This document shows positions 1 to 64,000 of a stretch of DNA of 64,000 nt, in pieces. Each line of letters begins with the position of its first letter. The first letter of the stretch is position 1. A program made the translations under genes and the position numbers. This DNA comes from Telmatactis stephensoni. Taxonomy: Eukaryota > Cnidaria > Anthozoa > Actiniaria > Isophelliidae. The notes below the pieces were generated by a model. The model worked only from the letters and a program-made list of their open reading frames with translations, was not told where the DNA came from and ran no database searches. The stretch is taken from positions 461,501 to 525,500 of the forward strand of contig JALIZF010001715.1 of NCBI GenBank assembly GCA_029948255.1, written 5' to 3'.

Positions 1-458
1 ACTATTACACATGATGCATACCATAATTTAGGATTGCGAGAAATCAATTCTATGGTAACCAAAAACTCTCATAGCTATAATCTAAGGAAATCTTTGAATG
101 TTGTACTCAATAGGCCAAAAACTGAATTGGGTCGTAGGTCTTTTATTCATAGATCGGCAATTGCATGAATGCTCTTCCAGATAATAATAAGGATTCCCCA
201 ATTCGTTCGATTTTCAAATACTATTTAAAACAATCTAAGCATATTATGAATATCAATTTTGGGAAGCGAGGGAATGTTATACACAACAAGAAACTAGATT
301 TTTACTATTACTTGCAATTTTACTATTCATTTATTTATTTAATTTATTTTAATATTTGTAAATATCATATTTGTATTTTATATAAATTTTAGTAGATGTA
401 ATTAGTGTACACATCAGCTGTAAAGTTGCAATTTTTAACCTGCGTTATCAAATAAAGT
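1..458 (+). mobile_element. 3' end of a CR1/L2-like non-LTR retrotransposon, frameshifted
   Basis: Frame 1 is open from base 1 to a TGA at 166-168, and reading continues in another frame (165-392) ending TAG. Across the break the text reads R-R-S-F-I-H-R-S-A-I-A then N-A-L-P-D. This matches the 'RRSF..R.A..WN.LP' block that typically closes the reverse-transcriptase ORF of CR1/L2-type LINEs, with the W codon reduced to TG by one missing base. An AT-rich 3' UTR follows, then AATAAAG and a tetranucleotide tail, as these LINEs often have. It is a dead 5'-truncated copy, cut by the window edge. The clade is inferred from this short block only. Confidence 0.68.
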
Positions 459-1291
459 TATGTATGTATGTATGTATGTATGTATGTATGTATGTATGTA
501 TGTATGTATGTATGTAGTATGTATGTATGTATGTATGTATGTATGTATGTATGTATGTATGTATGTATGTATGTATGTATGTATGTATGTATGTATGTAT
601 GTATGTATGTATGTATGTATGTATGTATGTATGTATGTATGTATGTATGTATGTATGTATGTATGTATGTATGTATGTATGTATGTATGTATGTATGTAT
701 GTATGTATGTATGTATGTATGTATGTATGTATGTATGTATGTATGTATGTATGTATGTATGTATGTATGTATGTATGTATGTATGTATGTATGTATGTAT
801 GTATGTATGTATGTATGTATGTATGTATGTATGTATGTATGTATGTATGTATGTATGTATGTATGTATGTATGTATGTATGTATGTATGTATGTATGTAT
901 GTATGTATGTATGTATGTATGTATGTATGTATGTATGTATGTATGTATGTATGTATGTATGTATGTATGTATGTATGTATGTATGTATGTATGTATGTAT
1001 GTATGTATGTATGTATGTATGTATGTATGTATGTATGTTATGTATGTATGTATGTATGTATGATGTATGTATGTATGTATGTATGTATGTATGTATGTAT
1101 GTATGTATGTATGTATGTATGTATGTATGTATGTATGTATGTATGTATGTATGTATGTATGTATGTATGTATGTATGTATGATGTATGTATGTAGTATGT
1201 ATGTATGTATGTATGTATGTATGTATGTATGTATGTATGTATGTATGTATGTATGTATGTATGTATGTATGTATGTATGTATGTATGTATG

Positions 1292-1322
<31 letters not shown>

Positions 1323-2997
1323 TGTATGTATGTATGTATGTATGTATGTATGGTATGTATGTATGTATGTATGTATGTATGTATGTATGTATGTATGTAT
1401 GTATGTATGTATGTATGTATGTATGTATGTATGTATGTATGTATGTATGTATGTATGTATGTATGTATGTATGTATGTATGTATGTATGTATGTATGTAT
1501 GTATGTATGTATGTATGTATGTATGTATGTATGTATGTATGTATGTATGTATGTATGTATGTATGTATGTTGTATGTATGTATGTATGTATGTAGTATGT
1601 ATGTATGTATGTATGTATGTATGTATGTATGTATGTATGTATGTATGTATGTATGTATGTATGTATGTATATGTATGTATGTATGTATGTATGTATCGTA
1701 TGTATGTATGTATGTGTATGTATGTATGTATGTATGTATGTATGTATGTATGTATGTATGATATTGTATGTATGTATGTATGTATGTATGTATGTATGTA
1801 TGTATGATGTATGTATGTATGTATGTATGTATGTATGTATGTATGTATGTATGTATGTATGTATGTATGTATGTATGTATGTATGTATGTATGTATGTAT
1901 GTATGTATGTATGTATGTATGTATGTATGTATGTATGTATGTATGTATGTATGTATGTATGTATGTATGTATGTATGTATGTATGTATGTATGTATGTAT
2001 GTATGTATGTATGTATGTATGTATGTATGTATGTATGTATGTATGTATGTATGTATGTATGTATGTATGTATGTATGTATGTATGTATGTATGTATGTAT
2101 GTATGTATGTATGTATGTATGTATGTATGTATGTATGTATGTATGTATGTATGTATGTATGTATGTATGTATGTATGTATGTATGTATGTATGTATGTAT
2201 GTATGTATGTATGTATGTATGTATGTATGTATGTATGTATGTATGTATGTATGTATGTATGTATGTATGTATGTATGTATGTATGTATGTATGTATGTAT
2301 GTATGTATGTATGTATGTATGTATGTATGTATGTATGTATGTATGTATGTATGTATGTATGTATGTATGTATGTATGTATGTATGTATGTATGTATGTAT
2401 GTATGTATGTATGTATGTATGTATGTATGTATGTATGTATGTATGTATGTATGTATGTATGTATGTATGTATGTATGTATGTATGTATGTATGTATGTAT
2501 GTATGTATGTATGTATGTATGTATGTATGTATGTATGTATGTATGTATGTATGTATGTATGTATGTATGTATGTATGTATGTATGTATGTATGTATGTAT
2601 GTATGTATGTATGTATGTATGTATGTATGTATGTATGTATGTATGTATGTATGTATGTATGTATGTATGTATGTATGTATGTATGTATGTATGTATGTAT
2701 GTATGTATGTATGTATGTATGTATGTATGTATGTATGTATGTATGTATGTATGTATGTATGTATGTATGTATGTATGTATGTATGTATGTATGTATGTAT
2801 GTATGTATGTATGTATGTATGTATGTATGTATGTATGTATGTATGTATGTATGTATGTATGTATGTATGTATGTATGTATGTATGTATGTATGTATGTAT
2901 GTATGTATGTATGTATGTATGTATGTATGTATGTATGTATGTATGTATGTATGTATGTATGTATGTATGTATGTATGTATGTATGTATGTATGTATG
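459..2997. repeat. (TATG)n microsatellite array, about 2.54 kb
   Basis: Uninterrupted TATG repeats fill this stretch, apart from single-base gains and losses clustered at about 516, 1038-1062, 1180-1200, 1320-1352 and 1570-1810. The right 1.2 kb (1811-2997) is perfect. The array starts directly on the AATAAAG tail of the LINE fragment to its left, so it is best read as an expanded LINE tail repeat. It is open in several frames on both strands (MYVC, HTYI), but this follows from the repeat and is not a gene. Confidence 0.97.
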
Positions 2998-3406
2998 GCG
3001 CAGCTCTATCATCTCTATCACGCAAAGCCATAGTAAGTTTGTTCTATCTCCAAACGAACAACTAAAAAGTGTGTCGACAAAATGAGTTCAAAAGAAGCTT
3101 TTTCTGAGTCCTTTGAGTGAGGTTTTTGGCCAAGCGAACGAAATGCTTGGAATTATTTACTTTTTACCTTTCACTTTTTTCACACCCTAAAAGGTACCAG
3201 ATTGCAGATTTTGACCCCTAAAAGGTACGAGTCCCCACCCCCCGGAACTTTTGAGCCTTTCGAAGTTGTATATACTTTGCATTCACATGTTTTCAGATAT
3301 CCATGGTGATGATTTTTGACGAATCTTAATCTTTCTTTGTGGGATAAATTCAGCTTTTATGTCTTTGTACATAAGCTAAAGTGTGGTTGATGAAAGGTCT
3401 ATACTA
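2998..3406. other. unique AT-rich spacer
   Basis: No coding exon, clear repeat or RNA gene seen. The sequence is unique and returns to normal complexity straight after the microsatellite. Confidence 0.5.
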
Positions 3407-3737
3407 AAGCCGGCGATACACGCTGCAATTTTTTCTCGCGCTTGCAATGCAATTTTAGGGATTTTGTTGCGAGAGGGAAATTGTCGAGTGTATCATGTCT
3501 GGCAACATAGGCGCCAACGATGTCTCGCAACAAAAATTTGTTGCAGAAAGTTCAAAAGTTTGAACTTTTCTGTGCAACATTGCACGCTCGTACTGAATGC
3601 TGCATGCAGAGTGATGACAGATGCTGCAATTTTTCCCTGCAACAAATTCTAAAATTGCATTGCCAGAGCAAAAATACAAAAAAAAAAAACAACAAAAAAC
3701 AAACAAACAAACAATTGCAGCGTGTATCACAGGCCTT
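3407..3737. mobile_element. MITE with 'GATACACGCTGCAATT' inverted ends
   Basis: The left end GATACACGCTGCAATT (from about 3415) is mirrored at 3713-3730 (AATTGCAGCGTGTATC). The flanking bases AAGCCGG and GGCCTT pair imperfectly. The inside is rich in TTGCAAC and GTTGCA motifs. Length (331 bp), inverted ends and lack of a coding frame fit a non-autonomous DNA transposon. No target duplication was settled. Confidence 0.7.
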
Positions 3738-3748
3738 AAAGCAGTTTC

Positions 3749-3868
3749 CATAAACCCGTGAAATACACGTTAGCGTATTAGGCACTACTGGCACCCTAAC
3801 TCCTTTGTACTTATCTGACTATTACACTCTAGTACACTTTGTTTTGTGGGTTAATGAAAACCACTCAA
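3749..3868. mobile_element. MITE of the 'AGTGRTTTTCATT' family (copy 1)
   Basis: It begins AAACCCGTGAAAT and ends GGGTTAATGAAAACCACTC, which are near inverted copies of each other. Inside, 'ACTATTACACTCTAGTACAC' resembles, in reverse, the copy at 57652-57770. A further piece, GAGTGGTTTTCATTAG, lies at 4034-4049. This family recurs at 7161, 11362, 47908, 50338, 57352 and 59894. Confidence 0.6.
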
Positions 3869-4347
3869 TTTCATGAAATACTGATTGACTAATCCGTCAT
3901 GACAAAGGCAAAGACTATCGAGCTCAGTTGAAACCAACTTTCTACTGGGACTATGATAAGTTTTTATTGTCTTCACCCGAGTAAGTCAGTCCAAACACGT
4001 ACCACAGACAACCGTAAATTAACCGCCTGTAGACTTGAGTGGTTTTCATTAGAAATCTTTCGTATAAGCCCAGTCCATTCCGCTACTAGTGGAAACCATC
4101 CACTAAATATGATAATGAGGTAAAACAGAACGTGTAGCTATTGTTTTAAACAGAAAACGACGAACACCTTGAAACAATTGTAGTTTATTAGAGTATTTTT
4201 AGTAAGTTTTAGTATTTTACAGTTTTCCAGGTTATACTGAAACTTAACTAACATGAAAAACCGTATACGTAATTAGTCATCCTTATTTTAAAAGAACAAC
4301 AAAAGAAAACCAGATTTACTTATGTATTAGGCTAGCTTACATTTGCG

Positions 4348-4748
4348 CTAATCACTTTCGATCCGTCTCAGATTCAAATTTGTATCAAAAATTTCACATA
4401 TTATGTCCATCATTTCCATTGCGCGCTCCGAAACATTTTTGTGTGAGCAGTTCCTGAGCGTCTTTGCTTGCTTTTCTTCGGCTTCGTTTTCTTTTCTTTC
4501 TGTTCTTTGCTCTAAATGGCTTAGATATTCCAGTCTGTTCAGTGTCTTCATTAAACTCTTTATTCAGCTCCGGTTTGTTGTTCTGATCGTCGGAGCTGAC
4601 TGTATTCCAAATTCACCAAATCCAATTTTGATCGTTGTCGTTCTTCCGGCGTTAATTTATTGCAGTATTTCATCTTTGCTTTCTTGATGGTACTGGCGAC
4701 CATGCTTGGTGTATCATTACTTGTAGATGGCGTTTCATTATCTTCCAC
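4348..4748 (-). pseudogene. unrecognised transposon-borne coding remnant
   Basis: Two adjoining minus-strand frames run 4748 to 4560 (62 aa, M-E-D-N-E-T-P-S-T-S start) and 4551 to 4348 (67 aa). The second is charged and helical in look (L-E-Q-R-T-E-R-K-E-N-E-A-E-E-K) and ends N-L-N-L-R-R-I-E-S-D. They are separated by a stop and frame change, so they may be two parts of one broken frame. Sited inside the long-TIR element, they are probably its accessory DNA-binding ORF. No domain is identified. Confidence 0.35.
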
Positions 4749-6357
4749 CAGTCCGGTTCATATCCAGTTTTGGAGATATGACTGGCGTGACAAAATGGAG
4801 TGTGTAAATAAGATCAAGTTGTCTCTATAATTTCCCTTATTTCTTTGAAATGGCAATGCATATCCACAGCACTTTTCAAGCTGTGAAGTCTATTATTATG
4901 CAGGTATCCCGTGGTGTCTTTTCAATGTCAGACAAAGCTTCGAAGACGTCATATTAACGAGCTCAAGTTCAAGTTACGGGTCTTTCAGCAATAAAAATAC
5001 CGTTGTCACTATACACTAATTCGAAGGTTTTACTATCTTCCGCGCTTTTAAAGAAATGTTTGCCATAATTTTCTGAAAGGATTTGAGTTTTTGCACAAGA
5101 CAGTGATGGTTTTGTTTGGGTGCCAGCCCAAAAGTGAATGGGCCAAGACTTGGTTAAATTTGAGGACGGCTGAACTATTTGCCAGTCAAGAATTGTGCTT
5201 GTAAATCTCGAGTCCTTGGATCTCTTTGGATGGCCAAAATCAATTCATTTTGGATTCTTGGACAATCGCTATCGTAAAGATAAAGTTTTGGAGCAGCTCA
5301 AGAATTTTTGGGTAGGTTTTAACGATATTTTCGATTGTTGCAAGAGTCATGAGTTGCCGTGACAGACTGACGGCCAAAGGTCATGAATTCAAAGTATTTT
5401 CATTGAACTTGCTAAAACTATTCGTTGTGTGGCTCTCTTTGAAAGCCCTTTGAAGCCTATTCAGTGCTCGATGTGATAGAATAAAGTTTTTAACTATCTC
5501 AATCCTAATTTGGCCTTTATTTGTTATCAGAATTTACTTAATTCTCAGCAGCGATGAAATCGCCGCGGCAAAATCAAAACAGTTCAAATTAACATGAGAA
5601 CATTTATTCCTTACTCATGTGTATTCTAATTTGCCGGATAGGCAAGGTAGAGAGTTTTACAAAACTGAGGTTATTGTAAAAATATGATTGAATATAAGGT
5701 AACTGCATAAACATGGAATTTGTAAATTGAGTATCATAAATGTGGTGTTCGTCAATGATTTAAGCTGACAGTTGTTATAGTAACCACATTTCCTCAACTC
5801 TGATTGGCCGAAGTAGTATTTACAAAATATCTCCAAAACTGGATATGAACCGGACTGTCCACCATGCGAACTCCCCCCCCCCCCCCCCCCCGGGCTTTCA
5901 ACACCCCCACCCAAGTTTCACAAATTTGTGTTTTTGCATTGTGGATATAACAATACTTTATAATTCAATCAGCTCCTTTATTTTTCATTATTGTTAACAA
6001 GTTTCGTATACAGTACATAATTTTCTATATAGATGGCTTTTATAACATGTAAATTTGACTTTGTTAGGACATGAATAGTCGATAAATGTAATGTCGTCAG
6101 CAATCACTCTCCGTTATGGACAGAATGTCAGTTGAGACGACTATACTTTTCATTTCCTGTGTACTGTTAAATATGGTGATTTCTATTCCAACTCCAATTG
6201 CTGATGCCATCATCAACTTCAATATCTACGATGTATTATTTCTATTCTGGTTATGCATTTAGAAATGCGGGTTTGTTTGCAAGAATACAGAACCAAAGGT
6301 AATTGTTTTGGCTAAGCACAGCCGAACTGCCAGAAACATTCGAAGAAATAACCGAAC

Positions 6358-6376
6358 ATATATATATATATATATC
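6358..6376. repeat. (TA)n microsatellite
   Basis: Short alternating TA run of about nine units inside the large TIR element. Confidence 0.8.
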
Positions 6377-7160
6377 ACGGGCTTTGTCGAGGGTAATAGG
6401 CGTGGCTCGGTAAGAAAAAGACGAAGGATGTGTATGCTCAACAAGTTTTGTTAACAATGATGTGGCTTAGAAAATATCCGTGCTTAGACACACTGGTTCT
6501 CAGTCCTTCAACCGTATCTGCAACAATTCACAGGAGTATCCCAATTACTGAGATACTTTCAAAACCAGGTTAGATGGCCTACAAATGCTGAATAGAATGC
6601 TCTACGGGGTAACTGGAGAGAATTTCCTATTGAAGTAGGTTGTATTGACGAAACCCCACACGAGATACAGACTTGTGGCGGATTTTTCTGTTAACAGACG
6701 AAGGATATGCAAACTCCCCCTCTACTAACACCTTTTCGCACTGCACAGATCCGTCGTATGACAAGGCCGATCAGAGACGAGCACGAAGGTTCAATCATAA
6801 ACTATCAAAAAAACTATAAACTATGAAAACCTATCGGACCATCAGCACTATTTTGACGCCACCCTCGGTGGTTCCAGCCGATAGGGGTAAAACTGTGAAC
6901 ATATCTCGCCCAGCGACATGTTGTACTGATTGAACAGATCTAAAAATGGTATTTAGTTTTGAGATAACGATGATGAACAACTGCCTTTTTCACATTTCTT
7001 GTACGCTGTTTGCTTGTTTGAGGCAAAAAATACAATAGGCTCTAATAAACTACAGTTGTTTCAAGGTGTTAGTCGTTTTCTGTTTAAAACAATAGCTACA
7101 CGTTCTGTTTTACCTCATTATCATATTTAGTGGATGGAATGGACTGGGCTTATGCGAAAG

Positions 7161-7300
7161 CTCTCTACTTGACTGTGAAGGAATAGACAAACTAATAATT
7201 AGTTGGTAGTAGACTCTAAAGCCATTGTTTTCTTTTGTTTCTTATCAAATACTACAAACTAAATAGTCATTTTTCTTTTACAATCAAATGAAAATCACTC
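7161..7300. mobile_element. MITE of the 'AGTGRTTTTCATT' family (copy 2)
   Basis: It abuts the right end of the 3.1 kb element. The left end CTTGACTGTGAAGGAATAG and right end CTTTTACAATCAAATG plus AAAATCACTCC are degenerate inverted copies. It carries the family core motif ATTGTTTTCTTTTGTT. Confidence 0.6.
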
Positions 7301-7752
7301 CACTAGGAACACGCTTCACAATTTCTTCTTGGAAGACATTACATGAAATTGAACTGCTGTTTTATTTACTTACATCCCTACATCTTTGATAATAAAAATG
7401 AGAAAACAATTAACAAAACAAAAACAAAAACAAAAGCAAAAACAAAAAATAAGAGAGATAAAAACATGCAGCAGTATTTTAGAAAAATCCGGTTTAAATG
7501 TTTCAAAATTCCGGTATCATGAGTTATCCGGAACCCGCTTTTATATTCAGCAGATTCAGACTTCTGCATGGTAGAGAAAGGCCTTGTTGCTATTTAAAAT
7601 AGGTTTCTCTAATTTCTTTATATTCCGTTGAAACAATTCTGACCCTAACTAAAAATAATTGTGGAATTGAGACATCTCAACGAACAGTTTTTGAGCTAGT
7701 TATTTCGCATTAGATCAAGAGAACATAATAGCAAAGGGGGATGACACATGAT
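7301..7752. other. A-rich spacer
   Basis: Contains an AAAACA-rich run (about 7405-7450) and no supported gene or RNA. Short open frames on both strands here are low-complexity. Confidence 0.5.
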
Positions 7753-7938
7753 TACATGGCATTAAGATCATCCTAGTAGGCGAATCATCCTACCTGCTTT
7801 ACATTTACTGCATTCTGCTTAGTAGGATGATCCTAGTACCAGGTCTACCCGAAGCGAAGATACAACTGAAATTTCCATATAAATAGAATGCAGTAAATTT
7901 AATGTATAGCAGGTAGGATGATTGGCCTACTAGGATGA
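7753..7938. mobile_element. Harbinger-type MITE, diverged copy
   Basis: It shares GATCATCCTAGTAGGCGAAT, the TACCTGC block and the ATGCAGTAAAT block with the intact element at 39325-39530. The ends pair as ATCATCCTAGTAGG and CCTACTAGGATGA. The outer TIR (GGGGGTGTTTACATGG) is reduced to ATTACATGG on the left and missing on the right. Confidence 0.65.
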
Positions 7939-8200
7939 GAGAGGGAAACTCAGTATTGATGTCTGTGCGATGTTCCCGGCGACTAAGGCTATTTTTAGTA
8001 ATTTCGCCATCGTGCACGCAAGGTTCTTAAACAATAGAATACATATGCGGAAAACAAACGGTCCCTTCCGCGCCCAAGTGAAAAGTCAGTCAAATTCTAT
8101 TGTTTAAGAGCCTTGCGTGCGCGATGGCGAACTGAAGTTACTAAAAATAACCTTAGTCGCCACGAACATCGCATAAACATCAATACTGAATTTCCCTCTC
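7939..8200. mobile_element. MITE with ~105 bp inverted arms and 53 bp loop
   Basis: The left arm 7939-8041 (GAGAGGGAAA onward) pairs with 8095-8200 (ending TTTCCCTCTC). The arms include CGCCATCGTGCACGCAAGG against CCTTGCGTGCGCGATGGCG. The loop holds ATGCGGAAAACAAACGGTCC. Most of it lies within the 257-bp direct repeat that flanks the foldback to the right. Confidence 0.75.
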
Positions 8201-8255
8201 TTATTATTATGGTCTCTTTATTAGATATAAAAATCCTATCTTAGGAAAGTGTTAT
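7999..8255 (+). repeat. 257-bp direct repeat, left copy
   Basis: The segment from TAATTTCGCCATCGTG to GGAAAGTGTTAT recurs without visible change at 9639-9895, offset by exactly 1640 bp. It contains the loop and right arm of the 7939-8200 MITE plus downstream sequence. Confidence 0.93.
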
Positions 8256-9638
8256 AGGTTGAAATGCAATTTGGTAGTACATATGGGGAGCGAGTAGCAG
8301 GTAGAGAGAAGAGAGGGGGGGAGGGGAGGGTGGGAAAAGAGAAAAAAAAATAGAAAGGAGAGGGGAGAGGTGATGAAAAAGGGAGTAAAGTGAAAAAAAA
8401 AAGAAATGATTTTACCATTTCTTCTTAAAAAAGAAAAAAAAATTTTTTTAATTTTTTTTAAAAAATTGAAAGTGGGAAAAAAATATAATAAATAAAAATG
8501 AATGGGAAGTATAATAGGTTGAAATGCAATATGGGAGTACCTATGGAGAGCGAGTAGCAGGTAGAAAGAAGAGGGGGGAGGGGAGGGTGGGAAAGAAAAA
8601 CTAGAACGGAGAGGGGAGAGGTGATGAAAAAGGGTGAGTAAAGTAAAGTGAAAAAAAGAAAAATTTTACCATTTCATCTTAAAAAATAGTATATATAAAT
8701 TAATTTTTTAAAATTAGAAAGTGGGGAAAAAAAATATAATAAATAAAAATGTATGGGGAGACCTCGTGGTAGATAACAAGGAAAAGGGGAGGATGACAAG
8801 GGGGAGGGGGGAGGGGAGGTAGGAGACAATTGAGCTCAAATGTAATGGACGTGGCGTATATCGTGGAAGGGAGCCGGAGATCGTAGGTACCGCTTTGTAC
8901 TACTCATCAGGGACAAAATACAAAGCAGCGGATGAAAACCCACGCGTTTCGTAACTTGTAGCGCTAAAAGTTTTGTCCTACGCGTAGTAGTACAAAGCGG
9001 TACCTACGATCTCCGGCTCCCTTCCACGATATACGCCACGTCCATTACATTTGAGCCCAATTGTCTCCTACCTCCCCTCCCCCCTCCCCCTTGTCATCCT
9101 CCCCTTTTCCTTGTTATCTACCACGAGGTCTCCCCATACATTTTTATTTATTATATTTTTTTTCCCCACTTTCTAATTTTAAAAAATTAATTTATATATA
9201 CTATTTTTTAAGATGAAATGGTAAAATTTTTCTTTTTTTCACTTTACTTTACTCACCCTTTTTCATCACCTCTCCCCTCTCCGTTCTAGTTTTTCTTTCC
9301 CACCCTCCCCTCCCCCCTCTTCTTTCTACCTGCTACTCGCTCTCCATAGGTACTCCCATATTGCATTTCAACCTATTATACTTCCCATTCATTTTTATTT
9401 ATTATTTTTTTTTCCCACTTTCAATTTTTTAAAAAAAATTTAAAAAAATTTTGTTTTCTTTTTTAAGAAGAAATGGTAAAATCATTTCTTTTTTTTTTCA
9501 CTTTACTCCCTTTTTCATCACCTCTCCCCTCTCCTTTCTATTTTTTTTCTCTTTTCCCACCCTCCCCTCCCCCCCTCTCTTCTCTCTACCTGCTACTCGC
9601 TCCCCATATGTACTACCAAATTGCATTTCAACCTATAA
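8256..9638. mobile_element. 1.38 kb foldback (long palindrome) element
   Basis: The left arm (about 8253-8913) and right arm (about 8987-9638) are inverted copies of about 650 bp. They begin and end with ATAGGTTGAAATGCAATTTGG and its complement. A 73-bp centre (8914-8986) contains GGGACAAAA and TTTTGTCC. The arms are strongly strand-biased (G/A-rich left, C/T-rich right), carry an internal near-duplication (8254-8500 against 8510-8760), and differ by small indels. No transposase frame is present; open frames in the arms are low-complexity. Confidence 0.88.
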
Positions 9639-9895
9639 TAATTTCGCCATCGTGCACGCAAGGTTCTTAAACAATAGAATACATATGCGGAAAACAAACG
9701 GTCCCTTCCGCGCCCAAGTGAAAAGTCAGTCAAATTCTATTGTTTAAGAGCCTTGCGTGCGCGATGGCGAACTGAAGTTACTAAAAATAACCTTAGTCGC
9801 CACGAACATCGCATAAACATCAATACTGAATTTCCCTCTCTTATTATTATGGTCTCTTTATTAGATATAAAAATCCTATCTTAGGAAAGTGTTAT
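9639..9895 (+). repeat. 257-bp direct repeat, right copy
   Basis: Partner of 7999-8255. Together the two copies bracket the foldback like an unusually long target duplication. Confidence 0.93.
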
Positions 9896-10966
9896 CATTT
9901 TGTTCTGTTCTCAGTGTATCGTCATCGTTATCTGCGTGCGCACCAACAAGAACCATTTCGAGCATCCTTAAGGGATAAATTTGCAATGACACCTTTTTTG
10001 AATGACGGCTAGCCATCCCGTTCACACTAAACTGACTACAAATTTTCTTTCCTGCCGTTTCGACGTGAATGCCAAAAATGTCGAGAAAATAAAAGAACCA
10101 CTTCCCTATCTATATCCTGATTAGTGTGCGTGACCTCTCGATCTGTCACTAAGTGAACAATAATTCGCATCACAATGATGTTAAACGACTCATTTTGCAT
10201 ATGTAATAGAACTCCATGCCGTCAAAGACTGCCAAAATTGGACAAGAGTGACGAGGCGGCAGGCTGAGAGTCCAATTTGACAATAAGAGGAATTTTTGGA
10301 GTTGAATTATTTTCAAATTGGCCAGTATGGAATGCTGTTACTTATCAATTATATAGTTGTCTGTAAACCCGATATTATCAGCATTTATAATTATCTTTAT
10401 TTTTTTGGCAAACTGTCCAATTTCAAATGTCCAGTTTAAGGTGAAAAATTGAACCGTTGACCAATAATAAAGAAAAATCAATTTCTTGACAATATTTGAT
10501 TTAGAAACAGCTATATAATTAACACTTGAAGTGTAAATATAGAAAGCGCTATTTAAGCATACTATTCGCGAATGAACTTAAATTGTCAAAAATCTGTAAG
10601 TTTTCTGCTATAAATCCTCGAATGCATTTTGCTGAGTACACAATAAAAGCTAAAACTCTTCAGTTTCTGTGACGTTCAAAATCAAGAAAGAACATAACGA
10701 ACAATAGAGAACATGCAGAATGATTCATCATACTTATACACTAGCCTTTGGACGCTAAAATGGCGTTTGTGAATGATTACGTCAAAAAAGTGTATATGTT
10801 GCCAGAGTGACTTGTAAGAGTCTTATAGGTAGAAGGCAATGGACACGGGGCAGGAATGGGTTTAGCAACTAGAAAAACAGCCAACAAGACTTTTTGGTCT
10901 ACATTTCATAATTCATTTGCTGTAAACCTTTCAATTGAATGAGACACACTTTTGATAAAATACACT
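9896..10966. other. intergenic, no gene seen
   Basis: AT-rich unique sequence between the foldback and the 3' end of the Ly6-type gene. No exon or inverted repeat that I can support. Confidence 0.45.
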
Positions 10967-10972
10967 TTTATT
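10967..10972 (-). terminator. poly(A) signal of the Ly6-type gene
   Basis: TTTATT on the plus strand is AATAAA on the gene strand, 40 nt beyond the stop codon at 11012-11014. Confidence 0.55.
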
Positions 10973-11011
10973 TCAAAACTTGTTGACGATTGAGGCGAGC
11001 TTGACTTTGTT

Positions 11012-13650
11012 CTATATAGCCACTAGATTAGCACAGTACTCTATACGAAGCCATATGTCTCCAAATAGTATGACGCCTTTGACCAAAGAAATTAAAACCA
11101 TACACAGCAGAATGCTGACAGCAAAACCCATTTCGTCACGTGCCGGCGGACTACCGTTCTCGGCTGGTATGAGAGGCTTTGGTCTTCTTGCTATGATCTT
11201 GTTACAATCGTTGTAACCACACCATTTCGTGCACTGAAACACTCCCATTCTTTCGTCACACCCACCTCTCATGTGGAATCGTCCACAGCCTAACGATACT
11301 GTCCATTTACCTTGCCTAACAAAACACAACGAAACATTAGCTGTCTCTCTCACACACACCACTAGAGCGATAGCACTAAAACCGTGAAACAAGCACTAAC
11401 TAAAAAGTTCAAATAGTACTAATGAAACAATAGAAAACAAAGGGTTTTGCTACAATTTGTCTCTATTTAGTTACTAAGTTATTTCACGGTTTAAGTGTTA
11501 TCGCTCTAGATTTAACAATTCAAAGCCCATTTGAATTGGCAAATTAAGATATGCTTGAATGAATAAATAAACATATAAAAATAAATGTGCCTCTACCCAA
11601 CAGGCAATTGGCTTTTGCGGCCATCAGGTGACCCACCCACCCTTCCTCGGAGAAGACGGGTTTGAATTCAGCAGGATATCAAAATGGTCTAGACTTGTCC
11701 CCGTCCAGAGCAATTTGCAAACATAACTCAGCTAGCAGTATTGTTTTCCGTTATCTAAAATATCACTGCTGTATAAAATCACGTTTACCATTGACAACTT
11801 TTGTACCCTGCAAGCAGAGTCCCCCTTGGTAAGGGTACAAATTTTGTTGACGTCAAAGGGAACAATCGATGTGGTTCTTTCTTTGTTCGAACTTGTAAGA
11901 AAATCATAAAGTGATTACCTATAGTATGGCTGAGATTCTTGGTAATAACAACCCTTTTCGTCATCTTTACATTTCTTGACTTGTCCTTTGTCCAGACATT
12001 CAGTTACAGTGTATTTGTTTTTGCAGTGATGACACTTTAGACACGCACCTACAACACACATATATCAGGTTAATCGTTTACATCATTTTTTAATAAATGT
12101 CTATTTCAACGGCATTACCCCCGTCCAAGAGGAAAAGCTCGTCAATAATATGAACTTGCGTCTTTTAAAAAACGAGACGCCTGTTTGAGCGTACGCTCGG
12201 CGAGCTTCGGCGGGCTACTCGGCTGAGCATTTTCTGGAGTAACCTGTCTGTGTTTGATGATGGACAAAAATCTGCATATCGCCCGCCGAGTAAATAGCTC
12301 TGTAGTTTGATTTAACAAATACTGCAATTGCCACTTGATTTCATCGTATTTTGGGTAAATGTGGATATTTGAAGCACATCTTATTATTTGCTACGGTTAG
12401 ACCTTTCGTCCACACTAAAATGCCGTTTTTGTTTCAGCGTGGACAGCAAAACGGAGGGGAAAAGATGCGTTTTATAATCCATCTGTATTAGTGTAGATGT
12501 AGCCCGAGTTAGTTCAGTTTACAGTCGATTAGTCTCCTACTCATGATCAGTCGCAGTTTGTGTCGTCACGCAACGCTTACTAACTTGTTTTGGGGAGAAT
12601 GCGTTACGTGACGGCACAAACTGCGGTGCCGCAGGAGACTAGCAGTCGACGAACTGGTTTATACCTCATGGCTGAATATTCACATAGTCGGCGCTCTTAG
12701 GGTTAGGTTTAGTGTAAATAATTAGGAAGACGACTATAGGAAGACGACTATATATGGCATTCAGCCATGAAGTACTAACCGACGAACTGTAATACATCAG
12801 ACACAATATTTCTAAAGCTTGGTTCACACGAGCGACGAAAATGCAAAGGCAGATGCAAATACAAGCATTATCCATGAACGCAAATGCAACGATAAGTATG
12901 CGAAATTGTGGTATTTACCAAGACAAAAATGCGATGATGGCTTGCAGTGTTCATTTGTACAAACCCTGATTCACACGATACAAACTCACGCGCGCAAGAA
13001 CAAACGCAAGCAAAACAAAATGAAAACGTTTCCTTTCTTTGCGTTTGTATTTGCAATTATGATCGCACTTGTGTTTCTGACGGCTCACACGTACATCGGC
13101 TTGCACGTTTTTCCGTGCAAACTTGTCTCGCAAAAAATGAAAGTTGCAAGCTTATAACTTTCTACGTCAAATAACCCCTCGCGCAACTGATATTTTGTTT
13201 TTGAAAGTTGCACGGGATGTAAAATTTGTCAAGTTTATACGTCTAACTTGGATTGCGCAACTTGTCTCCCAACAAATCAGAAACTATAATCAGGCCAAAT
13301 CAAAGCGAGCTTGTTTCCATCAAACAATTCAACCCACAGAGAATATGAGCCACTTTTTTATCATTCACTCTCGACACCATTGCAGTTTTTATAAAAATTC
13401 AACTCCTGTGTTACGCATATAACATGTCCTTGTGCAATCTGCAACAATTTTCTGCGCGCACTAATTTGTAACGTCCAAAGTCCTGGATGCAATTTTTTTA
13501 GTGGGACAAGCTGCAGGAAAAAATGCTAAGTTTAACGGCGCCTTCAAATACAAGCATGAACGACGTATATCCCTTTTGATTGTCCATACCTTGATAAAAT
13601 AAAGCAAAAAGCACGATCCCAATCGAACACAACACAGTGTAGAAGCGCAT
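11012..13650 (-). CDS. Ly6/uPAR (three-finger) domain surface protein, 3 exons
   Basis: Exons on the minus strand are 13650-13590, 12048-11919 and 11315-11012 (164 aa). Intron phases agree (1 then 2), and donors GTATGG and GTAATC and acceptors ending TTGTAG and TTGTTAG are normal. Residues 1-20 are a signal peptide (M-R-F-Y-T-V-L then hydrophobic). The mature part has the Ly6 cysteine plan: L-K-C26-x2-C29, C38, C47, C54, C74, C83, C92, C96 and a closing Y-N-D-C101-N. That C-N ending is diagnostic of the Ly6/uPAR fold. C23 is an extra cysteine. Residues 126-149 are hydrophobic, after a possible GPI site at N117-G-S, but 15 more residues follow, so a simple transmembrane anchor is also possible. 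Family members act outside the cell as receptor modulators or adhesion proteins; the ligand here is unknown. Confidence 0.8.
11362..11509. mobile_element. MITE in the second intron of the Ly6-type gene
   Basis: The left end CTAGAGCGATAGCACTAAAA and right end TTTAAGTGTTATCGCTCTAG are inverted copies, each followed inward by a CCGTGAAA/TTTCACGG block. The core AACAATAGAAAACAAAG matches the 'AGTGRTTTTCATT' family core in reverse, so it is a relative with changed tips. It lies about 50 bp upstream of the exon 3 acceptor. Confidence 0.75.
12511..12657. mobile_element. imperfect palindromic element (MITE-like)
   Basis: AGTTCAGTTTACAGTCGATT and AGTCTCC on the left mirror GGAGACTAGCAGTCGACGAACT on the right, and GCAGTTTGTGTCGTCACG mirrors CGTGACGGCACAAACTGC inside. 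It sits in the first intron of the Ly6-type gene. Confidence 0.6.
12815..13170. repeat. diverged repeat rich in TTCACACGA and TTGCAA motifs
   Basis: GGTTCACACGAGCGACG (12822), GATTCACACGATACAAACTC (12969) and GGCTCACACGTACAT (13082) look like repeated internal blocks, and AAATGCAAA-type motifs recur. No clean terminal repeat was found. It sits in the first intron of the Ly6-type gene. Open frames here on both strands are not supported as coding. Confidence 0.35.
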
Positions 13651-15428
13651 GTTGTGTTGTGAGACGTAATCAAATACGTCATCTATTACCGTGACGTCAT
13701 TAGGTGTTGACGTCATTAGTTGATTAGTAACTATGAAGTCATTATTTAACTTCACGAGGTGGAGTTTTAATATTTGGATACTGTCAGAAGCAAGGAGGCC
13801 AAGATGTGCTATTTATACGAAAAAAGACGGGTCTTGTTTTGTTAGAGCTTAAAATTAGATACAATTTTATTCATTGTAAAAGGAATCAGAGCCGCTCATT
13901 GTTTGGGCTTCCTGTGATTTAACAAGCGCTATGCCCCAGTCTCTATCAACAAACATAATAAAGATGGCGGACATTTTGTAGATTTGTGGATGATTTGTGG
14001 ACAGTTTTGGGATTTAATATGATAGGGGAAGCATTTCTTGTTGCAAGCTGCAGTCTGTTTGTCTTCTGCAGTGTTTATGAAGTTAGAAAATGTACAGGAT
14101 ATGTGGTATTTCATGCTATTTGTAAGTATGCTGCTATTACATGTATGTCACCCATGCTTTGAAAGTTCGAAATGTCTCCGTGTCCGACAGTCGGATAGGG
14201 TTTCTCAACTCCGTGTCCGACAATCAATTTTTTTTAAATTACAAGAGATCGACTGATTTAATTGGGAATCAACCATTAAGATTTCAATAAGATGGTCCAG
14301 CTCTTTAATTTGAGTGCCGTTAATTTCAATCAGAATTATCGGTTAGAGCTCGGCTCTCTATAGCCAAATCGACATTGGAGCGGGCACTTAGAAATTTTTT
14401 GACATGTTTAGCAACTGTCGGATGCGGATACTAAAATACTCCGTGTCTGACAGCCGTAAATTTTGAATCCTTTCGCATATTCCTGTAGTTATTTAACGTA
14501 AAACATAAACTAATTATAACAAATTGAAGATGGTTTTGAGTTGTCTGTCCTCTTATTGACACACTCTTGACGTCATAAAATGTTCAAAACTCAAGTGGAA
14601 TCACGATCGCAGCGAGCTTTTATATGATAGTTGTATTATACATATGCAGATTTAAGTACTGACTGTACTGACTGTTGCAAGTGCACTGTCTTTGTCATTG
14701 TCTTTTTCAAATTGTTTGTTTTTAAGATGGTGACACATATATGCGCTCTCTGGGCGATTGGCTGAAAAATCTATGAACTATTTCCCCATAGGCTGCACGG
14801 CTCTGTTTTTAACATTTTACAATCCTTGCCAGAATGGTTGGCACGATTTGTCTTTATAGCGCGCACAATGCATTTTCCTGTTATTTATTGCCCCACTCCC
14901 CCCTTTTCAATGTTGGAGTGCACCTACCAGTCTAAACAGTCTCAGTCATTAGCACACTCTAAAGCAACCATCAACATTGATTTAAGGGGGAGGAGGATGC
15001 ACAAATACAAGTACAAAGTGCATTTTATAATGAGTCCCTAACATTTTCACATCGGACCAACTCTTTTTGGCAAAGATTGTAGGTGTTCCATGCACCCATT
15101 GCATTATAGACACATGAGAGCAAATATAAAGAACAATTAACAAACATAAGAGTGGCACGAGGCGTATAGCCGAGTATATTTTCTCTTGTATGTCTATAAC
15201 GCCATGGGCGCGTGGCTTTCTGTTGTCTAATATTGATAAATAATTATTAACAAGTACATAGGTAGTTGTTGAAATGAAGACTTTCTCTTTCAGTAATATT
15301 CATATCATCCTCCAATAATAGTGTTATAAAATGGTCAGAAAACCTTGATCACATAAAACTCAGGTAAAGTAACCCTATAACCAGTCAGATAGTTACATGT
15401 ATCTTACATGCTCACAATAGTCTTGCAA
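13651..15428. other. intergenic, scattered short repeats
   Basis: This is the upstream side of the Ly6-type gene. Tandem-like recurrences of CTCCGTGTC[CT]GACAG[TC]CG occur at about 14176, 14210 and 14440. A weak hairpin spans 15098-15209 (ATTATAGACACATGAGAG against CTCTTGTATGTCTATAAC). No coding exon is supported. Confidence 0.4.
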
Positions 15429-15530
15429 TATTCACTTACCTCAATAATCCTCATTTCTTTGTTTGATATTCATGTTCACTTCAAACAAAGAATTTTCTGT
15501 ATTGGAAAAGTATTGAGGCAAGTGAATAAG
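15429..15530. repeat. inverted repeat, about 40-bp arms
   Basis: TATTCACTTACCTCAATA on the left and TATTGAGGCAAGTGAATA on the right pair closely. TTTCTTTGTTTGA and TCAAACAAAG extend the pairing inward. Probably a very short MITE. Confidence 0.6.
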
Positions 15531-15761
15531 GTCTGTGAGAGTCATTTAGCCTTTTATTTGTCAACCCAGCATAGCTGGAGCTACAGTGGATTTCATATGA
15601 CTGGGAAAAACAGCCAATGACAGGACAGTTACTTTTACAAAATTTTATATATAGATATATGGCACTGACACGATCCTGGTACAACGTAGCATGTTTCCCA
15701 CTCATATGAAAACCTTTTTAAATGTAGATACCTAAGAGATTATTAATCAACTTGTCAAAGG

Positions 15762-16071
15762 TACCGTATTTACTCGAATAAGCGCCTCCCCCGAATAAGC
15801 GCCCCCTTTGGACAAAAAAAATTAATAAGCGCCTCCCCCGAATAAGCGCCTCGCACCTCGTTATAGTATAATAATACCAATACTGTTGTAGTAGTATAAC
15901 ATTGATATTATTGATATTAAAAGAAAAGCATATACGTTGACAGTTGTGTACGCGTTTTCCTCCTGCTGAATAAGCGCCTCCCTCGAATAAGCGCCTCCCC
16001 CGAATAAGCGCCCCGTTTTAGATGTGAAAAATTTAATAAGCGCCGGGGCGCTTATTCGAGTAAATACGGTA
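15762..16071. mobile_element. palindromic MITE with TACCGTATTTACTCGAATAA ends
   Basis: The left end TACCGTATTTACTCGAATAA is exactly mirrored at 16052-16071. The inside holds six or more degenerate repeats of CGAATAAGCGCC[TC]C. This end sequence is a widespread animal MITE type. There is no coding frame. Confidence 0.88.
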
Positions 16072-16762
16072 TGCGGTTTTCTGTCAAACCAAACACACAT
16101 CTTTTACGATCTCTAACTAAGATAATGTCATAAACTGTCTTGAATCCAGCCATTGATGTCACCATACATGTATATACAGCGACTTGTAACATTGTGTTGT
16201 GTTTTCTGGTGGTTTTAGACCTGGCAGTGATTCTGGTATCGTCTTGGGTTGTTTGTTGGTTCCCATGGTAATAACAAGTCAGGTTTATATGCTTAGACAT
16301 ACTAAACACAACACTGATCTCTTAGGTATGTAAACATGCAACTTAAGGTACAATTATACATGCACAAAGTAAAGTTGTGCATCTTGTGCAATATTATTTA
16401 GTTACAGTTACAGGGTAGAAAACTATTGGAACAAGGGGAGTGAGGCAAACAATAACTGTTTATCAGGCTACATGCAAGTTGCATACCAAACGATGCTCAT
16501 ATCAACCATCCACTCACAAAAAAAAATATTAGTTGTAAAAAGTAAAGAAGACATTAATTTTGTGCTACAAACAAAATTTGCTGTTGCACAGTAAATTGAA
16601 AAGTTTATTTCCCACAACTTACAGTTTGTTTCTGCAAAATGAATTACTACCTGATATACGATATAAGTTCAGAATAATTAATTATTGTTATCAGAAGTAT
16701 AATCAATAATTTGCAATGTCCTGTATTTAGGTACCCTTGAATATTACCTACATGCCTCACAA
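16072..16762. other. region upstream of the recognised DOLK exons
   Basis: The DOLK exon found at 16731/16763 aligns well inside the family, so further 5' exons should lie here or further upstream. A hydrophobic open stretch at about 16163-16265 ends in a possible GTAATA donor but lacks a start codon, so it is not called. A splice acceptor (CTGTATTTAG) ends at 16730. Confidence 0.35.
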
Positions 16763-17386
16763 ATGATGGGTATGTTTGTGGTATCCATTCTTCTGCTGTT
16801 CAACAAGGCAAGAAGATCTCTGTCCTGGGTTATGTTGGTTTTGACTACAGTATGTATGGCAGCCACTCTTAACACTCAAGCAGGTTTGTGATGGCAATAC
16901 TAACAGTAGCACATGACCTTTATACAGCAATCTTACATTTCCTTTTCCATCAAATTTAGATGTGAAGATCAGCAGCCTCGTAGGGCTTGTAGTACTCTTC
17001 ATTGCTTTCCTTGTGTTTTTGCTCTGGTTGTTTCCTAAAAGTTTTAGTCTTTGTGAAGCTATGTTGATTACACAAGCTTGTCTTTTACTTGCTGTGGATT
17101 CTTGGACATCAATAGGAAGTAGGGTAAGAGCTTATAAGATGCATTTAGCAGCAGCGAATCTAGTCCTTTTGAAAGGGGGTGTGCACCTTTTTACAAAACA
17201 CGTTGGTGGAGGTGTAACTTCCTCAAACCCCTTCTAAAGTAACCTCACAGGGCTTCAGCAAGCCATAAAATTCGGAGGGACTAAAACAACCTACACGTAT
17301 TATCACGATTAACAATTATAATGAAACCAACAACAAACATTTAGAAAGTAAGGCTTTGTAAAAGTATATTGTCCAACATGTTTAAC

Positions 17387-17449
<63 letters not shown>

Positions 17450-20400
17450 TGAAAGAGAGAGAAAGAAAAAAATTAGTGGGCCCAACTGAAAAGATCCCCC
17501 CTTTGGATCTGCTGCTGTCTAATTTAACCTATTACCAACAACCTACTGACACCCTACCAACAACCTACTGACACCCTACCAACAACCTACTGACACCCTA
17601 CCAACAACCTACTGACACCCTACCAACAACCTACTGACATCTTACCAACAACCTACTGACACCCTACCAACAACCTACTGACATCCTACCAACAACCTAC
17701 TGACATCTTACCAACAACCTACTGACACCCTACCAACAACTTACTGACACCCTACCAACAACCTACTGACAACCTACCAACAATCTACTGACACCCTACC
17801 AACAACCTACTGACACCCTACCAACAACCTACTGACATCCTACCAACAACCTACTGACAACCTACCAACAATCTACTGACAACCTACCAACAACCTACTG
17901 ACACCCTACCAACAACCTACTGACATCTTACCAACAACCTACTGACACCCTACCAACAACCTACTGACACCCTACCAACAACCTACTGACACCCTACCAA
18001 TAACTAACAATAACCTACAAATTATAACTAGCAATTACTACAATAACTCTAATGATGGCTAACATATAAATAACCTACAGGCAACACACCAGCAACCTAC
18101 TGATAAACTGCAAACAACTTACAAATTTTTTACCAACAACCTTCTGACAACTTACTAACAACCTGCAATCAACTTCTGACAACCTTTTGACAGTACTTTA
18201 AGACAGTTGATTTAACATACCAAACTGCTGTTTCATCATTTCCATTGCAGCTTTATTACATTGCCCCAAGTATTGCTCCACCACCTTATCCTGTGTCAAG
18301 AAGTATTTACACCTATTGGTTACAGGTAATAATCACAACCATTACTTTATTGCTCAATATTTTATAATGTCTGACTGCATGTATACAAACATCAGCAATG
18401 AACAATGAGGCATGTCTCTGTACTGTAACACAGGTACAGGTGTATAAGTTCTAGAGGGCAGGAAAAACAACCTCAGGGATATAAACATAGCCAAGTGTTT
18501 CTTTTTGAGCACCTTGCATTTCCCAGAGTGTACATATCACAGTATCATATACATTTTATACTGTTATAAAGTATTTTTGACATTAGTGAGTATATTGCTG
18601 TCCTCTAGTTTAAACAATGGCAGTCCCAGAATATATCCATCCCCTTCCATGGTAGGGATTGGAAATTCTGGAGGGGAGGGGGTCAGAGAAAGAAAAAATT
18701 ACAGAGTTTCTGTGGAAGTAAATTGGAATTCCAAGGGGAGGAGGTCCAACAGTTACAAATTCCCTCTATATGTAATGGGTCATTACAGTGCTGCGCTTCA
18801 AACCGTTGCCACGTCCACAAAGTTTTTGATTAATTTTTGACATCTGTTTGACAACCTTGAATACCGCTAACCAATTAAATATCGTCGCTTCACTTTGATG
18901 TTTCAATATGATGTACAAACTCCGCCTATCAAGACATCAAAGTGAAGCGCCAGTATCTAATTGGTTAGCGGTATTAAAGTTGTCCAAAAGATGTCAAAAA
19001 GTAATCAAAAACTTTGTGGTAGTGGCAACGGTTCGAGGCGCAGCACTGTAATATTTTCTGGAACTAGACAATTCACTATTTATGATATTCTCTGTAATAT
19101 CCAAGTAAAATATTGCATGGGAACATGGGTATACAAATTGTATCTGATTATTAGGTTGTTAGATTCTGTTGGTAGGGTCACTTTTAACAGGACTTCTACT
19201 CCTTCCAGTCTTTTACTACATCAGTATTGTTAGGTTGGTATATATCTTACATTTGTAATACGATAATAGTAAAAAATAATAATTACTTAATTTTGAAGCC
19301 AGCTGGAAGGTAAAGTACAAATGCAGTTAATCTGATTCAATGTTTTGATCATTAGAAATTCATTGGAGTTATGGATAGGAACCATGTCATTTTACATTGT
19401 CATATTTCTGGTCTTTATCTCGTTTCTGCTTCCATGGACTTACTTGATGCTTGGTGGTGTGAATCCATTGAGTTGGGTGATCCGTTATCTTACATATAAT
19501 ACACAAAGGGTAAGACATAGCATTGCCTATTATCTTACATATAACACACAAAGGGTAAGACATAGCATTGCCTACTATCTTACATATAATACACAAAGGG
19601 TAAGACATAGCATTGCCTATTATCTTACATGTAATACACAAAGGGTAAGACATAGCATTGCCTATTATCTTACATATAACACACAAAGGGTAAGACATAG
19701 CATTGCCTATTATCTTACATATAACACACAAAGGGTAAGACATAGCATTGCCTATTATCTTACATATAATACACAAAGGGTAAGACATAGCATTGCCTAT
19801 TATCTTACATATAATACACAAAGGGTAAGACATAGCATTGCCTATTATCTTACATATAATACACAAAGGGTAAGACATAGCATTGCCTATTATCTTACAT
19901 ATAATACACAAAGGGTAAGACATAGCATTGCCTATTATCTTACATATAATACACAAAGGGTAAGACATAGCATTGCCTATTATCTTACATATAACACACA
20001 AAGGGTAAGACATAGCATTGCCTACTATCTTACATATAATACACAAAGGGTAAGACATAGCATTGCCTATTATCTTACATGTAATACACAAAGGGTAAGA
20101 CATAGCATTGCCTATTATCTTACATATAATACACAAAGGGTAAGACATAGCATTGCCTATTATCTTACATATAATACACAAAGGGTAAGACATAGCATTG
20201 CCTATTATCTTACATATAATACACAAAGGGTAAGACATAGCATTGCCTATTATCTTACATATAACACACAAAGGGTAAGACATAGCATTGCCTATTATCT
20301 TACATATAATACACAAAGGGTAAGACATAGCATTGCCTATTATCTTACATATAATACACAAAGGGTAAGACATAGCATTGCCTATTATCTTACATATAAC

Positions 20401-23400
20401 ACACAAAGGGTAAGACATAGCATTGCCTATTATCTTACATATAATACACAAAGGGTAAGACATAGCATTGCCTATTATCTTACATATAATACACAAAGGG
20501 TAAGACATAGCATTGCCTATTATCTTACATATAACACACAAAGGGTAAGACATAGCATTGCCTACTATCTTACATATAATACACAAAGGGTAAGACATAG
20601 CATTGCCTACTATCTTACATATAATACACAAAGGGTAAGACATAGCATTGCCTATTATCTTACATGTAATACACAAAGGGTAAGACATAGCATTGCCTAT
20701 TATCTTACATATAATACACAAAGGGTAAGACATAGCATTGCCTATTATCTTACATATAATACACAAAGGGTAAGACATAGCATTGCCTATTATCTTACAT
20801 ATAACACACAAAGGGTAAGACATAGCATTGCCTATTATCTTACATATAATACACAAAGGGTAAGACATAGCATTGCCTATTATCTTACATATAATACACA
20901 AAGGGTAAGACATAGCATTGCCTATTATCTTACATATAATACACAAAGGGTAAGACATAGCATTGCCTATTATCTTACATATAATACACAAAGGGTAAGA
21001 CATAGCATTGCCTATTATCTTACATATAATACACAAAGGGTAAGACATAGCATTGCCTATTATCTTACATATAATACACAAAGGGTAAGACATAGCATTG
21101 CCTATTATCTTACATATAATACACAAAGGGTAAGACATAGCATTGCCTATTATCTTACATATAATACACAAAGGGTAAGACATAGCATTGCCTATTATCT
21201 TACATATAATACACAAAGGGTAAGACATAGCATTGCCTATTATCTTACATATAATACACAAAGGGTAAGACATAGCATTGCCTATTATCTTACATATAAC
21301 ACACAAAGGGTAAGACATAGCATTGCCTATTATCTTACATATAATACACAAAGGGTAAGACATAGCATTGCCTATTATCTTACATATAATACACAAAGGG
21401 TAAGACATAGCATTGCCTATTATCTTACATATAACACACAAAGGGTAAGACATAGCATTGCCTATTATCTTACATATAATACACAAAGGGTAAGACATAG
21501 CATTGCCTATTATCTTACATATAATACACAAAGGGTAAGACATAGCATTGCCTATTATCTTACATATAATACACAAAGGGTAAGACATATACATGTACAT
21601 TGCCTAGTGTAATTGCCTATCAATGCCATTCTTTATAAACCAACTACCTACTCACCACAACCTACTCATGGTACCCACAACCTTACTATCAACCTACCCG
21701 CAACTGATACCCTATCAGCAACCTACTGACACCCTACCAACAACCTACTGACACCCTACCAACAACCTACATGTACTGACAACCTACCAACAACCTATGT
21801 ACCACCTATCCACAACTTTACTAGCAATCTACTAATGCACTTCACTTGCTGCATAAAGCCTCTTCATGTTCTACAATGTAGCTAGAAACTAGTTCTAAAA
21901 ACAATGCCAGTAGCAAGCTAAGTGTAACCCATATAACCTTAAGGTGCAGTAATACAAGCAACAAAATCATGCAACTTGTCGCGCAACATTGTTTTTTTGA
22001 AGTTGTAGAGTGATGTTATATTATTTAATAAAAGTTGGTAACCATCATTAAGAAAAGTTGAGTTAGCTATAGTTAAATGTTCTGATGAGACAGCTAGCTA
22101 CCGATATTAGGTTAACTAATATCTATTTTATGTACAGTCCTACCTAGTGATATACTGGTCATTTATTAATAACTAATATGTATTTTATGTACAGTCCTAC
22201 CTAGTGACGTACTGGTCATTTATTAATAACTAATATATATTTTATGTACAGTCCTACCTAGTGACGTACTGGTCATTTATTACATTACTATCACTTGCTG
22301 TGGTGCTGATTAAGAATTCTACAAGTAAGACAGCACAATCTACAACCATTGCTCGCAAGTACTTCCATTTACTGGCCATTGCTGTGTTTCTTCCTGGTAT
22401 TATACTTGAACCACAACTTACACATCTTGCTGCGTCTGGTGCTATTGCAGCATTTATGTTTATAGAGGTAACTCAGTGACCCATTATTATGCTCTGTTAG
22501 GTTCTTAGAGGGGGTTTTCATAGGAATGGGAAAGTTACTGCACCATACAGTAACCATATCAGTGACGTAATATCTATAAAAATTCCTGCTGTAACTGTGA
22601 CCATGCCATATTACCAATCATATGAAATCAGTTCTGTTTGTACCATACCTCCATTGAAATCTTAGCTTTTGTGACATTTGCCTTGTTCTTATTTTAATTA
22701 GTATGTACGCATTGGAAGAATAATGCCTTTGGGGCACATTTTACATGATAGCCTACAAGTCTTCCTGGATGAGAAAGATACAGGATATGTAATTTTATCT
22801 CACATTTATCTTTTACTTGGCTGTGCTCTTCCTATCTGGCTTTATCCTGGGGATATATTAGACACCACCAAACAAGGTGAGCACTTGTATTATTTTGAAC
22901 AGCTTGCAGGGGAGTGTGAAACACACATGATTGTCTCAGTGCCATGTTTGTCTATAAAGACATTCAAAAATTTTGCTGACATAACAATGCTATGCCAAGA
23001 TCCTGGAGGATGCCTGCTGGTGGTATCATTAACATGCATCAATGTATGAAGTACCATAACAGTTTATTATTGAAAACATTTTTAATGTGATTTTAGATAA
23101 AGCAACTACTCCAACCAAGGCCAACCAACAAATTTTCATATTTTGTATATTTTTGAAGCTTAACAACAGAATATTGGCAACTTCCTACAGTCAAAAATGC
23201 TTCTTGTTCCATCTTGATGTGGTTCGTACACATACCAAGCAAATTATATGCATTTTAAGGAAACATGAAACTTTTGTAGAGATTATTTTGTTGCACAATT
23301 ATTTGCATGAAAATTTGTTTGGGTGCCTTGATTGGACTAGTCGTACTGTATGAATGAAAGAAATTGAAGACTACAAAGTGACTCATTCATTCAATACCAA

Positions 23401-26340
23401 TCACTTATTGCCTAGACAGGTCCAGACTCACAAGACCCACACATTTAATATCTTCTTCTCTGTCCTTTTGGATTTAATATCTCATATTAAGGTGGCTCAA
23501 TCCAATTTTCAAGTAGAGCTACCAGTCGTCTTTGAGTGAAAACTATTTGTTCATGAACAGTCTGATAGTAAATTAAGTATTGTACCCTTACCAGACAAAG
23601 ATCAAAGTTTATGATGACGTATGTTATATGGAGATCGGCGCTATTATGGCGACGCCTTAAAAGAATTCCCCTTTTTACACATTCTCGATTTTAATGAGTT
23701 CTAGGCTTATTCTTGAAAAATGCTCTTGTGATCTTGTAGTTAACATCATTGCCTTTAGCTCTAGTGAATTAAATCAAATTCTGAGAGAGCATTTTCGAAA
23801 TATCATCGATGAGAGATTTTAACTGCAAAAATCGAGCGTAAACAAAACTTTTTAAATCTCCAACAATTAAAAAGAAAGAAGCACATCTAAGTTAATTTTT
23901 CATCTCAAATTGTTGTAAAGATATCAAATTTGGCTACTGAAAGAGACGAGAGAAATCACATTGATTGATATCGAGAAAAGTGAGCCGAACTCATGTATAT
24001 GGACATGCTGGATTTGCTTCTGTTGCCCAAATTTCGTTCTATTGTTACATAAACTGCAATACTTAAAGATCCCTTCGATAAATATTGTTTAAAAATTAGT
24101 ATGGTTTAGTTTAGGTAATAGTTGATATGATATAGCGTTTTCAAATTCATTGAATCATTTTACGGCTGTAAAATATTAGCCTCAAATCAGTATATTTTTT
24201 CAGCTGGATACAGTGGTCGACAACTCATTGATGCATGATGTAGCTCCATTGTTTTAGTTTGTCATGTTTTCATGCATTCTAGCACCTGATGCAAATTGCG
24301 GAATGTTTCAATACCTTCTGATCACTCTTCCGAGACTTAACACTTCCTAACACTTCTCTCGTCTTCTTACAATTCCCGCGTGCTTCTATAACTCAACATA
24401 GCACGCTGCCTCGTTTTCTATTTCTACACTCAAAGACGACTGGTAGCTCTACTTGAAAATTGGATCGAGCCACCTTAAATATATACAAAGCAATCATACT
24501 AAATAAATTCAATCAGATTGTTCTGAGAGCTTGGACCTCACCAATTGATGCTCACAAACTCCTGACACTACTTATATAGCACTCATTAGCATTTTGGAAC
24601 CCAGGCCTCTTGCTCGCATAGGAATGCATTTCTTTCTCCATTCCAATTTGCAAGCTCCTTGTTCATTACAAGAGAAATGCTATTAACATTCACATTGTAT
24701 TCATTAGCATCAACATCCATCATTACAATCATCAACATCATCTTATAATTATCAAGTGATTCTGGCTGTATTGTTTCAGCTTCTATGTTGGGCCTTTACT
24801 CAGGAATAGTCAGTCTAGGTGTTGGTGATACAGTAGCATCTTATATAGGCAAGAAATTTGGCAAGCATACCTGGCCTGGTGAGTACTTAAAATTAGGATT
24901 GCTTTAAAAAAAGACTGTTACTTTTGACAGTTTGGTTGTAGTTCTTTAGTATCCATCAGGCATAGGCTATGGGCTTCTTTGTGTTAAGTACTTGTGTACT
25001 TGATGTAATGTTTTGTCTCTTGCAGGCAGTGCCAAAACCATAGAGGGTACAGTAGCTGGTTTTATGGCACAATTGATTTACATTGCTGTGTTATCCTATG
25101 CAGGTACATATTAAAGTTAACTCCCGGGGGGGGGGGGGCACTTGTTCCGGATCTGATGGGGACGTGCTGCCCAGCCTCCTCAAACCTGACCCTGTTTAAG
25201 ACACCTAAATTCTCGAAAACGATACCCTATATAAGACAAGAGGGCATTTTAGGGACCCTATTTAAGACTGTGAGGAAAATTGTACATTAAAAAAAGAATA
25301 GGTGGTTTTAGTCCATTAATATTTTAATTACGTCGCTAGTATGCTAACATCAAGCAATACCTTCGTCACCAAAAGTTGGCCTCGAATATTACACTATTTG
25401 AAAAAAATTGACCCTGTTTAAGACAATTTATTGTAAAATCTATACCTTGTCTAAGACCGCAGGAGCTAAAATCACGACCCTGACGGGCGGCACGTCCCCG
25501 TATAGTAAATATATGCAAGTGCCCCCCCCCCCCGGGAGTTAACTCTTCCTTTTGTAAGATGAAAAGCATAGTTTAATTAATTGGCAAGTAATGAGACTAG
25601 AGAGTGAACTGATTTGAGCTGTGTCAGTGTGTAAGTAAGGGGATGAATGGAAACCTGAAACCATATAAAAGAGATAACTTACTGACATTTTGAGTCTAGG
25701 CCCAGTGAAGGCTTAGGCTGAAACCACAGTAAGTTATGGTGTTACAAATTTCCATTCATCCCTTATTGTAGCAAGCAAACTAGTTTGGCTGTGTTGGTGT
25801 ATATAGAGAAAATAAGGATGAATCAAAATATAAATAGAGTACTTACATTAGTGACATTTTGAGCCCTTCATTGATATAAAAGAAAATTCATGGGTGGGTT
25901 TATATAGAAGGGAGGGACTCCAGTATATTTTTGGCAGGGATGGGATTTAAAAGGTCATAAAAAGAAATTAGATAGTAGGAAAGTGAGAAATGAGAGAATA
26001 ATAAAAATATCAGTTTATTGAATAAATTCATGCCTTTAACTTGGTGAATGTCCATGAGATTTATTTTTGTAACATTTAATGTTTTATCTAATGTATAATA
26101 CTGTACATGTATGCGATCCAAGATAACTAATAATATTAAACTAAGTTGTGACATCATCAACTTTGTGCATCCTAACAATATTTTTATCTTTTGTCTGCAG
26201 ATCTGGTAATTATAACAAACTGGATGACAGTATCAGTTTGTTTGATTGCAACATCTCTACTTGAAGCATGGACAACTCAGATAGATAACCTAGTTTTGCC
26301 TCCTTTTCTGTTTTCACTAATTTTGACATCTTGTTTGTAA
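16763..26340 (+). CDS. DOLK: dolichol kinase, at least 9 exons
   Basis: CTP-dependent ER membrane kinase making dolichyl phosphate, the lipid carrier for N-glycosylation and related pathways. Exons: 16763(or 16731)-16883, 16960-17123, 18251-18325, 19369-19509, 22252-22467, 22702-22876, 24780-24878, 25026-25103, 26201-26340; all phases agree and the coding sum from 16763 is 402 aa plus stop. Family signatures are I-A-R-K-Y-F-H-L, the P-L-G-H block, L-D-E-K-D-T-G, H-I-Y-L-L-L-G then P-I-W-L, the catalytic or CTP-binding G-V-G-D314-[15 protein letters not shown], and the end [13 protein letters not shown]. Many hydrophobic membrane spans are visible. Human DOLK is 538 aa, so about 130 N-terminal residues are not found; the ATG at 16763 may be internal. 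The exon 19369 start is set by phase and is less sure. Exon 4 ends inside a minisatellite. Confidence 0.9.
17391..17466. repeat. (GA)n microsatellite
   Basis: GA dinucleotides, with a few AA interruptions at the right end, in a DOLK intron. Confidence 0.95.
17533..18001 (+). repeat. 22-bp minisatellite, about 21 units, in a DOLK intron
   Basis: The unit is CCAACAACCTACTGACACCC plus TA. Variants have ACATCC, ACATCT or ACAACC in the last third. The array decays into related ACAACCT text to about 18180. A short second block of the same unit lies at 21714-21800, beyond the next exon. Confidence 0.93.
18783..19051. mobile_element. 269-bp MITE with TTACAGTGCTGCGC ends
   Basis: TTACAGTGCTGCGCTTCAAA at the left mirrors GAGGCGCAGCACTGTAA at the right. 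The pairing continues through CCGTTGCCAC, CAAAGTTTTTGATTA, ACATCT and TACCGCTAACCAATTA, leaving a short loop near 18915. It lies in the DOLK intron just before the exon at 19369. Confidence 0.88.
19486..21590 (+). repeat. 45-bp minisatellite made of an exon end plus its splice donor, 47 units
   Basis: Each 45-bp unit has 24 nt of DOLK coding sequence (TATCTTACATATAA then TACACAAAGG, encoding Y-L-T-Y-N-T-Q-R) followed by 21 nt beginning GTAAGACATAG. The first unit is the real exon end (19509/19510). The last GTAAGA is at 21580, and the spacing from 19510 is exactly 46 x 45 bp. Units differ at few sites: AAT or AAC, CCTAT or CCTAC, and three units (19621, 20071, 20656) with ACATGTAAT, a Tyr to Cys change. 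Because 45 is divisible by three and no stop occurs, the whole array is open in the DOLK frame; the intron part would read V-R-H-S-I-A-Y. The minus strand is open too. Which of the 47 donors is used cannot be told from sequence. Confidence 0.96.
21660..21800 (+). repeat. second block of the 22-bp minisatellite
   Basis: About four degenerate units of CCAACAACCTACTGACA type, matching 17533-18001. It lies directly downstream of the 45-bp array in the same gene. Confidence 0.75.
22114..22281 (+). repeat. 57-bp triplication of a splice acceptor and exon start in DOLK
   Basis: Units begin at 22114, 22171 and 22228. Each has TTTTATGTACAG followed by TCCTACCTAGTGA. Acceptor junctions are therefore at 22138, 22195 and 22252. 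Only the third continues into the DOLK exon (S-Y-L-V-T-Y-W-S-F). The first two read into S-F-I-N-N then TAA. Confidence 0.93.
23487..24478. mobile_element. 992-bp non-autonomous DNA transposon in a DOLK intron
   Basis: Ends of about 52 bp are inverted copies. The left reads TTAAGGTGGCTCAATCCAAT then TTTCAAGTAGAGCTACCAGT. The right ends ATTGGATCGAGCCACCTTAA, with two mismatches. No transposase frame lies inside. Confidence 0.9.
25117..25542. mobile_element. MITE flanked by TTAA, piggyBac-like target
   Basis: The element (25121-25538) has ends CTCCCGGGGG and CCCCCGGGAG with G/C runs of 11-13. It is flanked on both sides by TTAA (25117-25120 and 25539-25542). Pairing continues inward through CACTTG, GGGACGTGC[TC]GCCC and CCCTGTTTAAGAC-like blocks. 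TTAA duplication is the mark of piggyBac-type transposition. It starts 13 bp after a DOLK splice donor (25104). Confidence 0.82.
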
Positions 26341-27696
26341 TAAAATGCAAACTTGTTTCTGAAAAATCTTATGAAGACATATTTGGGATGTTTGGATGGG
26401 AATGAGAATGGACAACACATTTGTAGGTGCAGGGGGAAGGGGGTGAGAGAAGGGGATGGGTGTGAATAAATGGAAGGAAAAGGTTCCTACATGGTAAAAA
26501 CTGTCACATTGATTGAGCCTATTATTTTAGGTTTTTGTTAGTAAATATCAAAGTATGAAACAAGTTTGAATTGGAAAGTTATCTTTTTTTCAATGAAAGT
26601 ACTGGAAGTGTCAGCTTAAAAATTTGGAATATGAGAGGTATTCTTTGCCCCATTTTCCACAAAAATATAAACTTCAAATGCTGGATAGAGTCTGATGTTC
26701 CTGCTGGTATAGAAAGGCTTTAATTATGAAATCATGAATTACCATAAAAGCCATTTACTGTAGTACAAAAATGAGAACAGTGATCCCTTCTTTTTTCTGC
26801 ATAGTTGGAAATTCTCCACTATAATACACCTTTATTCAGTGTTCCGAGATTCTTAAATTTATTTATGTTTTCAAATGGAAACACCTAAAGTAAGTTCTCC
26901 AGAAATTACTGGGTTTCAAACAGCTGATCAATCTCATTATCCAACTTCAAATGGTGGTCAACGTTTGACCACCATGCGCTCTCAACCAGAGAGTATTCCA
27001 CTGAAAACTTGTTTTTCAGTTGATGAAAATTCCAACGAGACTGAAAATGACGTCACATGAAGCCCAAGAATAAGAAGGGGCTTGGCTGTGAAGCTGGCCC
27101 TAGGGATAGGGGAGGGGAGGGGAAGAGAAGCAGAGGAAGGGCCTGCCTGCAAGGCCAGGTATTTTAGGTTTCTACGGTCACTGACAACCGTAAATTTTGA
27201 AGCCATAAAAGATTGAGGTAAGTCAAAAGAAAGGGTTGTGTTTTTTTTTAAATTCAAGATCAGTTGAGAAATTTGAATCCTAGCTCGTAGCTTAACCTGG
27301 ATGACAAATGGTCAATCCAATTTAATCCTTTCTGACTTCTGGCATAATTTTGATTGGTCACCAAACTTTTCTCAAGTGGGCGGTTATCTAAATAAGATAG
27401 CCTTGTGGGCAGGCTCTCCCTTTCCTTTTCTTCCCCTGCCCCTCCCCCTCCACTCCCCCTCCCCCTCCACTCCCCCTCCCTCTCCACTCCCCCTACCCTC
27501 CACTCCCCCTCCCCCTCCACTCCCCCTCCCTCTCCACTCCCCCTCCCCTCCACTCCCCCCTGCCCCTCCACTCCCCCTTCCCCCTCCCCAAAAGAGCCAG
27601 GCTATATGCAGGCTAAGAAGGCGCAGGAAAAGGTTACTTGGGGCTCCTGTGTAAAAATGTAGAGTAGTACTGAGAACAACAGGTCCAGATTTCCAG
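26341..27696. other. DOLK to SH2-adaptor intergenic region with pyrimidine-rich repeat
   Basis: Possible poly(A) signals AATAAA overlap the DOLK stop (26339) and lie near 26464. From about 27095 to 27600, purine-rich GAGGGGAGGGGAAGAG with GCCTGCCTGCAAGGC is mirrored by GCCTTGTGGGCAGGC with a long C/T run of CCACTCCCCCTCCC units (27415-27590). This looks like a MITE with an expanded low-complexity inside. Open frames through it are low-complexity. No gene seen. Confidence 0.55.
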
Positions 27697-27757
27697 TGAC
27701 GTCACTTCCGTTGGAATCCCAATTTGTAAAGAGCAAGAAGCCAAGATGGCGGGTATA
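27697..27757 (+). promoter_or_regulatory. candidate core promoter of the SH2 adaptor: CRE, ETS and YY1-like sites
   Basis: TGACGTCA (27697-27704) is a perfect CRE and runs into ACTTCCG, an ETS core in reverse. The start codon sits in GCCAAGATGGCGGG, which matches the YY1-type start motif common in TATA-less animal promoters. There is no TATA box at the usual spacing. Function is inferred from motif match only. Confidence 0.45.
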
Positions 27758-30700
27758 GGAAAGTTGTTTAAATTTGGAGGCAAAAAGCCACCAGAACCTC
27801 CAAGAAAAGATTACGATGGACGACAAGGAAGTGGTGATGGTGACTCAGAAGAAGAAGGGTACATAGATCCAGCAACTTGCCATGCGATGCTGCCTCCAAG
27901 CTCTGGTAGTCTGAGCTCCAAAATGCCCAATTATCCGCCCCCCAGACCAAATCATTCGACGAATCCAGCCCTACATTCGTTGGATAGAGGATATAAAGGT
28001 CCTTCAGCCGATGCACATAAACCAGCTGTTAAGCCTCGTACTGTACGAACTACTAAAAATGTAGAAAAACAACCAGGAAGCTTGCAGCAAAAGGTTTGTC
28101 TATACATGTTGTGCGACTCAGTCTGTAAGTTATGTAGGTTTTTTTTTTTGTCAATACCATCAAGACGCTGAATGTATGAGTTTTCATCAAATTAAATATT
28201 TGTGATTTACCAATAAGTATAAGCATTCTTGTAATGTAAAGAAAAGAAAAGAATTGAACTAGAAAATACATAAATGAATAAATGTTTTTATGTGAAAATT
28301 AAGTTTTTCCCTAGCATAACCCTTTTGTTGATGTACTAGTTCTTAGTTCTTCTTCAATAAAGTTGTTATATATAATACCAATAATTCTTTGATTTCGGCC
28401 ACCAACGATTCATGTGACTTGTTCAAGGCTGTCAAAGAATTTCACAATCATGTCGAACTTAACCGTGCTTATTGCAACAATTTACTCGACTGCTGAAACA
28501 TGGATATTACAATCCATCCTCTGTGATGATTTCACAATAGACCATTCTTGTAGCTACAAATGTGTGAATTAATGTACTGTTTGTATTGATTCTATATTTA
28601 GATCGCTACGTTTAGCAGTGAATTAAATGCACTGTAAATTTTAGAAAAGGTCAAGATTAAGTTAAAAATCTAAAACATTCTATATATTTGACTGATTAAT
28701 TATAATGTTTGCATGCTTGAATGACTTGATATAGTTAGGGGGTTATAGTGTGGTTATTTTTAGATATTGTAGGAGGCAAGCTATTTAAGGGACTGTACGT
28801 TTTTAATGAGGGGGGGTGGGCTGGAGTATTTCGGGGGAGGGTCATCGAAAAAAAAATCAACGTTTGTGAAGGGTCAAGCTTTTCTTTTTCCTTGTGAGGG
28901 GGAGGGTCACCTCTTTTATCTGATCATTTTAGAAACTATACGGAAGTCGCAGGCTTTTCTCTTTAATTTGTACATGTAAATATGACTTGTTTTGACAACT
29001 ATCACTACTTACTGTTTTATTGTATATTTGTACATCACATTTTTGTATACATTTGTGTATACATTTTTGGACTGTATGTGAGTCACGTACTGCCACCATT
29101 TTGCTTGGTTTTTACGAAAGTACCTTTTGTTATGCGAGGAACCATCACTGATGGCAGGCACATGCAACTGTTAAACAATAAAATAAACTAGTGCCATCTT
29201 AAAAGTCAATGTTCTGCCAAGAAATAGAATTGTCATTGGAAACTTTGGTTCGTTTTCTGCCGCACCGTGATACTTCAATTCCGCTAACCTCTGGACCACT
29301 CTCTTCATCACTAGATGCTAGTTCTTTTGATGACTCCGAAGAACTTGAACCAACCACTCTGTTCACAAAATCTTCCTCAGATTCGTCACCAGAGGAATAG
29401 CCATCAGTATATTCTAGTACGTCTGTCTCTTCATTCTCTTTCATTTCCATTTCTTTATATTGACGGCTGCCAATGTGTGCCGCCTTAATGACGTTAGCTT
29501 TCGCAGCCTTTTTTCCATTGAACGAAATCTTATGTTCCACTAAGATAAAGATTTAGTTCATTTACTTTTAAGGTTGATAGCTGGTTGGCATTGTACAGAG
29601 CCTGCCAGTCAATGTCATTGTATTTTCTTTGTAAGCGCTCTTTCTTTTCGATTTGATTTTCTTCCTTTCGCTTTTTCTTGCGAATGTCAATTTCTGTGAG
29701 ATGTTGAATGTAGCCACTCACTAAGCTTTCTGAAACAATATATGTTCTAGAAAACTCCGAAATTTTCTCTCTGTCCTCTGTTATAGAGCCTTCCTCGAAA
29801 AGCTTTCGAAGTTGGGCACGTGGTTGAAAGTCATCAGGCTGTCGTTCTTCATTTGGTGTGTCGTTTAGTTGATTTGAGTTACCCGTGGGGGAGGGTCATC
29901 AATTTTTTTCTGCTAATCAATGAAGGGCCATGGTAGTTTTAGAAAAATATGGAGGGGGGTCATCACAATTTTGTTTTGATGGAGATGAAAAACTCCAGCC
30001 CACCCCCCCTCATTAAAAACGTACAGTCCCTAAACACGTTTGAATTTCACTGTCTTTGTTAAAACAATATGTGTTTAGCTATAAAATGGAGTTGAGCAAG
30101 AAAAATGCAAATTAGACATGCAATTGCTTTTTGTATTTTTTGTACTATTTTCTCTAAACACTGTAGCCTCCACTACATTTATAATGTATGTCGTACCAGA
30201 TTGCTACAATAAATAGTGGTTGGTGTGATGTCAAATGACTTAATTTTACCAACTAACTAAAGATGTAGATTGAAAAGATTGAAGACATTGAAAATCTGGT
30301 CTCTGAATCAATATCTGAATTCCTGCTGGTTAGATTTATACCCCAGGTGTTGGACATAACAAAACCAGCCAAATAATAGTCTGATTTTGTTTTTAAATAT
30401 GAATTAAGAATGGCTGAGGGAGGGGTTTAGGTGTTTATCTTGTAACCATATTGGGAGATTTTCACGTCAATGTAGTAATTTGTTTGATGATTATATTAGT
30501 ATTTCTGTTTTTTACTACATTGAACAATACTTTTTCAGTATACTTTATGGTTTTAAATTATTTTCGATTTGAAAATTTAAAAACTGGTTTGATTTTTTGC
30601 TGCCATTCGTTGTACTATATTCACTATGATCTGGAACAATAGAAAATCAAAAATTTGTTTTTAAAATTTTCAAACCTAAAGTAATTTCAAACCATTCATA

Positions 30701-33700
30701 CACATACATAAATGTACATTGACTTTAAAAATGAAAGTTAGATCAAGATTGTGTATAGTTTACATTGTGTTATAAATATTTCAGAATTGAAAATGATGGT
30801 AAGTGCTAGCACAGTCATTAATTGGGTTCAAATAATATCACAATTATTGTGATAAAAGCTACACCAATATACTTGCATATGCTTCAGAACAGCTAGTATG
30901 CACATTTATAATTTAAGACTGTAATATCTAGTATTTTAGGATAAAAGGTTGTGCTAATTCATTTTTGTGGTATTATACTGTACACAGAACACGAAGAAGA
31001 CAAAATGGTGAAACTAAAAAATTTGTTTCCGTAATTCAGTTACATTTTTGCAAGCAGAAAAATGAGAAAAAACTATATTGTACGTACTACGAAGATGAAA
31101 GGCTTGCCTTTAATTTTTTATCATTTGAAAAGATAAAATTCTCTCTTTCATTTTGTAGAATTATTATACATTTACAAATTGACATACATTTATGACATTA
31201 TAGAGTCATTTTTATTTTTTCCAAGCCTGTTTTTTGGCTTCAAATACATTTATTAATAAACTTATAAATGTATATGTAAGAAAATACACTTATTTGAGCT
31301 TGCTTATTTCAAAAAGCAGCTCATAATAGTACTTATTTTTGTTTTTGAAATCAGCAGTGTAGTCTTCAAAGTATGTGTATTGCTTTGTTGCTAGTAAAGT
31401 ACATGACATCCATAGCTCATTTTTAAGTTTAGCCATGGTCTTTATGTTGGCTGGTGCATATAGTAATAGCTTAATGTTTGAATGAGACAACTCTGGCCTT
31501 GTCAGCTTGAGTTGTATAGCAATTAAGACTTTGCTGAATAGGAAATCATCCAGTGATTTGTAGGTCATGAGAAAACAAATATGATTTTTATTTAACTTAT
31601 TAGATTTCTAGGTGATAAATCTGTTTCAACAAACATTATAGACTGTCTGACATCTGAATCTGAGTGAGACGAAAGCAAATTGTTGGTAAGAACATAGAAT
31701 GAATTACAATATATTAAAGTGATAAGAGTATGAATGGATGATATTATGCATATTTAAAGATAAAAGACTCATTCTCACAATTCTATTTGGTCTCAGATTC
31801 AGATTTAGATTCAGATTCAGATATCAGACCGTCTCCCTTTTTTGAAACAGGTATATACTATACAATTGTTCTAAGATTACAACCTGGTTAACCATATGTA
31901 TTTAATCACCTGAGTAGAGGTACATCTCACAGGATGATCCATATCTATTAGGTACTGTAAGCAACCACAACCATGGCATTTGGAAGACCAAAAGCATTTA
32001 AGTGGTTGTTCATTTTCACTTGCAACTAACAAGACTCAGATTTTTTGAAATAAAAAATAACTAAAAAAGAAATGAATGGGTCAAAATGAAAATGTCGTAA
32101 CTGATGATTTGGATGATTTTTCAAGATTAAAAAAAAAACGATTCAAATTGGTTTAAAATGGTATCGTTGGGCTTCTCTCAACCTAAACATCAATATCCCT
32201 GGGTTAGGGTTAGGGTTTTTTTTAACCAAAAACTTCAAGAAAGCCTGAAATTATTGGCTAACAACAGTCTGGCCTTTCTGAACAATGGACTGGTCTGTGA
32301 AAGTAGTTGTTATTCAAATTTTCTCTTCTTGCCACTTACTATACTAATTTATTTAATGGCTTTGAAGTCATTCTTTCCAAGCAAAAACACAGCAAATATC
32401 TTGTAATTTCTCCTACTTGATCTGGATATTTCTTCAAATAGATACATGTAGTCAGACATTGATTTTTTGGCTCAGTGAAGTCAATTATCAAATGCCATTC
32501 TGAACCCAGTATTTAAAAAGTTGAAAAATCACCCAAAATGTTATGGGTTATGGGTAGTTTTCATTTTGACCTGTTCAAATGATCTGGCTTGAAAAATATA
32601 CTGGTTTATGTCCTCACGTTTCTGTTTGTCCACAAAGTGTGAAATCTAGAGTACCGTTGATTTGTTATCAGCTTTTCTCATGCATTTATAATGCATTTAT
32701 AATTGTATTTCCTAATTAAGGCCACTGTAATATCACCATTATCATCTTCACTGTGTGTTTGCTTAATATCCAGCCTATTATTATTCTATGTAGTAATCAA
32801 TTAATGGACTGGTTTTCAGCCTTTAGATGACTATTCTGATCCATGGGATGCCCAACGACAACCTCCATTAAGTGCTGATGATTACTGTGACCCTGTTGAC
32901 ATGTCAAAACACCCACACCTTCCCAAAGAGAAACAACTTGATGACTACAGTGACCCTTGGGACTCTCGGCAAGGACATATTGCTAAACCCAAAGCCAATA
33001 CAACAGGTGTTAGAGATGAATACATTGACCCATGGGATGCTCAAGGTCCACCTGTTCCTAGTCCACAGCCTGCTAAGGATTCAGATGAAGAAAGTTACAC
33101 AGAACCATATGACACTGGCAAGGTAACAGTACTGGATGAACAAGCTAAGAAGATGTCTCTGAGAGGAATGAGGCTGCCTTCTACTGGTAGTGAGTCAGGA
33201 GGCTCTGATCAATTTAGAAGGTGAGCTACTTAATGTGGCATTAGAATGGCATATGAATGATGGTTGTTACAATGTAGTTCAGGGAGTGGAAATATACTCA
33301 GGACTGGGATTTTTTTAGGTTTTATTTCCACTCTATTGAATTATAATCAAATATTAGAAATAGGGTTCACATCTAAGTCACTTTGATTTAATTTGATTTT
33401 TGTTTTTCAAATTTATACTTGTATATGCGATAAGGAATATTTTTAGATATTAAATTTTTATGAAAAATGGCCTACTGAAACTATCAGTCTCATAAAAGCA
33501 GAGAGCTTCCTGGTAAATTTAAACAAATTAAACTTTGATTATTTCAGACCTCAAACCCAGACAGAAGATACCAGACCTGTTGATGATTATGAATCACCTT
33601 GGGAAAGTAGAGGACTAATAAAACCACAACCCTCTCAAAAAACATTTCAAAATCAAATGCCTACACAAGATAGCAGACCATCTGACGACTATGACAAACC

Positions 33701-36700
33701 ATGGGAATGGACAGCAAAGAAGAGTCCCCACTATACTGGTCCTACTTCTCATGAAATTCCTTCTGTTAACAAAGCAATAAGTCAAGCGCCCAGGGGAGAT
33801 GCACGACCTCCTGACGATTATGATGCACCATGGGAATACAACAAACGATCAAGTCAACTAGTATCCATGGCAACCCAGCAAACCAAAACAGACAGTCATA
33901 TCCCATCAAAGCCACCACGAGGGGTTGTAGACAACAGTAACCATAGTAACAAGGGTATTGGTATTGATACGTCCAAGCCTCTTGAGAAACAGCCGTAAGT
34001 TTCAATTTTCCTGTCAGTAACACATGGCTTAATCTAGATAACTATCATTACACAACAAATCCCAGCATTTATACATTATAATATTTGTCAATATGCTTGT
34101 GAAGGTAAACAGTGGCTGAGGTTGGTTTTGAAACAGATGTTTGAAAATGCATTACTGTCTGCAAAGGACTTTTATCTTTATTTGTGATGCGTGGCAATAC
34201 TTGTATATTTAAATTGTGACTTTGTGTAGGTGGTACCATGGGCCATTAACAAGAGTTGAAGCTGAATGTCTGCTCAAGTATGAAGAAGACTGCTCATTTT
34301 TAGTCCGAGACAGTGAAAGTAGCAGAAAAGATTATTCTTTGTCTTTAAAGTAAGTTTGCATTCTTACTGATTGATTCTTTCAGTTGCTCACCTAACTCTT
34401 ATCACATTTTTGATCCCAAATTCTAATACTTTTGTTTTTAAAACTGGCAAACATTCACTTTCTAATTTAAGGTTCTCAAGTACATTAAGGCCTGGGATTT
34501 TAAGGCATTTGCTCAAAAATGAAAAATTGCCTGAAATGCAGTCCAGCCTCAAAGGATTTTTTGCTGAATAACAATTTTTGTTGAACTTAACATTTTGGCA
34601 TAGGTTTCATAATGGGAGATTGCATGGTCACGTGACCTGTTACATGTACATCAGAAAACACGTTTTTCAATCTCAGGTGGCGAAGACAACACGAACTTTA
34701 AATGTTCTTACATTTTTAGAGTTGTGTTAAGGTATTGTATATGGATCTGTCTTGGCTGCTTGTTCACCATTTTTAATTAATTAGATATTCAGGTTAATTT
34801 GAAAAATGATCGAGGTCACGTGACCTATTCTACATATTATCTCTTTAACGAAGATAGATAGTCAAGCAGCTAAGACAGTATCATTATCTACACCTAGAAA
34901 GAACTCTAAAACTATTTATTATATGATTGAGTCGGTTTTCTTTGTTATTTGTAGGACTTTATATCGCGTATTTCCCTAGTCATTAATGAATTCAAGGGCA
35001 TTATACAGATATTGCCCTCGCCCCATACTTCCCTAGGTCATCTTAATTTGGATGTTAGACTTAGAAATTTTCTATTGAGCCCCGAAATCATACACTAAGT
35101 AGCCAATTTTGGTGAAAAAATCTCTTGAGAAATAACTTTAGGATTCAAACCCCAGACCTTCTGCATACCTATACCCGCCTTTAACCTTTATACTACTGAG
35201 CTAACTGATGGAAACTTATCAACAAAAAATCGTTTTGTCTGTTATAATAGTGTTCGTTAACTTCACCATGAATAGAATTGAAAAGCATTTGTTTAAGATT
35301 TCCTTCTGGGAATTCAGTAACAATGATCAGATAGTTAATGTCATTTGGGATTGTTTTAGTGTGAAAACCTCCTCAATCATATAATAAGCCAGTTAATACC
35401 ATGATCACCTCGGGATCTATTGTTTTTGGAGGGACGTTTAATCGCTAACATCCCTCCCTCATGAATAGAAAGAGGGAAAATTAGTTCTAATATTCCCTCA
35501 TTAATTATGAATGAGGGATGATTAGAACTAATCGTCCCTCATCCATAATTAATGAGGGACAATTAGAACTAATCGTCCCTCATGTTATTCATGAGTGGTT
35601 GTCCCTCATTTACGCAATCATCGGGACGATCGGGACAACTTTGCACGCTGTCCCGAAACTCTATAACTTTCTAACGCACCGATACCTCTTACCACTGCAC
35701 ACTCTTACGCGTGTGGGATCTATGCATTCTATTTTGCGCATGAGCATAACGACAAAAAGAAAGCATTTAGCTTTCGAATTGATTAACAACCTATAAATAC
35801 TTGTTCATTGTAAGTATATAACAAAGAAATCTATTTTCGAAAGTCCCCAGAGAACAGGGTTATGCACAATTGGTAAAAGAATTGTATAATATTTTCAAGT
35901 TTTGGATGAACAAACAGCGAAGTATATTCCGTTTATTTCCTCGGTGATCATGGTATTACAAAGTAATACCATGACTTCTTCGGGATATTAGTGATTAAAT
36001 GTCCCCTCAGCCTCGGGAGGTTTAGTAAAAGTCCAAAAACTTCCACTAAACCTCCCTCGGCTTCGGGGACATTTAATCACTAATATCCCTCAGGGTCATG
36101 GTATTACTTATAATAATTACCTCAACCTCGGCATTAAGCCATATAGATCCCTCGGGCCTATGACCCTCGGGATCTATATGGTTTAATGCCTTGGTCTTCA
36201 GTAATTAACTCTGACATAAACCACTATGGTTTGGTTGTCTATACCACCGGAGAGCTAAAAATTTGATTTATGACGTCACAGGTCACGTGACTGATCTTAT
36301 GTGATAAAAATGGCACCAAAATGTTGTGTTTATCGAAATAAATGGTTTTGTTAGAAATCAATTTATCTTTTGTATTATAACAATCTAAGTCAATTTTTTA
36401 TCATTTTGGGCATATCCCAGGCCTTAACGTACTTGAGTTGTTCCAGAGCCTAGATTTCTTCAGTAAATTGCCTTTAAAATCGATATCCTGTCATTTAAAG
36501 ATAATTGTTAGGCAAGTCAAAAACCAAGAAAAAAGAGGGGGTCACTGTATTGGTTACTTAGCTATAAGATGTCAGTGTTCATTTACATTGACCAAAAATT
36601 CAAAGAGTGTGCTTGTATGCTGTGTGTATATTCAAAGGTCACAGCGTATATGTGTCCTTTAATGGCCTGTGACAGCATATATGATGGTTATTTTAGAATG

Positions 36701-37001
36701 ACACATAAGGCAATGGAAATCCTACTAAATTGTGTGAGGGTACCTAAAAATGCATCGTACATGTACTTGAATATGCATTATTTTTTTCTACAGGAACAAC
36801 AATGCCTTTATGCATCTTAAAATCGTGAGAAGCACTGACAACAAGTTTGTACTGGGTCAATTTAGCCAGCCATTCAACAATGTACCTGAAGTCATTGGAC
36901 ATTACTCTTATACTAAGCTAAATATAAAAGGAGCTGAACATAAATACTTAAAGAATCCCATTTTCCCAAAACATGATTACTTTGTACTAGAGAAAAGCTA
37001 A
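27746..37001 (+). CDS. SHB/SHF-family SH2 adaptor protein, 5 exons
   Basis: Exons 27746-28093, 32820-33220, 33548-33994, 34230-34349 and 36794-37001 join in phase to 507 aa. The C-terminal SH2 domain (about 400-500) starts W-Y-H-G-P-L and has the phosphotyrosine-binding Arg in F-L-V-R425-D-S, with Y-S-L-S-L-K after it. It ends with the family trait I-K-G-A-E-H close to the C terminus. Upstream are one E-G-Y39-I-D-P and eight [DE]-Y-x-x-P motifs (Y121, 138, 159, 184, 209, 264, 298, 341), mostly followed by W-[DE]. SHB, SHD, SHE and SHF carry the same acidic YxxP repeats as kinase substrates and docking sites. It should act in the cytosol linking receptor tyrosine kinases to SH2/PTB partners. 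There is no other catalytic domain. AATAAA near 37296 may end the transcript. Which vertebrate paralogue is closest cannot be decided here. Confidence 0.9.
28786..30033. mobile_element. 1.24 kb DNA transposon remnant in the first SH2-adaptor intron, TAA target duplication
   Basis: GGGACTGTACGTTTTTAATG plus AGGGGGGGTGGGCTGGAGT at 28789 is mirrored at the right end, finishing CGTACAGTCCC at 30030. TAA flanks both ends (28786-28788 and 30031-30033), a 3-bp target duplication as in PIF/Harbinger elements. Further inward-mirrored blocks (GGAGGGTCATC) extend the TIR. It carries a broken minus-strand coding frame. Confidence 0.82.
29199..29721 (-). pseudogene. frameshifted SAP-like, acidic transposon protein
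   Basis: Frame one (29721-29530) has a basic, coiled stretch (E-I-D-I-R-K-K-K-R-K-E-E) and then D-I-D-W-Q-A-L-Y and L-K-V-N-E-L-N-L-Y-L. At about 29545 one extra base moves the reading to the second frame (to 29199), continuing V-E-H-K-I-S-F-N-G-K-K-A-A-K-A-N-V-I. Read across the shift this resembles a SAP DNA-binding motif (LxVxELKxxL...GxKAxLV). An acidic Ser/Glu tail with Y-S-S-G-D-E-S-E-E-D-F follows. It lies wholly inside the TIR element, so it is likely the element's own accessory protein, now inactive. Confidence 0.5.
30034..32819. other. rest of the first SH2-adaptor intron
   Basis: AT-rich, mostly unique. It holds a TCAGATTCAGATT tandem stretch (31794-31822), a short GGGTTAGGGTTAGGGTT block (32202-32218), and one minus-strand open frame treated separately. 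No other exon is supported. Confidence 0.4.
31290..31610 (-). CDS. possible exon of an unrecognised gene, antisense within an intron
   Basis: An open minus-strand frame ending at a stop at 31290-31292 encodes about 92 residues from an ATG at 31568 and is open further upstream to a TAG. Composition looks protein-like rather than repeat (S-L-D-D-F-L-F-S-K-V-L-I-A-I-Q-L-K-L and later Y-Y-Y-E-L-L-F-E-I). A possible acceptor CACCTAG lies at its 5' side. No family recognised. It may be a pseudogene or chance. Confidence 0.25.
34952..35210 (-). mobile_element. candidate tRNA-derived SINE, in an SH2-adaptor intron
   Basis: Read on the minus strand, it starts with a tRNA-like head containing TAGCTCAGTAGTATAAAGG (A-box) and GGTCTGGGGTTTGAATCC-type B-box sequence. 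It ends near GGAAATACGCGATATAAAG, which resembles the ATTTATATAGCGC tail of many marine invertebrate repeats. About 260 bp. A functional tRNA is unlikely because the stems do not close. Confidence 0.5.
35395..36210. repeat. cluster of nested hairpins with CTCGGGATCTAT and CCCTCATNAATT motifs
   Basis: Several inverted pairs are packed together. AGGGATGATTAGAACTAATC with CGTCCCTCAT occurs at 35513-35582. TGGTATTACAAAGTAATACCA lies near 35950. ATATTAGTGATTAAATGTCC mirrors GGACATTTAATCACTAATAT (35986-36094). GCATTAAGCCATATAGATCC mirrors GGATCTATATGGTTTAATGC (36132-36190). A gene-free intron segment of the SH2 adaptor, probably made of several MITEs inserted into each other. Confidence 0.7.
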
Positions 37002-37795
37002 ATGAATACATGATGAATATTCACACATAACTGAACAGAACTTATTGTCAGATTAACACAATAATGAACTTATACTCATATCCCGTCAGTGGGAATGGTC
37101 CAAGTAAAACAAAAATAGATTATTCTATCAAAAATAAAAATGCTTAAGCACGTCTATTTCAGGACTTTTTAAATAATCAGTAAATATTCTCCTGAAGCTT
37201 GTGAATTATCAATTACTTCCTCTACAAGGCAATGTTTAAGTTTTATCTAAAAGTGAAAAAGCCTGCTAGTCAGTTGAAATTATAATGTATATATTAAATA
37301 AATTTTATTTTGTTGCTACATTTGTATGTGTTTCTTTAGTTAGTAAAATGTTTCTGCATCACTATTTTGTTTTGGTGGAAAGTATCAATCCCAATTTGAA
37401 CATGAATTTTCATTCTGAGGAAGATCTGTCCAAGTTGTTGATGTATGGAAGATATCTTTCTAAGTAATGATGTATGGAAGATCTTTCTAAGTAATGATGT
37501 ATTGAAGATCTAGCTGATGGTATTTATTGTTGGGACTATGTGTCACTAAAGTTACAATTGATAGGTATCTGTAGAGAGTCAGTAGAATATGAATATTCAG
37601 TCAGGTAGATGACCTCAGCCCTGAAGACGCTTAGGACCTTAGCGTTGTGAGTTTGATATAGACTGGCAGCAAACAAAGGAAATGGAGCCAAGAAGGATAT
37701 ATTAATATATCAAAGATCTGTTAAAACTGTACATGTTTTTTTTTGGAATCAGTTTTATACCACAAGTATGCCAGTTGTATTTGCTTTGGTTGAAA

Positions 37796-38075
37796 CACAG
37801 GAGGCCCAAGCTCTCTATGAGAGGCGAATATTACAAAGCTTTGTATGGGAGTTTAGGTTCCGCTTCCACTACTAAGAAGTGGAAAGAGAACTCAGCAAAA
37901 AATTGACGAAATGGCCTAAAATCGCTACCAGAGAATACCAATAACACAAGAAGCACTACTGTATAACCGTTAGAGTGTATTTGCTTTATTATTTACGGAG
38001 TAATAAAGCGGAACCTAAACTCCCATACAAAGCTTTGTAATATTCGCCTCTCATAGAGAGCTTGGGCCTCCTGTG
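37796..38075. mobile_element. 280-bp MITE with ~70 bp perfect-looking inverted ends, hAT-like duplication
   Basis: The left end CACAGGAGGCCCAAGCTCTC through GGGAGTTTAGGTTCCGCTT is mirrored at 37999-38075. The flanks share GGTTGAAA on both sides, a possible 8-bp hAT-type target duplication, though the exact border is shifted by one or two bases. Confidence 0.88.
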
Positions 38076-38350
38076 GTTGAAATAGTGTCGATGTAATTGT
38101 TGCCTATTGGAGTTTATTCAACATTTTAATAAGGGGTGCATGCCACACCTTGGTCGTGCATACTTCAGCTGGTAAATTTAGTGGTTGCTGTGTCTAGTAG
38201 CATTTTACTTGGGGACAATTAAATATTGCATGTAATGTCTCAGTGCATTTTGACAGTCGATCCTAATGTAGTCTGGAGTTGATCACAGGCAGCCCAGGCT
38301 CAGCTCCTGAACATTATTGCTTTGCGATTACGTCAAAGGTTGTGGGTTTG

Positions 38351-38580
38351 AATCTTCGATGGATTCTTTCAACTTTTTTTTATCTCTTTTTTACTATTGA
38401 TTCACACATATATTCCTTTTAGTCCTTTTATCAATAAATTTTAATTTTTTATAAGCGTTTTTTTTAATAGTAAGAAAAACAAAAAAATGTATAAGTGTAA
38501 AGGAATCAATAGCAAAAAAGAAAAAAAAAAAGAAAGAAACAAAGAGAAAAAAGTTGGTCGAATCCATCGAAGATTCCATC
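38351..38580. repeat. inverted repeat with T-rich and A-rich interior
   Basis: AATCTTCGATGGATTC followed by TTCAACTTTTTTT mirrors AAAAAGTTGGTCGAATCCAT then CGAAGATT. Likely a small MITE. The short open frames across it arise from the A/T runs. Confidence 0.65.
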
Positions 38581-39321
38581 CCCCATCCTTTCATGTTCAA
38601 GAGCTCATTCTCGTCCCCAGAGCCCACGGTCCACGCCATGTCACCGCTTGGGCTTCCTGTGGAAGACTAGACATGGGCTAGACGAAGGCTAGACGTAACC
38701 AAGCAAACATCTTCTGCAAGGTTTCATCGTCGAAGTTCAACTCACAGCCAGCAGAGTATTGTCCAGCGAGTATTGTAACCGAAATTGTAAGTATCAATTA
38801 AGTAATATGTACATGTATGGTCCTTCACGACGTCTGTTAATTAATTTAAATTTAATTTATCTACAGTGGACAATTTTCAGAGACAAATCGGTCTGGAATT
38901 TGTTCGGACATCCCAGAAAGATTGTCAACAGTGCGACTGGGAGGCTGCGACTGGGCCCTTAATAGAAGACAATGACTTCAGAATAATCAAAAATACATTA
39001 TGCATTTTTTCTTTTATTGCGATAATACTATTAAATTAAAGTTTCACCAAGGACGAAATTAAAGTTTAAAATTAAAGTTTCGCCAAGAAACATCATTTCA
39101 GTTTGATAAAGCACCAATCTGTCAGTTCATATCGATATTTTTACTCCCTACAGACCTACAGACCCCAAAACATTTCTACCTTGTTCTGCTTCGGGATAAC
39201 GTGAAGCTAAACGTGTTGATTTGTGCATTTACTTTTAAAAATACTAATTGTTTGTCTCGTGATCCTCACGAGGACATGGATTGCGTGACTCGTGTTGCGT
39301 TACGACTTTCGAACGTGCATT
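38581..39321. other. intergenic, no gene seen
   Basis: Unique sequence between the SH2 adaptor and the dioxygenase gene. AAATTAAAGTTT repeats a few times near 39057-39080. Confidence 0.4.
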
Positions 39322-39533
39322 TTAGGGGGTGTTTACATGGCACTAGGATCATCCTAGCACTAGGATCATCCTAGTAGGCGAATCGTCCTACCTGCTATAC
39401 GTTTACTGCATTCTGTTTACATGGAAATTTGTCTTCACTTCGGGTACTAGTATCATTCTAATGCAGTAAATGTATAGCAGGTAGGATGATTCGCCTGCTA
39501 GGATGATCCTAGTGCCATGTAAACACCCCCTTA
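39322..39533. mobile_element. 206-bp Harbinger-type MITE with TTA target duplication
   Basis: The element 39325-39530 begins GGGGGTGTTTACATGGCACT and ends with its exact complement. TTA flanks both sides (39322-39324, 39531-39533). Blocks of ATCATCCTAG[CT] are repeated at the left end. A diverged relative is at 7753-7938. Confidence 0.92.
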
Positions 39534-39769
39534 AAAAATTTATCGGATGTACAAAAAAGTGCAAAAACACAAAAAAGGAATAATTAGTACAATAAGCTCT
39601 AATTGTTAGAGTAGATTTCGTATGATTGTGAAAAACGGTCGCAGGAAGTCCTACGGTAGGGAATGTTCGTGTAGACATCACGGTACTAACACGGTCATAG
39701 CACGGCATGGTCCGTTTCACATGCACTCACACTAATGAAGTATGGATTTGACTGTGTAGGATTTGAGTA

Positions 39770-42700
39770 ATGTCTGACAAGACACAGTACATCATTAATT
39801 GGCCTGAGTATGAGCCTTTGGATGAATGGATGAAAACCCAACCAACTGAACGATGGAAAGAAAAGTTTGACAATGATGGCTTTCTGGTAAGGCCTTATTA
39901 CATTTTCGTTGCAACTCGCAAGTTTCACAAGTTGCAGAAGAAATCGCGCGTGTAACCCCTTAACTGCAACATGCAATGCCTCGAATTGCAGGAAACGTTA
40001 AATGAGTTCCTACATTTAATCGCATCGTTGCGAAGCAAGCTGCAGCGTATAAAATCTATTGGGCGACCTGCAATACTAGCATGCTATCACTTTTGCAAAT
40101 GGCCAGTCAGAGAGCGAAAATCGCTGGCATATCTGGTTTATTGCAGATCAAGTTGAGTTGTGAGTTGGAAAGAGAGTTGCAAGTATCTGACCGGTCTCAT
40201 CAGCCAAACTTGCAATGCTCTGCTTTCGTCAGCATTTCAATAAAAGTTGCAAGAAAAATCACCTTGTGTACCAGAGCCTTAATCATGTACCCAACTATTA
40301 ATACACTATGTATGCGCCTGTAGCTATATAGAGTGCTTACAATATATCCGTGAAAAGGTTAGCGAACTAAATTGTACTAAATAGCGCAAAATCCTTTGTC
40401 TAGATACTATTGTTTAATTAGTGCAAATTAGTACAATTTCTTACAAAGTTTTTCACGGATATATTGCAAGCACTCAAAACTGTTGAAGTCACTTGAGACA
40501 ATAATTGTCAGAATGTTTCACAGCAACCCTTCCGCTTCTTACCGACTGCGCGACAGTGTGTGACGCGCTGAGTGCCAGGTTCATGTACAGCGCATGCTCG
40601 CATTGTTTTTTGCTCACATTGTTGTGTACAAATGACTATCATCAATGTAGATGACATCAGATTGGTAGTGCATTTCACCTGACGTAGTGTCAGACTGTGA
40701 AATGCATCTATCGTGCAAACGTTTTTTACAGATTGTACACAATCTACTTAACGAAGAATGTGTTAACATCTACAAAGGTAATGCATTTCCTATGAACTTG
40801 TGATATAACGCTAATAATATGCTGACTAAAATCTACATGACATTCTAGATATTTACATGAAGCTACTAAATGGTGAAATCAACACAGAGAGGCACAGACA
40901 AGATCTTGGATGGTATGGTAAGTTACCATAGCAACCACAGAATGTCTACGTTGTCGAACCTTTGGATGAACGGATAACTGAAATTCATCCTTCAGACCAA
41001 CGATTTGTGTCATTAAATAGGAAGTTCGTATATAGCTATTTCAAAAAACTTTGTCCCATTAAGTCCACAGTGTACACTCCAAGACTGCAAAGGATTTTGC
41101 CCGGTAGTTTTCTAGTAATCAACGTGATCATAGCATGTTTTGGTTGCATAAAACATGACTACAAAAGGCTTAATAGGCCACTTTCGATATATGGTTGAGA
41201 TGCCACACACAAAAGGATCAGTTCGAGGCTCTGGGGAGTAATACTTAGTGGTGCGCGACTCAACACTTGTTTTGTTACGCACTACTAAGCATTATTCCCC
41301 GGAGCCTCGTATTGATTTCTTTGTGTGCGGTAACTCAACCATATATCGAAAGTGGGCTATTGCCCATAACGCTTGCTGGAAGGCTTGAAATGCTCACCAA
41401 GCAAACATCACACAAGGAAAGACAATAGTGAATAGATTAATCAAAAGAAAAACTGCCAAAATCCTTTGCGGTCTTGGAGTGTACACTGTGGACTTGTTGC
41501 AACAACGTTTTTTGGATTAGGTGTATATCACTTGTAGTGCGGCTGCCTAATAAGCACCTTACAGACTCCTCCATCCTTGAATAAGTCGTCATTTTCCGAT
41601 CATACGCAAGCTTGTATTATAATATATAGCTATTTGCACAAACATTCACCCTTTCAAAATCATCGAACTCGAACCTAGAAGCTGAGACCGAAATGACTCC
41701 TGGGTACATGTAGTTATATAGTGAATTCGCTACACAATGGTGTTGGAAATACCAAGAATTTATCTCGGTTACTGTTTGAAACGCCCACGTCCACGCACTT
41801 CTGTAAAATAATCTAATCAACAAATTTCCCAGTGTTCCTTTGAAAGGGTCAGTATATATATAGAGAGAGGGACTGTATAATTACAAGTGTATTCTAATTT
41901 GTTGTAAATTGTGATAAATATTAACAGAGACCCAGAAGAATGCAAATCATGAAAACATATGCCAGATAATGTGGCCTAGTCTGTACATCCCTTCACTACT
42001 AGAGGTACGTCAACAAACCTCTTCTTACGGACACCTCCATAATAAGGACACCTCTCTATAACGGACAGGTCTCTCGACAGCACGAATGTAGACATTTTTC
42101 TTGAAAGTGAAACCTCTATAAAACGGACACCTCAATATAACAAACTATGTTTGGGTCCGCATTAAAGAATTCCCACGGTAACTGTTTTACGTACCTAATA
42201 GCATATTTACATTATAGCATCATTTGCTACCAGAATGCTTTCACCCTCAAAGGGAATAAAAATCTGAATAAGAAAGAAAACTCGTTGTTCACTATAGTGG
42301 AAATGTCCTGTAACAATATTAATGATGTTTGTAGGGCCCCCTCCACGAGAGAGTTCGTGCTATTAATAGTATCATTGTTGGTCCTGATGCAGTCTTTGAT
42401 TTTGACATGCTGATAGCTAAGGTGGGTGGTTAGCACGTAGAATACTGCAGGTTTCGTATGTGAGTCAGTGCCTTGCTGTGTCTTTGTGATTGGTTAATAT
42501 CTCATCCAATCATAACACTGTGACACCAAATGGACTATTCCCAGTCCTCTCAAACTGCTCTATTATAAAAGCTTTATTCCTTTTGGACCTTTTGTCATGC
42601 ATTTAATTGCTGACTCTCAAAAACGTTAACTTCACGTTTTGAACAAGAGTGGCAAAGTTGGTTAGGGTGTGGCCTTCTAAGAAAAACGTCCTTCGTTCGA

Positions 42701-45528
42701 TCTTCAAGACCCGACAACTTTACGAGCCCGTTCACTTACCCGATAAAGTTTAGCGGTGTTTGCCCAAACGCACGTTAACAACACGCCAAAAACTGAATAC
42801 GGTTTGAATGAAAGTTAGAACTTCGTAAGCTTACCGTTAAAAACAGAGACAGACTTGTGGCGACAGACTTTCTAAACTTTCTATGAGATAGGTTTTGGAT
42901 AACCAGTCTAAAAAACAGTAAATATTAAGATGAATTTGTAAAGCCGGCGAACTCTGTTTTTAAGCCGTTGAAATATGTTGATCTCAGTAAGCTCCAAAAA
43001 CTTCAATGAAATTGAGTTTACCTCAGGCACGCTAAGCAGTTTTAAGTATGCTCGTTGATCTCTTTTTCGAAAAATCCTCAAATTTATCACCAGGAACATT
43101 TTTTCTTTCCAACTATGATGTATTGCCTATGATTTGTCTATATTTATTGCATAGAAGTTATTGCATAATGACGTGTTGCACGTCATAACAACGCGTCACG
43201 TGGTACAAACTGACCAATCAGAAAATCAGAATTTGTACAGTGTATGAAAATTGAATAATAATTTCGATTATTTCATAGGCGCAAGTTTACGGGTGCGCGC
43301 GCATTCCAGTAATTGTTGCTGTTAATTAACGGCCTGTCAAATTTATCAGGTCTTGCAAGAAACGAGCCACGCATGCACAAAGCTTTTAGCGAGCACAAGC
43401 CTGGAGCCACTATATATTAGTAAAGTATAAAACCTTTTTCATCGGATCAATTAATACGTAGTTTCTTTGTGCAGTTTCTATGGCATTTCTGCGACTTTTT
43501 GCTCGCTCCTTCACGGAGTGCCGGGTGGATGAACGTGAGAATCCGTCGGATCGACGTGGGTGGGTTGGTGGGTAGCCCCTATAATGGACTAGAATACTCT
43601 ACCCGAGAGGGGTCCTTTTTTGAAAATGCATGTAAAAGAGGTTTCTTTTCGTCAGAGGTATTAAAAGGGGTACCTTTTCGTCAGAGGTATTCAAAAGGGG
43701 TACCTTTTCGTCAGAGGTATTCAAAAGGGGTACTTTTTCGTCAGAGGTATTCAACAGGGGTACCTTTTCGTCAGAGGCATTCAAAAGGGGTACCTTTTTT
43801 TGTAAAATTTGGTATATTAAAGGGTAAAGGGTCGAAAAACCGGGCGGAGCATCCCCATGCAAAAGTTCGACTATTCCCCGCCGGTCTTAACGAGTTAGGG
43901 ATGGTAAAACAAGGTAATACTTTTTATCCATGTAAATCATAATGTTGTGCTGTTAGGCTCCTGGAACATCGACGACCACTCCCTGGCATCAAGACGAGTC
44001 GTACTGGCCAGACATGCCAGACAAGAGAGCATCTACTTGTTGGGTAATGACATTTGACTCGTAATACCTTGAGAGTATATATTAAGAGTATCTACTAATG
44101 ATGTAATATTTTGCATAATTAAGGTTGCCATTGACAACTCGACTGTGGATAATGGCTGTATGTGGTTTGTTCCTGGATCAAATAAGAAGCCTTTAAGAAA
44201 ACATCGCCCTGCAGCTGAAGGAGCACATGTTTTACAATGTGATTGTACTGAGGTTTGTGTTGACTGATAGTTTTTTACTGTCACCATGGTAACCACCAGA
44301 CCCGTGTTTTACTTCCTGAACGAAAGACAACACAGACAAATAGTCAACTGACAACCATAAAATAGATTGTTTTCCGTGGTGATAAGCGTTTTGTTAAAAA
44401 AACTACTTGAATAAAAATGAGTGAATTCAAAATTTGAGACGAGTTGAAACATGGTCTATCGATAGAGTACGAGGATCCATTCATTACCATGCAAAATGTG
44501 TTTTCTCAAATCCAAATGATGGAGATGGTTAAAATGATTATTTTCACATTTGAAATTGGAAGCAGATGAATTCATCCACTCAACCCTATTGTTTTCTTCT
44601 TCTTTTAAAGTTCAATTTCTCGGTAATGGTTCATTTGTAATGTATAATCTTAACGGAGTAGTTGTATATATTCACTGTTAAATTATTTCCACTAGTAGTG
44701 ATCACTAATGATATATTAGTTTTCACTTTTTTGACCGATTTTCGTCCAAGTAGCGCTTTAACATTTAACGCTTTGTTAAAGAAAGCATTTAAAAAATGAC
44801 CAATCCCTCCCCCTCATGGGGTCCTCTCCCCTTTACCGACAGATCATCGTGGAAAAAAGGAGCTGATGAATGACATCCAATACAGTACCCTATATTTCTC
44901 TGATGTTGACTCGGTCAATGAAGAGCCAGAGTGAAGCATTGATGGACTACCCTGCTGAACTCAGTTTTGGACTGCGTTAGTCTCTTTTCTTGGCCCACTG
45001 AAGTTTCCAAGCAACTGTCCAATCTTTAGCCACGGGTTTTTGTAGTATTTCTTACTCGGCCTCGCGAACAGGACCTTCTTTGTGATGGCAGTATTGTCAG
45101 CTCATCCAACTTGAATTCCCTTTTTAATATTGCCCCTTTTTTTCTTTGCAGGCTGAAGGTGTACCGCAACCTCTTACTGCTGGATCGTGTTCCTTTCACA
45201 CAGGTCGTACTCTACATTATACACGGGGTAATGCAACAAGCACTTTCCGTAGGGCCTACATCACTAATTATAGACCCGCTACCATGGTGGAATGGGAACG
45301 AGCACGTCAATTTTCACATGGAAAAGAGGTGAGATGATATAGGTGCCTGGGCTTCATAACTTGTAGCTGCTGGGATTCTAGTTGCCTGACGTCATAAATC
45401 GTTACAAACAAAAAGAATGATATCATTGATGACGTCAATCATGTTACAAATGCTTTTCTTTTCAGGGCGTTGATGAAACAAAACGAGATGACGTGAAAAT
45501 CATAAGAAGACATCAAAATCAGCCTTAG
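39770..45528 (+). CDS. phytanoyl-CoA dioxygenase family Fe(II)/2-oxoglutarate oxygenase, 9 exons
   Basis: Exons 39770-39886, 40732-40777, 40849-40917, 41928-42004, 42335-42421, 43957-44043, 44124-44252, 45152-45328 and 45466-45528 join in phase to 283 aa. All introns are GT-AG. The start M-S-D-K-T is the first ATG of the open exon. The iron site is visible: W-H143-x-D145 (in T-P-W-H-Q-D-E-S-Y-W) and the distal H226 in T-L-H-Y-T-R-G-N. R237 or R238 is the likely 2-oxoglutarate carboxylate ligand. The family block V-A-I-D-N-S-T-V-D-N-G-C-M-W-F-V-P-G-S follows the HxD exon. The catalytic set looks complete, so an active oxygenase is expected; the substrate is unknown, and no PTS1 peroxisomal ending is present (it ends N-Q-P). 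Poly(A) signal AATAAA at 45659-45664. The whole gene is interspersed with MITEs. Confidence 0.9.
39888..40281. mobile_element. candidate MITE beginning at the exon 1 donor of the dioxygenase gene
   Basis: The left tip TAAGGCCTTATTACA and right tip TGTACCAGAGCCTTA pair imperfectly, and TTGCAACT blocks lie near both ends. The inside is rich in TTGCAA/TTGCAG as in the 3407-3737 element. The T of the GT splice donor is the first base of the tip. Boundaries are tentative. Confidence 0.45.
40331..40475. mobile_element. 145-bp MITE with GAGTGCTTACAATATATCCG ends
   Basis: The left GAGTGCTTACAATATATCCG plus TGAAAA mirrors the right TTTTCACGGATATATTGCAA plus GCACTC. The inside has ATTGTACTA and TAGTACAAT. 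In the first intron of the dioxygenase gene. Confidence 0.85.
41061..41495. mobile_element. MITE with a second MITE (41172-41361) inside it
   Basis: The outer ends AAGTCCACAGTGTACACTCC plus AAGACTGCAAAGGATTTTG mirror 41457-41495. The inner element begins AATAGGCCACTTTCGATATA and ends TATATCGAAAGTGGGCTATT, with GAGGCTC[TC]GGGGA mirrored near its centre. The inner pair is complete, so it entered the outer one later. Confidence 0.83.
41625..41862. mobile_element. repeat family copy with GCACAAACATTCACCCTTTC end
   Basis: The left GCACAAACATT[CG]ACCC and right TTTGAAAGGGTCAGT are partial inverted ends. The internal block GAAGCTGAGACCGAAAT is shared with the copy at 46172-46443, which lies in the reverse order around ACGTCCACGC/GCGTGGACGT. 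Confidence 0.65.
42020..42145. repeat. degenerate 'TATAACGGACACCTCT' repeat
   Basis: CGGACACCTC recurs at 42027, 42048 (as AGGACACCTC) and 42123, with TCTATAACGGACAGG and CTCTATAAAACGGACACC. A short dispersed repeat in a dioxygenase-gene intron. Confidence 0.5.
42649..42720 (+). mobile_element. tRNA-like SINE head
   Basis: TTGGTTAGGGTGTGGCC resembles an A-box and GTTCGATCTTCAAGACC a B-box, 35 bp apart. The stems do not fold into a full cloverleaf, so it is a SINE or tRNA fossil. Confidence 0.4.
43470..43943 (+). repeat. repeat element with five 29-30 bp tandem units
   Basis: TTTTCGTCAGAGGTATTCAA plus AAGGGGTACC repeats, with GTCAGAGG at 43651, 43680, 43710, 43740 and 43770. A 157-residue frame through it is produced by the in-phase repeat (F-R-Q-R-Y-S-K-G-V-P) and is not supported as a gene. 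It lies just before the HxD exon of the dioxygenase gene. Confidence 0.7.
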
Positions 45529-45811
45529 ACCCTTTGGACTTATAATCGTATGCAGATACAAGCTTGCTTAGTCTTACAATAACACTGGACGGCAGACTTC
45601 CATATATATACTTTTGGGAATCGTTGGGAATTTTCAATTTTACTCATAAAAGGTCCCAATAAAACAAACAAACAGACAAGATATTCTGATAATATCATCC
45701 ATCAAGCGTTTTTTGAAAAATTCCATCAGTTTGGAGCCGTTGTTGTTTTGAGAACCAAAAATTGTAACAGTAAAGTATAGCAACTGTCCGTTAAACACGC
45801 GTAACGTTCAC

Positions 45812-46077
45812 CCTTCAAGGTACTTTCAAATACTGTGATTTTGAGCTGAACACCCTTCAAGGTAACGATTCTATTGTTTGTGAATCTAAGGGTGTAGCTG
45901 CAGGTGACTAGAAACATTATGCCAAGATTCTATTTGTTATTGATATCAATAACAAATAGAATCTTGGCATAATGTTTCTAGTCACCTGCAGCTACACCCT
46001 TAGATTCACAAACAATAGAATCGTTACCTTGAAGGGTGTTCAGCTCAAAATCACAGTATTTGAAAGTACCTTGAAGG
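45812..46077. repeat. perfect 266-bp palindrome without spacer
   Basis: The centre is TTGAT then ATCAA between 45944 and 45945, within TTGTTATTGATATCAATAAC. Every base I compared pairs over 133-bp arms, ending CCTTCAAGGTAC / GTACCTTGAAGG. The first mismatch is 45811 against 46078. It lies about 280 bp past the end of the dioxygenase gene. Confidence 0.93.
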
Positions 46078-46171
46078 TCAGCTGAGCTACTGTATCAAAG
46101 CAATTGAGACCAGGTGGAGACTTTATAGGCTCCATTCCGATTTTTAATATTTTGTTATATCACTAATATAG

Positions 46172-46443
46172 TTAATTGCACAAACATTGACCCTCTCAAA
46201 GCATAGAAGCTGAGACCGAAATAAACACTGGGATATTTGTTGATTAGATGATTTTATAGAAGAGCGTGGACGTGCACGTTTCAAACAGTGATCGAAACAA
46301 ATTCTTGGTATTTCTGACACAATTATGTAGCGAATTCACAATGCAGATAAAACATATGAATATCCATATATTACTAGTATACCCAGGACCCATTTCGGTC
46401 TCAGCTTCATTTTCAAAGGGCCAATGTTTGTGCAAATTGCTAT
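46172..46443. mobile_element. repeat family copy related to 41625-41862
   Basis: The left TTGCACAAACATTGACCCTC and right GGGCCAATGTTTGTGCAA are inverted ends. Inside are AGAAGCTGAGACCGAAAT and, mirrored, ATTTCGGTCTCAGCTTC. This copy is more complete than the one at 41625. Confidence 0.75.
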
Positions 46444-46534
46444 ATACAGCTACTGAAGAACATTCATGAAATGTTTAGACAAAAATCTCACCCCACCCCA
46501 ACCAGCATTCATTCTATCTTGACTTAATTTTGAC

Positions 46535-46825
46535 TTACTGCGGTTTTCGGTATTCTGCGAACTCTGACTTTCAAATGCCAACCGCTAATTTGCGTTTTTG
46601 CTTCTGTCAATCAAAAGTAAATATCACTAATACGAAGAACTTTTAATACCAAAATGATGATATAGCTAATATAGATCTAAAGAGTATATTTGGTCATTTG
46701 GTAGGATTTTAGGAACTTTTAGTATTGATTTTTCGATGTTTTGTTGAGATGGGCGGAAGCAAATAACCAAATTCCAACGGACTGTTTGAAGGTCAGAGTT
46801 CGCAGAATATCGAAAACCGCAGTAA
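46535..46825. mobile_element. 291-bp MITE with TTACTGCGGTTTTCG ends
   Basis: TTACTGCGGTTTTCGGTATT plus CTGCGAACTCTGACTTTCAAA is mirrored by TTTGAAGGTCAGAGTTCGCAG plus AATATCGAAAACCGCAGTAA, with two or three mismatches. Confidence 0.88.
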
Positions 46826-47907
46826 CCACCGTTCTACTATCAATCACTGACGAGTGAAAACCGTTGCTTGTGGCTCTCACTAACAAGTGGTTCGTAATTG
46901 ATTACTGTGTGTTGCTATGCAAGCTGCAGTTTATGATGTACTTTTACATATAATAATAATAATGAACATTTATATAGCGCCTATCCAAATATCACTGATA
47001 ACACGACCATTAATTAATAGTTTCCATAGTAACATCGAAATTCACCTCTCTCAGACATATATTATTATATCACCTTATATGAATAATGTAATAGTTGATC
47101 ACACCTTTTATATGTGAAGACTAATAAATAATTGCCCCGCCTCAATAATCGCCCACAAAAGAGTATACTTGGTTCTATTTCCCACAAAGCGTTCATTCTT
47201 GCGTCATTAAAAAACCGGCGTCTGCGTCTTGACGGTGAAACGCTGCCAGCACAACATTGTTAACCTAGACGAGAAAATCTCTTGGTCAACTCATTTATAA
47301 CCATGAAGTATTAACTGATTTTTGTCATGTAAGTATAGCAGTCATTTTCAAGTAGTGTGAGGATATGTAAAATTAGAAATAACCGCAAATCTCCGGCAAA
47401 CAATCTGCCAGAACTAGCACTAACTAATCGTGCGGGGATAGTTCTAGGAAATATAGTATTACTATTTTACAAGTCATTTCAAATATTCGTCCGTGCGAGT
47501 CAGCCTGTTAAATACTTATCCAGGCTTCCCGCATATATTTTAACTATTACTTACCGACCTTAGTGAATTTGATTGGTATTTTAATAAAATAACTTAGATT
47601 TTATTTCCCACAAGGAATTCAAAGGTTAACGTATGTATAATGTAATCAAATACAAAAGTGGTTTACAAGAGACACAAGCCAGGGCCATCTTATATACTAC
47701 AGCAGGCTGGTCGAGTGATCAACGCGTCGCAATCCAGAGGTCTTGGGGTCCTGCCTTGATCACCAACCAATACTAGAGGTGTTTCTCGGTCGCTTCTTGT
47801 TATTTGGCTTCTCAACTGTACTTGTAAATAACCAACTGGTTTGTGATTCAGTGGTTTGTAGTTGTGACTATTTGAGTGGAGTGTCCTGTAAATTAGCTGC
47901 GTAGCTG
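46826..47907. other. intergenic, possible SINE tail
   Basis: ATAATAATAATAATGAACAT followed by TTATATAGCGCC (46952-46981) resembles the tail of common marine SINE/LINE repeats. No gene seen. Confidence 0.35.
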
Positions 47908-48055
47908 GAGTGGTTTTCCTTCGCCCGTGCCAAGAATAGGCTATAACTAATAGTTAGTAGCAGACTCTAAAATTATTGTTTCTTTTGTTCTTTATCGACT
48001 GCTGTTATAAACTGAAATAATCATTTTTCTTTCACGGACGAAGGAAAATCACTCT
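47908..48055. mobile_element. MITE of the 'AGTGRTTTTCATT' family (copy 3)
   Basis: GGAGTGGTTTTCCTTCGCCC at the left mirrors CGAAGGAAAATCACTCT at the right. The core ATTGTTTCTTTTGTTCTTTA is typical. Confidence 0.75.
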
Positions 48056-48656
48056 ATACGCACTTCATCTGTAAATATAGGACTCCCGTTTACATTTTTG
48101 TATCGACTATAGTGAGAACATCCAAAAGGGAACATTTGTAAGGCCAAACCGGAACGTTTAAGGTCCATTTAACTGTGGTCTGAAGGGTCTCAGTGTGGTT
48201 AACCGTTAGTCGTAAAACGTCCAAAAATGTAGTTGTTAGGCGTAAAAACAGAACAAACTAACCGTTAGCCATAAAAAAGATAGAATAAAACTTTTTAGTG
48301 GCGATTTTCCATTTTAAAATTACCAAGAACAATTTTTTCGAGTCTTATTTGGTGGCTTGGTACCGATAACTAGAGCTGACGCTTGTGCTTTGCCGCCGAC
48401 AAGACGACCCACAAGACCTTACATGCGTTATTCAACAATGAAATTAATTTTCAACCTTAAAAACAAAAAGAAAACTAATTATTAAGCTTCCATTTAGCCG
48501 TATACTGTTAACCGTAGAAAAGCCATGACCCCATTGAGACTTTGCTACATAATACATCTCGTTTAGACTGGAATGCTTTAATTCGGTCAAACATTATGAA
48601 ACAATGCGTAATACATCTTAACCCTTGTTAAACCATTACCTAGGTCAAATATAACA

Positions 48657-49140
48657 CGGCTTAAAAACTAACCACACCCTATTTCCATTGTTTAATGTAG
48701 GTTTTGAATTTTGGGGGAAGACCCGGGACAGCTTTTGAATTTTGAATTCAAGACCTGCATTAGGTTCTTTAGTCATTAATACACACATTTGAGAGCTAGC
48801 TTTTACCTTCAATGCACATTTGAGATTTTAGACACACACTAGAAGTCAGAAAGTCTTAAAATTTAAGAAATTGACTATTCTAACCTTTAAAAAATCGTAA
48901 ATGATATCTTACGAATCGCCCCTACCGAGCATCAACGCTTAGCATCTTACGGTCCATTCACTGTAAATCGTTGAACATGACGGAATTTTAAGAAGCTTTA
49001 TCTCAACACAGCTATTGTTCGACGTTAATTTGATGCACATATAAATACTCGATATAATTTAAATCCGATGATTTGTGTTCTTATTTCCAGAATTTTTGCA
49101 TTGAAACAATAAAAATAGGGTTTGGTTAGTTTTTAAACCA
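48657..49140. mobile_element. 484-bp element with TTTAAAAACTAACCAAACCC ends
   Basis: GCTTAAAAACTAACCACACC plus CTATTTCCATTGTTTAA mirrors TTGAAACAATAAAAATAGGG plus TTTGGTTAGTTTTTAAACC. No coding frame inside. Confidence 0.72.
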
Positions 49141-49493
49141 CTTCAAACGCACGGGCTCGGGTTTGCATTGAAATTCAAGACTGAGGGCCTCGGTCTTGAA
49201 TTTCGCCCTAGCGTTTGAACCTATATTTAATACGGCTGATTCATCATCAAATTCTTGGGTTATGACACACACATTGCACTAACTGTAAAGACACAGTACG
49301 ATTTTTCAAGTCAATTAAGATATTCGGCAGTTATTTAAAGAAAAACAAAAAAATAAATACCCAGCTATGCCCTGGCTTGCACTCGATGTACTGTGAATGG
49401 AATCGAAAAAATAAAGAAATGGATAATGATGATGGATGATCATGATTATTGATGATGATATAATGCTAAAAAAATGGAAGACGAATAAGGAGA
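49141..49493. other. spacer before the compound microsatellite
   Basis: No exon seen. ATGATGAT-type short repeats occur at 49425-49462. Confidence 0.4.
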
Positions 49494-49995
49494 AGCCACT
49501 ACCACTACCACTACCACTACCCCCACCACCACCACTACCACTACCACTACCACTACCACTACCACTACCACTACCACTACCACTACCACTACCACTACCA
49601 CTACCACTACCACTACCACTACCACTACCACTACCACTACCACTACCACTACCACTACCACTACCACTACCACTACCACTACCACTACCACTACCACTAC
49701 CACTACCACTACCACTACCACTACCACTACCACTACCACTACCACTACCACTACCACTACCACTACCACTACCACATACCACTACCACTACCACTACCAC
49801 TACCACCTACCACTACCACTACCACTACCACTACCACTACCACTACCACTACCACTACCACTACCACTATCCCATATCACTACCACTACCACTACCCAAC
49901 TACCATCTACACCACTACCCATTAACCACTACCCTACTACACTACCTACTACCACTACCACTACCACTACCACTACCACTACTACTACTACTACA

Positions 49996-50045
<50 letters not shown>

Positions 50046-50097
50046 CACTACCACTACCACTACCACTACTACTACTACTACTACAACTACTACTACA

Positions 50098-50165
<68 letters not shown>

Positions 50166-50238
50166 CACTACCACTACTACCACTACTACTACTACTACCA
50201 CTACCACTACCACTACCACTACTACTACTACTACTACA

Positions 50239-50337
<99 letters not shown>

Positions 50338-50338
50338 A
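49494..50338. repeat. compound microsatellite (CCACTA)n, (CTA)n, (CTG)n
   Basis: About 280 bp of clean CCACTA hexamers comes first, then an irregular stretch (49772-49945). Alternating CCACTA and ACT trinucleotide blocks follow to 50308, and the array ends with about ten CTG units before TAGAGTGATT. All open frames through it (poly Pro-Leu, Ser-Gly, Val and others) are repeat artefacts. It abuts a MITE at its right edge. Confidence 0.97.
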
Positions 50339-50477
50339 GAGTGATTTTCACCGGACTGTGAAATAGTTACTAAGCTAATAGACACTAATAGACTCTGCAC
50401 CCATTGTTTTCTTTTGTTGCAATACAACTATTAGGCACTATTAAACACTGACTATTAGTAATTGTTTCACAGTCCGA
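50338..50477. mobile_element. MITE of the 'AGTGRTTTTCATT' family (copy 4)
   Basis: AGAGTGATTTTCACCGGACT plus GTGAAATAGTTAC mirrors TAATTGTTTCACAGTCCGAT, and the core CCATTGTTTTCTTTTGTTGC is present. Confidence 0.75.
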
Positions 50478-50739
50478 TGAAAAAAATAGTTATTAGACTA
50501 AGGCCTAGTTCAAACGTCGCATCTCACATGTGCCGAATTTAATGCAAATTAGTCAAATCTTTTGTTTCTTCTCATTATCATCTCATTTGCATTGAATTCA
50601 GCACATGTGAGATGCGACGTTTGAACTAGGCCTAATAGACACTGTTAGACCTTATTTCTATTGTTTTCTTTTGTTTTTATTACTGAACTATTACACTCTA
50701 GCTATTAATTTTTGTCGCGGGTTTTCTGAAATCACTCTA
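50478..50739. mobile_element. family copy 5, interrupted by another MITE
   Basis: AAAAAATAGTTATTAGACTA is followed by the inserted element 50502-50632, then AATAGACACTG, the core TATTGTTTTCTTTTGTTTTT and the tip TTTTCTGAAATCACTCT. Confidence 0.65.
50499..50635. mobile_element. 131-bp MITE with TAA target duplication, nested in another MITE
   Basis: Element 50502-50632 begins GGCCTAGTTCAAACGTCGCA and ends with its complement. The arms of about 45 bp also include TCTCACATGTGC. TAA lies on each side (50499-50501, 50633-50635). The insertion splits a member of the AGTGRTTTTCATT family. Confidence 0.88.
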
Positions 50740-51791
50740 CTACTATTTGTGAATACACAAACGAAGGTTTCACAAGTAAACCAAGAGTATAGTCTCATCA
50801 AAGAGCCAAGTTTATGTGAAAATAATGGACAATTTGTACATATGGAGATTATTGTCATTATACAAATACAGTAAAATCCTAGCTGTACATTTCATTCACA
50901 ACCACAATAAACAGATTATGATGACAGCTTTTCGCCCGTTTTTAAAAGATGAATAGATCCTCCGACGCAATTATTTGAGGATGGATTCAGTTTTGCGTTT
51001 GAAATTTTGGTGCCCTATATTCGGGATATTAAGGTCGTTCATCTCCTTATCTTACCAGTTGTTAACTAGCCTGATACCACGTTCTGGATTCAGCACTACA
51101 ATGTGAAAAGCAATGGTTTCTAGGTTGTTTTTTTTTCATTTCCCGATTATCTTATTCTATTTTTACTTTCTTTTTCTCAATTATATATTATGTACTTGCT
51201 GTGTTGTTTGTTATTGGTCTAGTTTCCATTTATTACTCATCCAAACAGTCGTATAAAGGTAGTAATTACCAGTCCACTTAAACGGCTGTTCTATTGTTGT
51301 GTGATGTTCATTAGATAAGGTCAAAAACCAAAGACTTCCCGCAAAGAATAAATTATTTCTTGCATATTTAAAACGACTCAACTCCGCCTTGATACTAAAG
51401 CTGGTTCAAAGAAGCTTTCAGCTGGAGGCAAAATCTTTCCTTGTTAGACAAGACATTGAGTAAGGTTAGTTGGTATTCTCACAGTATGGTAGAGTGGAAG
51501 ACATTGCTTGTTGCGTGCTTAGACGAAGATCATAAACTAGCACTAGTGGTGACAATTAGTTTGCATTCATATACTGTGTTTTTCTCACGTACTGCCTTCA
51601 GTGAATGGCGGTTTTCGCACTAGAAAACAAAGAGATTGTCGGATGATTTGTTCATCTTAGGTCATATTAGTGAAGTCGGGTTCAGCATACGATTTGTCCG
51701 TCAAGACGAAAAAGACGACAAAGTAAAATCATCCAAATAGACGTTCAAAATCAGACGACTTTTGCTTCTCAAAATGCGTCCGTCCCGTTTT
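50740..51791. other. intergenic, no gene seen
   Basis: AT-rich unique sequence. Open frames of 60-67 residues here show no protein family features. Confidence 0.4.
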
Positions 51792-51968
51792 TATACACTG
51801 TGAAGATTTGTTGGTCTGTATGAGACGAGTTGTTCATTTTCTGATGTGAAAATAGCCAGTTGTTGCATGAAAACAATATGGTTATCACAGTCAAATTATT
51901 TCATGTAAATTGATTATCAGAAAATGAACAACTCGTCTCATGCAGACCAACAAATCTTCATAGTGTAT
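51792..51968. mobile_element. 177-bp MITE with ~54 bp inverted arms
   Basis: TATACACTGTGAAGATTTGT plus TGGTCTGTATGAGACGAGTT is mirrored by AACTCGTCTCATGCAGACCA plus ACAAATCTTCATAGTGTATA, with two mismatches. Confidence 0.88.
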
Positions 51969-52013
51969 ATTACTGGCTATAGGGTCGTATATGAGACCAC
52001 GCGAATTTGAGCA

Positions 52014-53024
52014 TCAGGGATCAGTTGTATCAGTTTGGGATTCAGGACCAGTTAGAGGATCCTTCGATACTCTTAACTTGGACAAAACCTGCTGGGACTT
52101 TGATTTTCTTTTGTTTCTGACATCATTTTTACTAACAAACTCTATATTTTTAACCTCTGGTAAGCGAACACCAATTACGTACTGATCCTGAGTGTCTGTT
52201 TTAATGAAATCGGAAAGGCCCAAGAAGCCAACATTTTTTTGATGGGGGGGGGGGGGGGAGGGGAGGGGTTTGGTTTAGTGTGGACACCAATAGAGCAGGA
52301 GATAACCGAGTGTTTTCCTTGCTTTACGAGTGTTTTTCCGTCTCCCACATTCTTTATCGTGGGATAATCGCCCACTCTTTAATAAATAGCCCCGCCTGGA
52401 ATAGGCCTTTAGAAGAACGCCCATCCCTCCCCCTCACTTTCCTGTCTGGGAAAATATGAGATTTAAAGGGTTTAAAACTCCAAGAGCAAAACTCTTTATG
52501 AACCTTATTTCAGTTGCTTTTGATGCAAAAGTACCGGAACTAGCTCAGGTTTTTTACAAGCTTTATTGAACTCAATCTCGATATCAAGCTGACCAAGAGA
52601 GCATAGATTATTTGTGCTCTCTTGAGCTGACTTAACTGTAAAGGCATCTAACTGGGAGCCTTTTATTTGTAGGGGCTGTGGGAAAACATTAACACTCAAG
52701 TGTTTACCCGTTTTATAAGTGTTTACAGGGTGTGGCATGTCCCAGCTAGATTAGATAATTCTTTATTAATAAAACAAATAACTATTGGACAAGAAGAATG
52801 TTGTGTGTGTCTGCCTCCATAAAAATGAGATTTCCGTTCCATGGTTTAGTGAAAAATCGACCAATTTCAAGGTCCAGGGCACTTAATATTACTAGAATCA
52901 ATACAGGTACGAGCGACTGTTTCATGTGCTTTTGAATTTTGTGCGCGTGCGGGTCTCCATTCTCTGACATCAAACCAGAGGCGGATTCATGGGAGTCGTT
53001 GCGCACCGCTTCCTGAGACGACAT
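52014..53024 (-). CDS. possible unrecognised minus-strand gene, type II membrane protein-like
   Basis: Three minus-strand open stretches lie in order. 53024-52782 starts M-S-S-Q-E-A-V and has a hydrophobic segment (L-V-P-V-L-I-L-V-I-L-S-A-L) after about 34 hydrophilic residues, like a signal anchor. 52738-52505 contains P-L-Q-I-K-G-S-Q-L-D-A-F and may start after an acceptor TTTTCCCACAG. 52223-52014 contains Y-V-I-G-V-R-L-P-E-V-K-N-I-E-F-V and ends D-T-T-D-P-stop, with a possible acceptor CATTAAAACAG just before it. The residue composition looks coding, but I could not fit donors and phases, so they may be parts of one gene, separate, or chance. The G-run at 52243-52258 interrupts any continuous frame. 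Confidence 0.3.
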
Positions 53025-53905
53025 TGAACCCTTTTCCTCACGTTACTTTTCTAAAATATCGTCTGGATCCTTTGGACAGTTTCCAGGTTCTACTGACGTT
53101 GTACCCCCTCCTAAAGGGTGATCCTGTATCCGCCCTTGTAAAGCCCAGCCATTCAGCTGGATAAATTTAAAGCCGCATGTGTTTTTCCTTCGATCGTATT
53201 TCAACCTTGAAAGATAAAGCGGACTAGTAAAGACTTAACGGTAGTAAAAGACGCCTTATCCAAATTAGTTTGTACTTTGTCTGTTGGTCTCAAAAGGCGG
53301 AAGCGTTATAAAGCGTTACGCATCAACTAAGGTGTTATATTACAGTGAGAACACTGATCCATGCCGGTTATGTCTGGATATGAGGAAGGAAGTAGGAGGG
53401 TCGGCTTTTACGTCACCCTAAGGGTTAAAGGTGCGATAAATCATTTATGTTTGCAAGCATTTCCTTTCTTTGTTGCTTTTAATAGTAAAGACGTTTTTTG
53501 TCGTGACTCATCATATCAAATCAGATGAGTTTCACTAAGTACATTTCTTGTTTTCAAATTAGTCTCGGAACATTCTATTAAATCGGTTTGACATGTTAGT
53601 ACGCTTTCATCTAGAAACGTATTTTAAATGTTATTTGGCGGCATCCGGCCCCTTTTCCGGCACTCATTTTAAAGGGCATACTAGCCTCCCACCAAAGATA
53701 TCCATTTTCCAACAATTTTCAGACATATCTAATCAGGAAAAAGCGCTTTTTATTCCAAAGCAATGGTTACTCAGAATACATTTTTCACGGCGTCACAGTT
53801 GAGGTGTGATCACGGGATGTGATGTCATCAAGTTATCTCGTCAGTAAAGGCTACTTATACTGTTGTTATGTTGATATGTTGATAGAATTGTATTACAGAG
53901 AAGCC
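53025..53905. other. intergenic, no gene seen
   Basis: Unique sequence between two weak gene candidates on opposite strands. It could hold their promoters. No exon or inverted repeat recognised. Confidence 0.35.
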
Positions 53906-54145
53906 ATGCTGTCAAGACGGAATATACTAACAATAGTGGTTCTACTGGCTGTTTGCCAGCTGCAACAAGTCTACACGTGGAAATACCACAAGCCATCAGC
54001 TTACAAAGGTATTTCAAGTTGTTGTTTAACGGTCCACAACCGTTATATTGATAACCATGTGTTTTTGTTACGTCTGACGTGTCTAGTTACTTTTGAAATG
54101 GGTGATTGCAATAATAGTTGTTGGTTAGCCTTCAACAACAAATGA
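53906..54145 (+). CDS. candidate short secreted protein or signal-peptide exon
   Basis: The ATG at 53906 opens M-L-S-R-R-N then a hydrophobic core (I-L-T-I-V-V-L-L-A-V), a convincing signal peptide with cleavage near Q-V-Y-T. The frame either runs to a stop at 54143-54145 (79 aa, five cysteines in the second half) or stops being coding at a GTATTT donor at 54009 after K-P-S-A-Y-K. The intron option resembles the signal exon of the ShKT-like gene at 59736, but no second exon was found. Function unknown. Confidence 0.4.
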   Translation: MLSRRNILTIVVLLAVCQLQQVYTWKYHKPSAYKGISSCCLTVHNRYIDNHVFLLRLTCLVTFEMGDCNNSCWLAFNNK

Positions 54146-54550
54146 CCCTCAGACTAGCTGGGTTAAAACAAACCAATGCGCGTCAATATAGACTTTCTTG
54201 TAGCTTATAATGCTTATATCAGATTGTGTCAAAACATGAATAATTCATGTCAAAGCAGCCACACATGCACCTTGTAAAGTGACAAACATTTGAATATTTA
54301 CTTGTGGTACGACTTGAGTCTCGCAAAGAAATGTTTTCAAGAATTACATTACACTTACAGCTCTCAAGGATATTGGACCGAATCTTCATATACCATGTCA
54401 TTTTTATTGTTAATTTTATTTTTCACTTTATAAAACCTATCGTACCGAGTGAACACCAAAATGCACAGCTCTGTAGACAATACATGATCTTGGGGTGGGG
54501 GTGGGGTGCTGGTGAACGGATATCTCGGTCGTAGGACATGAATCAAGAAA

Positions 54551-54570
54551 GAGAGAGAGAGAGAGAGAGT
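54551..54570. repeat. (GA)n microsatellite
   Basis: Ten GA units after AGAAA. Confidence 0.85.
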
Positions 54571-54686
54571 TGTTTTGACATTGCTGCTTACAGTCCTTGC
54601 TTTCAATTCATTCGCTGTTTAGTATTTTAATTAAAGCACATACACGAATTTTTTGTAATTTACGCTCATCGAATTATATCAACCTT

Positions 54687-54714
54687 TTATTCTTTCTTTC
54701 TTTCTTTCCTTCCT

Positions 54715-54803
<89 letters not shown>

Positions 54804-54892
54804 TTTCTTTCTTTCTTGCTTGCTTGCTTTCTTGCTTGCTTGCTGGCTTGCTTGCTCGCTTGCTTTCTTGCTTGCTTGCTAGCTCGCTTTGG
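54687..54892. repeat. (TTTC)n to (TTGC)n tetranucleotide array
   Basis: TTTC units to about 54818 change to GCTTGCTTGCTT units with single-base variants to 54892. A one-base slip (TTCTTC) occurs at 54800. Leu/Phe- or Lys-rich open frames here are artefacts. Confidence 0.95.
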
Positions 54893-55176
54893 CTCTTTTA
54901 AAAATACACAGGAGTCTATTGGTGGTGAAAACGGCTTTGCCACGGGGTAATTAGACATTCCACCTTGGATGATCCTATTTGTCTGTCGCTATTTGTTGTC
55001 CAGATATAACCTTTGATAATCCAAACGGTGTTTTGGTTAAGATTACCTGTGTAGCACGGCCCCCGTAAGAGGACTGAGGAGAGAAAGGAATACCTACATA
55101 AACCGCTCGGCAGTCGCAACCTTTCGAGTTATAAAGTGATGTTTATTTTTTACTGTCCGTTGTTACTCAGCATGTT

Positions 55177-55683
55177 GTAAACCACGGACTGGAATGGAAT
55201 GGACCCAAAAACTCAGTCCGCGTTTTACAAATCAGTCCACGTTTTTCATAAAACACAGAAAAAAAATCAATTAGCATGGGGGAGAATTGTTCATTATCAA
55301 CATTTATTTGTAAGACACCCGGGAAATTCCTTTATGTGCACAAATAGAGATAATAGAAATAGTTTCCATCAGAAACCACTGGATAGTATTTGTAAGCCAA
55401 GAGAAAACTTCAAAGCATTCGGTTTTTGCTAAATAACTCGACACAACATCAATTAGGATTGATTGAGTAAACACATTGCCAATTAGATTAATATTTGTGC
55501 ACATAAAGGAATTTCCCGGGTGTCTCACAAATAAATGCAGATAGTGAACAACTCTCCCCCTAACTGATTTTTTATTTTCTGTATTTTATGAAAAACGCGG
55601 ACTGATTTGTAAAACGCGGACTGAGGTTTCGGGTCCAGTCCAGTCCAGTCCAGTCCAGTCCAGTCCAGTCCGTGGTTCACTAC
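55177..55683. mobile_element. 507-bp MITE with CCACGGACTGG ends and (CCAGT)n expansion
   Basis: Long arms mirror each other: AAACCACGGACTGGA at the left against TCCAGTCCGTGGTT at the right, AGTCCGCGTTTTACAAATCA against TGATTTGTAAAACGCGGACT, GACACCCGGGAAATTCCTTT against AAAGGAATTTCCCGGGTGTC. The right tip has grown by seven or eight GTCCA units relative to the left. Confidence 0.9.
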
Positions 55684-56645
55684 ATGCCTTGTTACTCGAC
55701 AGATGTCACAAAGTGAAGACAGATTCCTAAAGCACATTGCATGCTCAGCATCAAGATCGCCGGAAAGTCGTCAGAAGGTCGACATAGGTTCCGACTTAAA
55801 ACGGGATCGGGTTCGCCAAAGCGAGCCGCTCAAACACAAAGGAGATTGATTGTTCATTAAACAATAATGCGACAACTCTTTGACCGACTGTCAATACTGA
55901 ATCAAACGCGATAAAAAACGTGGTCGTGCGACAACCCTTCTAGAGGAAAATCAAAGTTGATTAGTCATATACATATTATCATGTCATATTATTCATGTTA
56001 TTATCATCATCGATTGTAGTATGGATGGATGTGTAAATTCCTGTTCCCATGGCAATAGGAAAACAGTTTCTAAAACTGAAGACTAATCGGCTGTTGCTTG
56101 TAAACCATGGTCTCATTAAATTACTTTCTCTTGTACTAAGATATTGGACCTCGCGTGGACACTAGTGAAAACGTCTTCGTGCTTTTGTAAACTTATGCAA
56201 ATTTTGCTTTTACGTTTTTTTGCCTTCAACAAATGGTTTTCACAAAATGTCAAACTTAAGGTCAATTCTTGAAACTTAGGGCCAGTTTTCACATGTCTCT
56301 ATTAATGCAATATCTTTGTCTCACAAAAGTATACAAGATAAATTTTATGTATACACCGAGAACACGAGCATTTCATTTCAAGCTAAAACTCACACATTTC
56401 TTAAGAAAACATCGTAATCTGCACGCATGCGCAGTGTCCCTCGTGTGTCCTTTCTATTCCAAGTACTCTTAAAGCAAAGCAAAGCAAAGCAACCATATTT
56501 AACGTCGATAACTCGTGACAGTAATTCAACTGATAAACTTGAGGTCGACGGTGCGCTCATTTTACTCCCCTCTCTCCATCAGTGCTCCGTTTTAAGGGTA
56601 TTTAAAGCTACTTAAAGCTACACAGATTGGAAAGAAGTCGAAACA
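55684..56645. other. intergenic, no gene seen
   Basis: Contains AAAGCAAAGCAAAGCAAAGC at 56472-56491 and unique AT-rich sequence. No supported exon. Confidence 0.4.
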
Positions 56646-56720
56646 AGGATGTGAGATCTTGGGATCGAACTAGGAACCTCTTGCACCGAAGGCCGCGCAC
56701 TAACCAACTGTGTCATCCTT
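56646..56720 (-). mobile_element. tRNA-derived SINE head or tRNA pseudogene
   Basis: On the minus strand, AAGGATG at 56720 pairs with CATCCTT at the far end (7-bp acceptor-like stem). TGGTTAGTGCGCGG is a clear A-box and TAGTTCGATCCC a clear B-box. The T-arm and anticodon arm do not pair properly and the spacing is off, so a working tRNA is unlikely. Pol III promoter function may remain. Confidence 0.6.
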
Positions 56721-57099
56721 GCTCCTCTTGCACGTGTATGCCACGCCCAAGTATTAATGTAGTTCGTGGCATTACCTTCATTTATTTCCTGTTTTGAACT
56801 GGTTTTACTTTCATTCATTTCCTATATAGAAATGATTTCAATTTTTTTTTCATTCATTTCCTATACAGAAAACTTAGCTTTTAAAGACTTAAGGCTGCTA
56901 CAATGTGTGATGGAAGGTAGTTGAGTAGTAATGGATATCTAAGTGCTTTAGATCCATCTTAAATATAGTAACTTGCCATAGAAACTTCTATTAGCTGAAT
57001 GACAAGCTCACTTTTCAGTACAATGGTCTGAGGTCAAAAGCAAATAGTGGACCTAGTAGCTAAGTGCTGAACACTTATAAGAGTGATTTTATTTACAGT

Positions 57100-57275
57100 G
57101 ATTGCAAAAAATATTTAGAAATAACGATATTATATGTTTTTAGTATTTTAGAAATTTTGTTATTATTTATTTATCTATTTATTTATGTGTCTTTATTTAT
57201 AGTAGTTAATTAGATACACAACCCCATAGCTTTATTTTCTACCGTGTCAAAATAAAGTTGAATGTTGAATGTTGG
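57100..57275 (+). mobile_element. possible LINE 3' UTR and tail
   Basis: An AT-rich stretch ends CTACCGTGTCAAAATAAAGT followed by TGAATGTTGAATGTTGG. AATAAAG plus a short tandem tail is the same arrangement as at 440-480. No coding part remains. Confidence 0.4.
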
Positions 57276-57351
57276 TGTGTAATAGTTCGTTGGACACAAA
57301 AGAAAACAAATGGGAATGAGGTCTATTGGTGTCTATTAGTCTACTAACTAG

Positions 57352-57620
57352 AGTGATTTTCATCAGACTGTGAAATATTAACTAGCTATTAGAATGATTT
57401 TCATTTGACCGTGAAAGAAAAATGACCATTTAGGTTGTAGTAGTTGATAAGAACAAAAGAAAACAATGGCTTTAGAGTCTACTGCCAACTATTAGTTTGA
57501 CAAATCTTTCACGATCAAATGAAAATCACTCTAGTGTATAGCAGTCAAAATTCAACAAAAGGAAACAATGGCATTGGGATCTACTAGTGTGTATTAGCTT
57601 AGTAATTCACAGTCCGAAAC
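57352..57620. mobile_element. AGTGRTTTTCATT-family MITE holding a second family member (57391-57532)
   Basis: The outer copy starts AGAGTGATTTTCATCAGACT and ends near ATTCACAGTCCGAAAC. The inner copy starts AGAATGATTTTCATTTGACC and ends CAAATGAAAATCACTCT, with CTTTCACGATC and a complete core in reverse (AAAAGAAAACAATGGC). Confidence 0.72.
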
Positions 57621-57651
57621 AAAAAGTTATCCCTACTACATAGTGGCAACC

Positions 57652-57770
57652 AAATAGAATGGTTTTCATTAACCCGTGAAACAAAGTGTATATGTACTAG
57701 TTAGGGTATAATAGTCACATAAATACAATAAAAAACAAAGGAACTAGAGTGTAGTAATGCCTAAGGGCCC
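57652..57770. mobile_element. AGTGRTTTTCATT-family MITE, 5' part
   Basis: AATAGAATGGTTTTCATTAA then CCCGTGAAACAAAGTG, running to GTAGTAATGCC where another MITE is inserted. Closely similar in reverse to 3749-3868. Confidence 0.65.
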
Positions 57771-57772
57771 GT

Positions 57773-57898
57773 TCACATGAGAGAGGCTGCCACTATGTAG
57801 TAGGGATAACTTTTTGTTTTCTTTTCCCTGGGGGACACAAAACAAAATAGTTATCCCTACTACATAGGGGCACCCTCTCTCATGTGAACGGGCCCTAA
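57773..57898. mobile_element. 120-bp MITE with TAA target duplication, nested
   Basis: Element 57776-57895 starts GGGCCCGTTCACATGAGAGA and ends with its complement. GTAGTAGGGATAACT is mirrored by AGTTATCCCTACTAC... inside. TAA is duplicated at 57773-57775 and 57896-57898. A fragment of the same family (AAAAAGTTATCCCTACTACA) lies at 57623-57650. Confidence 0.88.
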
Positions 57899-57920
57899 TA
57901 CACTAAAGTTGCAAAGTCAT

Positions 57921-58048
57921 AGAGTGAGTTTAACCCGTGAAAGAATAGTACACGTAACAGTTAGGAACTGATGCTACACCCATTGTTTTCTTTTGTTCTT
58001 TATCATCTAATACTAACTAAAATAGTCATCTTTCTTTCACTCTCAGCT
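57921..58048. mobile_element. AGTGRTTTTCATT-family MITE (further copy)
   Basis: AGAGTGAGTTTAACCCGTGA at the left, the core CCATTGTTTTCTTTTGTTCT, and a short right tip CTTTCTTTCACTCT. Confidence 0.6.
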
Positions 58049-59735
58049 ATCAAAGAATTGTTGATTAGCTGTAGATTGTACACTCTACTAAATTTTCTCG
58101 AGTAAAACAAGAAAAAAATTCTCAAATATGAAAAAAATGATTCAACGTCCACATTACAGGGACTTTTCAAATGAAATCAAATTTTATTCATACATGTAAT
58201 ATAAGTGTCATTCATAAATATAAATATTATTTGTACTTTATTTATTGTCTGACGATTAATACTGTAAACATGGAAGACTAGAAGAGCGAACAGTAATTTA
58301 ACATATATGACATGCATTTTGCTTAAAACTGTGGCACAGTATTGAATATGAATTTGAACACAATCTTTAAGACTCTATTAGAGGTTGTGGTACTGTGAAA
58401 GTTTAGTTTTACGCACGCAGGACGTCATTGTACCACATTTCGACAAAAGGTGGCCATTTTATAAACGTATAATGGTTTCCAGTAGAACTGCTACTACGTA
58501 CGAATGTACAAACGTGCGAGTTGGGCTTGAGTGGTCATTATTGCTATCCTTTTTCACACTAGAATTCCAAACCGAAATTTCCTATCCTTTTAAAAGTACC
58601 GTTTTCGGGCGGAAAACTGCATGGGGTACCCCCTGTGTAAAAATACTTGGGACCAACTCGTTGGTCACCCAGTGAACACATATGGGCTAGTGATGAATTC
58701 ATCTTCTCTTTGTAAAGTCTGTTTAGTTGGTATCCACTTCAGTTTTTATTAATCAAAGCTAAACAGTGTGTTAAGAGAGATACACCAATACAACACTCTT
58801 CCTGTTGATGCAACTTGTTGCTAAGTAACCACTTTTAGTCTTTTTGACTTTTCTGTGATAAATGCTAATTTCATCTTCCTTAGTGCCTTCTTGTAACTGC
58901 ATCTATAGTTGTTTAGGTGGTATAGTCTTTTTCCTCCTTCCTTCAAAGCAACAATATGTAGAATAGATTTTAGAATTAGTTGTCTTCACAATTATCGTCA
59001 TTAGTGTTAAACAAAATTATGAGAAAAAATACAAGAATACATAGCTGTTTTGTTCATTCTATGAATTGGCTTAGAATTTGACGCCACTGAGTTGGCAGTA
59101 TTATAAATATATAGTATTATATATAGTATTATAAATTAGAAGCCAAAGAAATCAGACAGTACTTGGACCAGTTGTTTACGCGCGATTTTAATGTAAAACT
59201 GGCTCCTTTTTTGAGAAAACAAAAACTAGTTTGGCTTTTCATTGTTTGGCCAATGGTATCTTTTTCTTATCAATTAGTGGAGCTCGGCGTGGGAATCCAT
59301 ATCGGATGTGAACATCAAACAAATCGTCGAGTGTTCTTTTTCACCGTCAAAGAGACAAAGTAAACTATTAATGCAGTTCTCTTTTCAATGTTCCGCATAT
59401 AAAAACTTAGCATCTAAAAAGCTTGGAATAGAAATATCAAAACTTAAAAGAGTCAATATTTTGAGAACGTGAAAATAGTTTGTGTTACGCACTCCGGTCC
59501 TATAAATTGCCAAGTAATATAATAAATTTTTAATTAGAATATGAACTTTAATTGTCAGTGTTTCTAGCTATTCTGTTTGTCTGTCGAAACTATCTAATTG
59601 GATGGTTTGATGAATAGCTTCAGTTGGCAGGCTTTTGTAATAAAACCGGTGCCTAGTGACAACTAGTTTCCAAGTCATTTGTAGTGTAGAACCAATTTTT
59701 TGTTTGGGAAGATCTGGTTCCTTTGACTAGAAACG
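58049..59735. other. intergenic, no gene seen
   Basis: AT-rich. One 96-residue plus-strand frame (58385-58675) has no recognisable features and no splice context. This stretch includes the upstream region of the ShKT-like gene. Confidence 0.4.
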
Positions 59736-61097
59736 ATGGAAAGATATTTTCTTATAGTGTTTTTTCTCGTTGGCTCATCCAGTTTGTCTAGTAATGTTCA
59801 GAGATCCCGTATGCGTATGTATTAGTAGCAAATGATTAGAATTGTAATGAGTATTAGAAATCCCATAGCTGAACAATGTTGGTTAATCACTTGTAGAGTG
59901 GTTTTATTTAACCCGGGAAGAAATTGGCAAACTAATAGTTCGTAGTAGACTCTGAAACTTTTGTTTTCTTTTCAGTGTTGTTTAACAATTACTAGTCATC
60001 TTTTTTCCATGGGATAAATCAATATAATTACAGACACTCGATTGAATCCATGTTGAATATTTCCTAGTCTTATATTGGTGTAATGTATTCAGGTTTTTCA
60101 AACAATTGTATGACACACATTCAAATTATAATTGTTTGGGGGAGAATTGTGAAAAGTAACTTATAAGGTCGGTTTAAAAAATTATCAGAAAACTGAACTG
60201 GATTTTACTTACGACATAAGATTTTAAAAGAAGCAACATACGCAGACTCAGTATTGCATTTATAACATTACAATTTTAAAAAGAATGACTGGGCAATACA
60301 GTGATTACTGAGTCTAGTATGTTGAGTTTGCTTCTGCTTGAAATCATTTCAATCCTTCAGCCGTTGACTCTCGATAGCTCGAACCTTTCTTCAGGGAAAG
60401 CCTGCAACAATCAGGATCAAATTTTCAGGGTTCGAGTTACCGAGGGAGTTTGATTATCGAGGGTCAATCACAGTCAATGTGAGGAACAAATCTTCAATTT
60501 CGGTTAACGTAAGGTTCGAGTCCAGGAGTCAACTGTATTTCTTCTCAGTAGAGCTAGGGGATAGAGTATTGTATGTCACTTCAAGATCTAATTACATTGA
60601 TAACGTACCTTCTATTGTTGCTGGGGAAACTCTGTAGAGAATTCACCTTAACACTCTTGTTTATTTCAGGTTGTACTGATAAACTACCCAGTTGTTATAA
60701 AACACATTTGAGAATGAAATTCCAACAGAATTTCTGTGCGCGATATGGGAAAACGTACTGCAAGAGATACTGCCGATATTGTATTAGTGGTAAGTAAGTA
60801 GACCAAAAATGACGCCGTCTATCCATCTATCCATTGATGACTTCCTACAAATACTTATTAGCCTTGAAGCTGGTCTTAACGAGCTGCAGCGATCACGTGG
60901 AAACTAAGCTTCACGCAGACTCAGTAACGCACAATTGTAGATTTGGGGATTTTTCACACCCAAGCAGTAGACGAACGTATCCAACGAAGTCACAAAAAGA
61001 ATGCGTTTTGAAAGGCTTAGTCTTTTCCAAGAATGGCTCCCGCAGTATTGCAACATGCGATCCTTATGAAATGAAAAGTTTGGCATGGAAATTTTAA
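59736..61097 (+). CDS. secreted cysteine-rich protein with ShKT-like domain
   Basis: Exon 1 (59736-59814) encodes a signal peptide: M-E-R-Y then a hydrophobic core ending G-S-S-S-L-S-S. Its donor GTATGT (phase 1) fits exon 2 (60670-60789, acceptor TTATTTCAG), which has six cysteines at C28-x6-C35-x13-C49-x7-C57-x3-C61-x2-C64. The opening C-T-D-K and closing CxxxCxxC are the ShKT plan. Exon 2 ends at GTAAGT. A third exon 60862-61097 (acceptor TACTTATTAG, 72-bp intron, phase fits) would add 78 residues with four cysteines and a stop; this part is much less sure. ShKT domains occur in cnidarian venom peptides and also in many proteases and developmental proteins, so a toxin role is not established. 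No protease domain is adjacent. Confidence 0.6.
59894..60024. mobile_element. AGTGRTTTTCATT-family MITE in the ShKT-like gene intron
   Basis: TAGAGTGGTTTTATTTAACC at the left, the core TTTTGTTTTCTTTT, and a degraded right tip TTTTTTCCATGGGATAAATC. Confidence 0.5.
60361..60538. mobile_element. MITE with CAGTTGACTC..CTCGAACC ends
   Basis: The left GTTGACTCTCGATAGCTCGA plus ACCTT mirrors the right AAGGTTCGAGTCCAGGAGTC plus AAC. Internal GGGTTCGAGTTACCGAGGG repeats the motif. In the same intron as the previous element. Confidence 0.65.
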
Positions 61098-63309
61098 TAG
61101 TTCAAAAAAAGTTACAAAACGTCACCAATATAATTTTTTCTCCTCAGTCAAACTGTTACAAACCATACAATATTGTATTGGTTAGGGAGGGGTGAGTGAT
61201 GAGCTACCCAAAGATTACCATTGCTGCATTGCATATGACGTCACGGCAGCCATCTTGGATAAACTTTTATTAGCGTCTGTTGTTTGTCCATCGAACATGG
61301 CCATCCGCGTTCTTTGTCTTTTGGTTCTCCAGGGAATAGTTGAAACTCAGCAATTACTAGCAGCAAGTGATAACATCTGCGCATGCGTCAAACTTCAGTG
61401 CGCGTTCTAGCGAAACTCGTAATGGCGGCACGAAACTAGTGAAATGTGGCAGTTTGAAAGGATTATTTCAAGCTATTCGTACTTCCATGAACACTTATTA
61501 TCAACCCAAAATATTTATGGAGTCTTTTTAAAGCTTCGGTATAAAAAAGGTATCTTTTTTCCTGCTAAATTTTGCTAAATTTCTCACTTGGTTTGGTTGA
61601 CTGAAGTGTGGAAGAAGTGGTTTGTTGACATGTGTTCATGGAAATTCTGAATGGCCCTGGAGCTATCAACAATGAATTTTAGGACAGTGTACCAAAAAGG
61701 TAGGTCTTTATGCATCAGTATTTCTTGTGGGTAGTTAAAAATAAGGATCAAAAGCTTTTATTTTAAAATAACAGCAAACTCGATCGGAGTTATTCCTCTG
61801 AAATCCCATTTTTGTGTGATTTTGACAGTGATTATTTGTTACACCCCAAGATATATCCCACCTAAAGTCTCGAAAAATGATATTGCCACTGTTGGTGAAG
61901 TTGAATAACGACTTCAAACGATTATCTTTTAGGGGGGAAGTTTGAGAATTTTGATGGTATTTAGCAATGTGTAATGTACAAGCAAATTTCATGCTGGTCA
62001 AAATTAAGCCTAAATTATAAATCTTCAATCACTTGATGTCAACTTTTGAGGCTGTTATTGAGCATTGAGCATGAATTATTTTCGGGAGTTTGAGAAATCA
62101 GTCAGAAAAGAGAGGTCCTAAGTGTCCTTTACAGTTGAGCTATTTTTTCTGGATGCCAACTTAACAATTTTACTCATGTATATGCATACAACAATGAATC
62201 TTATAATTATAATATTGTAAAACCTTCAAGATAAGATAGATCTGCATTGAAGGAGGGATCAGACCTAACATCAAGATGCTAGCTAAGCATGTTAATTATA
62301 TTTATCCTGAAATTTAACAGCCAGAACTTTTGAAAAAAGTTAAATGGATTGTGTGTTTATGTCTGTTTGCCAACACACGTACTGGGCACTTCCTAACTTA
62401 ATTACTAGGTAAGTTAAGAAGTGTACAGTCTGTTGCAGGCACCCCACTCTTGTATATATTTATAGACCCTTGCTATTACGGAAACTAAATGACAATCCAA
62501 AGGGTGTCCACTATAATGAGAGGTGATAAAGTCAACTAAATTGCCATCTTTTCCATTATTCTCATAGATTTGCAACCACTATACATGAGGGTTTCCTAGC
62601 AACTCAAACAATTTAAGCCAGCTCATATGCATAGTCCAGTATTTGGAGATGGTGTTTATTAGATGCTATTAGTGAAGTGATATCAATAACTTCCAGGCTA
62701 TGATATGTATGTTACACAACAGAATTATACGAATTATCCTTCGACACTTTTGGGAATATATTTTACTCATTTCGCTTGTATCTTTAACATTTTGAAATAT
62801 GTCTATCCTAGGTTATATCTATATCTATTCAACATGGTTCACTGAGGTTTTATTATTGTATTATTATCGGGTAATTAATCAAGGTGTCTTGGTGTTAGTT
62901 AAGCCTATTTAGGTTTTCCCCTTTCCCCTAAGTTATTTGCTTTTGCTACTTGCTTTTTAGCACTCTCCAAGCTTTCTACATGTTCCGGTTTACTTTTAGG
63001 TGATTTTCGGCAACGCCTCTAGAACGTATATCCTCGTAGCACTGAACTGGGGTACACCTGCTGTGGGCGTAAACTCTAGTTGGAGAACGCACTCCCCCTG
63101 TTCACCTACGATGCCTTGACACCTTTTTCAACTTTAGGACATAAGTTTTTGGAAGAAGTACTGAACTCACCATGGAAATATTTATACCAATAGTAGCAGA
63201 ATAATTTTTACTCTGCATTGTTGTAAGTTTCATGTATTTCTTTGTTAAGAACAGTACCCCTTCCTTTGATAAGAGTTTTTCGATAAACATGTTTATTTCA
63301 CAATCTGTA
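61098..63309. other. intergenic, no gene seen
   Basis: AT-rich unique sequence. Open frames of 60-97 residues on both strands show no family features. Part of the right side (from about 62700) may belong to the retrotransposon at the window edge. Confidence 0.35.
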
Positions 63310-63518
63310 CAGGGAGAAATGGTCCTCGTTACTACGAGCATTAACCAATCACGGTCCTCGTAGAAATGACGTCAAATCTTGCCTGTCAATCAACTAGTTT
63401 TCTTACTTAAGCTTGTGAATTATAGAGTTGAGTAGTATTGGAGTTGTACTGAAGTTAAGAGCAATAACAATAAACCATCAAGACACAGTCCAAGTCTCTA
63501 CTGAGTAGTCCTCTTACA
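63310..63518 (+). mobile_element. candidate right part of a 5' LTR
   Basis: In order: CCAAT (in AACCAATCACGG), a near-CRE TGACGTCA, AT-rich TTATAGAG, AATAAA at 63469-63474, and an end in CTCTTACA followed by GTGGTGGAGTTAACC, which could be a primer-binding site. The LTR start was not found and the 3' LTR is outside the window. Confidence 0.35.
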
Positions 63519-63831
63519 GTGGTGGAGTTAACCTCGGCAGGCAGTTTAAAAGGTAAACCTTCAAACTATAAGCATTTTGTTGTACGTCAGCCTTAAGAAT
63601 TGTATGATCACATTGATGTTAAAAAAAAAAAAAATCAAAAAAAATTGTTCTTCAGTTATGTTTAATATGTTATGTTAAAATTCTAAATGTTCATTTAAGT
63701 TCTTTCTATTTTATCTAATATTTTTACGAATGATTTTATCGAACTTCTAAGTAATTTTTATGATCGTGCTGTTGATATTCAGTACTTAGTTTTCCGTGGA
63801 ACTTTCATTAGTGATATAGGTTGTTATTTGA

Positions 63832-64000
63832 TTATTTGTCACCGTGCCTCGTGAAACGCGTAGAACGAAGATTTTCACTGACAGTGAATCGGAAACTGAA
63901 ACGCTTAAGACCAATTTACTTTGCAAATCTTGTAGACCCAAATCAAAATCTGCTAGTCTAAAAGTAGGCTCGTCAAAAAGACAAACACATCGTAATTCTA
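63832..64000 (+). CDS. gag-like open frame, cut by window end, no ATG
   Basis: The frame is open from after a TGA at 63829 to the window end. It contains V-P-R-E-T-R-R-T-K-I-F-T-D-S-E-S-E-T-E, basic and acidic, with a lone C-K-S-C. The codon in the expected start position is GTG within CACCGTGCC, which looks like a good start context with the A of ATG changed. The retroelement class is not determined. Confidence 0.3.

Follow-up and report, generated by a model that had tools for sequence, protein, structure and literature searches.

Dolichol kinase locus

The window, by which we mean the whole stretch of 64,000 nucleotides that was analysed, carries on its + strand a gene for dolichol kinase (DOLK), a housekeeping enzyme needed for sugar-chain building. 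Searches with tblastn using the proteins of eight relatives placed the exons in order and with open reading, from about 14019 to 26334. The protein query was made by joining exons by eye, with two N-terminal exons and one short exon left out, and yielded 56 relatives at E ≤ 0.001 in a search that scored only the 8000 candidates with most shared words. The top match was the dolichol kinase of Exaiptasia diaphana (E 6.2e-112, 63% identity across 69% of the query), followed by an unnamed protein and then by Nematostella, Desmophyllum and Dendronephthya sequences; several of the 56 are unnamed, and the weakest may not be dolichol kinases. These matches point to a probable anthozoan source, perhaps a sea anemone. 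Homology to named dolichol kinases thus extends along the length of the gene, with 56 matches and ordered exons, and the host gene named in the original prediction is borne out. A 285-residue part of the joined protein matched no Pfam family in a local library that may lack or miss PF28421.1, the label on most of the relatives found, and a profile of the family alignment had no match among PDB sequences at E ≤ 0.001. Exon borders were set by eye and lie in places 1 to 4 nt from the provisional ones. The features are as follows, with a slash marking the exon–intron border in short motifs.

Near 14019 and 16214, and about 16745–16883, 16960–17123 and 18251–18325, + strand: upstream DOLK exons (first two by tblastn)
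19163–19233, + strand: DOLK exon before the array exon, 23 residues plus (R) (by eye; weak 10-residue tblastn match, E 0.78)
19356–19509, + strand: DOLK exon in its minimal form (donor 1), 154 nt, the final 24 nt being the exon part of unit 1 (start by eye)
19486–21590 (TRF: 19485–21589), + strand: donor array, 47 units of 45 nt, each with AGG/GTAAGA (TRF and exact search)
19510–19511, + strand: donor 1 (GT), predicted to yield the conserved protein (exact search, alignment of relatives)
21580–21581, + strand: donor 47 (GT), the final one of the array (exact search)
21610–21612, + strand: first in-frame stop under intron retention, a TAG directly 3′ of the array (ORF and joining computation)
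21703–21816, + strand: 22-nt repeats in the array's intron, of the same family as those at 17533–18004 (TRF)
22113–22290, + strand: 57-nt unit, 3.1 copies, across the acceptor, with exon starts at 22138, 22195 and 22252 (TRF and exact search)
22252–22467, + strand: DOLK exon after the array intron, with the sole open-frame acceptor of three (tblastn and joining computation)
22702–22876, 24780–24878, 25026–25103 and 26201–26340 (with stop), + strand: last four DOLK exons (borders by eye, 1 to 3 nt from the provisional ones)

A minisatellite across an exon–intron border

TRF reported the donor array with period 45, 46.8 copies, 98% matches, 0% indels and a score of 4091, that is, as tandem head-to-tail units within the size range of minisatellites (roughly 10–100 nt). 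Exact search found CACAAAGGGTAAGA 47 times at a step of exactly 45, with the first donor G at 19510 and the last at 21580; when units are read from 19486, CACAAAGG/GTAAGA is kept in 47 of 47. Both the division of the unit into 24 nt of exon and 21 nt of intron and the retention of the donor in every unit, as originally proposed, were reproduced by this search, with no indels. Units 1–46 vary at three positions, none in the donor: offsets 10 (A/G), 14 (T/C) and 44 (T/C), counted from 0. Codon by codon in the DOLK frame, two of these variants leave the residue unchanged and the third replaces Tyr with Cys, a residue present in the ORF. Unit 47 departs from the repeat after GTAAGACATA. Outside the array, GGGTAAGA has one more + strand copy in the window, at 17123/17124, which is the donor of another DOLK exon.

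Since a single assembly is the source, the array might be an assembly expansion of one or a few real units. We consider this highly improbable: the array sits in a contig of 632,534 bases, its 2.1 kb are free of indels and carry internal variants in non-periodic order, and this length is short enough for a single long read. The original statement that the splice site has become a VNTR goes beyond these data, in which the array occurs at one place in one assembly; the locus is at most a candidate VNTR.

The exon part of each unit contains TCTTAC, the exact reverse complement of GTAAGA, so that donors could pair with neighbouring exon parts. A hairpin masking the donors was rejected, since the RNA of 19441–19755 did not fold better than its shuffled versions (z −0.43), 30 of 100 of which equalled or surpassed it. 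For 19486–19800, the complementary DNA strand exceeded its shuffles in stability (z −2.49; 1 of 100), a possible aid to slippage. The array is also open in one frame of the reverse strand, a reading that was discounted, the DOLK exons being on the + strand.

At the other end of the intron, a 57-nt unit repeated 3.1 times spans the acceptor. The three acceptor copies each carry TACAG/TCCTACC by exact search and, by eye, a branch-point-like ACTAAT. Both ends of one DOLK intron are therefore tandemly multiplied, the donor 47-fold and the acceptor threefold; the original prediction had the repeated donor and overlooked the triplicated acceptor. A 961-base piece 3′ of the array (22240–23200) matches the 483.5-Mb assembly over its full length at one place, and the 41 further matches listed, the two acceptor copies among them, are short and 70–96% identical (40 of 169 candidates scored). 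The same 22-nt repeat family, ACTGACACCCTACCAACAACCT, was reported by TRF in two different DOLK introns (17533–18004 and 21703–21816), with a branch-point-like CTGAC occurring 21 times in the 472 nt of the first and 3 times in the 114 nt of the second. DOLK introns also hold inverted-repeat elements at 18782–19052 and 23487–24478, with arms of 77 nt at 90% and 52 nt at 98%, which we take to resemble MITEs.

To place the array against its genomic background, we ran TRF on 19 stretches of 10 kb from the same assembly. These gave 25 rows, overlapping ones included, of 15–100-nt units present in 3 or more copies; three rows had 10 or more copies, with a maximum of 11.8, and none of the 25 had GGTAAGA or GGTAAGT in its consensus unit on either strand. 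The array is thus a copy-number outlier on this small sample of 19 stretches. Next in size in this comparison comes an array of 21.5 copies at 17533–18004, likewise in a DOLK intron; the neighbourhood is therefore repeat-rich, which favours an ordinary mutational origin. We estimate that an array of 2.1 kb placed in a gene this rich in exons would frequently overlap a junction, and that even the 178-nt acceptor array would not rarely do so; the position alone is therefore unremarkable, and what stands out is the copy number together with the frame-keeping unit. Elsewhere in the window, TRF reported about 636 tandem copies of the tetranucleotide TATG (459–2997) and, at 49496–50337, about 133 of the hexanucleotide CCACTA, after which comes CTG x 10.7. 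Open stretches at 32805–33224 and 33447–33998 contain repeated DDYxxPW-like motifs and are perhaps, we presume, exons of an SH2-adaptor-like protein; the former had no Pfam match.

Equal donors in one reading frame

The predicted U1 duplex energy of the array donor is −8.9 kcal/mol in every unit. Of 4081 + strand GT sites, a set that includes the 47 of the array, 1.8% equal or exceed this strength; within 19357–22251, which has 100 GT sites, the strongest one outside the array reaches −8.0, after 21943. Judged by sequence alone, none of the 47 donors would be favoured, donor 1 included, because the donor sequences are identical. Their conservation in all units says little on selection, since the units are near-identical copies and probably recent.

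The number of strong sites could also suggest that the 47 donors form a landing array for U1 snRNP on the nascent transcript, for example to shield a long intron against premature 3′ end formation, while splicing itself takes place at donor 1. Such a role would fit 47 strong U1 matches within 2.1 kb and a donor core unchanged in 47 of 47 units. However, the other unit positions are nearly unchanged too and so give no sign of donor selection; a 315-base query from the array matched this array alone in the assembly, leaving no second such array there; and the exact unit was absent from two sequence collections that do not hold animal genomes as such. We regard this role as highly improbable.

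Next, donors and acceptors were joined computationally. The unit comprises 15 codons without a stop in the DOLK frame, the only one of the three + frames in which it is open. Joined to the acceptor at 22252, 47 of 47 donors keep the frame open, each further unit adding 15 residues, and none of the 47 does so with the acceptor at 22138 or 22195, where a stop follows at the 13th codon past the junction (counted for donor 1). The original choice of 22252 as the acceptor was correct, and of the three this one alone has an open frame. A retained intron meets a stop at 21610. Splicing from any unit had been called formally possible; all 47 would be in frame, a consequence of the codon-multiple length of the unit, which had been overlooked. 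Shuffling the unit 20000 times left a given frame open in 27% of cases, so a frame-keeping unit is not improbable in itself (27% times one in three for the length) and constitutes weak evidence.

Forty-seven identical and strong donors, all in frame with the third acceptor and built from a unit open in this + frame only, raise the prospect that donor choice is spread over the array. The outcome would be an in-frame ladder of dolichol kinases with n × 15 additional residues in one inter-helix loop, and the array length would tune the amount of normal enzyme. Against this stand the weakness of openness as evidence, given the shuffles above and the one-in-three chance of a period divisible by three, and a search for public proteins resembling the repeat ORF, which returned none at E ≤ 0.001 (14 candidates). 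Loop length across the relatives, described below, also argues against the ladder, and we judge it unlikely. A bolder form of the idea, which we hold to be very unlikely, would turn the DOLK 5′ splice site into a frame-keeping dial of 47 steps, with the length of the array and the choice of donor setting the amount of normal enzyme. Isoforms extended in one membrane loop would accompany it, and the locus would be a heritable and rapidly mutable tuner of N-glycosylation capacity.

Conservation singles out the first donor

The product of joining donor 1 to acceptor 3 shows no gap at the junction against 13 relatives chosen from the 56 matches. We then measured, in the alignment of all 56, the stretch from Trp169 before the junction to Trp187 after it (query numbering). 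Trp occupies both anchor columns in 44 of 56 sequences; in the remaining 12, one or both columns hold a different residue or a gap. The stretch is 19 residues in the query and in 39 of 56 matches (38 with both anchor columns filled), 20 in nine, 18 in three, 17 in two and 21 in one; 54 of 56 therefore fall within 17–21 residues, with outliers of 29 and 14, one each. An extension by 15 residues or more would be foreign to nearly all 56 relatives, and this near-fixed loop length runs counter to the ladder of isoforms. The comparison of proteins points to donor 1 as the donor kept by selection. The original prediction missed this distinction: the relatives mark out donor 1 as the one giving the normal protein.

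Together, these observations lead us to suggest, at a probability of roughly two in three, that the array is a young, border-straddling minisatellite that is normally removed as intron, with the most upstream donor used. A 45-nt segment spanning the last part of a DOLK exon and the first part of its intron would have undergone tandem duplication; unequal exchange or slippage would then have raised the number to 47 copies, probably recently. Duplication of blocks within the array was tried as a route: the longest repeated variant block was reached by 3674 of 5000 shuffles, so the variant blocks give no support to a particular expansion route. In normal splicing, donor 1 (19510) would be joined to acceptor 3 (22252), and the other 46 donors would leave with the intron, as would the two upstream acceptor copies. 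Counting against this preference, donor 47 would give a shorter intron. Tolerance of the array may reflect an intact border next to the upstream exon and, as a safety margin, a frame that would stay open if splicing slipped to a later donor.

Comparison with known systems

The closest parallel is human coagulation factor VII (F7), whose intron 7 repeat exists in a handful of copies and is the same repeat as that called HVR4; Borensztajn 2006 is reportedly the primary paper on the F7 donor repeats. According to the matching passages of one source, F7 intron 7 holds 37-bp repeats, the first unit carrying the authentic 5′ splice site and the others being highly homologous to that unit, and the most upstream donor alone was reported to be used (PMC6627357). 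Passages of a second describe the variable tandem repeat HVR4 with alleles H5, H6 and H7 (PMC3166910), and those of a third a mutation in F7 intron 7 without mention of repeats (PMC10572768). In the portions seen of PMC3778950, PMC12783039, PMC2576457 and PMC10572768, no precedent like the DOLK array was found; nor did the open literature, among the matches listed and as far as their excerpts go, hold an account of this DOLK locus or a donor array this large.

Border repeats of other kinds are known. Human segmental-duplication paralogs have variable internal tandem repeats at exon–intron boundaries, averaging 4 copies of 30 bp (PMC2812944, in part). They resemble the DOLK array as border minisatellites altering an exon or intron, but in that excerpt they are discussed as forming new introns at borders, whereas the DOLK array multiplies an existing border. 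In potato RdRp, a tandem duplication with splice signals lies in coding sequence, where multiples of three are said to allow retention (PMC4974935, in part); on that account it is alike in touching splice signals, but the DOLK array needs no new intron and copies one donor.

Extending the most-upstream rule of F7 to the DOLK array is our inference, and a mammalian rule may not hold in this animal; if it does, the array would simply be intron. Either way, the locus shows that the border of a constrained gene can carry a 2.1-kb repeat. It also sets up a natural competition between 47 identical, equally spaced, in-frame donors and one usable acceptor, which could reveal whether an animal this distant obeys the F7 rule, distributes its choice over the donors or prefers the shortest intron (672 nt from donor 47 versus 2742 from donor 1). 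As far as the F7 excerpts allow, both systems are minisatellites with the authentic donor in the first unit and near-copies in the rest, "authentic" resting here on protein conservation. The repeated donor as a kind therefore has its precedent in F7, and the differences lie in size, frame and the doubly repeated intron: the F7 unit of 37 is not a multiple of three, whereas the DOLK unit of 45 nt makes 15 open codons; the DOLK array has 47 copies, in a different gene and probably in a cnidarian rather than a human; and its acceptor is repeated too, a feature not mentioned for F7 in the passages at hand.
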